NCBI GenBank assembly: GCA_031081715.1
Contig: JAVHMA010000025.1
Coordinates: 1 to 54,399 of the forward strand
Direction of reading: 5' to 3'
DNA from: Armatimonadota bacterium
GTDB lineage: Bacteria > Sysuimicrobiota > Sysuimicrobiia > Sysuimicrobiales > Humicultoraceae
Length of the DNA stretch: 54,399 nt
Shown: piece after piece, positions 1-54,399 of the stretch
How the letters are laid out: every line of letters begins with the position of its first letter
How positions within the stretch are numbered: the first letter of the stretch is position 1
Made by a program: the position numbers and the translations under genes
The notes under the pieces: model-generated
The model's input: the letters and a program-made list of their open reading frames with translations, nothing else
Database searches by the model: none
What the model was told of the DNA's origin: nothing

Positions 1-257
1 CAGCTCAGAGCCTCCGAATCCACCAAGCCGCACGGGGAGTAAGCCGCGATGCCAAAATTGAAATCAGTATTCAAAGCCAATCCTCGGACACGCTCCTAGC
101 CCCATGACCCGGCCACCCGTGGGGCGACCGAAGCTGGGCTTCGACCCCGGCAGCGTCGTCCGCGACCTCACGCACTTGCTCGGGAACCTCGGGAACTGGG
201 AAGCGGCGCTCAATCGCTTGCGGGGTGCAGGCCAATGATGGAAGGAGGGGACAGATC
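1..257. other. Left-edge region without a confident gene
   Basis: Bases 1-42 are open in frame 1 and end in TAA, so they may be the last codons of an upstream gene. A patch near 51-80 is clearly more AT-rich than the rest and holds a short inverted repeat (TTGAA at 58-62, TTCAA at 70-74). I see no convincing -35/-10 pair. One weak small reading frame (104-238) is listed separately. The promoter of the exported protein at 258 probably lies in this stretch, but I cannot place it. Confidence 0.4.
104..238 (+). CDS. Possible 44-residue small protein (weak)
   Basis: An ATG-started frame of 44 codons ends in TGA shortly before the Shine-Dalgarno of the next gene. The product would be soluble, with a basic start (MTRPPVGRPKLGF) and an amphipathic, leucine-rich second half. 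No ribosome binding site precedes the ATG, and I do not recognise the sequence. It could equally be a remnant of a larger gene or chance coding in GC-rich DNA. It is listed only because nothing else explains the stretch. Confidence 0.18.
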   Translation: MTRPPVGRPKLGFDPGSVVRDLTHLLGNLGNWEAALNRLRGAGQ

Positions 258-608
258 GTGAAGACTCTCGCGGTGCTGCTCGTTGCGCTCGTCGTGTCGG
301 CGCTGTCGGTGACGGCGCCGATCGCCCAGGCGGCAGCGAGGACCTCGCCCTACCGGCTGGAAGGGAAGATCCTCGAGGTCTCCAAGGGATGGCTCCAGGT
401 CGAGGTGACGAAGGCCATCCAGGGCACCGGCATCAAGGTCGGCGACAAGCTGAGGATCGCCGAGACCTCCCGTACGCGGTTCCTCCAGGCTGGGAAGCGC
501 GTGGCGGCCGATAAGCTCGCGGCCGGCGAGATGGTCGCGGTCGAGGGCCGGATGGTCGCGGGGAAGACCCCGTCGTTCACGGCGGCGACGGTCACGATCC
601 TGAAGTAA
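258..608 (+). CDS. Small exported protein with an OB-like beta domain
   Basis: The product is 116 residues. I chose the GTG at 258 because GAAGGAGGGG lies at 241-250 at normal spacing; the in-frame ATG at 225 lies upstream of this site and lacks one. Residues 1-26 are a typical Sec signal peptide ending in AQA. The mature part is a run of short beta strands (GKILEVSKGWLQVEV, then KVGDKLRIAE, then GEMVAVEGRMV), reminiscent of small periplasmic OB-fold proteins. There are no cysteines or metal motifs in the mature part. It precedes the sigma/anti-sigma operon by 44 bases, so it may be co-transcribed or be a target of that sigma factor. Function unknown. Confidence 0.75.
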   Translation: MKTLAVLLVALVVSALSVTAPIAQAAARTSPYRLEGKILEVSKGWLQVEVTKAIQGTGIKVGDKLRIAETSRTRFLQAGKRVAADKLAAGEMVAVEGRMVAGKTPSFTAATVTILK

Positions 609-613
609 CGAGG

Positions 614-643
614 GGCGGGGGCGGGGTCTGCCTCGCCCCCGCC
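614..643 (+). terminator. Strong GC stem-loop between the exported protein and the sigma factor gene
   Basis: A 13-bp stem (614-626 with 631-643, one G-U pair) closes the tetraloop TCTG. No U-run follows, so it is not a classical intrinsic terminator. It ends only nine bases before the sigma factor ATG, which has no visible Shine-Dalgarno. It could therefore limit read-through or affect initiation on the sigma gene. The stem is read directly; the role is inference. Confidence 0.5.
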
Positions 644-652
644 GCACCGGCG

Positions 653-1255
653 ATGGCGGACGCACACGCGACGGTGTTGGATATCCCCCGAGCTGAGACG
701 ACGACCGAGACCGGGCGACGCGCGGGCGACCTCGCCCAGTTCACGGAGCTGCTCACCCGTCACTGGGACTCCGCCTACCGTTACGCGTACCACCTGGCCG
801 GCAACGCGCCCGATGCCCAGGACCTGGTGCAGCAGGCCGCGGAGGAGGCCCTCCGGGCCTACCGACGGTTCGACCCGAACACGCACTTCGACCGCTGGCT
901 GCTGCGCATCATCCACAACTCCTACATTGACAAAGTCCGCCGGGAACGCCGCCGCCCCATGTTCTCTCTCGACGAGATTCGCACGCCGCTGACCGATACG
1001 GACCAGACGCATGACCCAGAGGCCGCAGCCGAGTTCCGCCTCAGCGGGCCGGCGCTGCGAGCGTTGATGGCGCTACCGCCCGAGTTCCGCGCACCGGTGA
1101 TCCTGGTTGACCTCGAGGGTTTCTCGTACGACGGCGCGGCGCAGGTCTTGCACTGCCCGGTCGGCACCGTCCGCTCCCGCCTGCACCGCGGCCGACTCGC
1201 GCTGCGCGAGTGGCTGCGGCCCCACCTCGATGCGCTGAGGAGCGGGGACGGATGA
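653..1255 (+). CDS. ECF-family RNA polymerase sigma factor
   Basis: This is a 200-residue sigma-70 factor of the extracytoplasmic function group. Region 2 spans about residues 30-97 (GNAPDAQDLVQQA, then HFDRWLLRIIHNSYIDKVRR) and recognises the -10 element. Region 4 spans about 128-190, with the helix-turn-helix LEGFSYDGAAQVLHCPVGTV followed by RSRLHRGR. Length and layout are normal for the family. It overlaps the next gene, a zinc-finger anti-sigma factor, by ATGA, a typical coupled pair. The start has no Shine-Dalgarno and sits just behind a stable hairpin. Activating signal and target promoters are unknown; ECF genes usually control their own operon. Confidence 0.93.
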   Translation: MADAHATVLDIPRAETTTETGRRAGDLAQFTELLTRHWDSAYRYAYHLAGNAPDAQDLVQQAAEEALRAYRRFDPNTHFDRWLLRIIHNSYIDKVRRERRRPMFSLDEIRTPLTDTDQTHDPEAAAEFRLSGPALRALMALPPEFRAPVILVDLEGFSYDGAAQVLHCPVGTVRSRLHRGRLALREWLRPHLDALRSGDG

Positions 1256-1716
1256 CGGAGGCCCATCCGTCGGACGTCTTGTCCGGCTACCTGGATGCCG
1301 CCCTGTCACCGCAGCAGGCCGCCGAGGTCGCCGCCCACCTGGCGGAGTGCGAGAGCTGCCGGGCGGTCCTCGGGGACCTCCAGAGCGTGCGGGCCGTCCT
1401 GCGCGCGGTCCCCCGGCCGTCTCCCCACCCGGCGCTGCTTCCCCGGATGCTGGCGCGGCTAGCGGCCGGACGGCAGCGGGAGGCCTTCCTGGTGCGCTGG
1501 GGAGTGACCGTGGCAGTGATGGCCGCGGCCGCGATCGCGATTCTCTTCCTGCCCCTGGCCCCGAGGCCCTCCGCCGCCCACAACGGGACCCGGTACTTCC
1601 GCCAGCACGCCGAAATGACGCAGACGCTCCCGATCCCGGACGTCTCGCTCCCGTCCTACCTGAGTACCCCGCTGCCCTATCACCCCGCGGTGGATGAGGT
1701 GCGCGAGTGGCGCTAG
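1252..1716 (+). CDS. Zinc-finger anti-sigma factor, membrane anchored
   Basis: The product is 154 residues. The ATG at 1252 overlaps the sigma factor stop (ATGA). The N-terminal cytoplasmic domain has the ZAS signature H-X3-C-X2-C (His29, Cys33, Cys36; HLAECESC) that binds region 2 of ECF sigma factors. A single transmembrane helix lies at about 82-103, followed by a short external tail. By family rules it holds the upstream sigma factor at the membrane until proteolysis or a conformational change frees it. The next gene overlaps its end by 10 bases and encodes an RseB-like protein that could modulate it outside the membrane. Confidence 0.9.
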   Translation: MTEAHPSDVLSGYLDAALSPQQAAEVAAHLAECESCRAVLGDLQSVRAVLRAVPRPSPHPALLPRMLARLAAGRQREAFLVRWGVTVAVMAAAAIAILFLPLAPRPSAAHNGTRYFRQHAEMTQTLPIPDVSLPSYLSTPLPYHPAVDEVREWR

Positions 1717-2792
1717 GCCTGGCTCGAGCGGCCCTTGTCGGCGCGCTGGCGATCCTGCTCGGGGCGCCGAGCGGTGCGGCGCACGCCGCGCAACCCATGC
1801 CAGCGCCCCTGCTCCACGCCGTGCAGGCGCGGGCGGCGTCGGCCTATCGCGGGGAGCAGATCGTCGTCAGCTGGGAGGGCGGTGGGACCCAGGTGACGCT
1901 CGGGCGCGTCGAGCACGATCCGCCGGCGTGGACGCGGCTGGAGTACACGCCGGTGGGATCGTCCCGGAGTTGGGTTATTGTGCGCCAGGGGACTGTGGAA
2001 GTCCAGTACGACCCCTCGACCGGGGCGGGCACGCGAGCGCCGTACCTGGCTGGCGATGATGACGAGGTCTTCTCGACGACGCACCTGCCGTGGCTGCTGG
2101 AGAACTATCGCATCTCGACGGTTTCGGATCGGTTCCTGGGCCGGTCGGTGGACCGCGTGCTCATCAGGCCGGTGGTGCGCGACCGTCCGGCTCGCCGGAT
2201 CGACATCGACCGGGAGAGCGGCGTGATCCTCCGGTCCGAGCGGATCGACCCCGCGGGGCGCCTGGTTCAGCTGGCCGTGTTCCTGAGCTTCGAGGTCATG
2301 CCCAGGGGATGGCGCGCGGGCGCGGACCTCCCTCGCGGCCTGCGTCTTGCCGAGCGGCCCGTCCGGCGCACGATCACGCGCGAGGACGCGACCGCCCGGC
2401 TCGGCGCGGTTCCAGTGCAGGTGGACGTGCCCGTCGGGTTTCACCGCGTTGCCGACTACCTTGCATTCAACAGCCGCGACGGCCGCGCGACGCTGCAAAC
2501 CATCTATTCCGACGGGCTGACGGTGCTCATGCTCACCGCGCAGCGCGGGACGCTTCCGCGGCCGCCGCAGGGCAGCAGGATGCTTCAGGTGGCGGGGGGG
2601 CCGGTGTGGATCCGTCGGCAGGGGGCGAGTGCGCTCGTGCACTGGGCATACCGCGGGTGGGTCCTCACGATGGTCGGGGAAGTATCTCTGGAGAGCCTCG
2701 TGCAGGTGGCCGCGCGGACCGGCGTCGCGGGCACCCCCCGCGTCCGCGACCACGTCCAGTCCTGGCTCAGGGGACTCTTCGGCTTCTTCTAG
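1707..2792 (+). CDS. MucB/RseB-like extracytoplasmic sigma regulator
   Basis: This 361-residue exported protein starts with GTG inside the end of the anti-sigma gene. A signal peptide occupies about 1-28 (ending in AHA). Residues about 35-230 form a LolA-like half-barrel domain, as in RseB, with DRFLGRSVDRVLIRPVVRD and IDIDRESGVILRSE (the strand after the lipid-binding cup). Residues about 245-355 match the smaller RseB C-terminal domain that binds the anti-sigma factor in proteobacteria. In Escherichia coli RseB protects RseA from cleavage and senses mislocalised envelope components; a similar role for the preceding ZAS protein is inferred from order and fold. Confidence 0.75.
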   Translation: MALGLARAALVGALAILLGAPSGAAHAAQPMPAPLLHAVQARAASAYRGEQIVVSWEGGGTQVTLGRVEHDPPAWTRLEYTPVGSSRSWVIVRQGTVEVQYDPSTGAGTRAPYLAGDDDEVFSTTHLPWLLENYRISTVSDRFLGRSVDRVLIRPVVRDRPARRIDIDRESGVILRSERIDPAGRLVQLAVFLSFEVMPRGWRAGADLPRGLRLAERPVRRTITREDATARLGAVPVQVDVPVGFHRVADYLAFNSRDGRATLQTIYSDGLTVLMLTAQRGTLPRPPQGSRMLQVAGGPVWIRRQGASALVHWAYRGWVLTMVGEVSLESLVQVAARTGVAGTPRVRDHVQSWLRGLFGFF

Positions 2793-2823
2793 GCCTCCAG
2801 GCACCGAGCCCTGCAACATCCTC

Positions 2824-2852
2824 TTGACTAGCGAACATATGTTCGCTAATCT
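2824..2852 (+). promoter_or_regulatory. Sigma-70 promoter with a perfect LexA (SOS) box in its spacer
   Basis: The -35 TTGACT (2824-2829) and -10 TAATCT (2847-2852) are exactly 17 bases apart. The spacer carries the core of a perfect 20-bp palindrome, TAGCGAACATATGTTCGCTA (2829-2848). Its centre CGAACATATGTTCG fits the LexA operator of Gram-positive bacteria and actinobacteria (CGAAC-N4-GTTCG). Transcription should start near 2859, only a few bases before the ATG at 2862, so the mRNA would be almost leaderless, consistent with the lack of a Shine-Dalgarno. A repressor bound here would block RNA polymerase directly. Confidence 0.9.
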
Positions 2853-2861
2853 GGATGCACC

Positions 2862-4361
2862 ATGCCGTCGGATCTCTTCGGCTCGAAACGCGAAGGAGTC
2901 CCGACAGAGCCAGTTCCCGACCGCGCGGCCCCGCATCGGTTCACCGCGACCGGCATGCGCGCCACCCCGAAGGTCGAGTGGATCGAGATCACGGTCAAGT
3001 CCGCGCTGAATCGCGTCGAGGGGATGCCGTTCCGGTGGTCCATCAACCCGTACAGAGGCTGCGCGCACGCCTGTTCCTACTGCATGTCCGGTGACACGCC
3101 GATCCTGATGGGAGATGGTTCAACCAAGCCGCTTGGCGAACTGCGCGCCGGCGATGTGATTTACGGGACCAGGCGGCATGGCGCGCGTCGACGCTACGTC
3201 AGGACCACCGTGCGCGCCCACTGGCGTGTGAACAAGCTCGCCTATCGCATCGTGCTCGAGGACGGCACGGAACTGATTGCAAGTGGCGACCATCGCTTTC
3301 TGAGCGATCGTGGATGGAAGTACGTGGTCGAGCTCGCGTCGAGCCGACGCAGGCGGCCGATTCAGATAGTCAGGGTTCTCGGCGACCTGCGAGAACGGCT
3401 GCGGCTCCTGCACACCATCGATCCCGCCATCACGCGGCAGCGCAACATCGAAGGTCATGGTGTCAAGTCCACCGCCCGCCTCGAGGTCCGGGCCATCGAG
3501 CCGTTAGGCGTGCGTGAACTGTGCGATATCACCACAGGTACCGGCGACTTCATCGCCAACGGCGTCGTCAGCCACAACTGCTTCGCCCGCGTCACCCACT
3601 GGTACCTCGACCAGGACGGCGTGAACGACTGGTCCTCGCGCATCTACGTGAAGGTGAACGCGCCGGAGGTCCTGCGCCGCGAGCTCGCGCGGCCGTCGTG
3701 GACGCGCGAGCAGGTCGCGATCGGCACCGCCACCGACCCCTACCAGCCCGCGGAGGGCGCCTACCGCATCACACGCCGCGTGCTGGAAGCGCTGCGCGAC
3801 CACAAGACCCCGGCGTCGATCGTCACGAAGTCCACCATGATCCTGCGCGACCGCGACGTGTTGGCCCAACTCGCGCGCGGTCCCGGCATGTCCGTATACT
3901 TCAGCTTCACCACTGTGAATGAGACGCTGGCGCGAGAGATCGAGCCCGACGTCCCGCCGCCGGCGCGCCGGCTCGAGGTCATGCGCGCGCTGGCCGAAGG
4001 CGGCGTGCCGGTGGGCGTGCTGCTTGCGCCCGTCCTCCCCGGCCTCACGGACGACGAAGACCATCTCGCGGCCGTGGTCGAGGCCGCGCGCGACCACGGC
4101 GCCGGCTCGCTGGGCACCATGCTGCTCCACCTGGGCCCGGTGGTACGCGATGCCTACTTCCAGTACCTCGAGCACAAACACCCGGACCTGCTGCCCGAGT
4201 ACGAGCGGCTCTACCGTGGCAAGTACGCGCCGCGCGCCTACCAGCGGCGCGTGCAGGAGGTCGTGGCCGCGCTGAAGCGGCGCCTGGGGTTCCCGGACCG
4301 CGCGTCCTCGCGCGGGATGAATGGGCAGACGCCGGCCCCCGCCCAGCAGCGGCTCTTCTGA
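2862..4361 (+). CDS. Rv2578c-family radical SAM protein (SPL-like), intein-containing
   Basis: The precursor is 499 residues; removing residues 74-239 (166-residue intein) leaves a 333-residue radical SAM protein, the usual family length. The joined sequence restores the CX3CX2C cluster motif CAHACSYCF. In the precursor, Cys67 and Cys71 lie before the intein and the third cysteine is the residue straight after it (Cys240). Downstream come GTATDPYQPAEG and FSFTTVNE, typical of the Rv2578c/spore photoproduct lyase-like group. The reaction is not established; the relatives and the LexA box suggest DNA-damage-linked chemistry. The ATG at 2862 sits just after the promoter; an out-of-frame ATG at 2855 encodes nothing recognisable. 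Confidence 0.93.
   Translation: MPSDLFGSKREGVPTEPVPDRAAPHRFTATGMRATPKVEWIEITVKSALNRVEGMPFRWSINPYRGCAHACSYCMSGDTPILMGDGSTKPLGELRAGDVIYGTRRHGARRRYVRTTVRAHWRVNKLAYRIVLEDGTELIASGDHRFLSDRGWKYVVELASSRRRRPIQIVRVLGDLRERLRLLHTIDPAITRQRNIEGHGVKSTARLEVRAIEPLGVRELCDITTGTGDFIANGVVSHNCFARVTHWYLDQDGVNDWSSRIYVKVNAPEVLRRELARPSWTREQVAIGTATDPYQPAEGAYRITRRVLEALRDHKTPASIVTKSTMILRDRDVLAQLARGPGMSVYFSFTTVNETLAREIEPDVPPPARRLEVMRALAEGGVPVGVLLAPVLPGLTDDEDHLAAVVEAARDHGAGSLGTMLLHLGPVVRDAYFQYLEHKHPDLLPEYERLYRGKYAPRAYQRRVQEVVAALKRRLGFPDRASSRGMNGQTPAPAQQRLF
3081..3578 (+). other. Mini-intein (166 residues, no homing endonuclease)
   Basis: The intein starts with Cys1 (TGC at 3081). Block A is CMSGDTPILMGDG, block B is LEDGTELIASGDHRFL with its conserved His at intein residue 71, block F is RELCDITTGTGDFIANG, and block G is VVSHN followed by the +1 Cys of the host protein. 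All residues needed for class 1 cis-splicing are present. At 166 residues there is no room for a LAGLIDADG or HNH endonuclease. Its base composition is visibly less GC-rich and its codon use less biased than the flanking host gene, as expected of acquired DNA. The host reading frame is open across it. Confidence 0.95.
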
Positions 4362-4436
4362 ACGGAACCTCTCGCGTGCGTCGGCGTTACGTGTAAGGAG
4401 ACGCCACGCGAGGCCCCGCGTGGGGAGGGGGATTCG

Positions 4437-4796
4437 ATGATGCGCATCGCCGTTAGTTTCGCACTCGCCCTGGTCGTCACCGCGGCCGCCGCCGGCGGGG
4501 CGACCGCACACCACGGATGGACCTCGTATCACTCCGACCGCACGGTCACGCTCGCTGGGACCGTGCGCGAGGCCGCGTTCGAGCACCCGCACGCCACGCT
4601 GCGACTCGAATCGGAGGGACGCATCTGGATGGTGATCCTGCCGCCGCCGACGCGGGCCGTGCCCATGGGGCTGAACGCGCAGACACTGACCGCCGGCACG
4701 AGCGTCACCATCGTGGGGCACCCGCACCGCTCCGTCGAGGACGAGGTGCGCGCCACCCGACTCGTGATGGCCGGTAGAACCTATCAGCTCCGGTGA
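4437..4796 (+). CDS. Small exported DUF6152-like protein
   Basis: The product is 119 residues with a signal peptide up to about residue 24 and a mature start HHGWTSYHSD. This matches the HHGW-Y opening of the DUF6152 family of periplasmic proteins, followed by small beta strands (TVTLAGTVREAAFEHPHATLRLE) as in an OB-like fold. GGAGGGGG at about 4423-4430 is the ribosome binding site. A 7-bp stem-loop (4404-4410 with 4417-4423) lies directly before it and touches its first bases. The His-rich N-terminus hints at metal binding, but this is inference. GTGA couples it to the next gene, a membrane protein, a pairing I recall as common for this family. Confidence 0.75.
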   Translation: MMRIAVSFALALVVTAAAAGGATAHHGWTSYHSDRTVTLAGTVREAAFEHPHATLRLESEGRIWMVILPPPTRAVPMGLNAQTLTAGTSVTIVGHPHRSVEDEVRATRLVMAGRTYQLR

Positions 4797-5284
4797 CGCA
4801 CGAGGGCGCGACCTGGCTGCTCTGGCTCGAGCACTCCGGCCTGGGTCTGGCCATGCGGCGCTCGCTGTGGCTGTACCCGTTCGCCGAGATCGTGCACATT
4901 CTGGGGATCGCGCTGCTGGTGGGGCCAGCGATGATGTTCGACCTCCGGCTGCTGGGTTGGTCGCGGCAGGTGTCGGTCACGGCGATGGCCGGCCATCTGC
5001 TTCCCTGGTCGCGGCGTGGCCTGGCGCTGGTGGCGGTGAGCGGTGTCCTGATGTTCACCGCGCACGCCACCGAGTGGGTGGTCAGCCCGGTGTTCTGGGT
5101 GAAGATGAGCCTGATCGCGCTCGCCGGGGTCAACGTGCTGGTCTTCCATCGCCGCACGTTCCGCTCGGCCGTGGGCTGGGACGCTGGGGCGCCGGTGCCG
5201 CCCCCGGCGCGCGCGGCCGCGGTGTGTTCGCTCGCGCTGTGGACCGGGGCGATCGCCTGCGGCCGTCTGCTCGGGTACCTGTAG
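4793..5284 (+). CDS. DUF6644-like integral membrane protein
   Basis: This 163-residue protein starts with GTG overlapping the preceding stop (GTGA). It has four predicted transmembrane segments: about 24-46 (YPFAEIVHILGIALLVGPAMM), 70-88, 101-116 and 140-158. The histidines in IVHILG and AGHLLPW sit within or next to helices, a layout reminiscent of small haem- or copper-related membrane proteins, although no known cofactor motif is complete. Length and helix pattern fit the DUF6644 group that accompanies DUF6152 genes. Function unknown. Confidence 0.7.
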   Translation: MTHEGATWLLWLEHSGLGLAMRRSLWLYPFAEIVHILGIALLVGPAMMFDLRLLGWSRQVSVTAMAGHLLPWSRRGLALVAVSGVLMFTAHATEWVVSPVFWVKMSLIALAGVNVLVFHRRTFRSAVGWDAGAPVPPPARAAAVCSLALWTGAIACGRLLGYL

Positions 5285-5294
5285 CAGGGCGCGC

Positions 5295-6305
5295 ATGCTG
5301 ACCGCGTTGCGGACGCTTCCCATGTTCCGCTCGCGGCTGTTCGTCGCCGGGCTGGTCTGCGGGCTGGTGGCCGTGGCAGTGGCGCTCGTCGCCGCGGGCC
5401 AGCCCGGCGCGCTCGATGCGCGCGCGGTCTACGAGCGCGCCGCACCCTCCGTCGGCGTGGTTCGCGCCGTCGCCGATGGCCGCGCCGGCGTGGGCACCGC
5501 CTTCGTCGTGGACCGGGAGGGCTGGCTGCTCACCGCCGCACACGTGGCGCGCCGGGCGCAGCGGCTCGAGGTGGTCCTGCCGGGACGCGAGCCGCTGCCG
5601 GCGAGGCTCGTGGGCTACGACGCGCGGCGCGACGTCGCCGTGCTGCGGGTCACGCCACCCGCCCCCCTGCCCGCCCTCGAGATCGTCATCGACGCCCCTC
5701 GCGTCGGCGATCCGGTGGTGGTGATCGGTACCCCCCGGGGCCGGCCGGGCGTCATGTCCACCGGGGTCGTCGCCGCCGTCCCGGTCTCGCTCCCGGGCAT
5801 GGCGCGCGACGTCCTCGTGCGCCTGACCGCGCGCGTGGCACCGGGCAACTCGGGCGGGCCGGTGCTGAACGCGGCCGGGGGAGTGGTGGGACTCGTGATC
5901 GCCCGTACGAGCGAGGGCGGCTCCCCGGCCACGGACGCGGGCAGTCTGGCCACGTCCGGCGCCGCGCTCCGCGAGGCGCTGCCCGGGCTGCGGAGCGGCG
6001 CGCGTATCGACCGTGCCTGGATCGGCATCGCAGGCGGTCCGCTGACCCCGGAGATGGTGCGCGAACGCAGCATCGGCACGACGCGCGGCGCCTGGATCCG
6101 CGAGGTCCTCCCGAACAGCCCGGCGGCCGTCGCGGGGCTGCGGCCCAACGACGTCGTGGTCGCCGCGGACCGGCGGACGATCGCGTCGTGGGACGACCTC
6201 CTGTGGTTCGTGGGCGAGCGGTCGCCCGGCCAAGTCGTCCGGCTCTCGATCGTCCGCGGCGGCGGTCGCACCGAGGTGACGGTGCGGCTCGGCGTGCGGC
6301 CGTAG
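5295..6305 (+). CDS. HtrA/DegP-like serine protease with one PDZ domain
   Basis: The product is 336 residues. An N-terminal hydrophobic segment (about 15-36) acts as signal or anchor. The trypsin-like domain shows the full triad: His83 (TAAHV), Asp113 (RRDVAVL) and Ser186 (GNSGGP). One PDZ domain covers about 245-334 (WIREVLPNSPAAVAGLRPND). This is the usual single-PDZ HtrA design for degrading or refolding damaged envelope proteins. It starts ten bases after the preceding membrane gene and converges tightly with the SDH-type protease gene (five bases between stops). Confidence 0.93.
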   Translation: MLTALRTLPMFRSRLFVAGLVCGLVAVAVALVAAGQPGALDARAVYERAAPSVGVVRAVADGRAGVGTAFVVDREGWLLTAAHVARRAQRLEVVLPGREPLPARLVGYDARRDVAVLRVTPPAPLPALEIVIDAPRVGDPVVVIGTPRGRPGVMSTGVVAAVPVSLPGMARDVLVRLTARVAPGNSGGPVLNAAGGVVGLVIARTSEGGSPATDAGSLATSGAALREALPGLRSGARIDRAWIGIAGGPLTPEMVRERSIGTTRGAWIREVLPNSPAAVAGLRPNDVVVAADRRTIASWDDLLWFVGERSPGQVVRLSIVRGGGRTEVTVRLGVRP

Positions 6306-6310
6306 CGCGA

Positions 6311-7165
6311 TCAGCGCTCCCCGCCGCGCGGCGGCGCTCCTGGATGATACGGTGCCGGGATGAACTCCACGCCAGGCCGCCGCTGGCGCGTCTGCGGGTA
6401 GAGATCCATCAGCTGGTAGACTTCCATGGGCATGCCGTCGCTGACCAGCAGTCCCATGGCCCGGGCCTCTTCATAGGTGATGGGGTAGTCATGGGTCCAG
6501 CGGCCCTCGCTCAGCATCGACGCGATCTCGGCGGCCTTCTCCGGGCTGTGGTGCTCGAGCAACAAGGTGCGGACGGTCTCGCGGACCTGCTCGATCGCCT
6601 TCCTGGCCATGTCGCCGAGGATCAGCGTGTGGTCGTCACGGTTGGGGTTCGGCTGGTCCAGCGCCTTGAGGATCGAGGCGGCGGGGTAGTAGCCGCCCTG
6701 CTGGCTGCCCAGCTGGGGGTCCACCGGGCCCAGCACCGCGTCCGGATCCATCACAATGTCGTCCGCCGCCAGCGCCACCAGCGTGCCACCCGACATGGCG
6801 TAGTGCGGTACCAGCACGGTGACCTTCCCCTTGTGGCGCTTGAGCGCACAGGCGATCTGTTCCGCTGCAAGAACCAGGCCTCCTGGCGTGTGCACGATGA
6901 GATCGATGGGCATCTCCGGTGGCGTCATCCGGATGGCCCGGAGCAGGAGCTCTGAGTCTTCGATGTCGATGTACCGCGCAATGGGAATCCCCAGCAGGCT
7001 CATGGTTTCCTGCCGGTGGATCATGGTGATCACCCGCGATTTGCGCTTGCGCTCCAGCAGGCGAATCATGGCCAGACGGCGCGCAGCCAGCATCTGGCGC
7101 CCAAACAACGGGATGAAGGCTTGCAGCAGCAACAGGATCCAGATGAGGTTCAGGAAGTCAGCCAC
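6311..7165 (-). CDS. SDH-type serine protease (ClpP/SppA-like fold), membrane anchored
   Basis: The product is 284 residues with one N-terminal transmembrane helix (about 5-22). The body belongs to the serine dehydrogenase proteinase family (SDH_sah), related to SppA and ClpP: IDLIVHTPGG at about 87-96 forms the substrate-binding turn, and PHYAMSGGTLVALAAD carries the nucleophile, Ser125. DAVLGPVDPQLG is a further family block. Such proteins cut membrane-associated or signal peptides, so this is probably an inner-membrane quality-control protease. The start follows a good GGGGGG-type ribosome site on the minus strand. Substrate unknown. Confidence 0.88.
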   Translation of the reverse strand: MADFLNLIWILLLLQAFIPLFGRQMLAARRLAMIRLLERKRKSRVITMIHRQETMSLLGIPIARYIDIEDSELLLRAIRMTPPEMPIDLIVHTPGGLVLAAEQIACALKRHKGKVTVLVPHYAMSGGTLVALAADDIVMDPDAVLGPVDPQLGSQQGGYYPAASILKALDQPNPNRDDHTLILGDMARKAIEQVRETVRTLLLEHHSPEKAAEIASMLSEGRWTHDYPITYEEARAMGLLVSDGMPMEVYQLMDLYPQTRQRRPGVEFIPAPYHPGAPPRGGER

Positions 7166-7195
7166 GCCAAGTCCCCCCCTGGCGGAGCGCTACAC

Positions 7196-7978
7196 TCAGG
7201 CCGCGCTCATCCCGCCGTCCACCGCCAGCACCTGGCCGGTGATGTAGCCCGCCGACGGCGCCACCAGGCACAGGGCGGCCCCGACCAGGTCCTCGGGAGA
7301 GCCCAGCCGGCCGCAGGGGATGCGCTCGAGCAGTGCCTGGCCCGCGCGCTGGATGGCCACCTCTGACATGCGCGTGGGGATGAACCCCGGGGCGAGCGCG
7401 TTCACCGTCACCCCGGCGGGCGCCCACTTCACGGCCAGGTCGCGCGTGAGCGCGATGATCGCGCCCTTGCTCGCCGCGTAGCCCGCGGCGTCGAGGATCT
7501 CGGGCGGCGACCCGGCCAGGCCCGCGACCGAGGCGATGTTCAGGATGCGGCCGTAGCGCCGCGCGAGCATGCCGCGGCCCACGGCCTGGCACATGAGGAA
7601 CGTCCCGGTGGCGTTCGCATTCATGACCTCGTGCCACCGTTCTGGCGGCATCGTCTCCGCGGGCGCGCCCCAGGAGCGGCCGGCGGCGTTGACCAGGATC
7701 GACAGGTCGCCTACCGCGGCCTGCGCCGCGGCCACCGTCCGCTCGACTTGCGCGGGGTCGGCGACGTCGGCCTGGAAGGCCGCGCAGGCGATGCCCGCCG
7801 ACCGCAACGACGCCTCCGCCGGCCCGAGCCACTCCGTCCGCCGGGCGACAATCGCCACACGGGCGCCCGCCGCGCCCAGCGTTCGCGCGATCGCCAGCCC
7901 GATGCCGCGCGAGCCACCGGTGACGAGCGCGGCCTGGCCGTCGAGGCTAAACAGCCGGTCCACCGGACTGGCGGGCAT
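7196..7978 (-). CDS. SDR-family oxidoreductase (FabG-like)
   Basis: The product is 260 residues, a normal length for classical short-chain dehydrogenases. Visible motifs: NAD(P)-binding TGGSRGIG (residues 20-27), NAAG, the catalytic Ser region (ILNIASVAG) and Tyr-X3-Lys (YAASK), then the PGFI loop and the C-terminal ITGQVLAVDGG. I chose the ATG at 7978 because upstream sequence in frame has no SDR character. Its start overlaps the end of the DinB-like gene by 32 bases, so the two are probably transcribed together. The substrate cannot be read from sequence. Confidence 0.92.
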   Translation of the reverse strand: MPASPVDRLFSLDGQAALVTGGSRGIGLAIARTLGAAGARVAIVARRTEWLGPAEASLRSAGIACAAFQADVADPAQVERTVAAAQAAVGDLSILVNAAGRSWGAPAETMPPERWHEVMNANATGTFLMCQAVGRGMLARRYGRILNIASVAGLAGSPPEILDAAGYAASKGAIIALTRDLAVKWAPAGVTVNALAPGFIPTRMSEVAIQRAGQALLERIPCGRLGSPEDLVGAALCLVAPSAGYITGQVLAVDGGMSAA

Positions 7979-8453
7979 GCGCGTAGAGTCGTCGCAGCAG
8001 GGCGATCCGGCCGGCGTGGTAGGCGATGTGCGCCACCCCGCCGAGGACGAGTTGCGCGGTGGAGCGGTTCCGCGTCCGCATCGCCGTGCGGGCGAGCCCG
8101 GCCGGGGTGAGCGCGCCAACGTGCCGCACCAGCGCCGCGTGCAGCCGCCCCGCGCGGGCGACGGCCCGGCGCCACGCGTCGGGGCTGCCGTCCCCGGCCG
8201 GCCAGGCCTGCCGGCGCGCGACGGCCCGGCCTTCCAGACGGTCGAGGACGTCTTCGGACCAGTAGATGACGTGGTTCACTTCTTCCCAGATGGAGTGGGC
8301 CGCCGTCCCCGGCGTCCAGATGGCCTCATCGAGCGAGACGCCGCGCAGCAGCCGGGCCAGCCCGGTGTGCCCCCAGTTGCCGCGCCCCGCGGTGTCGCGG
8401 AGGAAGGTCGCCAGGTCGGGGCCGACCCCCCGGCGGCGGGTGTTCGTCGCCAT
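7947..8453 (-). CDS. DinB-superfamily four-helix protein
   Basis: This 168-residue protein has a start at 8453, supported by GGGGAG eight bases upstream. The pattern fits the DinB/YfiT-like helical bundle: a first histidine in SIWEEVNHVIYWSEDVL and the pair VAHIAYHAGRIALLRR near the end, where two histidines of the usual metal triad sit. Members act as thiol-dependent transferases or damage-inducible proteins. A 165-base divergent promoter region separates it from the acyl-CoA ligase gene; I found no clear LexA box there, so SOS control is not supported here. Confidence 0.82.
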   Translation of the reverse strand: MATNTRRRGVGPDLATFLRDTAGRGNWGHTGLARLLRGVSLDEAIWTPGTAAHSIWEEVNHVIYWSEDVLDRLEGRAVARRQAWPAGDGSPDAWRRAVARAGRLHAALVRHVGALTPAGLARTAMRTRNRSTAQLVLGGVAHIAYHAGRIALLRRLYAHARQSGGPAV

Positions 8454-8618
8454 CGTCACGTCTCCCCTCGTCGCGTGGTGCCCACCACCTAATGTTGCGT
8501 TCGGCGGGCGTTTCCTGCCGGACGCCCGCCCCGCAGGCCAGCGCTCGCGCGCCGGGCGGGCCGGCGCGGAGCGCACAAGAGGGAAGCCCGCCGGTCGCGG
8601 CGTAGCATACAGGTTACG

Positions 8619-10451
8619 ATGGTCCTCGTGCAGCCACGGCCGGCCGCTGCGGCGACCGACACCATCCCGGGGCTGTTCTTGGCGCAGGCTGCCCGCCGCG
8701 CGGCGCTCGTGGCGCTGCGGCGCAAGCGCTACGGCATCTGGCAGCCGATCACCTGGCGCGAATACGCGGCCCAGGTCCGGCTGGTCGCCAACGCGCTGCT
8801 CGCGCTCGGCGTCCGCCGCGGCGAGCGCGTGGGCCTGATCGGCGAGAACCGCCCCGAGTGGCTGTACGCCGACCTGGGCATCCAGTCGGTCGGCGCCGCG
8901 ACTACCGGCATCTACACCACCAGCAGCGCCGAGCAGGTCCACTACATCCTGGAGCACGCCGGCTGCCGCGTTTTCATCGTGGACGGCGAGGAGCAGCTCG
9001 ACAAGGCGCTGGAGATCCGCGGCCGCCTGCCGGAGCTCGAGCACATCGTCGTGATGGACCCCGAGGGGCTGCGCCGGTTCCACGACCCGCAGGTGGTCAT
9101 GTGGGACCAGTTCCTGGCCATGGGCGAGGACCACGCGCGCCGCCATCCGCACGCGCTCGACGAGGCTCTCGCGCAGATTCGCGCCGAGGACATGGCGGTG
9201 CTCATCTATACCTCGGGCACGACCGGGCCGCCCAAGGGCGCAATCCTCACCCACCGCAACCTGATCGCCGCGACGGAAGCGCTCGACGGCGCCAACGCCT
9301 TCACCCCCGAGGACGAGGTGCTCTCTTACCTGCCGCTGTGCCACATCGCCGAGCGGCAGTTCTCGGTCTTCCTGCCGATCAGGTGGGGCTACACCGTCAA
9401 CTTCATCGAGAACGTCGACACGGTGATGCAGAACCTGGCCGAGGTGGCGCCCACGGTGGTCTTCGGGGTACCGCGCATCTGGGAGAAGCTCTTCTCGGTG
9501 GTGACGCTGCGCGTCGCCGAGAACGACCTGCTCAAGCGCGGCGCCTACTGGCTGGCCCTGCGCGTCACCGGGAGCGCGTCGCGCCGGTGGCTCGACCGCC
9601 GGCCGGTGCCCGCGCCGCTACGCGTGGCCGCGCGGCTGGCGGACGGGCTGGTGCTGCTTCCGCTGCGTCGCCGGCTCGGGCTGCACCGCGTCCGGCTCGC
9701 CTTCTCGGCCGGGGCGCCGATCGCGCCCGACCTGCTGCGGTACTTCTGGGCGATCGGCGTGCCGATCCGGGAGATCTACGGCCAGACCGAGGACGCCGGT
9801 CCGACCGCCTGTCACCAGGGCGACGAGGTGAAGATCGGTACGGTCGGCCGACCGTTTCCGAGTGTCGAGGTGCGGATCGCGCCCGACGGCGAGATCCTGG
9901 TCCGCGGCCCCAACGTCTTCGCCGGCTACTTCCGCAACCCCGAGGCGACCGCCGAGGCCCTGCGCGACGGGTGGCTGCACTCCGGTGACGTCGGGGAGTT
10001 CGACGAGGAGGGCTTCCTCAAGATCACCGACCGCAAGAAGGACCTGTTCATCACCTCGGGCGGCAAGAACATCGCGCCGCAGTACATCGAGAACAAGCTC
10101 AAGGCCAGCCCCTACATCAACGACGCGGTCGCGATCGGCGACGGCCGGCGCTACATCGTGGCGCTGGTCGTCATCGACGAGGAGAACGTCACGAAGTGGG
10201 CGCAGGACCGCCGGCTGCCGTTCACGACGTACGCCGACCTGGCGGCCAATCCCGAGGTGCGGGCGCTCATCGACACCGAGGTGCGCGCCGTCAACAAGAC
10301 GCTGTCCGGGCCCGAGCAGGTCCGCCGCTTTGCCATCCTGCCCCGACGGCTCTACCAGGAAGACGGCGAGATCACCGCCACCCTGAAGGTGAAGCGGAAG
10401 GCGATCATGGAGAAGTACGCGGACGTGATCGCCGAGCTCTACCGGGGTTAG
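8619..10451 (+). CDS. Long-chain acyl-CoA ligase (AMP-forming, FadD15-like)
   Basis: This is a 610-residue ANL-superfamily enzyme that activates fatty acids to acyl-CoA through an acyl-adenylate. The P-loop is [12 protein letters not shown] (residues 196-207). Other core blocks are [20 protein letters not shown] (motif A5), [24 protein letters not shown] (A7-A8) and a C-terminal catalytic lysine region ([14 protein letters not shown]). Length and motif spacing match long-chain enzymes rather than short-chain ones. No Shine-Dalgarno precedes the ATG; TAGCAT at 8603-8608 could be a -10 giving a nearly leaderless message, but no -35 supports it. It fits with the beta-oxidation operon at 21-26.6 kb. 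Confidence 0.95.
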
Positions 10452-10485
10452 CGCCCGGCCGCCGCCCACCGCCCCCGACCCTCCG

Positions 10486-11685
10486 TTGACCCACCCGCCT
10501 GTGTCCACCCCGCCCGGTGGCCCGCCCCGGGTGCCCGAACCCATCGTCACGCGCCGGTTCGCGGTCCTCTGGGGTATCGGCTTCCTGACCTACGCCAGCG
10601 TCTACCTGCTCGTGCCTGTGTTGCCGCTGTACCTGCGCGACGCCGGGCTGTCCACCGGGCCGATCGGTGCGCTGCTCGGGATTATGAGCGCGGTGGCGCT
10701 CGTCGCCCGGCCGTTCGCCGGCTGGCTCTCGGACGGGCTGGGGCGCCGGCCGCTCATCATCGCGGGCGTCGCCGCGCTCCTGATCTTTCCCGTGGTCGCC
10801 GCCGTGTGGACCGGCGTCGCGCTGTTCGCGCTCCTCCAGGTCGTGCGCGGATTCGGTTGGGGCAGTCTGACCTCGAACGCCAACACGATGGCCGGCGAGC
10901 TGGCTCCGCCCGCGCGGCGCGGCGAGGCGCTCGGCCTCTACACCGCGGCGGGCAGCCTGGCGCTTGCGGTCAGCCCGTTGGGGGGACTGGCGATCGCGCG
11001 GCAGCACGGCTACCCCGCCGCCCTGTGGACCGCGGCCGCCCTCACGCTCGCGGCGCTTCTGCTGGCGGCCTTCCTCTATCAGGGGCCGCGGGCGCCGCTA
11101 AGGCCGCTGCGCGTGCGGGAGTTGGTCGCTATCCCCGCGCTCGGGCCCGCCGCGGGGGTCGTCGCCCACGCGATGAACTACGGTGGAATCATCATCTTCC
11201 TGCCGGTGCTCGTCGAGGCGCGCGCGCTGGGGAACCCCGGGCTGTTCTTCACGATCTACGCGGTCGCGCTCGTGTTGCTCCGGGGCATCGCCGGCCGGCT
11301 CTCGGACCGCTACGGCCGCGCGGCGATTATCGTCCCCGGGCTGCTGTGTAGCGCCGCGACCATGGGCGTGCTCGGGGCAGCCTCGACGCGCTGGCAGATG
11401 CTGGCCGCGGCGCCGCTGCTGGCGCTCAGCATGGCGCTGGTGCAGCCGCCCTCGCTCGCCTGGGCGCTCGACCTGGGCGGGGAGCGCCGCGGGGTGGCGA
11501 TGGCGACCATGGTCGCGGCCCAGGACCTCGGGGTCGCGCTCGGGGGGATGCTGCTCGGCGCGATCGGGCAGGCGGGCGGCTACGGCGCGCTGTTCGGCGC
11601 CGGCGCGGGGATGGCGCTCGCCGCCGTGGGGGCCCTGTTGATCGTGGCGAGGCGGCTGGGCGGGTTGGCTACCAGACCGTCCTGA
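10486..11685 (+). CDS. Major facilitator superfamily transporter
   Basis: The product is about 399 residues with 12 predicted transmembrane helices. The MFS motif A between helices 2 and 3 is visible as GWLSDGLGRRPLI, with its echo GRLSDRYGRAAI between helices 8 and 9, which defines the two halves. The TTG at 10486 follows the ligase stop by 34 bases; GTG at 10501 is an equally possible start, and neither has a strong ribosome site. The substrate is unknown; multidrug or metabolite efflux are both possible. Its end overlaps the convergent toxin gene by 17 bases. Confidence 0.9.
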   Translation: MTHPPVSTPPGGPPRVPEPIVTRRFAVLWGIGFLTYASVYLLVPVLPLYLRDAGLSTGPIGALLGIMSAVALVARPFAGWLSDGLGRRPLIIAGVAALLIFPVVAAVWTGVALFALLQVVRGFGWGSLTSNANTMAGELAPPARRGEALGLYTAAGSLALAVSPLGGLAIARQHGYPAALWTAAALTLAALLLAAFLYQGPRAPLRPLRVRELVAIPALGPAAGVVAHAMNYGGIIIFLPVLVEARALGNPGLFFTIYAVALVLLRGIAGRLSDRYGRAAIIVPGLLCSAATMGVLGAASTRWQMLAAAPLLALSMALVQPPSLAWALDLGGERRGVAMATMVAAQDLGVALGGMLLGAIGQAGGYGALFGAGAGMALAAVGALLIVARRLGGLATRPS

Positions 11686-12064
11686 CGCGTGGGTAGGACC
11701 GGATACGCCGGTCGGCGGTGACCACCGCGGCGCCGAGCCCCAGGGCCGTGGCGACGATGATGCGGTCCACTGGATCCGCCGAGGGGAAGCCGGGCAAGGC
11801 GACGGTCTGCAGGGCGACGCGGTTGCTGACGGGTACGAACGACAGGAACGGCAGCCCCTCGCAGTGCCGCACCCAGTCCTCGACCTCCATGGTGAGCTCG
11901 AGCCTCTTCCGATCTGCCAGCATGGCGACTTCCCAGACACTCATGGAGGAGACGAGCAGCGGCCCGCCGCGCATCTCGGCATCGATGTGACGCCGCGCGC
12001 GGGCGGACACGCGCTTCGGGTCCGCCACCAGCCAGACCCACGCGTGCGTGTCCAGCACGGTCAC
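11669..12064 (-). CDS. PIN-domain toxin (VapC-type), pair 1
   Basis: This 131-residue PIN-domain ribonuclease keeps the acidic metal ligands: Asp in VLDTHAWVW (residue 5), Glu in SSMSVWEVAML (about 45), Asp in DPVDRIIVATAL (about 97 and 100) and Asp in VTADRRI. The WLVADPKRVS and PVDRIIVATA blocks are typical of the VapC subgroup whose partner is a Phd/YefM antitoxin. The GTG start overlaps the antitoxin stop (GTGA), giving strict translational coupling. Expected activity: Mg-dependent cleavage of tRNA or other RNA when the antitoxin is lost. Confidence 0.92.
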   Translation of the reverse strand: MTVLDTHAWVWLVADPKRVSARARRHIDAEMRGGPLLVSSMSVWEVAMLADRKRLELTMEVEDWVRHCEGLPFLSFVPVSNRVALQTVALPGFPSADPVDRIIVATALGLGAAVVTADRRIRSYPRVRTVW

Positions 12065-12297
12065 CGGAGGGCCTCCCAGTGATCCACCGCCACGGGCTTC
12101 GTCGGATCGTCGTAGCGGCGCACCGATCCACGGAGGATGCGGAGGAGATCCTCCGTTTCGCCCCGGAACGGCGTCACCGTCACCACCGGACGGCCGCGGT
12201 CGAGGATCACGATGGACTGGCCGGTCTCCTGCACCTTGCGCAGGTACTCGAGCGCCCGCGCTTTGAAGCGAGCCTTTGGAACCTGCTCGACGACCAT
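12061..12297 (-). CDS. Phd/YefM-type antitoxin, pair 1
   Basis: The product is 78 residues. The N-terminal DNA-binding part (VVEQVPKARFKARALEYLRKV and GQSIVILDRGRPVVTV) has the Phd/YefM fold, and the C-terminal tail (DDPTKPVAVDHWEALR) would wrap the toxin. I chose the ATG at 12297 because GGGAGGA precedes it; the upstream in-frame ATG at 12327 lies inside the operator. It is expected to repress its own promoter together with the toxin, which matches the inverted repeat at 12316-12350. Confidence 0.9.
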   Translation of the reverse strand: MVVEQVPKARFKARALEYLRKVQETGQSIVILDRGRPVVTVTPFRGETEDLLRILRGSVRRYDDPTKPVAVDHWEALR

Positions 12298-12315
12298 GAG
12301 GTCCTCCCGGCGACG

Positions 12316-12360
12316 TAATATGACCATGGTCAGTGTACATGGTCAGATTACGCCGATCAA
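12316..12360 (-). promoter_or_regulatory. Promoter and palindromic operator of toxin-antitoxin pair 1
   Basis: On the minus strand the -35 TTGATC (plus-strand positions 12355-12360) and -10 TACACT (12332-12337) are 17 bases apart. The inverted repeat TAATATGACCATG (12316-12328) and CATGGTCAGATTA (12338-12350) matches at 12 of 13 positions around a nine-base centre that contains most of the -10. The arms also contain TGACCATGGTCA (12321-12332), a perfect palindrome, and a second CATGGTCA 13 bases on. This is what an autorepressing antitoxin-toxin complex would bind, blocking RNA polymerase. Confidence 0.8.
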
Positions 12361-12401
12361 CAGAGGTCACCGCAACCTCCCGTCAGCTGCGACCGTGCGG
12401 G

Positions 12402-12818
12402 CTACGGCACCGGCCTGAGGCCTTCGAGCCGTGCCGCATCGCGTAGCCGGCGGTCGAGCGCGACGATCTCGGCCGCCTCGCCCCCCGCCCATACGAGCGC
12501 CGCGGAGAGCTGCAGCGCGTCGGAGGGGCGCAGCGGGTGCAGCCTGAGGAGCCGGCCGGCCTGGGTGCGCACGGCACCCCCGGGTTGCAGTTCGACCCAC
12601 GAGGGCGCCAGCGCGGCGAGCACGGCCCGCGCCGCTTCCTCGCCCTCGATGTCAAGCCCCCGGTCGCGGCGTTGCCGGGCGAACGCCGACCAGCACTCCA
12701 CGACGCATCCCCACCAGACGACCATGCCGGGATCGGCGGCATGCAGCGCGCGCACGCGCGCGCTGTTCGGCTCGTCCACGCACAAGGGAATGATCGCAGA
12801 GGCGTCCCAGAACCTCAT
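12402..12818 (-). CDS. PIN-domain toxin (VapC-type), pair 2
   Basis: This 138-residue PIN protein starts MRFWDASAIIPLCVDE, with the first catalytic Asp at residue 5. It continues with Glu in CVVECWSAF (about 41) and Asp in RPSDALQLSAAL (100) and ALDRRLRDAA (about 122). Its subgroup (WDASAIIPL) differs clearly from pair 1 (VLDTHAWVW), so the two pairs are not a recent duplication. The ATG overlaps the upstream antitoxin stop (ATGA). Same expected RNase activity, targets unknown. Confidence 0.92.
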   Translation of the reverse strand: MRFWDASAIIPLCVDEPNSARVRALHAADPGMVVWWGCVVECWSAFARQRRDRGLDIEGEEAARAVLAALAPSWVELQPGGAVRTQAGRLLRLHPLRPSDALQLSAALVWAGGEAAEIVALDRRLRDAARLEGLRPVP

Positions 12819-13105
12819 CGCTCCTCGGCGCGCTCCTCGATCAACGCGGCCAGCACGCGGCCCTTCGGATCGCGGGGGCGGGGCAGCGTCCAGAAGTCGG
12901 GGGGCAGGGGACGGCTCGCGGGGCGCGCCAGGCCGAGCCGGATCAACTCGGCGGTCCTGGGATCCCGCAGCGCGTCGCCGCTGACCGCGATCAGCCGTGC
13001 CACGGGTCGGCCGCGGTCGGTCACGATGATCTCCTTCCCGGATCGGACGGCGTCCACGTACTCGCTCAGGCGTGCCTTCAACCGCGTTATCGGCACCCGT
13101 TCCAC
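12815..13105 (-). CDS. Phd/YefM-type antitoxin, pair 2
   Basis: The product is 96 residues with a GTG start. The N-terminal part (ITRLKARLSEYVDAVRSGKEI, then IVTDRGRPVARLIAV) is the conserved Phd/YefM DNA-binding fold. The C-terminal half is longer than in pair 1 and contains the helix-forming tail LAALIEERAEER, the likely toxin-neutralising segment. A G-rich stretch (GGGGGG near 13113-13118 on the plus strand read as C) serves as ribosome site. It probably autoregulates through the AT-rich region immediately upstream. Confidence 0.88.
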   Translation of the reverse strand: MERVPITRLKARLSEYVDAVRSGKEIIVTDRGRPVARLIAVSGDALRDPRTAELIRLGLARPASRPLPPDFWTLPRPRDPKGRVLAALIEERAEER

Positions 13106-13148
13106 GCATGTACCCCCCGGCGCGCCCTGGCGCCCGGTTACCTAACTA

Positions 13149-13182
13149 TCTATTCTAGTCAGATATAAGAAGACCGAATAGA
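13149..13182 (-). promoter_or_regulatory. Candidate promoter/operator of toxin-antitoxin pair 2
   Basis: The only clearly AT-rich stretch of this intergenic region (about 13141-13190) lies upstream of antitoxin 2. It holds an inverted repeat TCTATTC (13149-13155) and GAATAGA (13176-13182) with 20 bases between. On the minus strand TAGAAT- and TAGTTA-like hexamers could be -10 elements, but I cannot choose one with a good -35. Operator function is inferred from position and from the parallel with pair 1. Confidence 0.4.
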
Positions 13183-13255
13183 CCGTATGTCGCCGCGGGC
13201 CACAGGGCGGTCTATCACGCCAGGATGACCGCGGGGGAGCCACGCGGACCGGCGC

Positions 13256-14047
13256 CTACTCCCAGCGCCGCCTGATCTTGTAGCGCCGGAAGCCCTTCAC
13301 CGAAGGGTCCTGGACCGCGCCCAGGTACAGCTCCTGTACGTTCGGATCTGCCTGCAGTCGCGCGCTGGTGCCCTCCAGCACGATCCGGCCGCTCTCGAGT
13401 ACGTACCCGTAGTCCGCGGCGGCCAGGGCCTGGCGGGCGTTCTGCTCGACGAGCAGGATCGCCGTCCCGGTGGACGGGATGTCGCGGATGATGCGGAACA
13501 CGTCGGCGACCAGCCGCGGCGCCAGCCCCAGCGAGGGTTCGTCGAGCAGCAGCAGCCGCGGTCGGCCGAGTAGCGCCCGGGCGAGCGCGAGCATCTGCTG
13601 CTCCCCGCCCGACAGCGTGCCGGCGAGCTGGCGGCGCCGCTCGCGCAGCACCGGGAACCGGTCTTCCATCGCGGCCAGGTCGGCGCGCACGCCGACGTCG
13701 CGGCGCGCGTAGGCGCCCAGCCGGAGGTTCTCCTCTACCGTGAGCTCCGGGAAGATGCCGCGGCCCTCCGGGATGTAGGCCACGCCGAGCGCGGCGACGT
13801 CCTCGGGGTCCCAGCCATTGACGCGGCGGCCGAGCACCTCGACCGTGCCCTTCTCGGGCTGGTCGGGGATGAACCCCATGATGGTCCGCAGCAGCGTGCT
13901 CTTGCCGGCGCCGTTCGAGCCGAGCAGCGCCACGATGCGACCGGCGCCCACCTCGAGGGAGACGCCCCGCAGCACCGTCAGCCGCCCGTAGTAGGCGGTC
14001 TCCACGTTGGCCACGCGTAGCGGCAGCGCGCCGTCGCCCCCGCTCAC
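13256..14047 (-). CDS. livF: Branched-chain amino-acid-type ABC transporter ATPase
   Basis: This is a 263-residue ATPase of the LivF group. Walker A is GSNGAGKST (43-51), the signature is LSGGEQQMLALARALL, Walker B is LLLLDEPSLGLAP, and the switch His lies in the C-terminal part. The line PEGRGIFPELTVEENL is characteristic of LivF as opposed to LivG. The GTG start overlaps the livG stop (GTGA). The unusual basic tail (VKGFRRYKIRRRWE) is longer than in E. coli LivF. It is the last gene of the five-gene Liv-type cluster. Confidence 0.93.
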   Translation of the reverse strand: MSGGDGALPLRVANVETAYYGRLTVLRGVSLEVGAGRIVALLGSNGAGKSTLLRTIMGFIPDQPEKGTVEVLGRRVNGWDPEDVAALGVAYIPEGRGIFPELTVEENLRLGAYARRDVGVRADLAAMEDRFPVLRERRRQLAGTLSGGEQQMLALARALLGRPRLLLLDEPSLGLAPRLVADVFRIIRDIPSTGTAILLVEQNARQALAAADYGYVLESGRIVLEGTSARLQADPNVQELYLGAVQDPSVKGFRRYKIRRRWE

Positions 14048-14811
14048 GCGGTCTCCCCCAGGTAGGCGCTGATGACCTGCGGGTCGCGCTGGATCGCCTC
14101 GGGCGGGCCCTGGGCGATCTTCGTGCCGTGGTCGAGCACGGCGATCCAGTCCGAGATGCCCATGACGATCTTCAGGTCGTGTTCGACCAGCACGACCGTG
14201 ATGCCCCACTCCTCGCGGATGTCCTTGATGCGGTGCACCAGGTCCGCCTTCTCCTCGGCGGTCATCCCCGACGACGGCTCATCCAGCAGCAGCAGGATGG
14301 GCTCGGTCGCGAGCGCGCGCGCGACCTCGACCAGCCGCTGCTGCGCCATGGGCAGGTCGCCCACGCGCCGGTGGCGCGCGGCCTGCAGGTCGAGGAAGTC
14401 GAGAATCTCCTCCACGCGCCGGCGGTGCGCGACCTCGTCCCGCTTCCACCGCGGCAGGCCGAGGGCGGCCGCCACGAACGGCGTGCGGATGTGGAGGTGG
14501 CGGCCGAGCAGCACGTTGTCGAGCACCGTGCTGTGGCGGAACAGTTCCAGGTTCTGGAAGGTCCGCGCGATGCCGCGCCGCGCGATCAGGTCCGGCCGGC
14601 GCGGAAGCGGCCGGCCCTCGAAGGCGATGCGCCCGGCGTCGGGGCGGTAGAGGCCGCAGATGCAGTTGAACAGCGTCGTCTTGCCCGCGCCGTTGGGGCC
14701 GATCACCGAGACCAGCTCGCGCCGGCCGACCTCGAGGTCCACCCGGTCGAGGGCCACGACGCCGCCGAAGGCGATGGAGACTCCGCGGACTTCCAGCAGG
14801 GGTGCGGTCAC
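14044..14811 (-). CDS. livG: Branched-chain amino-acid-type ABC transporter ATPase
   Basis: This is a 255-residue ATPase of the LivG group. Walker A is GPNGAGKTT (38-46), the Q-loop region is RTFQNLELF, the signature is the divergent LPMAQQRLVEVARAL (LivG proteins commonly lack a strict LSGGQ), Walker B is LLLLDEPSSGM, and the switch is VEHD. The insertion after the Q-loop (HIRTPFVAAALGLPRWKRDE) is the LivG-specific segment. It pairs with LivF to power the LivH/LivM permease. It lies downstream of the binding-protein gene, separated by a strong hairpin. Confidence 0.93.
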   Translation of the reverse strand: MTAPLLEVRGVSIAFGGVVALDRVDLEVGRRELVSVIGPNGAGKTTLFNCICGLYRPDAGRIAFEGRPLPRRPDLIARRGIARTFQNLELFRHSTVLDNVLLGRHLHIRTPFVAAALGLPRWKRDEVAHRRRVEEILDFLDLQAARHRRVGDLPMAQQRLVEVARALATEPILLLLDEPSSGMTAEEKADLVHRIKDIREEWGITVVLVEHDLKIVMGISDWIAVLDHGTKIAQGPPEAIQRDPQVISAYLGETA

Positions 14812-14823
14812 GGGGCGAGGGGC

Positions 14824-14853
14824 GGGGCGCGGGGCGCACCGGCCCCGCGCCCC
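14824..14853 (-). other. Perfect 12-bp intercistronic stem-loop behind the binding-protein gene
   Basis: GGGGCGCGGGGC (14824-14835) and GCCCCGCGCCCC (14842-14853) pair perfectly around a six-base loop. On the minus strand it lies directly after the binding-protein stop and before livG. No U-run follows. Such hairpins between a binding-protein gene and its ATPase genes typically protect the upstream mRNA or attenuate read-through, so that binding protein is made in excess. The structure is read directly; the role is inferred from ABC operons generally. Confidence 0.7.
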
Positions 14854-14862
14854 AGAGGGGTC

Positions 14863-16053
14863 CTAGAAGCGCGTGGGGTAGGTGTACCAGTCGGTGAGCT
14901 TCGTGTACCGGCCGGCCTCGGACTTGATCATGAAGATGCGGTTGGTCCCCTGGCGCCGGTCCGGACCGAAGGTCACGCCGCGCATGACCTCGCCGTCCCA
15001 GTTGCGCAGCGTCTCCATGGCGCTCACCAGCCGGTCCTTCGTCAGGTCGCGGCCGGCGCGCCGCAGGCCCTCCAGGAACGGCTCGACGAAACCGACCCCC
15101 GCGATCGCGTTGAACGGATTGCGCGCCAGCGCCGGGTTGATGCGCGACAGCGTCGCCAACGTCGCGTCCACGCGCGCGTCGCCGGTGCCGGGCAGGGGGA
15201 AGTAGGCGGTGAGGTAGACGTTGTTCCACGCCTCGCCCGCCAGGGCGAACATCGCCGGGTCGGCCAGGGTGAACGACGAGAGCAGCGTGGGCCGGAAGCC
15301 CAGGCGCGCCATCTCGCGCACGATCAGCGCCCCGTGCCGCGGCGTCGCGTAGAGGATCACGGTGTCGGCGCCCGACTCGCGCATCTTCTGCGCCTGCGCC
15401 GAGACCTCGGCGTCGGTGACCTCGTAGGAAACCTGGGCCACCAGCCGCGTGCCCCGCGCGCGGTCGACGCCGCGCTTGACGCCCAGCAGGCCCTGCTGGC
15501 CGTAGAGGTCGTTCTGGTAGAAGACCGCGATGTTCCGCGCGCGCAGGTTGGCGGCGGCGTAGGTCGTCAGGTAGATGCCCTCCTCGATGTAGCTCGGGTA
15601 GGTGACGAACAGGTACTTGCGCTGGCGGAAGCCGGCCCAGATGTCCGTCCCCCCCAGCGGCGTGATCCAGATCGTCTGCGACTCGATGACGTAGTCGCGC
15701 GCCGCGAAGACGTTCGCGGTGCCCAGCGAGGAGACGAGCGCGAAGACGCCGTCGCGCTCCACGAGCTCGCGCGTGTTGGCCACCGCGCGCGGGGGCAGGT
15801 AGCCGTCGTCCTTCGCCACCAGGCGCAGCCGGCGGCCGTTGATGCCGCCCTGGTCGTTCAGGTGGCGGAACCAGGCCTCCATGGCGCCGCTGATCGGTAC
15901 GCCCCAGAACGCCGCGGGGCCTGAGAGCGGCATGGTGGTGCCGACGACGATCTCGGTCGCACTCACGCCGCGCTCCGCCGGTTGTCCCTGCGCCGCGGCG
16001 CCGAGTGCGGCCACCACGACCGCGGCGAGCGCGATCCGGGCAACTGTCCTCAT
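14863..16053 (-). CDS. Type I periplasmic-binding-fold ABC substrate-binding protein
   Basis: The product is 396 residues with a Sec signal peptide (1-23, ending in AQG). It has the Leu/Ile/Val-binding-protein fold: ATEIVVGTTMPLSGPAAFWG at the N-terminus, GGINGRRLRLVAKDD, then AVFYQNDLYGQQGL, the hinge strand block, and FNAIAGVGFVEPFLEGLRRAG near the C-terminus. No lipobox cysteine is present. The genes around it are livH and livM upstream in transcription, and livG and livF downstream. The ligand may be an amino acid, but members of this family also bind urea, amides or aromatic acids, so specificity is open. Confidence 0.92.
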   Translation of the reverse strand: MRTVARIALAAVVVAALGAAAQGQPAERGVSATEIVVGTTMPLSGPAAFWGVPISGAMEAWFRHLNDQGGINGRRLRLVAKDDGYLPPRAVANTRELVERDGVFALVSSLGTANVFAARDYVIESQTIWITPLGGTDIWAGFRQRKYLFVTYPSYIEEGIYLTTYAAANLRARNIAVFYQNDLYGQQGLLGVKRGVDRARGTRLVAQVSYEVTDAEVSAQAQKMRESGADTVILYATPRHGALIVREMARLGFRPTLLSSFTLADPAMFALAGEAWNNVYLTAYFPLPGTGDARVDATLATLSRINPALARNPFNAIAGVGFVEPFLEGLRRAGRDLTKDRLVSAMETLRNWDGEVMRGVTFGPDRRQGTNRIFMIKSEAGRYTKLTDWYTYPTRF

Positions 16054-16084
16054 GACCGTCCCTCCCCTTGTGTGAGGTCGCTGC

Positions 16085-16960
16085 CTACACCCTTCGGCGA
16101 TACTCCCGGCCCAGCAGCCCTTCGGGCCGCACCGTTAGGACCAGGACGATGATCGCGAACGCCAGCGTCGTCTTGAACTTGAACGAGACGTAGCCGGCGA
16201 ACACATTTTCGGCGATCCCCAGGATGAATCCCCCAACCACCGCGCCCGGCAAACTGTCGATACCCCCGAGCACCGCGGCCGCGAACCCCTTGAGAAAGGG
16301 GTCCAGCATCATATACGGATCAAGGTACACCACGGGTGCCAGCAGGACGCCCGCGGCCCCACCCAGCGCCGAGGCCAGCCCCCAGGTGAGCGCGTAGATC
16401 CGCCGCGCAGGGATGCCCAGCGCCTGCGCCGCGGTCGCGTCCTGCGCCACCGCGCGCATGGCGAGGCCCAGCGTCGTGCGCTGGACCAGGCCGTACATCA
16501 GACCCATGAGCGCCATCCCCGCGCCGATCGTGCCGACGCTCATCTCGCTCACCACGACGCCCCCGAGCCGGTAGACGCGCGTGTCCGACAGCGGGAAGGG
16601 GAAGACCTGGGTGTCCGCGCCCCAGGTGACCAGCATGACGCCGGAGAGCACCAGCGCCAGCCCCAGGGTGATGACGATCTTTCCGAGGAGCGAGGCCTCC
16701 CGGGCCGGCCGCAGCACGAAGAAGAAGAACGCCGCGCCCAGCGCCGCGGCGGCGAGCAGGCCGGCCGCCACCGCGGCCGCGAACGGCACCGCGCGGCCCA
16801 GCAGCGTGAACGCGACGAAGGTCGCCAGCGTCGCGATGTCGCCGTGGGCGAAGTTCAGCACGCGGGAGCTGCGGTAGAGGAGGACGATGCCGAGCGCCAC
16901 CAGCGCGTACAGGCTCCCGGTGGCCAGGCCCCCCACGACGTACTGGCCGAACTGGATCAC
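16085..16960 (-). CDS. livH: Branched-chain amino-acid-type ABC transporter permease
   Basis: This 291-residue integral membrane protein has about eight helices. Typical LivH blocks are GLATGSLYALVALGIVLLYR at the start, the RVLNFAHGDIATLATF line, MRAVAQDATAAQALGIPARR (the cytoplasmic coupling loop contacting the ATPase), and LGGIDSLPGAVVGGFILGIAEN. The GTG start at 16960 overlaps the livM stop (GTGA), so LivM is translated first. With LivM it forms the transmembrane channel. Confidence 0.93.
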   Translation of the reverse strand: MIQFGQYVVGGLATGSLYALVALGIVLLYRSSRVLNFAHGDIATLATFVAFTLLGRAVPFAAAVAAGLLAAAALGAAFFFFVLRPAREASLLGKIVITLGLALVLSGVMLVTWGADTQVFPFPLSDTRVYRLGGVVVSEMSVGTIGAGMALMGLMYGLVQRTTLGLAMRAVAQDATAAQALGIPARRIYALTWGLASALGGAAGVLLAPVVYLDPYMMLDPFLKGFAAAVLGGIDSLPGAVVGGFILGIAENVFAGYVSFKFKTTLAFAIIVLVLTVRPEGLLGREYRRRV

Positions 16961-18021
16961 AGCGGCCAGGCCTTGAAGTAGCGCCGGATCCGCAGCCAGC
17001 GGCCGTAGAGGCCCTGCGGCTCGAACAGCATCATCGCGATGATCACCGCGCCGTAGGCGATGGGGAGCCACTGCTTGATGCCGCTCAGGTAGTGGGGGAT
17101 GAGCGTGAGCAGCAGGGCGCCGATGATGCCGCCGGTCACGGTGCCGAGCCCGCCGACGACGATCATCGCGAAGTAGGTGATCGACTCCAGGAAGGTGAAC
17201 GCCTGCGGCTCCAGGTGCCGCAGCGCCTGCGCGATGATCGCCCCGGCGACCCCCGCGTAGGCTGCGCTGATCGCGAACGCCAGCGTCTTGTACCAGGTGA
17301 GGCTGACGCCGGTCACCTCGGCGGCGATGTCGCTGTCGCGGATCGCCGCGAGCGCGCGCCCGATGTGCGAGCGCGCCAGGTTGTAGGCGATCCAACAGAG
17401 CGCCACCGCGGCCGTGATCGCGACCAGCGCGAGCTGCTGGATGGCGCTCATCCCCCCCACGCCGAGCCCGAGCGCAGGCACGGACAGCCCGCCGCGGCCG
17501 CCGGAGAGTTCGGTCCAGTTCGTGAGCACCTGGTAGACCGCGATGCCGAACCCCAGCGTGGCGATGGTCAGGTAGGGACCGGTGAGGCGCAGCGCGGGCA
17601 GGCCCACCAGGAAGCCGAAGGCGGCGCTGATCGCCGCGGCGCCGAGCCACGCCGCGGGCCAGGGGACCTCCAGGCGTGCCGCGAGCAGGCCCGACGCGTA
17701 GGCCCCGATCGCGACGAAGCCGGCGTGCCCCAGGGAGATGAGCCCCGCGTACCCGACCAGCAGGTTGAGCCCCACCGCGACGATGACGTTCGCCGACGCC
17801 AGCACGGCGATGAACAGTAGATAGCCCATGCCGAGTCGGGGGAGCAGGAACGGCAGCGCGGCGAGGCCGATCAGGAGCGCCGCCACCGCGGTCCAGGCGG
17901 CCGGGCCCTTGACCAGGTACAGGTCGTCCTCGTACCGCTCGACGAGGGTCCTCGCCACGGCGAAGAGGGGGATTCGCGCCAGCCCCGGTGCGGCCCTGCC
18001 CGGTGCCAGCGGCGTGAACAC
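16957..18021 (-). CDS. livM: Branched-chain amino-acid-type ABC transporter permease
   Basis: The permease core has LLVGYAGLISLGHAGFVAIGAYASGL, TGPYLTIATLGFGIAVYQVL, the coupling loop AIRDSDIAAEVTGVSLTWYK, and ESITYFAMIVVGGLGTVTGGIIGALLL. The start is uncertain: the frame is open to 18204, but that would run past the divergent promoter region. I use GTG at 18021 (354 residues); ATG at 18099 is the main alternative. It is the first gene of the transporter operon and diverges from the ferredoxin oxidoreductase genes, so the two may share control. Confidence 0.88.
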   Translation of the reverse strand: MFTPLAPGRAAPGLARIPLFAVARTLVERYEDDLYLVKGPAAWTAVAALLIGLAALPFLLPRLGMGYLLFIAVLASANVIVAVGLNLLVGYAGLISLGHAGFVAIGAYASGLLAARLEVPWPAAWLGAAAISAAFGFLVGLPALRLTGPYLTIATLGFGIAVYQVLTNWTELSGGRGGLSVPALGLGVGGMSAIQQLALVAITAAVALCWIAYNLARSHIGRALAAIRDSDIAAEVTGVSLTWYKTLAFAISAAYAGVAGAIIAQALRHLEPQAFTFLESITYFAMIVVGGLGTVTGGIIGALLLTLIPHYLSGIKQWLPIAYGAVIIAMMLFEPQGLYGRWLRIRRYFKAWPL

Positions 18022-18042
18022 CCTGGCCGCCGGTCGCTGTGC

Positions 18043-18061
18043 TATACTTGCATGTACAAGT
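18043..18061 (+). promoter_or_regulatory. Divergent promoter region with a palindromic site (liv / oxidoreductase)
   Basis: TATACT at 18043-18048 is a good -10 for the oxidoreductase genes; the matching -35 is weak. Overlapping its 3' end is the imperfect palindrome ACTTG-CATGTA-CAAGT (18046-18061), which on the minus strand also places TATAGC as a possible -10 for livM. This is the only AT-richer segment between the two divergent operons. Binding of a regulator here is inference from symmetry and position. Confidence 0.45.
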
Positions 18062-18130
18062 TGCCGTGCCCCGGGCGAGCGTGCGTCGCCGGGGATCATT
18101 GTGTCTCTGTGAGGCGGAAGGGGCCGGACA

Positions 18131-20014
18131 GTGGTCGTCAACAACCTCAAGCTGCTCGTGGGCGGGGTGCAGCTCCGCGACGGCGTGACCACCATCACGG
18201 ACATCCTGGGGAAGATGTTCGTGCGGGCGGGGCTCCACGTGCTCGCGATGGAGAAGGGCTACGCGTCCACGATCTACGGCGCGCACCAGTACGACCCGGT
18301 GGTGGTCGCTGAGACCCCACCGCTGTCGTACGGCGACGACCGCACCGACATCCTGGTCGCCCTGGAGTTCGACACGAACCCCGACGTCCAGCCGCAACCT
18401 AACCGTGACACCCTCTTGCGCCACGGCAAGAACCTCAAGGACGGCGGCGTCCTGCTCTACGACAGCACGACGAGCCTCGTGGACACGAGCGATCTCGAGG
18501 CCCGGGGCGTCAAAGTCTTCCCGCTGCCCGCGCGGCAGATCGCGCTGCGCGAGCTCAAGCGCGAGGTCGTGAAGAACACGGTCGTCACCGGCGCGTTCCT
18601 CCGGTTGATCGAGTTCGACATGGACTACGCGCTCTTCGGCCAGTATCTGGAAGAGCGCTTCGCAAAGCGCGGCCGTGAGATCGTCGAGCTCAACCTGGAG
18701 GCGGCCCGCCGCGGTCGCGCGGTCATCGAGGAGATCATGAAGGCTCACGGTTGGGCCGATGTCGGCTACCGGCTCGAGCCGCGCCCGGTGGAACGGCCGA
18801 TGGTGCTGGTCAACGGCAACGAGGCGCTGTCCATGGGCGCGATCCTGGCCGGCTGCCGGTTCTACGCGGGGTACCCCATCACGCCCGCCTCCTCGATCCT
18901 GGAGTTCATGGAGGCCCACCTGCCGCGCTACAACGGCCGGGCGCTGCAGGGGCAGAACGAGCGCGAGTCGATCCGTGCCGCCATCGGCGCCAGCATCACC
19001 GGCGTGCGCAGCGCGATTGGGTCCTCGGGGCCGGGCATCTCGCTGAAGGTCGAGGAGTTCGGTGTGGCCGGGGTGACCGAGACGCCCATCGTCATCATCG
19101 ACACCCAGCGTGCCGGGCCGTCCACCGGCATGCCCACGAAGCCGGAGCAGGGCGACCTGGCGATGGCGGTCTACGCCGGGCACGGCGAGATCCCGCGCAT
19201 CGTGCTGGCGGCGGGTACCGTGGAAGAGTGCTACACGATGGCGTTCGAGGCGTTCGACCTGGCGGACAAGTACCAGTGCCCGGTCTTCCTGCTCACCGAC
19301 CTGACCCTGGCCGACGGCCGGAAGAACCTGCCCGAGGCGTTCTTCGCGCAGCAGCGGCGGCCGGTGGTGCGCCACGGCCTGCTGCGCGAGGCCGACCTCA
19401 CGGGCGACGGCTACCGCCGCTACGCCGTCACCGAGTCGGGCATCTCGCCCCGCAACGTGCCCGGGGTGCCCGGCGCGATCTTCAAGATGAGCGGCTCGGA
19501 GCACGACGAGATGGGCATGGTGACGACCGACCCGCCCAAGCGCAAGGCCATGCACGAGAAGCGGATGCGCAAGATGCAGACCTACCTCAAGGAGGACGTG
19601 AAACCCCCGCAGGTGGTCGGCACGCCCGATGGCGTCCCGCTGCTCGTGGGGTGGGGCTCGACCAAGCTCCCGCTGCTCGACGCGCAGCGGCAGCTGCGGG
19701 AGGAGGGCCTGGAGACCGCGGTCGTCTACTTCACGCATCTGTGGCCGCTGCCGGTCCACCTCGTCCGCCCGCTGCTGCAGCGGGGCTCCACCGTCATCGT
19801 GGTGGAGGGGAACTACAACGGGCAGCTCGCGGATCTCATCCAGCAGGAGTGCCTGATCGAGACGCGGCGCATCCTCAAGTACAATGGCCGGCCGTTCTAC
19901 ACGTCGGACATCACCGGTGGGGTGCGGCAGCTGTTGGCGAACGGCACGCGCGTGGTGCGGGTGGGCGACCGCGCGCCGACGGTTGTGCTCGAGACGGTTC
20001 CGGAGGGGGACTGA
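18131..20014 (+). CDS. korA: 2-oxoacid:ferredoxin oxidoreductase, fused gamma-alpha subunit
   Basis: The product is 627 residues. Residues about 1-190 form the gamma domain that contacts CoA and ferredoxin (LLVGGVQLRDGVTTITDILG; the block around GYASTIYGAHQYD). Residues about 225-600 form the alpha/pyrimidine-binding domain of the TPP enzyme (YPITPASSILEFMEAHLP, then GSSGPGISLKVEEFGVAG). This gamma-alpha fusion is typical of two-subunit 2-oxoglutarate/2-oxoacid oxidoreductases that oxidise the keto acid to acyl-CoA and reduce ferredoxin. The GTG start has GGAAGGGG eight bases upstream. The beta subunit follows immediately. Confidence 0.93.
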   Translation: MVVNNLKLLVGGVQLRDGVTTITDILGKMFVRAGLHVLAMEKGYASTIYGAHQYDPVVVAETPPLSYGDDRTDILVALEFDTNPDVQPQPNRDTLLRHGKNLKDGGVLLYDSTTSLVDTSDLEARGVKVFPLPARQIALRELKREVVKNTVVTGAFLRLIEFDMDYALFGQYLEERFAKRGREIVELNLEAARRGRAVIEEIMKAHGWADVGYRLEPRPVERPMVLVNGNEALSMGAILAGCRFYAGYPITPASSILEFMEAHLPRYNGRALQGQNERESIRAAIGASITGVRSAIGSSGPGISLKVEEFGVAGVTETPIVIIDTQRAGPSTGMPTKPEQGDLAMAVYAGHGEIPRIVLAAGTVEECYTMAFEAFDLADKYQCPVFLLTDLTLADGRKNLPEAFFAQQRRPVVRHGLLREADLTGDGYRRYAVTESGISPRNVPGVPGAIFKMSGSEHDEMGMVTTDPPKRKAMHEKRMRKMQTYLKEDVKPPQVVGTPDGVPLLVGWGSTKLPLLDAQRQLREEGLETAVVYFTHLWPLPVHLVRPLLQRGSTVIVVEGNYNGQLADLIQQECLIETRRILKYNGRPFYTSDITGGVRQLLANGTRVVRVGDRAPTVVLETVPEGD

Positions 20015-20015
20015 C

Positions 20016-20885
20016 GTGGCGACGACACCCGCGGCGGCGGCGAAGGTCTGGGAGCAGAACGCCACCCCGCGGCACCGCATCCAGTGGTGCCCGGGCTGCG
20101 GCGACTTCGGGGTGCTGGCCGCGCTCAAGATGGCGCTGGGGCGGCTGGAGCTCATGCCCCACGAGGTGCTGCTCGTCGGCGGCATCGGATGCTCCGGCCA
20201 GATCCGCAACTATCTGAACGGCAACGGGTTCCACGGCGCGCACGGCGCGCCGCTCGCCTACGCCACCGGGGCCAAGATGGCCAACCCCGAGCTCACCGTG
20301 ATCACGCTGGCGGGCGACGGCGACACGCTGGCGATCGGCATGGAGAACTTCGTCCACGTCTCGCGGCGCGACCCGCACGTCACCCTCATCATCATGAACA
20401 ACGGCGTCTACGGCCTGACCAAGGGGCAGAACTCGCCCACCGCCGGCCTGGGGCAGACGATGGAGGTTCACACCGAGGAGACCCCGCCGTTCGTGGACCC
20501 GCTGCGGCTGGCGCTCGTCTCGGGCGCGAGCTTCGCCGCCCAGTCGTTCTCCGGGGACCCCAAGCACTGCGCGGAGATCTACGCCGAGGCGATCAAGCAC
20601 AACGGCTTCGCGGTGGTGAACGACTTCTCGCCGTGCGTGACCTACAACAAGTTCAACACGTACGAGTGGTACAAGGAGCACGTCGAGGATATCCCCGCCG
20701 GCCACGACCCGTCCAGCAAGGACGCGGCATGGGCGCTGCTCGACGACTTCGACCGGCGCGGCCGGCTGCCCGTGGGCGTGGTCTACCGCGCGCCGCGCAA
20801 GAAGAAGCCGCATAGGCGGCTGCCGATCTGGGACGAGGAGTTCGCGGACGTGGACCCGACGCCGATGCTCCAGCCGTTCCGCTAG
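20016..20885 (+). CDS. korB: 2-oxoacid:ferredoxin oxidoreductase, beta subunit
   Basis: This 289-residue subunit starts with GTG at 20016, one base after the korA stop, behind GGAGGGGG. It binds TPP-Mg through GDGDTLAIGMENF and the following IMNNGVYGLTKGQ. WCPGCGDFG (Cys25, Cys28), GGIGCSGQ and DFSPCVTY supply the conserved cysteines that hold the single [4Fe-4S] cluster in this two-subunit class. No ferredoxin domain is fused. It may feed TCA-cycle flux or, in reverse, reductive carboxylation; direction cannot be told from sequence. Confidence 0.95.
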   Translation: MATTPAAAAKVWEQNATPRHRIQWCPGCGDFGVLAALKMALGRLELMPHEVLLVGGIGCSGQIRNYLNGNGFHGAHGAPLAYATGAKMANPELTVITLAGDGDTLAIGMENFVHVSRRDPHVTLIIMNNGVYGLTKGQNSPTAGLGQTMEVHTEETPPFVDPLRLALVSGASFAAQSFSGDPKHCAEIYAEAIKHNGFAVVNDFSPCVTYNKFNTYEWYKEHVEDIPAGHDPSSKDAAWALLDDFDRRGRLPVGVVYRAPRKKKPHRRLPIWDEEFADVDPTPMLQPFR

Positions 20886-20912
20886 GACGCGCCGAGAGCG
20901 GGAGAGGCGACA

Positions 20913-20940
20913 GGGGCTCGCGGCCTGCGCCGCGAGCCCC
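20913..20940. terminator. Perfect 12-bp hairpin between convergent operons
   Basis: GGGGCTCGCGGC (20913-20924) and GCCGCGAGCCCC (20929-20940) pair completely around the tetraloop CTGC. It lies between the korB stop and the convergent acyl-CoA dehydrogenase stop, a classic place for a bidirectional terminator. There is no T-run on either side, as is common in very GC-rich genomes, so termination efficiency is uncertain. Confidence 0.7.
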
Positions 20941-20981
20941 CTCGGTGTTCCGGCCGGCCGCGCCGCGCGGGGGCCGCGGAC

Positions 20982-22763
<1,782 letters not shown>

Positions 22764-22782
22764 CGCTCCTCTCCGGGCGTGT

Positions 22783-23958
22783 CTAGGCGAGCTCGAAGAT
22801 CCCGGCGGCGCCCTGCCCGCCGCCGATGCACATGGTGACCATGCCGTAGCGCACCTGGCGCCGGCGCATCTCGCGCAGGAGGGTGGCGGTGAGCTTGGCG
22901 CCGGTGCACCCCAGCGGGTGGCCGAGCGCGATTGCGCCGCCGTTCACGTTGACGAGCTCGGGGTCGAGGTCGGCCAGCTTGATCACCGCGAGCGCCTGGG
23001 CCGCGAAGGCCTCGTTGAGCTCGATCAGCCCGATGTCGCGCAGCCGGAGCCCGGCCTGCGCGAGCGCCTTCGGGATCGCGCGCACCGGGCCGATGCCCAT
23101 CTCCTCGGGCGAGACCCCGGCGACCGCGAACGACCGGAAGAGCGCGAGCGGCGCGAGGCCCATCCGGTGCGCGCGATCGGCGGACATGACCACCGCGGCC
23201 GCGGCGCCGTCGCTGGTCTGCGATGAGTTGCCCGCGGTCACGGTCCCGTCGCGTGCGAAGACCGGCCGCAGCTTCGACAGCGCGTCGAGCGAGGTGTCCG
23301 CGCGCACGCCCTCGTCGGCGGCCAGCGTGACGGCCTCCTGGCGCGGGCGGCCGTCGTCCGCACTCCAGCGCGTGGTGGGCACGGGCACGAGCTCGTCGTC
23401 GAACCGGTTGGCCTGCTGGGCGGCCGTGGCGTTGCGGTGGCTGCGCAGGGCGAAGCGGTCCTGCTCCTCGCGCGACACCTGGTAGCGCTGCGCGACGATC
23501 TCCGCGGTGAGACCCATGTTTAGGTAGACGTCCGGCCAGTGCTCGGCCAGGTGCGGGTTCGGTGCATACTTGTTCCCCTGCATCGGCACCAGGCTCATGC
23601 TCTCGGTGCCGCCGGCGACCACCACCTCGTGTTGCCCGGCCATGATCTGCTGCGCGGCGATGGCGATCGCCTGGAGGCCCGAGGAGCAGAAGCGGTTGAT
23701 GGTCATTCCGGCGGTGGTGATGGGTAGTCCCGCGCGCAGGGCCACGGCGCGCGCCATGTTCAGGCCCTGTTCCGCCTCGGGCAGGGCGCACCCGAGGATG
23801 CAGTCCTCGACGTCGTCGGGCGACAACCCCGGCACGCGCCGGACCGCCTCGCGCACGGCCAGGGCACCGAGCTCGTCTGGGCGGGTGTCCTTCAGCGCGC
23901 CGCGCGGCGCCTTGCCAATCGCGGTGCGGACGGATGAAACGATCACGGCCTCGCGCAT
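22783..23958 (-). CDS. fadA: Acetyl-CoA C-acyltransferase (3-ketoacyl-CoA thiolase)
   Basis: This 391-residue thiolase is of normal length. The acyl-accepting Cys91 lies in NRFCSSGLQAIA; the other catalytic residues lie in NEAFAAQ, GHPLGCTGAK and the second cysteine of CIGGGQGAAG. It cleaves 3-ketoacyl-CoA to acetyl-CoA in beta-oxidation. GGGGAGAAGCG precedes the ATG. It sits between the hydratase/dehydrogenase fusion gene (206 bases upstream) and fadE (19 bases downstream). Confidence 0.95.
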   Translation of the reverse strand: MREAVIVSSVRTAIGKAPRGALKDTRPDELGALAVREAVRRVPGLSPDDVEDCILGCALPEAEQGLNMARAVALRAGLPITTAGMTINRFCSSGLQAIAIAAQQIMAGQHEVVVAGGTESMSLVPMQGNKYAPNPHLAEHWPDVYLNMGLTAEIVAQRYQVSREEQDRFALRSHRNATAAQQANRFDDELVPVPTTRWSADDGRPRQEAVTLAADEGVRADTSLDALSKLRPVFARDGTVTAGNSSQTSDGAAAAVVMSADRAHRMGLAPLALFRSFAVAGVSPEEMGIGPVRAIPKALAQAGLRLRDIGLIELNEAFAAQALAVIKLADLDPELVNVNGGAIALGHPLGCTGAKLTATLLREMRRRQVRYGMVTMCIGGGQGAAGIFELA

Positions 23959-24164
23959 CGCTTCTCCCCAGGGCCAGGAGGGACCATACCCCTAAAGGGT
24001 AGCACGCAGGGCGCCGCCGGAGGCTGACCAGCGACGCGGGGCGGCCGGGGGGGGGGTGGGGCGATCCTGCCCTCGAGAGCTTCGTCCTGGACCTGGCGCC
24101 GCTCTCCTCATATAGGCAGGCGGCCCCCAGGCAGGCCGCAACCGGCGCCGTCGCCGCGTGGCCG
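23959..24164 (-). other. 206-base gap inside the fad operon
   Basis: No coding potential is visible. On the plus strand the gap holds the small inverted repeat TACCC-CTAAA-GGGTA just before fadA and a run of ten G followed by T and more G (24047-24060). The gap is large for an otherwise tight operon, so fadA-fadE may have an own promoter here, but I see no convincing hexamers. Confidence 0.5.
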
Positions 24165-26591
24165 TCAGTTCCGCAGGGGCTTGCCCGTCTGCAACATGTG
24201 CCGGATGCGGTCCTGGGTCTGCGGCGTGCCGAGCAGGCTCAGGAACGCCTCGCGCTCCAGCTCGAGCAGGTACTCCTCGGCGACGCGCGTGCCCTCGGGC
24301 ACGGCGCCGCCGCACAGCACGTAGGCGAGCCGGCGCGACACCGTGACGTCGTGGTCCGTGATGTGGCCGCCGGTGCGCATGATATGGAGAAACGTATCGA
24401 TGGCCGCCAGTCCTCGCTCGCCGGCCACACGGATCGTCGCGGGAGGCGCGGGGCGGTACTGCGCACGGACCAGCGCGAGCGCCGCGGCCTTCGCGTCGGT
24501 CAGGTGCAGGTCGGTGCTGGTCGAGATACCGTCGCACGGCCGCAGCAGCCCCAGCCGCCGTGCGTCCTCGGCCGAGGTCGAGACCTTCGCCATGGCGATC
24601 GTCTCGAAGGTCCAGCGCAACAGCGGCAACAGGTCGCCGGGCACCTCGTCGGGGAAGCGCGCGGCCGTGCGCTTCGCCATCTCCATGGTGCCTGTGCCCG
24701 CGGGGATCAGGCCCACGCCGGGCTCCACCATGCCCATGTAGGTCTCGGCCGCGGCCTGCACGTGCGCGGCCGCCAGGCAGAACTCCACCCCGCCGCCGAG
24801 CGTCCGGCCCGCCGGCGCGGCGACCACCGGCGCGCTCGAGCGGCGGAACGCCATCATCAGCGCCTGGAACCGCCGGATGGCCGCGTCCAGGTCCTCCCAG
24901 TTGCCCTCCTGCGCTTCGAGCAGCACGAGCATGAGGTTGGCGCCGGCGCAGAAGTCGCGGCCCTGGTTCCCAACAACCAGCGCGTCGAAGTCGACGCGCA
25001 GGCGCTCGAGCGCCCGCTCGCCCATGACCACCATGTCTTCGCCGATCGTGTTGAGCTTCGAGTGGAACTCCAGGCACAGCACACCGTCGCCCAGGTCCAC
25101 CAGGCTGGCGCCCGCGTTGCGCTCGACCGTGCGGTTCGCGCGCCGCAGCGCCGCGAGCACGATGCGCTCGCCCAGGCCCGGCTCGGGCCGGTAGGCACGC
25201 GCGGCCAGGTCGAAGTACGCCCGCCCCGCGGGCTCGTCGCGGTAGAACGTGCCGACGCCGTGCTCGCGCACCAGGCGGACGAGCTCGGGCGCCGCGGCGC
25301 CCGCTGCCTCGGGCAGCGCGGAGGCCCCGCCGGCGGCGACCAGCGCGTCCCATGTCTCGAAGGGGCCCGCCTCCCAGCCGAAGCCCCAGCGCATTGCGCG
25401 GTCCACGTTGACGATGTCGTCGCTGATCTCGGGGATGCGGCGGGCCGCGTAGGCGAGGGTCGCGTCGGTCAGCCGCCGGAGGAACTCGCCGTAGCGGTCG
25501 GGCATGGTCACCAGCGCGGCGAGCCGCCGGCCCGGCTCGTCGATCGCCCGGGCCGCCTCCAGCGCAGGCGTGGAGAGCCGCCGCCGGGGGCGGTACTCCA
25601 GGGTGCGGTGGTCGAGCGCCAGGATCTCGCCGTCCTGCCGTCGGTAGAATCCGCCGCCGGCTTTCTCACCGAGCCAGCCACGCGCGGCCATCTCGGCGAG
25701 CAGGGGCGGCGCCTGGTAGAGGTCGCGCGCCTCGTCCTCCGGGAGGTTCCGGTAGCCGTTGGCCGCGACGTGCAGCAGCACGTCGAGTCCCGAGAGGTCG
25801 GCCGTGCGGAACGTCGCGCTGCGCGGCCGGCCGAGCAGCGGGCCCGTGAGCTCGTCCACCTCGTCGACGTCGAGGTCGAGGTCGAGCATCAGGCGCACCG
25901 CGGTGAGGAACCCGAACGTTCCGATGCGGTTGGCGATGAAGTTCGGCGTGTCCTTGGCGTAGACGACGCCCTTGCCTAGCAACCGCTCACCCCACGCGGC
26001 GGCCGCCGCGACGACCTCGGGCGCGGTCTGCGCGGTGGGAATCACCTCGAGCAGCCGCATGTAGCGTGGCGGGTTGAAGAAGTGCGTCCCCACGAAGTGC
26101 CGGCGGAACTCCGCGCCCGCCTCGCGCGCGATCGCGGCGACCGGCAGCCCCGAGGTGTTGGTGCTGACGATCGCGTCGGGGCGGCGGTGGCGCTCGACCC
26201 GCGCGAGCAGGCCCTGTTTCACCTCGAGGTCCTCGACGACCGCCTCCACGATCCAGTCCGCGTCGGTGATCTTCGCCAGATCGTCCTCGAAGTTCCCGAC
26301 GGTGATGAGCGCGGCTCGCTCCGGGGTGAAGAACGCGGCGGGCTGGGCGCGGCCGGCGCGCTCCAGGCCCTGCCGCGCGAGCCGGTTACGGACCAGCGGG
26401 TGATCCAGCGAGAGCCCGCGGCGCCGCTCGTCGTCGGCGAGCGTCGCCGGCGCCACGTCGAGCAGCAGCGTGGGGACCCCCACGTTTGCCAGGTGGGCGG
26501 CGATGCCGCTGCCCATGACCCCGGCGCCGAGTACGGCCGCCCGGCCGAGCCGGCGGGTGCGGCGGGTGACGGCGAGGTCGGGCAGGGCCAT
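24165..26591 (-). CDS. fadN: 3-hydroxyacyl-CoA dehydrogenase / enoyl-CoA hydratase fusion (FadN type)
   Basis: The product is 808 residues when started at the ATG at 26591. The NAD-binding domain comes first (AVLGAGVMGSGIAAHLANVGV at about 19-39), as in Bacillus FadN and opposite to E. coli FadB, where the hydratase is first. GTHFFNPPRYMRLLEVIP carries the dehydrogenase catalytic His. The crotonase domain (about 480-700) shows GRDFCAGANL and GRTLGGGVEFCLAAA. It carries out hydration and the second oxidation of beta-oxidation. GTG at 26603 is an alternative start. It diverges from the cation transporter gene. Confidence 0.93.
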   Translation of the reverse strand: MALPDLAVTRRTRRLGRAAVLGAGVMGSGIAAHLANVGVPTLLLDVAPATLADDERRRGLSLDHPLVRNRLARQGLERAGRAQPAAFFTPERAALITVGNFEDDLAKITDADWIVEAVVEDLEVKQGLLARVERHRRPDAIVSTNTSGLPVAAIAREAGAEFRRHFVGTHFFNPPRYMRLLEVIPTAQTAPEVVAAAAAWGERLLGKGVVYAKDTPNFIANRIGTFGFLTAVRLMLDLDLDVDEVDELTGPLLGRPRSATFRTADLSGLDVLLHVAANGYRNLPEDEARDLYQAPPLLAEMAARGWLGEKAGGGFYRRQDGEILALDHRTLEYRPRRRLSTPALEAARAIDEPGRRLAALVTMPDRYGEFLRRLTDATLAYAARRIPEISDDIVNVDRAMRWGFGWEAGPFETWDALVAAGGASALPEAAGAAAPELVRLVREHGVGTFYRDEPAGRAYFDLAARAYRPEPGLGERIVLAALRRANRTVERNAGASLVDLGDGVLCLEFHSKLNTIGEDMVVMGERALERLRVDFDALVVGNQGRDFCAGANLMLVLLEAQEGNWEDLDAAIRRFQALMMAFRRSSAPVVAAPAGRTLGGGVEFCLAAAHVQAAAETYMGMVEPGVGLIPAGTGTMEMAKRTAARFPDEVPGDLLPLLRWTFETIAMAKVSTSAEDARRLGLLRPCDGISTSTDLHLTDAKAAALALVRAQYRPAPPATIRVAGERGLAAIDTFLHIMRTGGHITDHDVTVSRRLAYVLCGGAVPEGTRVAEEYLLELEREAFLSLLGTPQTQDRIRHMLQTGKPLRN

Positions 26592-26687
26592 GGCGCGGAT
26601 CACGCTCCGTGAGGTCGGTGCCGGAACCTTCGCGGGGGGCGGGAAGAACTCCTCGGCTGCGGTAACATAGGACGAAGGTATCCGTGC

Positions 26688-27629
26688 ATGGAGGCATCCG
26701 GGGCCGCGCCCGCCACCGCCCACCACCAGAAGGTCCGCGCCGCCATCGTCTCGCTCGCGGCCGGCGTCGTCATCCTCGGGCTCAAGGCCGCGGCCTACCT
26801 GGTGACGGGATCGGTGGCGTTGCTCTCCGACGCCGCCGAGTCAGTCGTCAACGTGGTGGCGGCCAACATCGCGCTCATCAGCCTGATCGTGGCGGGCCGG
26901 CCGCCCGACGAGGGGCACCAGTACGGGCATGCCAAGGCTGAGTACGTCAGCAGCGCCACCGAGGCCGCGATGATCGCGATCGCCGGTCTGGTCATCGTCG
27001 GCGTCGCGGTGCGCCGGCTGCTGGCGCCTCAGCCGCTCGAGCGGTTGCCGCTCGGCCTGGCGCTGGCTGCGGCCTCCGCGCTGGCCAATCTAGGCGTGGC
27101 GCTCTTCCTGCTGCGGGTCTCACGCGCCGAGCAGTCGATCGCGCTCGAAGCCTCGGCCAGGCACCTCCTCTCCGACGTGCTCACCTCGGCCGGCGTGCTC
27201 GCGGGCGTCGCGCTGGTGCTGGCCACCGGGTGGGCGCCGCTGGACGCGATTGCCGCGCTCGTGGTGGGTGGCAACATTCTGTGGATGGGCGTGGCGCTCT
27301 ACCGCCGCTCGATCAGCGGGTTGATGGACGAGCGCCTTCCACCCGAGGAGGAGGCCGCGATCAGGGCGATCCTCGACGAACACCATGACGACATCGTGGG
27401 GATCGTTGGACACCACGCGATGCGCAGCCGTCGCGCCGGTGCCACGCGGTTTCTGGACCTCCACCTGGTCGTCCACCGGACGCTGACCGTGGGCGAGGCC
27501 CACAACCTGACCGACCACCTCGAGCACCACCTGGAGGAGATCCTCCCGGGGATGGACGTGACGATCCACGTCGAGCCCTGCGAGTCGGCCTGCCCGCGCT
27601 GCGCGGCGGTGGCCCGGAGCCGCCGATGA
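26688..27629 (+). CDS. Cation diffusion facilitator family transporter
   Basis: The product is 313 residues with six predicted helices and a cytoplasmic C-terminal domain (about 213-300). The membrane metal site shows His159-X3-Asp163 (RHLLSDVLTS) in helix 5, but in helix 2 the usual H/D-X3-D is Glu51-X3-Asn55 (DAAESVVNVV), a variant subgroup. HQYGHAKAEYVSS after helix 2 is the typical loop. The tail CESACPRC could bind an extra metal. It exports a divalent metal against protons; which one is unclear. Its stop overlaps the zwf start (ATGA). Confidence 0.9.
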   Translation: MEASGAAPATAHHQKVRAAIVSLAAGVVILGLKAAAYLVTGSVALLSDAAESVVNVVAANIALISLIVAGRPPDEGHQYGHAKAEYVSSATEAAMIAIAGLVIVGVAVRRLLAPQPLERLPLGLALAAASALANLGVALFLLRVSRAEQSIALEASARHLLSDVLTSAGVLAGVALVLATGWAPLDAIAALVVGGNILWMGVALYRRSISGLMDERLPPEEEAAIRAILDEHHDDIVGIVGHHAMRSRRAGATRFLDLHLVVHRTLTVGEAHNLTDHLEHHLEEILPGMDVTIHVEPCESACPRCAAVARSRR

Positions 27630-29080
27630 AGGCGCCCGAGCCGGCGACCGTCGTGGTCATGGGCGGCACCGGCGACCTGATGCGGCGCAAGCTGTTGCCG
27701 GCGCTGTACGCGAACGTCGCTGCCGGGGCGCTGGATCCGAACTGCCGCGTTCTGGCCGTGGCCCGCGGCCGCGGGGTGGCCGATGAGGGGTTCCGCGCGT
27801 GGGCCGCCGCCGCGCTGGCGGAGGCTGGCCTGCCGCCGGGCCCCGGACCCGACGCATGGACGCGCGAGCGCCTGCACTACCAGACGATCGGCGCCGGCGG
27901 CGCGGACGACTACGCCGCGCTCGCGCGGCGTATCGCGGCACTGGAGGCCCTCACGCCCGGCCCCGGCGATCGTGTTTTCTACCTCGCATTGCCGCCGCAG
28001 GCGCTTCCGGCGGCCGTCCGCGGGCTGGGCGGCGCCGGGCTGAGCCGCGGCCCGGGATGGACGCGGCTGGTGGTCGAGAAGCCCTTCGGCCGCGACCTGG
28101 CATCGGCGCGTGCGCTCAACGCGCTGGTGCACGAGTACTTCGAGGAACCCCAGGTCTATCGCATCGACCATTACCTGGGGAAGGAGACCGTGCAGAACCT
28201 GCTGGTGCTGCGGTTCGCCAACCCCATCTTCGAGACACTGTGGAACCGGGACCGCGTCGCCAGCGTGCAGATCACGGTGGCCGAAGACGTCGGCGTGGAG
28301 GACCGGGCCGACTACTACGAGGACGCGGGCGCGGTGCGCGACATCGTCCAGAACCACGTGATCCAGCTCCTGGCGCTGGTGGCCATGGAGGTTCCGGGCG
28401 CGTTCGAGGCGGATCAGATCCACAACGAGAAGGTGAAGGTGCTGCGGGCGATCCGGCCGCTCTCCGCCGCGGACGTGGTCTACGGACAGTACGCCGCCGG
28501 ACGGATCGGCGACCGCGACGTTGCCGGGTACCGCGACGAGCCGGGCGTAGCCCCCGCATCTCGCACCGAGACGTTCGCCGCGCTGCGGCTGGGGGTGCAG
28601 AACTGGCGGTGGCACGGCGTGCCGTTCTACCTTCGGGCCGGCAAGCGAATGGCGCAGCGGCTCACGCAGATCGTGGTCACCTTCCGCCGGCCGCCGGTGA
28701 TGCTGTTCCCGTCGCTACACGCCTCGGGGAAGATCCAGCCGAACGCGCTGGTGATTACCATCCAGCCCGACGAGGGCTTCGACCTGGCGTTCGAGGTCAA
28801 GGCGCCGGGAGCCGGCGTCGCACTGCAGTCCCAGCGGCTGCGCTTTCGCTACGCGGAGGCGTTCGCGCCGCTGCCGGACGCCTACGAGACCCTGCTGGTG
28901 GACGTGGTGGCCGGTGACCAGACGCTGTTCGTCCGCGCCGATGAGGTCGAGGCCGCCTGGGCGCTGCTGGCGCCCCTGCTCGCCGCGCCGCCGGCCGTGC
29001 ACGTCTATCCCGCGGGGTCGTGGGGACCTCCGGAGGCCGCACGCCTCCTCGACAGCGAGGCCGCGTGGGCGCCCGCGTAG
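27626..29080 (+). CDS. zwf: Glucose-6-phosphate 1-dehydrogenase
   Basis: This 484-residue enzyme of the oxidative pentose phosphate pathway oxidises glucose-6-phosphate and makes NADPH. The N-terminal dinucleotide site is MGGTGDLMRRKLLPALY, the conserved lysine is in VVEKPFGRDL, and the active-site signature is RIDHYLGKETVQNLLVLRF. IQPDEGFDLAFEVKAPG is a C-terminal family block. It begins within the stop of the cation transporter and overlaps the CopC-CopD gene by 16 bases, so redox supply and metal export are translated from one message. Confidence 0.96.
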   Translation: MKAPEPATVVVMGGTGDLMRRKLLPALYANVAAGALDPNCRVLAVARGRGVADEGFRAWAAAALAEAGLPPGPGPDAWTRERLHYQTIGAGGADDYAALARRIAALEALTPGPGDRVFYLALPPQALPAAVRGLGGAGLSRGPGWTRLVVEKPFGRDLASARALNALVHEYFEEPQVYRIDHYLGKETVQNLLVLRFANPIFETLWNRDRVASVQITVAEDVGVEDRADYYEDAGAVRDIVQNHVIQLLALVAMEVPGAFEADQIHNEKVKVLRAIRPLSAADVVYGQYAAGRIGDRDVAGYRDEPGVAPASRTETFAALRLGVQNWRWHGVPFYLRAGKRMAQRLTQIVVTFRRPPVMLFPSLHASGKIQPNALVITIQPDEGFDLAFEVKAPGAGVALQSQRLRFRYAEAFAPLPDAYETLLVDVVAGDQTLFVRADEVEAAWALLAPLLAAPPAVHVYPAGSWGPPEAARLLDSEAAWAPA

Positions 29081-31434
29081 CCACCCGCGTCCTCGTCCTG
29101 GTCCTGGCGGTCTGGTTGATCGCCGCGGGCCAGGCCGCAGCGCACGGGGTCGTCGAGCGCGCGGTGCCCGCGGCGAACTCGTCGGTGACAGTCCCGCCGC
29201 GGCAGATCGAGCTGTGGTTCAACGAGCCGGTGGACCCGGCGTTCAGCACGGTGACGGTCACCGACACGGCGGGCCGGCGAGTCTCGGGCCCGGCGGTCGT
29301 GGCGCCCGACGGCCGGCAGATGATCGCGCGCCTGGAGCGCCTGCCCGAGGGCTTCTACACCGTGCGCTGGCGCGTGCTCTCGCGGGTGGACGGGCACACG
29401 ACCAGCGGCCTCTTCGCTTTCACGGTCGGTCTGGGGAGGCCGCCCGAGGGGTTCGGCGGAGAAGAGGCGCCGGACCCGTGGCTGGTCGGGGTGCGTTGGG
29501 TGGGTTTCGCCGCGCTGCTGCTACTCGCCGGCGCCGCGCTGTTCCCGCCGCTCGTGCTGGAGCCGGCGCTGGGCCGCCTGGACCCGCCTGACGCGCTCCA
29601 GCTCGAGGACGCGGCGCGGGCGCGGCTGCGGCGCACGACCGTCGTCGCCGGAACCCTGGTGCTGGCAGCTGCTGCGACCGAGGTTGTGCTCCGCGCGGCC
29701 CAGCTCACCGGCGTCGGGATCGCCGGCGCCGTCGCTGGCGGCCACGCGGCCACGCTGCTGTGGTCCACGAAGCCGGGGTGGAGCGCGCTCGTCCGATCGG
29801 CGGTGGCTGTGCTGCTGCTCCTGCCCGGTAGTCCACGCGGCCGCATCGTGCGGACAGCCGGGCTGTTCTGGCTGGTGATCGTGGGGGTGGTGACCGCGAT
29901 GTTCGGCGGGCCGGCGGGCCTGGCGGGCGGCGGGCACCTCGCCCTCGTCGTGCTGGTCGGCGCGGTCTACGGCCTCGCCACGGCGCTGCTCGCGATCATC
30001 CTTCCCCAGGTCGGCGACGTGCGCGTGCCCGACTTCCCGTGGGTCGCGGTCGCGGCCGCGCTGGCGGCGCTGGGTGGCATGACCTTGAACGCCCACGCGT
30101 GGGGGGGCGGGCCGGCCGCGGTGCTCGCCGACTGGATCCATCTGGCCGCGGGCACGGTTTGGATCGGCGGCCTGGCGTGTCTGCTGCTCGTGCTCGCCGC
30201 GGTCGCGCCGGCCGCGCGGCTGCGCGCGGCGCGCGCGCTCGTGCCGCGGTTCTCCTCGACCGCGGCCGCGTCGCTGGCGGCCCTCATCGTCACGGGCGCC
30301 TACGCGATCGGGCTGCACGTGCCCTCGACCGCCGCGCTCGCGGCCACGGGCTACGGCCGAACACTGGTAGTGAAGCTGCTCCTGGTGCTGCCGCTCGTGG
30401 CGCTCGCCGCGGTCAACCGGTTCGTGCTCCGGCCCCAGCTCGCCTCTGGCGGCGAAGCGGCTCCGCCCGCGCAGCGGCAGTTCGTGCGCGTCGCCGGGGC
30501 CGAGGTCGGGCTGGGCGCCGCGATTCTACTCGCGACCGCCGCGCTCACGGCGTGGCCGCCGGCCGCGGTATCGGTGGCGCGGCCGGCCGAGAGCCCCGGG
30601 CTCGTCTTCGTGGGGGCGGTCGGGGACGCGCGCCTCTCGCTACGGGTCGCGCCTGCCCGGCCTGGGGAGAACACGATCGAGGCCACGGTCGAGGGCGCGG
30701 ACCGCGAGCCGTTGGGGCAGGACGCGCGCGTGCTGGTGCGCCTGCACAAGCTCGACGAGGAGGTCACGTCGCCCACCGTCACGCTGCTCGGCATCGGCGC
30801 GGGGCGCTATGCCAGCCCCGACCCGGTGCTGCTGCCCTCGGGCTGGTGGGAGCTCGAGGTCGTCCTGCGCCGCCGCGGCGTGCTCGACCGGACGGTCAGT
30901 TTCCCGCTGCGGCTGGGCGCTGGCCCGGCCCCGGCGTCGGATTCGAGGGCGGTGCGGCTGCTCGCTGACGCCCGCGCCGCGATGCACCGGCTGCGGGCGT
31001 GGCGCGAGGTCGAGCAGATCGCCGACGGCGCCGGAGGTATGGGTGTCGCACACCTGGAGCTGGTCCGGCCCGACCGGATGCGCGTGCGCACCTCGGCCGG
31101 CACCGAGGTGATCTTCATCGGGACCGCGCGCTTCCTCCGCGATGCCGGTGGCGCCTGGCGGTTGGAGACGCTCGCGCGGCCGGTTCCCGTGGAGGGTGCG
31201 CTGCAGTACCTGGTTGACGCCCAGGGTGTGGTCCTGGGCCGTACCGGCGCGTGCGGCGGCGAGGACTGTCAGGTGGTGCTGTGGGAGGCGCCGGGCCGCG
31301 CGGCGGCGTTCGCCGGCTGGATCGGAACCAGGACGCTGCTGGTCCACCGGATCCTGATGGTCGCACCATCGCACTTCATGACTGCAACCCTCGGCGACTT
31401 CGACGCGCCGATTCGCGTGGAGCCACCGCGCTAG
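29065..31434 (+). CDS. CopC-CopD fusion with C-terminal LolA-like domain
   Basis: The product is 789 residues from the GTG at 29065. A signal peptide is followed by a CopC domain: mature N-terminus AHGVVERAVPAANSS, whose His27 is the usual first copper ligand, and DGHTTSGLFAFTV with His111. A CopD-type membrane domain follows (about 135-500, eight helices, including the WIHLAAGTVWIGGL block with its conserved His). Then a beta domain of FixH/YtkA type (about 515-620) and a LolA/RseB-like lipoprotein fold (about 630-789; WREVEQIADG, then APSHFMTATLGDFDAP). CopC-CopD fusions handle copper at the membrane. Downstream lie the selenoprotein candidate and csoR. Confidence 0.88.
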   Translation: MGARVATRVLVLVLAVWLIAAGQAAAHGVVERAVPAANSSVTVPPRQIELWFNEPVDPAFSTVTVTDTAGRRVSGPAVVAPDGRQMIARLERLPEGFYTVRWRVLSRVDGHTTSGLFAFTVGLGRPPEGFGGEEAPDPWLVGVRWVGFAALLLLAGAALFPPLVLEPALGRLDPPDALQLEDAARARLRRTTVVAGTLVLAAAATEVVLRAAQLTGVGIAGAVAGGHAATLLWSTKPGWSALVRSAVAVLLLLPGSPRGRIVRTAGLFWLVIVGVVTAMFGGPAGLAGGGHLALVVLVGAVYGLATALLAIILPQVGDVRVPDFPWVAVAAALAALGGMTLNAHAWGGGPAAVLADWIHLAAGTVWIGGLACLLLVLAAVAPAARLRAARALVPRFSSTAAASLAALIVTGAYAIGLHVPSTAALAATGYGRTLVVKLLLVLPLVALAAVNRFVLRPQLASGGEAAPPAQRQFVRVAGAEVGLGAAILLATAALTAWPPAAVSVARPAESPGLVFVGAVGDARLSLRVAPARPGENTIEATVEGADREPLGQDARVLVRLHKLDEEVTSPTVTLLGIGAGRYASPDPVLLPSGWWELEVVLRRRGVLDRTVSFPLRLGAGPAPASDSRAVRLLADARAAMHRLRAWREVEQIADGAGGMGVAHLELVRPDRMRVRTSAGTEVIFIGTARFLRDAGGAWRLETLARPVPVEGALQYLVDAQGVVLGRTGACGGEDCQVVLWEAPGRAAAFAGWIGTRTLLVHRILMVAPSHFMTATLGDFDAPIRVEPPR

Positions 31435-31454
31435 CGACGGAGGAGGTGGCGAGG

Positions 31455-32078
31455 ATGACGAACCGACGACGCCCGCGCCGCGCGGCACCGTGGCGCCTGC
31501 TGGCGGTCTCAGCTGTGCTGGCCGTCGCAGCCGCGCTGTGGCTGAGCCTGCGGCCAGGAGCACCGCCAAAAGGCGCGATCCCGCCGCCGCTCGGCGGCCC
31601 GCAGATCGCGCAGGACGTGAACACGATGCTCGGCCGTCGTGGGCCGGCGTTCTCGTTGCCCGACGGCGACGGCCGCACGCACGCCGTCACCCCGGGCGCG
31701 ACCGGGCGCCCGCTCGTGGTCATCTCGCACATGGGGTACTACTGAGGGCGCTGCGTTGTCCAGCTCGGCGAGCTGGAGCGGCACGCGGCGGCGATCCGGG
31801 CGCTCGCCGACGTTTACGTCGTGAACCCGGATACGCCCGAGGACAACCGGCGGGTGCGCGAGGGCACGCGGCTGAGCATCCCGATCCTGCTCGATCCTGG
31901 CTACACGGTCGCGCGGGCGTACGACCTGCCCGGCGAGGGTCGGCCGATGAACGGGCTCGTCGGGGTGGTGGTGATGGACGCCGGGGGGATCATCAGGTTG
32001 CAGCGCGTGGACATCGACTTCGGGGCGCACGGCGGCCAGATCGTCCACGTGTTGCAGGGGCTCGCCGCGCGGCCCTGA
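31455..32078 (+). CDS. Membrane-anchored peroxiredoxin-like selenoprotein (UGA = Sec97)
   Basis: The frame runs from ATG 31455 (AGGAGG at 31441-31446) to TGA 32076-32078, 207 residues, interrupted only by TGA at 31743-31745. One transmembrane anchor (about 12-31) precedes an AhpC/TSA-type thioredoxin fold: GRRGPAFSLPDGDGRTHAV, then VVISHMGYY-U-GRC-VVQLGEL. The family pattern here is G-x-W-C-x-x-C-x-x-Q-L-x-E-L, so the TGA falls exactly on the catalytic (peroxidatic) Cys and Cys100 is the partner (UxxC). The fold continues without a break (VYVVNPDTPEDNRRVR, then IPILLDPGYTVARAYDL). A SECIS-like hairpin follows. A sequencing error or pseudogene is the alternative. Confidence 0.85.
31746..31782 (+). 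promoter_or_regulatory. SECIS-like hairpin directly after the in-frame UGA
   Basis: CCAGCTC (31760-31766) and GAGCTGG (31770-31776) form a perfect 7-bp stem with the three-base loop GGC. A lower stem GCUGC (31750-31754) with GCGGC (31778-31782) extends it across a small bulge. The loop begins 21 bases after the UGA and starts with G. This agrees with the accepted bacterial SECIS layout: hairpin within the coding region just 3' of UGA, short apical loop with G in the first two positions. Binding by SelB is inference. Confidence 0.72.
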
Positions 32079-32137
32079 CCCGCGGGCGGGGGCGGGCGGA
32101 GGAATCGCTCACGGCCGGACGGAATACGGGCGCGGAT

Positions 32138-32404
32138 CTAGCCGATGAAGCGGTCCAGGGCTTCCTTCAGGTCGGCCACCGCGGCGGCGACGTTGCCCCG
32201 CGTCTTGGCCTCGACGACACAGTGCTCGAGGTGATCCTCGAGCAGGACGCGCGCCGCCTGGTCGAGCGCGCTGCGCGCCGCGGCGATCTGGATGAGTACC
32301 TCGGGGCACGGCCGTCCGTCCGCGACCATCGTGCGGATGCTCCGCACGTGGCCCTCGACGCGGGCGAGGCGGTTGACGACCTGTTTCGTCTTGGTGTGCG
32401 GCAT
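32138..32404 (-). CDS. csoR: Copper-sensing transcriptional repressor CsoR
   Basis: This 88-residue all-helical DUF156 protein has Cys33, His58 and Cys62 (GRPCPEVL; DHLEHCVVE) at exactly the CsoR spacing (Cys, +25 His, +4 Cys). These are the trigonal Cu(I) ligands of copper sensors, whereas RcnR and FrmR types use other residues. GGAGGG precedes the ATG, and TATACT (plus-strand AGTATA at 32432-32437) is its likely -10. It converges with the selenoprotein gene and diverges from the PIG-L-like gene. Two palindromes of CsoR type occur in the window (32489-32504 and 36886-36904). Confidence 0.93.
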   Translation of the reverse strand: MPHTKTKQVVNRLARVEGHVRSIRTMVADGRPCPEVLIQIAAARSALDQAARVLLEDHLEHCVVEAKTRGNVAAAVADLKEALDRFIG

Positions 32405-32447
32405 ACCGACCCTCCGAGAGCGGGCGAGGGCAGTATAGCACCGCGGC

Positions 32448-32504
32448 TTGACGCGCTTCCAGGCCGATGGTAGCGTCAACGCCACGGTATCCCCCCGGGG
32501 GGAT
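32448..32504 (+). promoter_or_regulatory. Promoter with CsoR-type operator before the PIG-L-like gene
   Basis: The -35 TTGACG (32448-32453) and -10 TAGCGT (32471-32476) are 17 bases apart. The perfect palindrome ATCCCCCCGGGGGGAT (32489-32504) begins about six bases after the predicted start of transcription. G/C tracts flanked by A/T in dyad symmetry are the hallmark of CsoR operators. The same site lies about 85 bases from the csoR ATG, so it may also control csoR itself. Confidence 0.8.
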
Positions 32505-32525
32505 CCGAGGGGACGAGGAGGCCGC

Positions 32526-33284
32526 GTGAGCCAGACGCCGTCCGCCGGCACCCTGCTGGTCCTGGCGACGTACGGGCTGGAGATCGTCGAGGTCGGCGGC
32601 ACGGTCGCACGGCACGTGCGCGCAGGGGGCCGGGCGCACGCCACGGTCACCCTCGCCCGGCCCGAGGCGCGGGACCAGATCGCCCGGGCCGCGGCGCTGC
32701 TGGGCGCGACCGTCCAGTTCATGGACTTCGCGATCGGCACGGTCGCGCCCGACGTCGAGTCGAAGCTCCGGTTCATCCGGGTGATCCGCCAGGTGCGGCC
32801 CGACGTCGTGGTCACACAGGATCCGGAGCACGCCTTCGGGGACCTCGACCCGGACCGGCGCCAGGCGATGATCCTCTACCTGGAGGCGCTGGCACTCGCC
32901 GGCCGCGAGTTCGCGCCGGAGCGGCTCGCGGATCTCCCACCGCACCCGATCCCGACCGTCTACTACATGACCCCTGACCGGCCGAACTGCGTGGTGGACA
33001 TCACGGAGACCGTCGGGGTCAAAGAACGCGCCCTCGCCGAGCTGAGCAGCCAGCACGCCTTCAGTGCTCGGATGATGCGCCGGCGGCTGCCGGGGGCGTT
33101 GCTGGCCTCGCTGGCGGGTGTCCCCGCCGGTGCGGACGACGAGGCGCTGGGCCTGGCGCTCCACCGGCAGATGGACCGGGCGCTGCACCTCTACCACGGG
33201 CTGATGAGTCACTCGGCCCGGGCGGTGCTCGCGGAGCCGTTCCGGCGCGAGGGCGTCTTCACGCTGTCCCACCTGGTCCCCTAG
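32526..33284 (+). CDS. PIG-L-fold protein lacking the zinc ligands
   Basis: The product is 252 residues; GTG start behind GAGGAGG. The overall PIG-L/LmbE order is clear: N-terminal strand, GGTVARHVRAGGRAHATVTLARPE, RAAALLGATVQFMDF, FIRVIRQVRPDVVVTQDPEH, then VDITETVGVKERAL. But the first metal motif A-H-P-D-D-E reads ATYGLE, and the second H-P-D-H region reads DLDPDRRQ, so the His/Asp/His zinc ligands are gone. It can hardly be a normal zinc deacetylase; a binding or different metal role is possible. The CsoR-type operator places it in the copper response. Two intact homologues lie at 48.4 and 53.7 kb. Confidence 0.82.
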   Translation: MSQTPSAGTLLVLATYGLEIVEVGGTVARHVRAGGRAHATVTLARPEARDQIARAAALLGATVQFMDFAIGTVAPDVESKLRFIRVIRQVRPDVVVTQDPEHAFGDLDPDRRQAMILYLEALALAGREFAPERLADLPPHPIPTVYYMTPDRPNCVVDITETVGVKERALAELSSQHAFSARMMRRRLPGALLASLAGVPAGADDEALGLALHRQMDRALHLYHGLMSHSARAVLAEPFRREGVFTLSHLVP

Positions 33285-33346
33285 CGCAGGGCGCGAGGGC
33301 ACCGGGGCGAAGAACGAGACGACCACACGCCTGCGGAGGTGACGCG

Positions 33347-34951
33347 ATGCGGAGGGGAGTGGGGCTGCTGCTGGTCTGCGCCCTCGCCATGGGCGGGGCG
33401 CCGCCTGCCGCCGGGCAACCGACCTCGCAGCCGTCCGCGCTGCGGATGGCGATCACGCGCGACGAGGGCGCGCTCAATCCCTACACGTACCAGACCGGGT
33501 ATCCCGGTTGGAACCTGATGACGCTGATCTACGAGCCGCTGTTCACCCCCGACGCCGACAACATCCCCCAGCCCTGGCTCGTCCGGCAGTACACGGTCAG
33601 CCAGGACGGCCGGACCTGGACGTTCGCGCTGCATCCCAACATTCGGTGGCACGACGGGCGGCCGTTCACCGCGGACGACGTGCGATTCACCTACGAGTAC
33701 GTCCGGCGAAACCCGCACTCGCGCTGGACCGGGCAGGTACGGACCATCGAGAGCATCGAGACATCGGGCCCGACCGGGCTGACCATTCGGTTGAACGCGC
33801 CCTCCAGCGGGTTCGCGGCGCAGCCGCTCGCCGACCTGCCCATCCTGCCGCGCCACATCTGGGAGAACGTCGCCAACCCCCGACAGTTCAACGACGTCGT
33901 GGGCAGCGGGCCCTACCGGCTCGCGGAGATGCGCGACGGGCAGTTCTACCGGCTTGTGGCCAACGACCAATACTTCGCCGGCCGCCCGAAGGTGCGGGAG
34001 CTCGTGCTCCCGATCATCCGTGATGCCACGGTCACGTTCACCGCGCTGCGGGCCGGCGAGATCGACACCACCGTCCGGCCGCTCGCGCCCGAGGTGGTCG
34101 CCGAGTTCGAGCGGGCCGCCGGCATGCGCGTGGCGCGCGGCGCCGGCTACGCCAGCACCATCCTCCAGTTCAACGCCGAACACCCGGTGCTCCGCGAGCC
34201 GAAGCTCCGGGTGGCCATCGCTAATGCGATCAACACGCGGCTCATGGTGCGGCTGCTGCTGCTCGGCTACGGCGTGGTCGGCAGCCCCGGCTACATCCAT
34301 CCCAGCTCGCCGTTCTACAACCCCGCGGTGACGTTCACGGCCAGCAAGTCGAGGGCCGTGCAGCTCCTCAACGAGCTCAACTACGTCGACCGCAACGGCG
34401 ACGGCATCCGCGACCTGCCCGACGGCGCGGCGCTGCGGTTCACCCTGCTGACGCTTGCCGGCAACCCGGTGCGCATCCGCGGTGCCGACCTGATCCGCTC
34501 CTGGCTGCGCGACGTCGGCATCGACGTGCGGGTGGTCGCCCAGGAGGACGCGTCGATCATCGCGCAGGTGTGGCCCGACTTCGACGTGTGCAAGGGCCGC
34601 CGGTTCGACATGGCGGTGTTCGGCTGGTCCGCGCCGGTGATGAACCGCACCACGGCGCTGCGCGACCTGTTCCACTCCGACTGCCGGCAGGGCACCATCA
34701 ATATCGGCGGGTACCGCAACCCGGCGCTCGACCGGCTGGGGGCCGACCTGGCCGCGGCGGTGGACCCCGCGCGCCAGAAACAGATACTCTTCGAGATGCA
34801 GAAGATCGTCGCAGCGGACCTACCGGTTCACACCCTGTTCTACCAGGACGGCATCTACGCGTACCGGCCCGACCGGCACGCCGCGTGGGTGTACCAGAAG
34901 GGCCAGGGGATCGTGAACAAGCTGTCGTTCATCGACCCGCCCCGGCGTTAG
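33347..34951 (+). CDS. Peptide/nickel-type ABC substrate-binding protein (SBP_bac_5)
   Basis: The product is 534 residues with a Sec signal peptide (about 1-25). GGAGGTG precedes the ATG. It has the large type II binding-protein fold: RDEGALNPYTYQTGYPGWNLM, then RTWTFALHPNIRWHDGRPFTADDVRFTYEYV (family signature), YRLAEMRDGQFYRLVANDQYFAG, and the C-terminal QKIVAADLPVHTLFYQDGIYAY. It captures oligopeptides or similar solutes outside the membrane for the two permeases that follow. Confidence 0.93.
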   Translation: MRRGVGLLLVCALAMGGAPPAAGQPTSQPSALRMAITRDEGALNPYTYQTGYPGWNLMTLIYEPLFTPDADNIPQPWLVRQYTVSQDGRTWTFALHPNIRWHDGRPFTADDVRFTYEYVRRNPHSRWTGQVRTIESIETSGPTGLTIRLNAPSSGFAAQPLADLPILPRHIWENVANPRQFNDVVGSGPYRLAEMRDGQFYRLVANDQYFAGRPKVRELVLPIIRDATVTFTALRAGEIDTTVRPLAPEVVAEFERAAGMRVARGAGYASTILQFNAEHPVLREPKLRVAIANAINTRLMVRLLLLGYGVVGSPGYIHPSSPFYNPAVTFTASKSRAVQLLNELNYVDRNGDGIRDLPDGAALRFTLLTLAGNPVRIRGADLIRSWLRDVGIDVRVVAQEDASIIAQVWPDFDVCKGRRFDMAVFGWSAPVMNRTTALRDLFHSDCRQGTINIGGYRNPALDRLGADLAAAVDPARQKQILFEMQKIVAADLPVHTLFYQDGIYAYRPDRHAAWVYQKGQGIVNKLSFIDPPRR

Positions 34952-34978
34952 GCACCCCGGAGGGAAGCCGCGCGACCC

Positions 34979-35950
34979 GTGTGGCGGTTCGTCGCAGGAC
35001 GTGGGGCGCAGTATCTTCTCGTCCTGTGCCTGACCGTGATCCTTAACTTCGGGCTGCCGCGCATGATGCCCGGCAGCCCGATGGTCTTCCTGGCCGGCGA
35101 AGACGTCGGGTTTCTTACACCCGAGCAACGTGCGCAGCTCTACGCCCTCTACGGGCTCGACCAGCCGCAGTGGCGGCAGTTCGTGACCTACGTCGGGAAT
35201 TTGGCCCGCGGCCAGCTCGGCTATTCGTTCCAGCGCGGGCGCCCGATCGGCGAGATCGTCCGCGAGCGGTTGCCGTGGACGCTCGGCCTGGTGGGGACCT
35301 CCCTGGTGCTGGCCACGTTCCTGGGCGTGGCGCTCGGCGCCGTCTCCGCCTGGCGGCGCGGCTCGGCGCTGGACCTCGGCACGCTCGGCGTCGCCATGTT
35401 CTTCGAGTCGGTGCCGTCGTTCTGGCTGGGGATGATCTTCATCGCCGTCTTCGCCGCCCACCTGGGGTGGTTTCCCATCTTCGGCGCGGGCACGGCCGGC
35501 GCGGCGTTCGAGGGCTGGGGGCTGGTGGTCGACCGCGCGCGCCACCTGGCGCTGCCGCTCGCCACGCTCACCCTCATCACGGTGCCCGGCATGCTGCTCA
35601 TCATGCGGTATGCCATGCTCGGGGTGCTCGGCGAGCAGTACATCGCGACCGCGCGCGCCAAGGGCGTCCCGGAGGGCCGCGTGCTGCGCCGCCACGCGGT
35701 GCGCAACGCGCTGTTGCCGGTCGCCACCGTCTTCATGCTCAACCTGGGGTTCGTGGTGAGCGGCGCGACGGTCGTCGAGACGGTCTTCTCGTACCCCGGG
35801 CTGGGCCGCCTCCTCTACGAGGCGGTCCTCAACCGCGACTACCCGGTGCTCCAGAGCACGTTCTTCATCATCACCGTCAGCGTGATCGCCGCCAACGTGG
35901 CCGCCGACCTGCTCTACCCGCTGATCGACCCGCGGGTGCGGCGGCGGTGA
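34979..35950 (+). CDS. Oligopeptide-type ABC transporter permease (DppB/OppB)
   Basis: This 323-residue GTG-started permease has six helices. Family blocks are LRRHAVRNALLPVATVFMLNLGFVVSG (the EAA coupling loop region), VETVFSYPGLGRLLYEAVLNRDYPVLQS, and a C-terminal LIDPRVRRR. The N-terminal periplasmic loop (GSPMVFLAGEDVGFLTPEQ) is typical. It overlaps the second permease gene by GTGA. Together with the binding protein it forms the core of an importer, but no ATPase gene follows. Confidence 0.93.
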   Translation: MWRFVAGRGAQYLLVLCLTVILNFGLPRMMPGSPMVFLAGEDVGFLTPEQRAQLYALYGLDQPQWRQFVTYVGNLARGQLGYSFQRGRPIGEIVRERLPWTLGLVGTSLVLATFLGVALGAVSAWRRGSALDLGTLGVAMFFESVPSFWLGMIFIAVFAAHLGWFPIFGAGTAGAAFEGWGLVVDRARHLALPLATLTLITVPGMLLIMRYAMLGVLGEQYIATARAKGVPEGRVLRRHAVRNALLPVATVFMLNLGFVVSGATVVETVFSYPGLGRLLYEAVLNRDYPVLQSTFFIITVSVIAANVAADLLYPLIDPRVRRR

Positions 35951-36825
35951 GCACGCTCGCGGCGGCGGCCGGACTCCCGGCCGTCCGACGCCGGCCGGCG
36001 CTCGGGGCCGCCGGGTGGGCCGGGGTGCTCGTGCTGGCGGCGCTCGTCGTGATGGCGCTCTTCGCGCCCTCGCTCAGTCCCCACGACCCGGAGGAAACGG
36101 TCGGCGATCCGTTCCAGCCGCCCAGCCGCGCGCACTGGCTGGGGACCAACGACATCGGCCAGGACATCGCGAGCGAGCTCATCCACGGCGCCCGCATCTC
36201 GCTGACGATTGGTTTCCTCGCCGCGGCGATCGCGGTCGGCATCGGCACGGCCGTCGGCGTGGTCGCCGGCTACTTCGGCGGGTGGACCGAGGCGACGCTG
36301 ATGCGGGCCGTGGACCTGGTGCTGGTGGTGCCGTTCCTGCCGCTCATGATCCTGCTGGCCGCCTACCTGGGACCCAGCTTCTGGAACATCATCATCGTCA
36401 TCGGCGCGCTCGTCTGGGCGCGGCCCGCGCGTGTGATCCGCGCGCAGGTGCTCGCGGTCAAGGCGCTGGACTACGTCGAGGCGGCCTGCGCCATCGGATG
36501 CCGGCACGGCCGGGTTATCGTCCGCCACATCCTGCCCTCGGTGCTCCCGCTGGCGCTGGCGCAGTTCATCCTGGCGGCCAGTAACGCGATCCTCATCGAG
36601 GCGTCGCTCTCCTTTCTGGGCCTGGGCGACCCCACGGCCAAGAGCTGGGGCACGGTGCTCTACTACGCGCAGGCGCGTAACGCGTTCCTCAGCGGCGCGT
36701 GGGTCTGGTGGGTGATTCCGCCGGGGGTGCTGATCACGGCGGCGACGCTCGGGTTCGCCTTCACGGGGTTCGCGCTCGAAGAGGTCCTCAACCCGCGGAT
36801 GCGGGGTCGGCGCGGCGCGGGGTAG
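35947..36825 (+). CDS. Oligopeptide-type ABC transporter permease (DppC/OppC)
   Basis: This is a 292-residue permease. The DppC pattern is clear: PHDPEETVGDPFQPPSRAHW, LGTNDIGQDIASELIHGARISL, then ALVWARPARVIRAQVLAVKALDYVEAA and EASLSFLGLGDPTAKSWG, which makes the ATPase-contacting loop. The end (LEEVLNPRMRGR) is the family C-terminus. Its GTG overlaps the previous stop. The usual OppD/OppF ATPase genes are absent; the copper-controlled operon begins about 25 bases after its stop. Confidence 0.93.
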   Translation: MSTLAAAAGLPAVRRRPALGAAGWAGVLVLAALVVMALFAPSLSPHDPEETVGDPFQPPSRAHWLGTNDIGQDIASELIHGARISLTIGFLAAAIAVGIGTAVGVVAGYFGGWTEATLMRAVDLVLVVPFLPLMILLAAYLGPSFWNIIIVIGALVWARPARVIRAQVLAVKALDYVEAACAIGCRHGRVIVRHILPSVLPLALAQFILAASNAILIEASLSFLGLGDPTAKSWGTVLYYAQARNAFLSGAWVWWVIPPGVLITAATLGFAFTGFALEEVLNPRMRGRRGAG

Positions 36826-36849
36826 AGGCGGCGCCGGGCGGTCGGCGGT

Positions 36850-36904
36850 TTGACACCGCACCCCCCTACGGGTACGATGGAAGTGTATCCCCCCAGGGGG
36901 GATA
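36850..36904 (+). promoter_or_regulatory. Promoter with CsoR-type operator before the metal-ATPase operon
   Basis: The -35 TTGACA (36850-36855) and -10 TACGAT (36873-36878) are 17 bases apart, a near-consensus promoter. A perfect palindrome TATCCCCCCAGGGGGGATA (36886-36904) starts at about +1. The spacer also contains ACCCCCCTACGGGT, a looser second copy. The operator core and its distance from the -10 repeat the arrangement at 32448-32504 near csoR, so CsoR is the obvious candidate repressor. Confidence 0.85.
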
Positions 36905-36946
36905 TGGCCGGCGACGGTGCCGTGCCGCGCGCTTCGGAGGTGCCCG

Positions 36947-37108
36947 ATGCACGAGGGTGACCACAGCATCCTCGACCACGATCACGATCATGCGCACCCG
37001 CACCCGCAGGCGCCCGCCACGGCGCGCCGGCCCTCCGGCAGTCGCATGCTGGCCGGCCTGATCGTGGCCGCGGCCGTGGTCGCCTTCCTGGTCTGGCGGT
37101 TCCTGTAG
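36947..37108 (+). CDS. 53-residue His-rich single-span membrane protein
   Basis: The ATG at 36947 has GGAGG at 36936-36940. The N-terminal 21 residues hold seven histidines, most in alternating D-H/H-P pairs (LDHDHDHAHPHPQ), followed by a basic linker and one transmembrane helix (about 34-52). The design suggests a metal-binding tail on a membrane anchor. It is the first gene after the CsoR-type operator and precedes the P1B-type ATPase, so a role as a copper buffer or donor to the pump is plausible. Not recognised as a named family. Confidence 0.8.
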   Translation: MHEGDHSILDHDHDHAHPHPQAPATARRPSGSRMLAGLIVAAAVVAFLVWRFL

Positions 37109-37135
37109 ACCCGGCCCGGCGAGCAGGAGGTTCCG

Positions 37136-37189
37136 GTGGACGAGCGGTACAGGCACGTGCGCGTGACCTGGAGGCGGCGGGCGTCGTGA
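37136..37189 (+). CDS. Possible 17-residue leader peptide coupled to the ATPase
   Basis: AGGAGG (37125-37130) is followed at five bases by GTG and 17 codons (VDERYRHVRVTWRRRAS) that end in TGA overlapping the ATPase GTG (GTGA). The Shine-Dalgarno here is much better than the one directly before the ATPase, so ribosomes finishing this peptide could re-initiate on the pump. The peptide itself is Arg-rich and probably has no separate function. Evidence is spacing only. Confidence 0.4.
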   Translation: MDERYRHVRVTWRRRAS

Positions 37190-39090
37190 GGGTGGCCGGG
37201 CCGGTTCTCTGGTACGGTCTGTGGCGCCGCGGGCTGCTCCCGGGCGGTCTGCTCGCGCTCATCCTGCTCGCGCTGGTCCCCGGGCTGAGCGAGTGGGCCG
37301 GGTTCGACGTCGCCGTGATCCCGATGCTGCTCGGCGGCATCGCCATCGGCTACCCCACGTTCGTCACCATGATCGAGCGCCGGCGCGTGACCGCCGGGAC
37401 CCTCGTGGTCATCGCCATCGCGGGCTCGGCGTACCTGGGCGAGTACCTGGCCGCGGCCGTGGTGGCGTTCATGATGCTCGCCGGCGAGTTCCTCGAGGAG
37501 CTGACGCTCCAGCGCACGCGCAACGCGGTCCGCGAGCTCGTGCGCCTGACCCCGGAGGTGGCCACGGTCGAGCGCGGCGGCGCCTGGGTGGACGTGCCGC
37601 TGCGCGAGCTGCGGCCCGGCGACCGTGTCCTGGTGCGCGCGGGCCAGCGCGTGCCCGCCGACGGCGAGGTGCTCTCGGGAGAGGCCTCGCTCAACGAGGC
37701 CTCGATCACCGGCGAGTCGATGCCCGTGGACAAGGCCGCCGGCGCGAAGGTCTTCGCGGGCACGACGAGCCAGGCCGGCGCGCTGGTGGTCCGCGTCGAC
37801 CGCGTCGGGGGCGAGACCACGCTCGGCCGGATCATCCAGATCGTACGCGCCGCGCAAGAGCAGAAAGGGGCGACCCAGAAGGTCGCCGACCGGTTTGCGA
37901 CGTTCTTTGCGCCGGTCATCCTCTCGATCGGCGCCGGAGTCTGGCTGCTCACGCACGACCTGCTCCGCGTGATGGCGGTGTTCGTCATCGCGTGCCCCTG
38001 CGCGCTCGTGCTGGCCACGCCCACCGCGGTCGTGGCCAGCGTGGGCAACGCGGCGCGCCGCGGCGGCCTGATCAAGGGCGGCGTGACGCTGGAGGCCGCC
38101 GGCCGCGTGACCGCGGTGGCTTTCGACAAGACGGGGACCCTCACGCTGGGCCGGCCCGCGGTCGTGGCGGTCGAGGCGCTCGGCCCGCGGTCCGCCCGCC
38201 AGGTCCTGGAGGTGGCCGCGGTGGCCGAGGTGCGCTCCGAGCACCCGTTGGGCCGGGCCATCGTCGAGCACGCGCGCGCCGAGGGCCTGGTGCCCGGTGA
38301 TCCTGAGCGGTTCGCCATGGCGTTCGGCCGCGGTGTGGAGGCGACGTGGAACGGCCGGCGCCTCGAGGTTGGCAACGCCCGGATCCTGCCCGACGGCGAT
38401 CCGGCGGCCGAGCGGCTCGCGGCGCAGGAGCGTCTGGGCCGCACCGCGCTCGCCGTGCGCGTGGACGGCGAGTCGTGGGGCGTCGTCGCGCTCGCCGACG
38501 CGATCCGGCCCACGGCGCGCGAGGCCGTCGCGCGGCTGCGCGCGCTCGGCATCCACCGCCTGGTCATGCTGACCGGCGACCACGAGGTGACCGCCCGGGC
38601 CATCGCCGCCGAGGTGGGCATCACCGACGTGCGGGCAGGGCTGCTACCCGAGCAGAAGCTCGACGTGATCCGCTCGCTGCGGGCCGCCGGCGAGGTCGTC
38701 GCCATGGTGGGCGACGGCGTCAACGACGCGCCGGCGCTGGTGCTCGCCGACGTCGGCGTGGCCATGGGCGCCGCCGGGACCGACGTGGCCCTGGAGTCGG
38801 CCTCGATCGCGTTGATGGGCGACGACCTGCTGCTGATGCCCGAGGTCTTCGCGCTCGCGCGCCGGGCGCTGGGGATCATCAGGCAGAACATCTGGGGCTT
38901 CGCCGTCGCGGTGAACGTGGCGGGCATCGCGCTGGCCTCCAGCGGCCTGCTCTCCCCGATCGGGGCGGCGGTGGTGCACAACGTGGCGTCGCTCTTCGTC
39001 GTCGCGAACTCCGGGCGCCTGCTCACGTTCCGCGCCGCCCGCCCGCCGCGCGCCCCGCGCGCCGCGACCGTGCTGCAGCCCTCCGCCTGA
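37186..39090 (+). CDS. P1B-type heavy-metal ATPase without N-terminal metal-binding domain
   Basis: The product is 634 residues. Core motifs: actuator ITGESMPVDK, membrane CPC (270-272, IACPCALVLATP), phosphorylation Asp314 in DKTGTLT, the SEHPLG His-Pro motif, and the hinge VGDGVNDAPAL. There is no HMA domain or GMxCxxC at the N-terminus. The last helices read NVAGIALASSGLLSP and VVHNVASLFVVANSGRLL, not the Cu(I) set (YN, MxxSS) nor the classical Zn set, so metal choice cannot be read from sequence. The CsoR-type operator and His-rich partner favour copper export. Confidence 0.9.
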   Translation: MRVAGPVLWYGLWRRGLLPGGLLALILLALVPGLSEWAGFDVAVIPMLLGGIAIGYPTFVTMIERRRVTAGTLVVIAIAGSAYLGEYLAAAVVAFMMLAGEFLEELTLQRTRNAVRELVRLTPEVATVERGGAWVDVPLRELRPGDRVLVRAGQRVPADGEVLSGEASLNEASITGESMPVDKAAGAKVFAGTTSQAGALVVRVDRVGGETTLGRIIQIVRAAQEQKGATQKVADRFATFFAPVILSIGAGVWLLTHDLLRVMAVFVIACPCALVLATPTAVVASVGNAARRGGLIKGGVTLEAAGRVTAVAFDKTGTLTLGRPAVVAVEALGPRSARQVLEVAAVAEVRSEHPLGRAIVEHARAEGLVPGDPERFAMAFGRGVEATWNGRRLEVGNARILPDGDPAAERLAAQERLGRTALAVRVDGESWGVVALADAIRPTAREAVARLRALGIHRLVMLTGDHEVTARAIAAEVGITDVRAGLLPEQKLDVIRSLRAAGEVVAMVGDGVNDAPALVLADVGVAMGAAGTDVALESASIALMGDDLLLMPEVFALARRALGIIRQNIWGFAVAVNVAGIALASSGLLSPIGAAVVHNVASLFVVANSGRLLTFRAARPPRAPRAATVLQPSA

Positions 39091-39136
39091 CCGCAGCCGC
39101 CCCGCCGCTGGCCCGCAGGGCGGGGAAGCCCGGCGC

Positions 39137-39197
39137 TTGACAGCCCGCGCCCGAGCCCACCATAATTTATCCCAAACTAAATTAGAATACCCTAAAA
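39137..39197 (+). promoter_or_regulatory. Promoter and AT-rich operator of the oxidase-ZIP-DtxR operon
   Basis: TTGACA (39137-39142) and CATAAT (39161-39166) are 18 bases apart. Directly behind lies a 32-base AT-rich stretch (39166-39197) built of CTAA/TTAG elements: CTAAATTAG (palindromic) and TTAG-N6-CTAA, plus a repeated ATCCCAAACTAAA / ATACCCTAAAA pattern. It is one of the most AT-rich spots in the window. DtxR/IdeR sites are made of TTAGG/CCTAA half-sites, and the operon encodes such a regulator, so self-control is likely. Confidence 0.6.
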
Positions 39198-39211
39198 CGG
39201 GGTGATGGCTC

Positions 39212-40282
39212 ATGGGGGGTGGAGTCTCACGCCGCAATCTGTTTCGCACCACCGCGCTGGGCATCGCCGGCGCCGCCGCCGGCGCGCTCGCGCGGACCAC
39301 CCGGTCACTGGTGGAGGCGGCTCGAAGCGGGACCGCGGACCACGCACTGCACGCCGCGGCGACGCATGGCGGGGGGCCGGCGGCCGGCCCGCCGCCGGCG
39401 CACGCCACCGACCTCGGCGTCGTTGGTGCCTTCGACCTCGGGCGCGCCCCGGTGGACCCGATGCGCTACCTCACGCACTTCGACTGGGGCCGCCCCAGCC
39501 GCGCCCCGGGCGGCCGCACGCTGCGCGAGTACCGCATCATCACCCAGAACCGTGACGTCGAGGTGGCCCCCGGGGTTGTCTTCCCGGCGTGGACCTTCAA
39601 CGGGCAAGTGCCCGGGCCGACGCTCCGGGCGCGCGCGGGCGACCGTGTCCGCGTGCACTTCTCGAACGGCACCCTCCACCCCCACAACATCCACTTCCAC
39701 GGCTTCCACCCGGCGGAGATGGACGGCGTCGAGCCCATCCCGGCCGGCCGGTCGTTCGTCTACGAGTTCGACGCCGAGCCGTTCGGGCTGCACCTCTACC
39801 ACTGCCACGTGCAGCCGCTCAAGCGGCACATCCACAAGGGGCTCTACGGGACGTTCATCATCGACCCGCCGGAGGGGCGGCCGCCCGCCCGGGAACTCGT
39901 GATGATGATGAACGCCTTCGACACCAACTTCGACGGCGAAAACGAGATCTACGCAGTGAACTCGCTGCCGTTCTACTACATGCGCCATCCCATCCGCGTC
40001 CGGCGGAACGAGCTGGTGCGCGTCTACCTGATGAACATCACCGAGTTCGACCCGATCAACTCGTTCCACCTCCACGCGAACTTCTTCCACGTCTACCGCA
40101 CCGGCACGCGGCTGACGACCACGGAGTTCACCGACGTGATCACCCTCGGCCAGGCGGAGCGGGCCGTGCTCGAGTTCCGCTATCCCCGGACCGGCCGGTT
40201 CATGTTCCACGCGCACCAGAGCGAGTTCGTCGAGCTGGGCTGGATGAGCTTTTTCGAGGTAGTCGACGATGGCGCCGTCTGA
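39212..40282 (+). CDS. Two-domain multicopper oxidase, Tat-exported
   Basis: The product is 356 residues. The N-terminus has a twin-arginine signal (SRRNLFR plus hydrophobic stretch). Domain 1 (about 85-225) contains HNIHFHGFH and HCHVQPLKRHIHKGLYG; domain 2 contains FHLHANFFH and FHAHQSEF. The four H-x-H motifs can build an interdomain trinuclear site, and the type 1 site lies in domain 1 (Cys in HCH plus two His), with Leu where Met is usual. This resembles two-domain laccase/nitrite-reductase-like enzymes working as trimers. Substrate could be Fe(II), Mn(II) or Cu(I); the ZIP partner suggests a metallo-oxidase. Confidence 0.9.
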   Translation: MGGGVSRRNLFRTTALGIAGAAAGALARTTRSLVEAARSGTADHALHAAATHGGGPAAGPPPAHATDLGVVGAFDLGRAPVDPMRYLTHFDWGRPSRAPGGRTLREYRIITQNRDVEVAPGVVFPAWTFNGQVPGPTLRARAGDRVRVHFSNGTLHPHNIHFHGFHPAEMDGVEPIPAGRSFVYEFDAEPFGLHLYHCHVQPLKRHIHKGLYGTFIIDPPEGRPPARELVMMMNAFDTNFDGENEIYAVNSLPFYYMRHPIRVRRNELVRVYLMNITEFDPINSFHLHANFFHVYRTGTRLTTTEFTDVITLGQAERAVLEFRYPRTGRFMFHAHQSEFVELGWMSFFEVVDDGAV

Positions 40283-41444
40283 TCGCCGGCGGACCATCCT
40301 GCTGGGGTTCGGCCCGGTCGCCTTGCTGGCCGTCTTCGTCGCGCTGTTCCTACGCTACGGCCCACTCGGGGTCTTCGAGGCCGCCTTCCCGCCCGTGGAA
40401 GAGCTGACCATCGACCGGGTCACCCTCCGGCCCGGCGAGATCGTGGTCGCGGTCACCAACGGCGGCCCGCAGCCGGTCACCGTCGCGCAGGTCATGGTGG
40501 ACGACGCGTATTGGCGGCACACGATCGCCCCCGATCGGACCATCCCCCGGCTGGGCCGCGCGACCGTCACGATTCCCTACGACTGGGTGGACGGGGAGCC
40601 GCACCTGATCACGCTGCTCACCGGGACCGGCCTCACCATCGAGCACGAGATCGCCGTCGCGGTCGCCTCGCCGCGGCCGGATGCGCGGTACCTGGGAACC
40701 TTCACGCTGCTGGGCGTCTACGTGGGCGTGATCCCGATCGCGGTCGGGCTGCTGTGGTTCCCATTCCTGCGGCGGGTGGGTCGGCGGTGGCTGGGGTTCT
40801 TCCTGAGCCTGACGGGCGGGCTGCTGGTCTTCCTGGGCGTGGACACCCTGGCCGAGGCGCTCGAGGCCAGCGGCCGCGTGCCGGGCGCGTTCCAGGGAAC
40901 GGGCCTGGTGACGCTGGGCGTGATCGGCACGATCCTCGCGCTGACCGCGGTTGTGCGGCGGGCGACCGGCGGCGCCAGCGATGGCCCGCGCGCGCGGTTC
41001 CTGCTCGCGCTGCTGATCGCAGTCGGCATCGGGTTGCACAACCTGGGCGAGGGCCTGGCGATCGGCGCGGCGTACTCGCTCGGCGAGATCGCGCTCGGCA
41101 CCTTCCTGGTGCTGGGCTTCCTGATCCACAACACCACCGAGGGGCTCGGCATCGCGGCGCCGCTCGCGCAGGACCGGCCGCCGCTCGCGCAGTTCGTCCT
41201 GCTGGGTGCGGTGGCTGGGGTGCCGACGATCGCCGGGACCTGGATCGGCGGGCTGGTGTACTCGCCGGTCTTCGCTACGCTGTTCCTGGCCGTGGGCGCC
41301 GGCGCGATCTTCCAGGTGGTCTACGAGCTGGGGCGCATGATGGTCCGCCAGGCGGGCGACGAGCTCGCGACGCTGACCAACGTCGCGGGGTTCGTGGCCG
41401 GGCTCCTGGTCATGTACGGCACGGGACTGCTTGTGGCAGGATAG
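40269..41444 (+). CDS. ZIP-family metal transporter with N-terminal extracytoplasmic domain
   Basis: The product is 391 residues, overlapping the oxidase gene by 14 bases. One helix (about 9-28) is followed by an outside beta-rich domain (about 40-135; VTLRPGEIVVAVTNGGPQPVTVAQVMVDD has the look of a cupredoxin-like fold without copper Cys) and then the ZIP membrane core. ZIP metal motifs are HNLGEGLAIGAA (His257) and HNTTEGLGIAAP (His287) in two successive helices. The extra domain makes the protein much longer than ZupT (about 260). Probable divalent-metal uptake. Tight coupling to the oxidase suggests that they share a substrate. Confidence 0.87.
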   Translation: MAPSDRRRTILLGFGPVALLAVFVALFLRYGPLGVFEAAFPPVEELTIDRVTLRPGEIVVAVTNGGPQPVTVAQVMVDDAYWRHTIAPDRTIPRLGRATVTIPYDWVDGEPHLITLLTGTGLTIEHEIAVAVASPRPDARYLGTFTLLGVYVGVIPIAVGLLWFPFLRRVGRRWLGFFLSLTGGLLVFLGVDTLAEALEASGRVPGAFQGTGLVTLGVIGTILALTAVVRRATGGASDGPRARFLLALLIAVGIGLHNLGEGLAIGAAYSLGEIALGTFLVLGFLIHNTTEGLGIAAPLAQDRPPLAQFVLLGAVAGVPTIAGTWIGGLVYSPVFATLFLAVGAGAIFQVVYELGRMMVRQAGDELATLTNVAGFVAGLLVMYGTGLLVAG

Positions 41445-41457
41445 ACAGGGGACCGTC

Positions 41458-42129
41458 ATGCCGGCGCCGCTGAGCCAGGCCGTGGAGGACTACCTGAAGG
41501 CGATCTACATGCTCGCCCAGGGGGGCGCGCGTGTCACCACCAACGAGCTCGCGGACCGGCTGGGCGTCGCGCCCGCGTCCGTCACCAACATGGTGAAGCG
41601 GCTGGCCGGGCTCCGCCTGGTCCGGCACACGCCCTACCGCGGGGTCGAGCTCACCGAGGCCGGGGAGAAGGTGGCCCTGGAGGTGGTGCGCCACCACCGC
41701 CTGCTGGAGCTCTACCTGAGCCGGCACCTCGGCGTGAGCCTGGACCGCGTCCACGAGGAGGCCGACCGCCTGGAGCACGTGCTCTCCGACGATCTGGAGG
41801 AGCGCATCGCTGGCGCGCTCGGGGAACCCGCCCATGACCCCCACGGCCATCCGATCCCGACGCGCGAGGGCGCCGTGCCGACGCCGGTGGGGTCGGCGTT
41901 GACCGACGGCAAGCCCGGGCAGCGCGGGCTGATCGTGCAGGTAAGCGACCGAGACGAGAGGGTGTTGCGCGACCTCTCGTCGGCCGGGCTCCTGCCCGGC
42001 GCCGCGCTGGAGGTCGTCGCCGCGGGGGCGCGCCACGTGGACGTGCGGGTAGAGGGGCGGCCGCGGCGGGTCAGCGCGGCGCTGGCCGGCGCCGTCTACG
42101 TGGAGTTCGAGGGGCAGACGAAGGCATAG
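41458..42129 (+). CDS. DtxR/MntR-type metal-dependent repressor
   Basis: The product is 223 residues with the three-domain DtxR layout: winged helix (residues 5-70; [24 protein letters not shown] is the recognition helix-turn-helix), dimerisation domain with metal-ligand positions Asp11, His80, Glu106 and His107, and an SH3/FeoA-like domain (about 150-220). The position of MntR Glu11 is Lys14 here, so manganese specificity is not assured; iron is equally possible. It closes the oxidase-ZIP operon, and its likely binding site is the AT-rich element at 39166-39197. Confidence 0.92.
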
Positions 42130-42139
42130 CGGCCGCGCG

Positions 42140-42646
42140 TCAGTGCACGGTCCCGCCGAAGTCACTGGGCTTCACGCGCTCGAGGAACTTCCGAAACTCC
42201 TGCGGGTCGAGCTCCTCCTCGTCGCCTCCGCGGTCCTCGCCGTCGGCCGTCTTGCGGAGCGCGATGGCCTGCGCGGCGACCTTGTCCTCGACGAAGATCG
42301 GCGCCTCGACGCGCAGCGCCAGCGCGATGGCGTCGCTGGGGCGCGAGTCGATGACCAGCGTGGTGCCGTTGCGGGCCAGGTGGATCTCCGCGAAGTAGGT
42401 CTGGTCGCGGACGTCGCTGACGACGATGCGCGTGACGGTGGCGGCGAGCCGCTCGAGGACCGCTTGGAGGAGGTCGTGCGTCATCGGGCGCGGCGGCGTC
42501 ACACCCTGGAGACGCATGGCGATCGCCATCGCCTCGGCCTGTCCGATCCAGATCGGGAGCGCGATCGACTCCTCTTCATCGACCAGCAGCACGACGGGGT
42601 TGTTCTGCTGGTCGAGCGCAACCCGGCGTACCTTCATGAGTCGCAC
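42140..42646 (-). CDS. Bifunctional nuclease family (BFN/DUF151) protein
   Basis: This 168-residue protein starts with GTG behind AGGGGGAG at normal spacing. Family blocks: [32 protein letters not shown] near the start, PRPMTHDLL, then [21 protein letters not shown]. The C-terminal acidic tail ([17 protein letters not shown]) varies in the family. Members are widespread, small, conserved proteins with reported DNase/RNase activity in plants; the bacterial role is unclear. TATAAT on the minus strand (plus-strand 42688-42693) is a good -10 about 42 bases upstream of the start codon. It diverges from lemA. Confidence 0.92.
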
Positions 42647-42787
42647 GACAGGCTCCCCCTTCTGTCGGCTCCATGGTGTCTGGGGCCATTATACACCACC
42701 TGGGGAACCGTCCCCCGAGGGAATCGCCGCCGCCCGCCGAAGCCCTGCAGGGAGCGTCTGCCCGCGGGCGGGCCCGGAGGTGATCGC

Positions 42788-43336
42788 GTGACGGGATGGA
42801 TCGTCTTTGGGATCGTCGTCCTGGTCGTCCTCTACCTGATTGCGCTTTACAACCGGCTCGTCGTGTACCGCAATCGGATCGACAACGCCTGGTCGCAGAT
42901 CGACGTGCAGCTCCGCCGGCGCTACGACCTGATCCCGAACCTCGTGGAGACCGTCAAGGGCTACGCCACGCACGAGCGCGAGGTCTTCGAACGGGTCACC
43001 CAGGCGCGGGCCCGGGCCATCGCGGCGGGGTCGGTGGGTGAGCAGGGGCAGGCAGAGAACATGCTCACGCAGGCCCTGCGCAGCCTGTTCGCGGTCGCGG
43101 AGAACTACCCGCAGCTCCGCGCGAGCGAGAACTTCCAGCAACTCCAGGAGGAGCTGTCGGGCACGGAGAGCAAGATCGCTTTCGCCCGCCAGTTCTACAA
43201 CGACACCGTGTTGCGGTACAACAACGCACGCCAGACCTTCCCGGCGGCGATGATTGCCGGGGCGCTCGGGTTCGGGCCGCGGGAGTACTTTGAGATGGAG
43301 GACCAGGCCCGCCAGCCGGTGCCCGTGAAGTTCTAG
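42788..43336 (+). CDS. lemA: LemA family membrane protein
   Basis: This 182-residue GTG-started protein has GGAGG at 42776-42780. One N-terminal transmembrane helix (about 3-20) is followed by a long antiparallel helical bundle: [39 protein letters not shown] is the family signature, then [30 protein letters not shown] and [11 protein letters not shown]. LemA proteins often stand beside HtpX proteases, as here (59 bases apart), and are thought to take part in membrane quality control. Confidence 0.95.
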
Positions 43337-43394
43337 CGTGCATGATGGGCTGCCGCCCGTGATCTGCTAGCCGCCGCGCGGAGGCGGTCGCCAC

Positions 43395-44312
43395 ATGTAC
43401 GAGGCGATCGAGCGCAACGTCCGCGGGAGCTGGGTGCTGTTCGCGGCGTTCGTGCTCGTGGTGGCCGCGCTGGGCTACGTCTTCGGCGAGCTAGTCGAGT
43501 TCGGCTACGTCGGCGGCGCGCTCGCGGCGGTGCTCGCGGCGCTGGGCGCCTGGGCGAGCTACTACCACAGCGACCGGCTGGTCCTGGCGGTCAGCGGCGC
43601 GCGCGAGGCCTCGCGCGACCGGTATCCCCACCTGTACAACACGGTGGAGGGCCTGGCCATCGCCGCGGGCATCCCGACCCCGCGGTTGTACCTCATCGAG
43701 GATACCGCGCCCAACGCCTTCGCGACCGGCCGCGACCCCGAGCACGCGGTCATCGTGGTCACGACCGGCCTGATGGACAAGCTCGATCGGCTGGAGCTCG
43801 AGGGTGTGATCGCGCACGAGATGGCCCACATTCAGAACTACGACATCCGGCTGGCGACACTCGCCGCCGTGCTCGTGGGCACGGTCGCGCTCATGAGCGA
43901 CTGGCTGCTGCGCAGCCTCCGGTTCGGCCGCCGGCGCGGCGGCCGCGAGGGCAGCGGCCTCGTCGTGCTGCTCGGGCTCGTACTGGCGCTGCTCGCGCCG
44001 CTGGCGGCCCAGCTCCTGCGGCTGGCGATCTCGCGCCGCCGGGAGTTTCTGGCCGACGCCTCGGGCGCGATGCTCACCCGCTATCCCGAAGGGCTGGCCA
44101 GCGCGCTCGAGAAGATCGCCGCCGATCCGGAGCCGCTCGAGGCCGCCAACAAGGCGACGGCCCACCTCTACATCATCAACCCGCTGCGCGAGTGGGGCGG
44201 GGTGACGAACGCCCTGTTCAACACCCACCCGCCGGTCGAGGAGCGCGTGCGCCGGCTCCGGGAGATGACCTTCGAGGGCAGGGAGTCTATGCCGCCCGCG
44301 CGAAGGGAATAG
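43395..44312 (+). CDS. htpX: HtpX-type M48 metalloprotease
   Basis: The product is 305 residues with two N-terminal helices and two central ones. The zinc site is HEMAH (VIAHEMAHIQNYD), with the third ligand in RRREFLADASGAMLTRYP. The substrate groove block NAFATGRDPEHAVIVVT is typical. The C-terminal NALFNTHPPVEERVRRLREM is the usual M48 end. It degrades misfolded inner-membrane proteins. It follows lemA and precedes a peptidoglycan hydrolase gene. Confidence 0.95.
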   Translation: MYEAIERNVRGSWVLFAAFVLVVAALGYVFGELVEFGYVGGALAAVLAALGAWASYYHSDRLVLAVSGAREASRDRYPHLYNTVEGLAIAAGIPTPRLYLIEDTAPNAFATGRDPEHAVIVVTTGLMDKLDRLELEGVIAHEMAHIQNYDIRLATLAAVLVGTVALMSDWLLRSLRFGRRRGGREGSGLVVLLGLVLALLAPLAAQLLRLAISRRREFLADASGAMLTRYPEGLASALEKIAADPEPLEAANKATAHLYIINPLREWGGVTNALFNTHPPVEERVRRLREMTFEGRESMPPARRE

Positions 44313-44355
44313 GACCGCTCGAGTGGGCCGGACCACTCGACAGAGGAGGCTGTCC

Positions 44356-45285
44356 GTGCGCGTCCTCGCAGCCGCGATCCTCGCCGGCTCACTCGTCGTA
44401 TCCATCGGAGCCAGTGGCCGGGCGGAGGCCGCGCCACAACCCGGCGGCGACCGCGCCTACGAGGTCCGGGCCGGCGACACGCTGTGGAGCATCGCGCGTC
44501 GGCACGGGATGCGGCCGGAGCAACTCGCGGCCGCGAACGGCATCCCGGTGGACGGCATACTGCCGGTCGGTCGCCGGCTCACGATCCCTGCGGCGGGCGC
44601 GCCGCCGGCGCCGAGGGCCGCCGGTCCCGCGCAGGCCGCAGCGGCTCGGCTGGCCGCGACCACCTACCGCGTCCGGGCCGGCGACACGCTGTGGAGCATC
44701 GCGCGCCGCCACGGCACCACCCCGCAGCGGCTCGCGGCCGCGAACGGCATTCCGGTGGACGGCGTGCTCCCCATCAACCGCGTGCTAACGGTGCCGGGGG
44801 GTGGAGCGGCGGTGCGTGAGCCCGCGCGGCCCGCCGGCCGTGCCTCGGCCGGCCCGCCGCCGGAGGAGGTAGTGGCGGCGCAGCGCGCCCGCCTCGCGAC
44901 GTTGCCCGCCCGCGGGGAGCAGTGGATGAACGACCTGCTCGCGCTCGCCCGGCGCTACCTCGGCGTGCGGTACCGCTGGGGCGGGACCACGCCCAACGGG
45001 TTCGACTGCTCCGGGTTCATGTACTATGTGTTTGGCCGGCTTGGCGTCGCGCTGCCGCGGACGACCTTCGCCATGTTCGCGGAGGGCGCCCCGGTCCCGC
45101 GGGAGGACTTGCGGAGCGGTGACGTCGTCTTCTTCGAGACCATCAGCCCCGGCCCGTCGCACGCCGGCATCTACCTCGGCGACGGTCGGTTCATCCACGC
45201 GTCGTCGGGGGCCGGGCGAGTGCTCATCACCTCGATGGACGACGGCTACTACGCCCCGCGGTACCTCGGCGCCCGCCGCTTCTAG
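44356..45285 (+). CDS. Secreted LysM x2 - NlpC/P60 peptidoglycan hydrolase
   Basis: The product is 309 residues. I use GTG at 44356 because GAGGAGG (44343-44349) precedes it by six bases; GTG at 44323 lacks this. After a signal peptide come two LysM domains (each with AGDTLWSIARRHG and ANGIPVDG) and the NlpC/P60 domain (about 185-309). Its catalytic Cys lies in NGFDCSGFMYYVFGRLG, its His in SHAGIYLGDGRFIHASSG, plus a third polar residue. It cleaves D-Glu to diaminopimelate bonds or cross-link remnants in peptidoglycan. MurT-GatD follow, so this cluster concerns the cell wall. Confidence 0.94.
   Translation: MRVLAAAILAGSLVVSIGASGRAEAAPQPGGDRAYEVRAGDTLWSIARRHGMRPEQLAAANGIPVDGILPVGRRLTIPAAGAPPAPRAAGPAQAAAARLAATTYRVRAGDTLWSIARRHGTTPQRLAAANGIPVDGVLPINRVLTVPGGGAAVREPARPAGRASAGPPPEEVVAAQRARLATLPARGEQWMNDLLALARRYLGVRYRWGGTTPNGFDCSGFMYYVFGRLGVALPRTTFAMFAEGAPVPREDLRSGDVVFFETISPGPSHAGIYLGDGRFIHASSGAGRVLITSMDDGYYAPRYLGARRF
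44464..44750 (+). repeat. Nearly identical LysM-coding DNA repeat (207-base period)
   Basis: Thirty-five bases at 44464-44498 recur exactly at 44671-44705, and twenty bases at 44524-44543 recur at 44731-44750, both offset by 207 bases (69 codons). The linker between them differs. Conservation at the DNA level, including third positions, shows a recent duplication or gene conversion of one LysM unit. Confidence 0.9.
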
Positions 45286-45317
45286 CGTCCTTCGCTCCCG
45301 CTCGCGCGTCCCCCGCT

Positions 45318-46706
45318 GTGCGTGACGCGGCCGCGATCCTGGCAGGCCGGCTCGCGGCGCGTGCGTCCAGGGCGCTGGGCGCCGGCGGCGGGACCACCGT
45401 GCCGGGCCGTGTGGCACTCGCGCTCGCGCCGGGTCTCATCGGCCGGCTGGTCGCGCGCCTCCCTGGCGGGGTGGTCCTCGTCTCCGGCACGAACGGGAAG
45501 ACGACGACCGCGCGGCTGCTCGACGGGGTGCTGGCCGCCGCCGGCCGAACCGCGGTGCACAACCGCGCGGGCGCGAACCTGCTGCCCGGGATCGCCTCGG
45601 CGCTCGTCGAGCGCGCCGGCCTCGACGGCCGGCCGCGGGCCGAGGTCGGGCTGTTCGAGGTGGACGAGTTCGCGCTGCCCGCGGCGGTGGAGGCCACGCG
45701 GCCGTTGGTCGTGGTGCTGCTCAACCTCTTCCGCGATCAGCTCGACCGCTACGGCGAGATCGACATCATCGCGGAGCGCTGGGCCCGGGTGCTGGCCGCG
45801 CTCCCCCCGGGGGCGACGGTGGTCGCCAACGCCGACGACCCGATGGTCGCCGACGTCGCGGCCACCTGGGCGGGCCGGTGCCTGCTGTTCGGACTCGATG
45901 ACGCGCCCGACCGCGGCGGCGCGCGCACCCTCGAGCACGCGGCCGACGCTCGCTACTGCTACCGGTGCGGCGTGCTCTACGAGTACGGCCTGGTCGCCCT
46001 GGGCCACATGGGACACTACCGCTGTCCGCGGTGCGGCCGCGCGCGGCCGGCCCCTGCCGTGCGCGCGCGGACCGTGCGGCTGCGGGGTGCCGACGGCGCC
46101 TTCTTCACCCTCGTGCTGCCGGACGGAGAGGTCGCGATCTCCACGGCACTGCCGGGGCTCTACAACGTCTACGACGCGACCGCGGCCGCGGCAGGCGCGC
46201 TCGCGCTCGGCGCCGACGTGGCGACCATCGCCCGTGGGCTTGCGGCCACCGCGCCCGCGTTCGGCCGGGGCGAGCGGGTGGCCCTCGACGGGCGCGAGGC
46301 GCTCTTCCTGCTGGCGAAGAACCCGGCGGGCTTCAATGCCGTCCTGCGCACCGTGCTCGACGCCGAGGCGGCGCCGGTCGTGCTGATCGCGATCAACGAC
46401 CTCGCGGCCGACGGCCGCGACATCTCCTGGTTGTGGGACGTGGACTTCGAGGTGCTGCGCGATCGAGCGCGCGCCGTCGTGGTGAGTGGGCTGCGGGCCG
46501 AGGACATGGCCTTGAGGCTCAAGTACGCCGGCGTGCCGGCATCGTGCGTGACGGTCGAGCGCGACCCACTGCGCGCCCTGGAGGCCGGCCGGGCGCGGCT
46601 GGGCGACGGCGAGCGGCTCTACGTGCTCCCCACGTACACGGCCATGCTCGACCTGCGCGACCGGCTCGCCCGCCAGGGTTACCTCCGCGGCTTCTGGAAG
46701 CAGTAG
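45318..46706 (+). CDS. murT: Lipid II isoglutaminyl synthase, MurT subunit
   Basis: The product is 462 residues. It is a Mur-ligase-like ATPase: P-loop VSGTNGKTTTARLL (57-64), then FEVDEFALP and LLNLFRDQLDRYGEID. A zinc ribbon with Cys214, Cys217, Cys236 and Cys239 sits inside the middle domain, as in MurT. The C-terminal DUF1727 domain has AINDLAADGRDISWLWDVDFE, containing the Asp that completes the GatD active site. With GatD it amidates the D-Glu of lipid II to D-isoglutamine. GTG start; five bases separate it from gatD. Confidence 0.95.
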   Translation: MRDAAAILAGRLAARASRALGAGGGTTVPGRVALALAPGLIGRLVARLPGGVVLVSGTNGKTTTARLLDGVLAAAGRTAVHNRAGANLLPGIASALVERAGLDGRPRAEVGLFEVDEFALPAAVEATRPLVVVLLNLFRDQLDRYGEIDIIAERWARVLAALPPGATVVANADDPMVADVAATWAGRCLLFGLDDAPDRGGARTLEHAADARYCYRCGVLYEYGLVALGHMGHYRCPRCGRARPAPAVRARTVRLRGADGAFFTLVLPDGEVAISTALPGLYNVYDATAAAAGALALGADVATIARGLAATAPAFGRGERVALDGREALFLLAKNPAGFNAVLRTVLDAEAAPVVLIAINDLAADGRDISWLWDVDFEVLRDRARAVVVSGLRAEDMALRLKYAGVPASCVTVERDPLRALEAGRARLGDGERLYVLPTYTAMLDLRDRLARQGYLRGFWKQ

Positions 46707-46710
46707 CGCG

Positions 46711-47478
46711 ATGGATCTGCGGATCTGCCACCTCTACCCTGACCTGCTGAACCTCTACGGTGATCGGGGCAACGTGGCGACCCTCGTACGCCGCGCGCAG
46801 TGGCGCGGGCTCGACGTCCACGTGCTGGAGGCACGCCTGGGCGAGGCGGTCGATCCCGGCGCGGCCGACCTGTTCTTCATCGGCGGCGGCGAGGACCGGC
46901 AGCAGCGGCTCGCGGCGCCCGACCTGCGCGCGGTCAAGGGATCGGCGCTGCGCGAGGCGGCCGCGGACGGCGCGGTGGTGCTGGCGGTCTGCGGCGGCTA
47001 CCAGCTTCTGGGCCATGCGTACCGCCCGGCCGACGGCCCGGTCCTGGAAGGCCTCGGGCTACTCGATCTCGAGACGGTCCACCCCGGTCCCGGGGCGCGC
47101 CGGCTGATCGGCAATATCGTGGTCCGCGATCTGGCCGGCGGCCGCCTGCTCGTGGGGTTCGAGAACCACGGTGGCCGGACGAGGCTCGGGTCCGCCGCGG
47201 CGCCGTTGGGCACCGTGGTCGCCGGCTTCGGCAACAACGGCGAGGACCGCACCGAGGGCGCGGTCGCCGGGACGGTCTACGGGACCTACCTGCACGGTCC
47301 GCTGCTGCCGAAGAACGCCTGGTTCGCGGACCAGTTGATCGTGCTGGCGCTGCGCCGGCGTTGGGGAGACGTGACGCTCGCGCCGCTGTCGGACGCCGAG
47401 GAGGATCGTGCCGCGGTCGCGGCCGCCGCGCGCGCGGGTGTGCGGGTCAGGCTCGACCTCGGCCTGCCGGACCCGTAG
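46711..47478 (+). CDS. gatD: Lipid II isoglutaminyl synthase, glutaminase subunit GatD
   Basis: This 255-residue class I glutamine amidotransferase has the nucleophile Cys94 in LAVCGGYQLLG and the His195 of YGTYLHGPLLPKN. NLYGDRGNVATLVRRA near the start and GFENHGGRTRL are GatD hallmarks. It releases ammonia from glutamine for MurT. The pair occurs mainly in Gram-positive and related bacteria, which is informative about the host. The last 32 bases overlap the convergent EamA gene. Confidence 0.95.
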   Translation: MDLRICHLYPDLLNLYGDRGNVATLVRRAQWRGLDVHVLEARLGEAVDPGAADLFFIGGGEDRQQRLAAPDLRAVKGSALREAAADGAVVLAVCGGYQLLGHAYRPADGPVLEGLGLLDLETVHPGPGARRLIGNIVVRDLAGGRLLVGFENHGGRTRLGSAAAPLGTVVAGFGNNGEDRTEGAVAGTVYGTYLHGPLLPKNAWFADQLIVLALRRRWGDVTLAPLSDAEEDRAAVAAAARAGVRVRLDLGLPDP

Positions 47479-48397
47479 CGCCCGCGGCTCGCGGAGCGCC
47501 GGCGGCGCGCCGCGCCAGGTGCTCTGCCTGCACCAGCACCACGCCGGTCAGGACCAGCGCCGCGCCGATCCATTGCAGCGCGCCGAAGGGCTCGCGCAGG
47601 ACGAAGGCGCCGCCCAAGGCGGCGACCATCGGCTCCAGCGTGGCCACGACGCTGGCCCGTCCCGCCTCTACCCGGCGCAGCCCGCTGATGTACAGCAGGT
47701 AGGCGAGCGCGGTCGGAAAGACGATCACGTACGCGAGCGGCAGCACGGCCGCGGCCGGCGGCACCGGCGGCAGGCCGCGCCCGGCGGCGAGGAGAGCGAG
47801 CGCTCCGAACGTGAGCGTGTAGACGACGGTGGTCGTCGGTGCCAGCGTGCGCAGCGCGGTCTTGCCGAAGATGCTGTAGAGCGCATAGGTCAGCCCGGCG
47901 CCCAGCCCGGCGAGCAGCCCGGCCGGGCTGAGCCGTACCGCCTCCGGCCCCACCGCGCCCACGACCAGCACGCACCCAGCGAACGCGCACCCGACCGCGG
48001 CGCCCTTCATGGGCGTGACCGGCTCGCCGAAGAGCAGCCGCGCGAGCACGACCACCCAGGCCGGCGCGGTGTAGAGCAGTACCGCGGCCGTCGCGACGGT
48101 CGTCAGGCTGATAGCGGTGAAATAGACGGTCATGAATCCCGCGACGCTCACCAGGCCGAAGGCCCCGAGGAGCGGCAGGTCGCGGACGCGCAGCCGCAGC
48201 GCGGCCCGGTCGGCGGCCAGGCAGTAGACCGCCAGGAGCACGCACGCGCCGATGGCGCGCCACGCCGCGGCCTCGCGCGGGGCCAGCCCGGCCGCGAACA
48301 ACGGGCGCGCGGCCAGTCCGAGCGTGCCCCAGCAAATCGCGGCCGCGGCCACCTGCGCGTAGCCGCGGGCGCTCCCGCTCGCCGGGCGCCGGTCCAC
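47447..48397 (-). CDS. EamA/DMT-family transporter
   Basis: The product is 316 residues with ten predicted helices in two EamA repeats (about 12-140 and 155-290). Repeat 1 opens with AAAAICWGTLGLAARPLF and ends in KGAAVGCAFAGCVLVV; repeat 2 ends VATLEPMVAALGGAFVLREPFGALQWIGAALVLTGVVLVQ, the characteristic last two helices. GTG start. It probably exports small metabolites such as amino acids; substrate unknown. It begins four bases from the PIG-L stop upstream, so the minus-strand methyltransferase, PIG-L and EamA genes look like one operon. Confidence 0.9.
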   Translation of the reverse strand: MDRRPASGSARGYAQVAAAAICWGTLGLAARPLFAAGLAPREAAAWRAIGACVLLAVYCLAADRAALRLRVRDLPLLGAFGLVSVAGFMTVYFTAISLTTVATAAVLLYTAPAWVVVLARLLFGEPVTPMKGAAVGCAFAGCVLVVGAVGPEAVRLSPAGLLAGLGAGLTYALYSIFGKTALRTLAPTTTVVYTLTFGALALLAAGRGLPPVPPAAAVLPLAYVIVFPTALAYLLYISGLRRVEAGRASVVATLEPMVAALGGAFVLREPFGALQWIGAALVLTGVVLVQAEHLARRAAGAPRAAGATGPAGRGRA

Positions 48398-48400
48398 GGC

Positions 48401-49276
48401 TCAGGGGTCGATGGCTGCGAACAGCTCGTTCTGCCGCAAGAAGCTGCTGAGCAGGACGCGCAGGTACGGGCTGTCGAGCTGGCTGCGGTACTCGCGCATC
48501 GCGGCCTGCTTGACCGCGAGCTCCTCGGGCGTGAGCGCGAAGCGCAGCCACCGGTGGCGCGCGCGGAGCGCGCGCGGCGGGAGCAGGGGCCGGCCCGGCG
48601 CGTAGCGCAGCGGCCGGGGGAAGGTCCACGCGTGGACCAGGTAGGCGTAGACTGGCGGAGACGCACCGTGCGCCGCGCGCTGGATCGCCAGGCGCGTGAA
48701 CGCGAACAGCGCGCGGTGATCGCGATGGCGATCCGCCGGATGGTGCGTGACGACGACCGTGGGCCGGACGGCGGCGACGATGGTTTCCAGGTCGCGCTGG
48801 AGGTCTTCGGAGGTGTACGGCGCGCCCGGCCGGTAACAGAGCGCGTAGGGCGATGCCCGGGCTTTCGTGAAAGGCGAGACGTAGGGCTGTCGCCGGCCCG
48901 GGCGTGCTGCCGCGAGCGCCATCAGCCCCCGGTCCGGATAGCCGAGGAAGACGATGCGGTCGGGCGTCACCCCCACGCGTCCGAGCGCCCGGAACGCCTC
49001 GCGCTGCCGCGCTTCGCCGCCGGCGATGTAGTCGATGGGGCGCGGTCGCAGCCGCCGAGCGCGTCGCAGGACCCCCCACCGGCCGGCGTCGCCGTTGGTG
49101 GCGAAGACCACCCACACATCCGCGCCCGCGGCGCGCGCCCGCTGCATGAGCCCGCCTGCGGCGAGGAGCTCGTCGTCGGCATGCGCCGCGGTGATCAAGA
49201 ACCGGTCCGACGGTCCCGGCTCCGGGAAGTCGCCCATCGGTGCGCTCGGCCGGCTCCGGACCGCGCGTGCGATCAC
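48401..49276 (-). CDS. PIG-L family deacetylase
   Basis: The product is 291 residues if started at the GTG that overlaps the methyltransferase stop (GTGA); ATG at 49237 is the alternative. The zinc motif is AAHADDELLAAGGL (first His/Asp pair present, with Ala for Pro) and the third ligand lies in VVTHHPADRHRDHRALFAF. IDYIAGGEARQREAFRALGRVGV and FLGYPDRGL are typical. Such enzymes remove N-acetyl groups from sugar-linked substrates, for example in glycolipid or thiol biosynthesis. Substrate unknown. Confidence 0.9.
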   Translation of the reverse strand: MIARAVRSRPSAPMGDFPEPGPSDRFLITAAHADDELLAAGGLMQRARAAGADVWVVFATNGDAGRWGVLRRARRLRPRPIDYIAGGEARQREAFRALGRVGVTPDRIVFLGYPDRGLMALAAARPGRRQPYVSPFTKARASPYALCYRPGAPYTSEDLQRDLETIVAAVRPTVVVTHHPADRHRDHRALFAFTRLAIQRAAHGASPPVYAYLVHAWTFPRPLRYAPGRPLLPPRALRARHRWLRFALTPEELAVKQAAMREYRSQLDSPYLRVLLSSFLRQNELFAAIDP

Positions 49277-49938
49277 CACAACGCCACCCCGCCGCCGGTC
49301 GCGTCGGGCCCTGCGCGCCGCGCCAGGAAGAACCGGCCCGTCGAGGCCGTCCCGGTGTGCACCGGCGCGCAGCCCAGGTCCTCGAGCTCTTGGACCAGCG
49401 CACGGACGATTCGGGTCGGCACCAGCGCGCCCGTGGGATAGCACAAGACGATCCACCCGCCGGGCCGGACAACCCGCACCAGCTCGCGCGGCACCGGGAA
49501 CGCGTTCTGCACGGTGACCAAGTCGAAGCGGCCGTCGCCGAACGGCAAGCGCGCGGCGTCGCCGGCGAGGAACCGCACCGGCATCCCGCTGCCGCCGACG
49601 TTGCGCACCGCCTGCGCCAGCATCGCCGTCGAGAGGTCGGCGGCGACGACGCGGCAGGTCGGGAAGCGCCGCCGCAGCGGGCCGAGCACCGCGCCGGTAC
49701 CCGTGCTCACGTCGAGCGCGAGCGCCGGGGCGTCGGGGAGCTTGGCGAGCGCGGTCTCCAGCGCCGCGAAATACCCGGGGAGCGGCACTACCGTCGCATC
49801 ATAGCGCGGCGCCAGGGCGGCGTAGCGACGGCGCGCGAGCGCCCGCTGCCAGGGCGACCCGACCGCATGCGCCCTCCACGCGCCCGCGGCCAGGTAGATC
49901 GTATCCGTGATGAGCGAGGCCAGCCAGGCTGCCCGCAT
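49273..49938 (-). CDS. Class I SAM-dependent methyltransferase
   Basis: The product is 221 residues from the ATG at 49938. Residues about 8-30 are hydrophobic (LASLITDTIYLAAGAW), perhaps a membrane-associating helix. The SAM site is ALDVSTGTGAVLGPL (motif I), then VVAADLSTAMLAQAV with the ribose-binding acid, GDAARLPFGDGRFDLVTVQNAF and the post-motif VVRPGGWIVLCYP. It resembles UbiE/COQ5-like methyltransferases. The acceptor is unknown. GTGA couples it to the PIG-L gene. Confidence 0.88.
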   Translation of the reverse strand: MRAAWLASLITDTIYLAAGAWRAHAVGSPWQRALARRRYAALAPRYDATVVPLPGYFAALETALAKLPDAPALALDVSTGTGAVLGPLRRRFPTCRVVAADLSTAMLAQAVRNVGGSGMPVRFLAGDAARLPFGDGRFDLVTVQNAFPVPRELVRVVRPGGWIVLCYPTGALVPTRIVRALVQELEDLGCAPVHTGTASTGRFFLARRAGPDATGGGVALW

Positions 49939-50134
49939 CAGGTGCTCCGATCGCACACCGAGGGTGTCCGCTTCGATTCTTCTCGGCCGGAGGCGTTCCT
50001 GCCCTGCTGCGGACGTGCGCCCGTGTGGCGTGCCTCGGACGCCGCGTTCGTCGGCGGCCCGCCGTTGCGGCGGCCCGCGCGGTTGCGTATAATGAGCCGG
50101 CCGCCGGTCCCGCGGCGCCCCGTCGCACGCGCGC

Positions 50135-50210
50135 GGCCCCATCGTCTAGGGGACCAGGACGCGGCCCTCTCAAGGCCGAAACGGGGGTTCGAATCCCCCT
50201 GGGGCCACCA
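50135..50210 (+). tRNA. tRNA-Glu (anticodon CTC)
   Basis: This 76-base tRNA has the CCA end encoded. The acceptor stem GGCCCCA (50135-50141) pairs with TGGGGCC (50200-50206), with discriminator A. The anticodon stem CGGCC/GGCCG encloses CTCTCAA with anticodon CTC at 50169-50171, reading GAG. The T arm holds GGTTCGAATCC. No paired tRNA genes adjoin it. Confidence 0.98.
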
Positions 50211-50235
50211 CTCTTCTCGCCGTGGCAGCACCGTG

Positions 50236-50264
50236 TTGCCCACGACTCGCACTGCCGGTAGAAT
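50236..50264 (+). promoter_or_regulatory. Sigma-70 promoter of the sortase operon
   Basis: TTGCCC (50236-50241) and TAGAAT (50259-50264) are separated by 17 bases. The predicted start is near 50271, and GAGAGGTGG at about 50283-50291 lies before the GTG at 50294. The unit sits between tRNA-Glu and the sortase gene, so the operon has its own promoter. Confidence 0.7.
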
Positions 50265-50293
50265 AGCGGCAGTTTGAGCAATCGAGAGGTGGC

Positions 50294-51109
50294 GTGGCTG
50301 TCGTGTCGATGCCGGAGACACGAGAACCACGGCGCCGTGCGGACAGTGTCACGCCCGCGAGACGCGGGCGGCTGTTCGCGGGTGTCGCGCTTCTCCTGAC
50401 GGGTAGCGTGCTGGCCCTCTGGGGTCCGGCCGCGGTGCGGGCGGTCGTCGAGCGTGCGGATGCCGCCATCGCGCGCTTCCGCGACCTCGAGGCGGCGGTC
50501 TGGATGCGGCGTCACGTGGCGGCGCCGGCGATGCCAGCCGCAGATGCGCAGCCGGGGCGTCCTGCGCCAGCGCTGCCATACCGCGTCGTCATCGAGCCAG
50601 GGCCCGACGGCTATCTGCTCCTCATCCCCAGGATCGGCCTGCGCGCGGTGGTCCGAGAACTCGAGCCGGAGGTCTTCACCGGCGCGAACACCCCGGCGCT
50701 CAGGCGCTATGGGCTGGGGCAGGTGCCGTATACGGCCGACCTGCGCAACGTCTCGCCTGGCGCCGAGGGGACCGCGGTCATCGCCGGGCACCGGACGACC
50801 TCCGGCGCGCCATTCAGGCAGATTCACCGGCTCGTGCGCGGCGATGTGATCGTGACCCGTGGGCGCGGGATCGAGCGCCGCTGGGTCGTGGAAGGGATGC
50901 GGGTAGTCGCGCCCGACGACGTCGAGGCGATCCGATCGCGCCCCGGGCTGACCAGACTCGTGCTCCTGTCGTGCAGCCCGCCGTTCAGCGCGCGGGACCG
51001 GCTCATCGTGTACGCGCGGCCCGAGGACGCCCCGCGTTCTGCGAGACCCCAGCAGCCCGGCGCCTTGCTGCCTGGCACCACCACCTCCACGAGGTGTGAC
51101 ACGTGTTGA
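50294..51109 (+). CDS. Sortase (transpeptidase), class E/D-like
   Basis: The product is 271 residues. One transmembrane helix (about 27-45) is followed by the sortase barrel: RIGLRAVVRELEPEVF, then GTAVIAGHRTTSGAPFRQIHRL with catalytic His166, and LVLLSCSPPFSARDRLIVYA with Cys227 and the Arg at 234 or 236. It joins C-terminal sorting signals of secreted proteins to cell-wall or pilin amino groups. Its last bases overlap the proline-rich gene, the obvious substrate candidate. Sortases require exported lipid II, in agreement with the MurT/GatD wall type. Confidence 0.92.
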   Translation: MAVVSMPETREPRRRADSVTPARRGRLFAGVALLLTGSVLALWGPAAVRAVVERADAAIARFRDLEAAVWMRRHVAAPAMPAADAQPGRPAPALPYRVVIEPGPDGYLLLIPRIGLRAVVRELEPEVFTGANTPALRRYGLGQVPYTADLRNVSPGAEGTAVIAGHRTTSGAPFRQIHRLVRGDVIVTRGRGIERRWVVEGMRVVAPDDVEAIRSRPGLTRLVLLSCSPPFSARDRLIVYARPEDAPRSARPQQPGALLPGTTTSTRCDTC

Positions 51110-51888
51110 GTCTGCGAAGAATCCTGCGTGGGAGGACCGGCCCCCTGCTGGTCGTGCTCCTGGCATCGGTGGTCGTGGTGGCCGCCGCGGTGTCGTCCGC
51201 GGTCCTGGCGCAACCCCTGGGGAAGCCGGAGCCACCCACACCACCTGACAAGCCTGCACCGCCCGCGCCACCGGAGAAGCCCGCGCCGCCGGGTCCTCCA
51301 GAGAAGCCCGCGCCACCGGCTCCTCCCGACAAGCCCGGACCACCTGGTCCCCCTGAGAAGCCGGAGCCGCCGACGCCCCCGAAGCCGGACCCCGAGGGCC
51401 CGCCGGACAAGCCCGATCCGGTACCGCCGGGACCGCCTGCGCCGCAACCGCCCGTGCCGCGGCCGCCCGCGCCGCCTGTACCGCCGCAGTCGGCCCCTCC
51501 GGGTCCGCCGCCAGCGCCACCGGTACCCGAGACGGTACCACCCGCCCCCCCGGCCCCGGTGCCCGCGGCCCCGGAGGCGGCGCCGCGGCCGGCGTCACCG
51601 GTCCAGCAGCCTCCCCTGGCTCCTGCGCCGGTTCCGCCTCCACCTGCGCCGCCGTTGGCCGCCCCGGCGGCATCGCCGGCCCCGATACCTCCGCGAGTGT
51701 TGCCGGATGCGCCCCGCCGGCTGCCGTTCGGAGGACTCGAGCCTGCGATCAGCGCGCTCCTGCCCAAGGTCCGGTGGGTGGGCATCGTGCTCATGGTCGC
51801 CGGGCTGGTCCTGCTCAGTGGCGAGCTTCGGGCACGACGGCGACGAGCCAGCCCCCCGGGCCTGTTGCGGCGCGCGTCCGAGGCCTAA
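51103..51888 (+). CDS. Proline-rich wall protein with LPFGG sorting-like signal
   Basis: The product is 261 residues; the GTG (or TTG at 51106) start overlaps the sortase stop. A signal peptide (about 14-37) is followed by roughly 165 residues of Pro-rich repeats built on PPxPP-E/D-KP units (for example APPAPPEKPAPPGPPEKP), probably a stiff extended rod. Near the end LPFGG (207-211), a hydrophobic helix (about 224-240) and a basic tail (RARRRR) mimic an LPXTG cell-wall sorting signal, although Gly replaces Thr and the spacer to the helix is long. Adjacent sortase suggests a dedicated pair. Its 3' end overlaps the CAP gene by 74 bases. Confidence 0.82.
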   Translation: MLSLRRILRGRTGPLLVVLLASVVVVAAAVSSAVLAQPLGKPEPPTPPDKPAPPAPPEKPAPPGPPEKPAPPAPPDKPGPPGPPEKPEPPTPPKPDPEGPPDKPDPVPPGPPAPQPPVPRPPAPPVPPQSAPPGPPPAPPVPETVPPAPPAPVPAAPEAAPRPASPVQQPPLAPAPVPPPPAPPLAAPAASPAPIPPRVLPDAPRRLPFGGLEPAISALLPKVRWVGIVLMVAGLVLLSGELRARRRRASPPGLLRRASEA

Positions 51889-52480
51889 TCGCCGGCCCGG
51901 CGATGACCGCGAGCCCGGCCGGGCCCGCGCGGAGATGATCGCGGACCGCATCCGCGAACACCTGCACGACCATCACACCGTGCGGATCGCCGTCCACTAC
52001 GGCGAGGCCGGCCAGTCGGAACTCGGGGAACAGAATGTTGCGCCGATGGCCCGTGCTGGCCATGAGTGCCTGGTGCGCCGTTGGGACGTCCCTGGCGTGG
52101 GCCAGATTCTCCGCGAGCACCCGAGCCCGCAGCCCCTGATCGCGCACCCGGTCGTCGGCGGTTCGGCCGTCGCGCGATCGGTGAGAGAAGAAGCCGTGCG
52201 CGAACATCTCCATCGCGTGCGCCCGGGCAGCCGCCCGCAGCCCGGCGTGCGCGGTCAGCGGCCGAAGGCCCCTGGCCACGCGTTCGCGATTGACGAGGTC
52301 GAGGGCCGCGCGTTCGAGGTCGGGCCGGGGCACTGCCGAGGGGACCAGATAGGGGAGCGTGTAGGTGACCGCCGATGGGTCCGCGCTCGCCGGCGCGGAA
52401 GAGCCAGCGCCCAGCAGCGTGGCGACGACCATGAGCACGAACAGGAACCGCGGCGCACCGCCGCCGGCCGCACGGGACAT
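51815..52480 (-). CDS. Secreted CAP (SCP/PR-1) domain protein
   Basis: The product is 221 residues with a signal peptide up to about residue 33. The CAP fold is clear: ALDLVNRERVARGLRPLTAHAGLRAAARAHAMEMFAHGFFSHRSRDGRT, then VLAENLAHARDVPTAHQALMASTGHRRNILFPEF. The four pocket residues (His and Glu pairs in HAMEMF, FSH, AENLA and TGHRRNI) that bind metal or sterol-like ligands are kept. Bacterial members are exported and of uncertain role. It is convergent to the proline-rich gene, and the two 3' ends overlap by 74 coding bases. Confidence 0.92.
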   Translation of the reverse strand: MSRAAGGGAPRFLFVLMVVATLLGAGSSAPASADPSAVTYTLPYLVPSAVPRPDLERAALDLVNRERVARGLRPLTAHAGLRAAARAHAMEMFAHGFFSHRSRDGRTADDRVRDQGLRARVLAENLAHARDVPTAHQALMASTGHRRNILFPEFRLAGLAVVDGDPHGVMVVQVFADAVRDHLRAGPAGLAVIAGPAIRPRTRAATGPGGWLVAVVPEARH

Positions 52481-52685
52481 GCGTGCCTCCCGGCTTCCGT
52501 GCCGGCGCGGCGCCAGCGGGTCTCGGAGACCGCGGCGTCATCTGTGCGCCTGACTTCTTCGGCAGCCCGGCTGACTTCTCGAGGAAGCCCCTCGGCTTTG
52601 CGTCCGCGCCTCGCGGCGCGTTTGCCGTTTCGGAAGCCTGCACGTCTCGGGATGCCCATTACGGCGGCCGTTCAGACCGGCCGGC
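52481..52685. other. 205-base gap between the CAP gene and a membrane-protein gene
   Basis: No gene, repeat or RNA structure that I can support. The stretch is less GC-extreme near 52540-52600. It must hold the minus-strand promoter of the CAP gene, but I found no convincing hexamer pair. Confidence 0.4.
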
Positions 52686-53288
52686 TCATGGAGCGCGGCG
52701 CTCCCCGCAGCGCTTCACGTGCTTCGTCCCCTCGAGCTCGCACCGCCCCGGGCAGGGCTCCCAGGCGACCTCCAACGTGTCGCGGTCGTAGACCGCCACC
52801 CCCCACCAGCGCGCCGGGGAGATGATCTCGACGTAGGCCGGCAGCGCGAGCCCGTGGCGCCGCAGGGTCGCGCCAACCTCCTCGGCTTTCCGCATGGCCA
52901 GCCGCCGCGCGGCGACGAGGGAGGGATCGCGGGCCAGCTCGATCGTGCCGCGCACCTGTGGCTGCCCGCGGCCCGCGATCGTCGCGCACACCACCGCGGC
53001 GCCCGGGAGCGCCAGCGTCTCGCGCACCTCCTCGAGCGCCGCGGGAGAGACCTCGGGGCCGGCCGCCTGGGCCGGCCCCGTGAACTCCGGGACCGCGTGC
53101 AGGCGCTTCACATAGTAGTCCGACGCGAGGTAGGACGCGGCGAAGACCATCACCATCAACAACAGGCGAGTGGCGAGCGAACTCCGCTGGCGGCGCAGGC
53201 GGATCTCCTCGTACGTCCGCGCGCGCGCCTCGAGCCGGAACCGCTCCTCCTCGTAGATCCGCTGCCGGAGCTCGGGGGACAGGCTCAT
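52686..53288 (-). CDS. Single-span membrane protein of unknown function
   Basis: The product is 200 residues from the ATG at 53288 (AGGAGG seven bases upstream). A charged, probably coiled helix (about 5-36, rich in Glu/Arg) precedes one transmembrane segment (41-60, LLLMVMVFAASYLASDYYV). The outside domain (about 75-185) contains alternating strands and helices (AVVCATIAGRGQPQVRGTIELA; EEVGATLRRHGLALPAYVEIISPARWW) and ends with four cysteine-bearing residues (CPGRCELEG, KRCG) that could form disulfides. I do not recognise the family. Confidence 0.75.
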   Translation of the reverse strand: MSLSPELRQRIYEEERFRLEARARTYEEIRLRRQRSSLATRLLLMVMVFAASYLASDYYVKRLHAVPEFTGPAQAAGPEVSPAALEEVRETLALPGAAVVCATIAGRGQPQVRGTIELARDPSLVAARRLAMRKAEEVGATLRRHGLALPAYVEIISPARWWGVAVYDRDTLEVAWEPCPGRCELEGTKHVKRCGERRAP

Positions 53289-53469
53289 GACCACGCCTCC
53301 TGCCTCGCCGTGGGCGCTCCGGCCACGCCGTCACAGGAGATGTGCGATACCCGGCGGCCTCGGGCGATCACCGCCTCCGCTGCCACTGCCAGGGGTTCAG
53401 TACAGGTCTTGCCCAGCCGGGTGCCGGTTCAGGCGTGGGGAGGGGGTCGGCGCCGGCTGCCGCCCCGGA
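53289..53469. other. 181-base gap upstream of the unknown membrane-protein gene
   Basis: No coding frame with sensible composition is visible on either strand. The gap carries the promoter of the minus-strand gene at 52686-53288 and the 3' end of the small gene at 53470-53592. No terminator with a T-run is seen. Confidence 0.4.
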
Positions 53470-53592
53470 CTACCAGTTGCTGGCGGCCTGGTACCAGAGA
53501 CGGGTAATGTAGGCCACGTACAGTCCGAGCGCGGTCAGGCTGACTGCAACCGCGATTCCGGTCACGATGATCGCCACCCGCACGATGCGCAT
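53470..53592 (-). CDS. 40-residue single-span membrane micro-protein
   Basis: The ATG at 53592 opens 40 codons ending in TAG. The product starts MRIVRVAIIVTG, forms one hydrophobic helix (about 5-28) and ends in an aromatic segment with two Trp (TRLWYQAASNW). GAGAGGA lies about 12-18 bases upstream of the ATG, a weak ribosome site. TACAAT on the minus strand (plus-strand 53628-53633) is a good -10. Base composition by codon position and the sensible membrane topology argue for a real gene. It may regulate a membrane protease or pump, but nothing shows which. Confidence 0.6.
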   Translation of the reverse strand: MRIVRVAIIVTGIAVAVSLTALGLYVAYITRLWYQAASNW

Positions 53593-53699
53593 GGACGGTC
53601 CGTCCTCTCGAGGAGCCTTCTCTTTCTATTGTATTCCATGGACGACGTGCGCGCGTTCCCTCGGGCGGCCAGGAGAGCCGGCAGAACGCGCCGGCCGGG

Positions 53700-54399
53700 C
53701 TACGGTAGCAACCGCCCGGTCCCCTGGCGGAGCCAGGTGCCCTCCCGGCGGAAGCCTTCCGCGTAGCGGGCCCCGCAGGCGAAGCCTCGGAACCGCGCCG
53801 TGACCTCCATGAGCTCCAGCACATCGACGCCGGCCCGGGCCCGCAGCCAGTCGAGCTGGCTGCGGTGCTCGCGGAGCATGGCGCGCTTGGTGTCCATGAC
53901 TTCCGTGATGTCGACGTACTCCTCGGGGACGAAACCGATGCCCGCGATCGTGTCCATGTAGAACAGCGGCGGCGCGCGCCGGACCGGCGGGCTCCCGGTA
54001 ACCAGCTGGGGGCTGCTGGCGATGAACGTGGCGGCGAAGACGATCGCGCTGGTCGCGCGGTGGTCGGGGTGGTAGTCGTGCGGGGCGTGCGTGATGACGA
54101 GGTCGGCCTCCGCGGCGCGCACCGCGTCGGCCGCGCGGCGCCGCGTCTCGGGTGTGTCCGCGACGCCGCCATCCGGCAGCTCCAGACAGATGAGCCGCGC
54201 GCCGATGTGGGCCGCGGCCGCGCGCGCCTCGGCCAGTCGGGCGGCCGCGCGTGTGGCAACGTCGGCCGCCGCATGCCCGAGCTCGCCGGCGGTGGCGCAG
54301 CAGATGGTCACCTTCGCGCCCGCGGCCGCGTAGCGCGCGAGCGTGCCGGCCGCGAGGATCTCGACGTCGTCGGGGTGGGCGCCGACGGCCAGGACGCTG
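53700..54399 (-). CDS. PIG-L family deacetylase (5' end beyond the window)
   Basis: The frame is open to the right window edge, so the start lies outside; 233 residues are visible. It has the complete zinc motif GAHPDDVEILAAGTLARY at the edge, then ELPDGGVADTPETRRRAADAV and HAPHDYHPDHRATSAI with the third ligand. FYMDTIAGIGFVPEEYVDIT and the MDTKRAMLREHRSQLDWL block are typical of LmbE-like enzymes. Probable N-acetyl-sugar deacetylase. It is the third PIG-L homologue of the window and, unlike the copper-linked one, looks catalytically intact. Confidence 0.92.
   Translation of the reverse strand, partial: SVLAVGAHPDDVEILAAGTLARYAAAGAKVTICCATAGELGHAAADVATRAAARLAEARAAAAHIGARLICLELPDGGVADTPETRRRAADAVRAAEADLVITHAPHDYHPDHRATSAIVFAATFIASSPQLVTGSPPVRRAPPLFYMDTIAGIGFVPEEYVDITEVMDTKRAMLREHRSQLDWLRARAGVDVLELMEVTARFRGFACGARYAEGFRREGTWLRQGTGRLLP

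Follow-up and report, generated by a model that had tools for sequence, protein, structure and literature searches.

The gene on the forward strand at positions 31455-32078 of the 54,399-nt stretch of DNA analysed here (the window) almost certainly encodes a selenoprotein, in which one internal UGA would be read as selenocysteine (Sec97). The fuller account, in which the product is a Sec-decoded, membrane-anchored redox protein with a U-x-x-C active site working on thiols and disulfides, we hold to be probable and put no higher, because its functional half is less certain.

Reading frame across the UGA

The frame comprises 207 codons and a terminal stop (TGA, 32076-32078); it opens with ATG 31455, is preceded by an AGGAGG with an 8-nt spacer, and is interrupted by a single in-frame TGA (31743-31745) that lies between GYY and GRC when TGA is translated as U, all of which is as the preliminary description had it (Table 1). 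The 110 open codons between the two TGAs are weak evidence for coding by themselves, as open frames past a TGA are cheap in a GC-rich genome, and 13% of mononucleotide shuffles of the DNA after the TGA keep the stretch open. It is comparison, and not the frame itself, that carries the case for read-through. What lifts the downstream frame above chance is its GC content by codon position (0.78/0.45/0.95, typical of coding DNA), a Pfam AhpC-TSA match that crosses the TGA (PF00578, residues 60-181, E=1.4e-13; 51.3 bits, above the gathering score of 26), and the TGA and the pN/pS ratios of the homologues described below. Gene callers that read UGA as a stop would split such a gene.

Table 1. Coordinates in the window of the selenoprotein gene, its elements and its two flanking genes
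Feature	Position	Strand	Evidence
Shine-Dalgarno AGGAGG	31441..31446	+	sequence, 8 nt before ATG
Selenoprotein gene, predicted Sec97, membrane-anchored AhpC/TSA thioredoxin-fold protein	31455..32078	+	translation with TGA=U; Pfam; AlphaFold2
Hydrophobic N-terminal helix, residues 13-31, probable signal anchor	31491..31547	+	model helix
Putative Sec-UGA codon (Sec97)	31743..31745	+	codon alignment, TGA in 8/8 members
Cys100, partner of Sec97 in U-x-x-C	31752..31754	+	alignments
bSECIS-like hairpin TCCAGCTC-GGC-GAGCTGGA	31759..31777	+	folds; pair counts with both-side changes at 3 pairs
CopC-CopD fusion gene, probable operon partner	29020..31434	+	Pfam CopC 2e-21, CopD 1.5e-21
CsoR/FrmR-type metal-sensitive repressor	32138..32401	-	Pfam Trns_repr_metal 5.2e-27

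Homologues and conservation of the UGA

The gene is present in five genomes of the same order, the host's included, and two further members came from scanning genome contigs, in assemblies labelled Elusimicrobia and Chloroflexi; a more distant member was found in genome G073. The scan that gave the Elusimicrobia and Chloroflexi members used a pattern from a four-row alignment, since six rows diverged too far to yield one; with the single protein alone, scanning the contigs recovered no relatives. The seven homologues share 32-55% identity with the window's protein. In the codon alignment all eight members carry TGA at the identical codon, and neither Cys nor any other sense codon occurs at the Sec97 position among them. 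The alignment of homologues that had been proposed as a check on the gene accordingly has the reading continue past the same, shared TGA. Both U97 and Cys100 of the U97-G-R-C100 motif are invariant among the members, and neither the genomes searched nor the scan of genome contigs held a Cys form of the branch, the only Cys proteins being distant paralogues.

Synonymous sites are near saturation among the members (pS ~0.5-0.9), while the pN/pS ratio ranges over 0.33-0.68 after the TGA and over 0.36-0.68 before it. Large synonymous differences combined with such ratios point to purifying selection on the downstream half, and by this comparison protein-level selection there is at least as strong as on the upstream half. 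In a close relative, genome G007, only the downstream half survives, as a remnant directly before two CopC genes (L053:6248-6484), probably through gene loss.

Predicted fold and active site

An AlphaFold2 model from the eight sequences, with Cys in place of Sec, has a mean pLDDT of 88.7. It contains a helix at residues 13-31, in agreement with the membrane anchor claimed in the preliminary description, and an unbroken thioredoxin-like arrangement in which residue 97 starts the active-site helix 98-108; together with the Pfam match, this bears out the claim that a peroxiredoxin-like domain continues past the TGA. The hydrophobic helix is preceded by an Arg-rich N-terminus and is probably a signal anchor, with an N-in/C-out orientation suggested by the positive-inside rule. 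Foldseek assigns a Bcp/peroxiredoxin-like fold (E=2.7e-10) with Bcp-type proteins top-ranked, and sequence profiles also place Bcp-type peroxiredoxins first, with ResA (7e-10) and TlpA (2e-6) lower. When HMMER aligns the protein with one of the Bcp type, Met93 falls on the Pro of the peroxiredoxin signature, Sec97 on its Thr and Cys100 on the peroxidatic Cys, so that PxxxTxxC reads MxxxUxxC in the window's family and the signature is lost. Met93 is invariant among the members, as is His192. Judged from these alignments, Sec97 would stand where a CxxC of the thioredoxin type has its first Cys, and not where a peroxiredoxin has its peroxidatic Cys; the earlier statement that the TGA sits at the first catalytic Cys is right in the former sense and wrong in the latter.

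The assignment bears directly on function, for which a selenoperoxidase or a disulfide reductase had been suggested. The gene could encode a true selenoprotein that is a peroxidase, a membrane-bound selenoperoxiredoxin in which either Sec97 or Cys100 reduces a hydroperoxide and the other resolves. The AhpC-TSA domain, the Bcp-type proteins among which both structure and sequence find their best matches, and the position of Cys100 opposite Bcp's peroxidatic Cys would all fit such an enzyme. But the signature Pro and Thr have given way to the invariant Met93 and to Sec97, the known selenoperoxiredoxins are of the TxxU type with Sec at the peroxidatic place (PMC1088965), and the same phylum has separate TPGU proteins, and we therefore regard the peroxidase as unlikely. 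Since the signature Pro and Thr are lost and the Prx-like UxxC proteins have been regarded as thioredoxin-like (PMC1088965), a thiol:disulfide oxidoreductase appears the likelier function, and the reductase is the better half of the earlier suggestion.

Selenocysteine machinery

The search for selA, selB, selC and selD that had been proposed earlier found the full Sec decoding set in the host genome (an assembly of 2.98 Mb in 49 contigs, rated 97% complete). The tRNA-Sec scores 67.7 bits and has a UCA anticodon; selA (4e-131) and selB (7e-98) are on the same contig, both within 4.5 kb of it. The selD gene (1.6e-116) has an in-frame UGA of its own at the usual Sec site (AGUAAK), which gives the host a further selenoprotein gene, independent of the present one and from a well-known family. 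A second host match to tRNA-Sec (48.2 bits, C24) was discarded as a tRNA-Ser by ARAGORN, and the matches of 49-50 bits in relatives are probably tRNA-Ser too.

Within the phylum, selA was found in 34 of the 43 genomes searched and a tRNA-Sec match above the cut-off in 37, some of the weaker ones probably being tRNA-Ser. The SelA search gave no match in the genomes of the distant members G073, L086 and L087, although tRNA-Sec was matched strongly in the last of these (73.9 bits); incomplete or mis-binned assemblies are a likely reason. In G042 (68% complete) there was neither a SelA match nor a convincing tRNA-Sec.

Selenoproteins appear to be numerous in the phylum. L069, L075 and L079, from other genomes of it, are peroxiredoxins of the Bcp type in which UGA takes the peroxidatic position (TPGU), with Cys forms elsewhere. 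PMC13188914 cites a Methylomirabilota genome with 63 selenoproteins, and a paper on the phylum inferred for the host (PMC11604079) leaves selenium unmentioned. The present gene contributes a branch of selenoproteins from an uncultivated and little-studied lineage, most of whose searched genomes have Sec machinery.

A conserved bSECIS-type hairpin

The hairpin downstream of the UGA has an 8-bp stem and a 3-nt loop, GGC, that starts with G and lies 21 nt after the UGA, with a folding energy of -25.9 kcal/mol. All eight members have a counterpart 13-14 nt after the UGA, with a 7-8 bp stem and a loop starting with G, and all eight conform to the published bSECIS rules: a loop of 3-9 nt with G in its first two places, a stem of 4-16 bp, a distance of 16-37 nt from the UGA and an MFE of at most -7.5 (PMC13188914).

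A single hairpin of this kind is weak evidence on its own. The rules are easily passed in the GC-rich window, by 24.5% of its TGA triplets (4.6% with an equally long stem), and the QLxEL protein motif favours a palindrome, such that reshuffling the synonymous codons gives the stem with p ~0.07-0.14 per gene. For these reasons only joint conservation across the family counts strongly, and there the evidence is strong: pairing family-wide fills 95.3% of cells against 83.3% in shuffles, with 0/500 shuffles as high (the shuffles ignore relatedness among the members), and sliding the hairpin frame along the alignment gives pairing of 23-55%. Three stem pairs have changed on both sides (GC to UA, CG to GC and GC to AU), one such change being the synonymous double change CAG...CTG to CAA...TTG. 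A search of the 43 phylum genomes with the pattern [UGA/Cys]-x-x-Cys-x-x-Gln-Leu-x-Glu-Leu gave 17 matches, every one with UGA and none with Cys, and each with at least 7 of the 8 hairpin pairs; five belong to the window's family and 12 to another UxxC family. A search of Rfam returned no SECIS match in the gene, and a match to sRNA P10 (14.5 bits vs 37) was discarded as chance.

The second UxxC selenoprotein family is found in other genomes of the phylum (loci L089-L094, L096, L098-L101 and L103), with the motif RxAxWUxxCKxQLVEL, the same hairpin and UGA in 12 of 12.

With the Sec machinery, the TGA of all eight members and the conserved hairpin in hand, the earlier call of a UxxC selenoprotein is well sustained. 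Were the UGA instead a true stop, the gene would end as a 96-residue membrane peptide and the downstream half would be either a gene of its own or a remnant in decay, in keeping with a GTG at 31821 that would start an 85-residue frame after the TGA and with the remnant in G007, which is of the downstream half only. Such a history sits poorly with a TGA at one codon in eight homologues, with purifying selection on both sides of it, with a predicted fold that runs unbroken across it and with a full set of Sec genes in the genome, and a start at 31821 would remove the active-site helix; we consider a true stop very improbable. A sequencing or assembly error, by which TGC or TGG was read as TGA in a draft assembly of 49 contigs, has a negligible chance and is excluded by the TGA common to eight different assemblies, with proteins 32-55% identical to the window's.

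Gene neighbourhoods and a possible mechanism

The copper neighbour named in the preliminary description was recovered: the CopC-CopD fusion gene ends 20 nt upstream of the selenoprotein gene. The CsoR/FrmR-type repressor gene is convergent with the selenoprotein gene and is a neighbourhood gene whose membership of the selenoprotein unit is that of a candidate, and genes for a cation-efflux protein and a P-type ATPase lie within 6 kb in the window. Among the relatives, G026 has a CopD-domain gene upstream, then BNR-repeat and cytochrome c genes, and its order of BNR repeat, cytochrome c and selenoprotein recurs at the Chloroflexi-labelled locus, where TlpA-like and DsbD-TM genes are found too. 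G035 and G029 have P-type ATPase and TlpA-like genes as neighbours; TlpA-like genes stand near three family members. In the stretch read at G042 and at the Elusimicrobia-labelled locus, the copper/cytochrome linkage was absent. The linkage recurs without being uniform, so a role in handling copper or assembling cytochromes is offered as a lead; as the neighbourhoods differ from member to member, both the partner and the copper role stay tentative.

Two further features of the window may be recorded. The CopC-CopD fusion has ~295 residues after the CopD match that give no Pfam hit, with a CGGEDC motif near the end, and a c-di-GMP-I riboswitch lies at 52558-52636 on the reverse strand (61.8 bits).

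Probably, the host's SelA, SelB, SelD and tRNA-Sec insert selenocysteine at the UGA at 31743, directed by the hairpin downstream. The 207-residue product would then be held in the cytoplasmic membrane by its one N-terminal helix, with the AhpC/TSA thioredoxin-fold domain and its Sec97-x-x-Cys100 redox pair probably facing outward. Sec97 would probably attack a disulfide or an oxidised thiol of a partner, and Cys100 would resolve the Sec97-partner intermediate through a Se-S bond, with reducing power for the pair coming perhaps from a chain of the CcdA/DsbD/TlpA type. A thiol protein outside the cytoplasm, connected with the handling of copper or the assembly of cytochromes, is the probable partner. 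Going further, we suggest quite tentatively that the branch exists only in the selenium form, as an outward-facing UxxC reductase for extracytoplasmic copper handling or cytochrome assembly and as the selenium counterpart of TlpA/ResA, in which Met93 and His192 possibly take part in metal or substrate binding. If confirmed, an outward Sec enzyme beside copper and cytochrome genes would be a testable example of selenium in electron transport or in the assembly of metal centres.

Comparison with known systems

Set against the copper chaperone Sco, with its CxxxC and distal His copper site, the window's protein has the spacing UxxC and so does not match, while its His192 is invariant. SelL (NF040769) has a Prx-like fold in common with it, and its profile matches the window's protein weakly, at 22.8 bits (E=5.9e-5) where the cut-off is 120; the motif is UxxU in SelL and UxxC in the window's protein. 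ResA and TlpA, which are thiol:disulfide reductases anchored in the membrane, have one N-terminal helix, an AhpC/TSA or redoxin domain and a redox pair of the CxxC type. The window's protein shares the N-terminal anchor and the AhpC/TSA domain, with UxxC for CxxC; it differs in having Sec for the first Cys and in being closer to Bcp, both in sequence and in fold rank. With the Sec peroxiredoxins of the Bcp/PrxQ type (TxxU) it shares the fold and the Pfam family, its best structural matches being Bcp, but its Sec is at the Thr position and not the peroxidatic one, and PxxxTxxC has lost its Pro and Thr.

The closest known kind is that of the Prx-like thiol:disulfide oxidoreductase selenoproteins ('Prx-like 1', PF00578, UxxC/UxxU), with which the domain, the UxxC and an in-frame UGA with an immediate bSECIS are shared. 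These proteins were 'predicted with high confidence' in PMC13188914, and Prx-like UxxC proteins also appear in PMC1088965 and PMC2398784. The gene belongs to the known PF00578 UxxC Prx-like selenoproteins; what is new is its branch, which is membrane-anchored, sparsely distributed and so far found only with Sec. The preliminary description's 'new selenoprotein' accordingly holds for the branch, of which we found no description in the open-access literature, and not for the kind, which had been listed already (PMC1088965 of 2005; PMC13188914). The nearest outgroup matches to the branch are of the GxWUPxCRKQLVEL type. What separates the branch from 'Prx-like 1' is that no Cys form of it was found, together with its N-terminal membrane anchor, its copper and cytochrome neighbourhoods, the HMG before Sec in seven of the eight members and, towards the C-terminus, a DxxFGxH motif.
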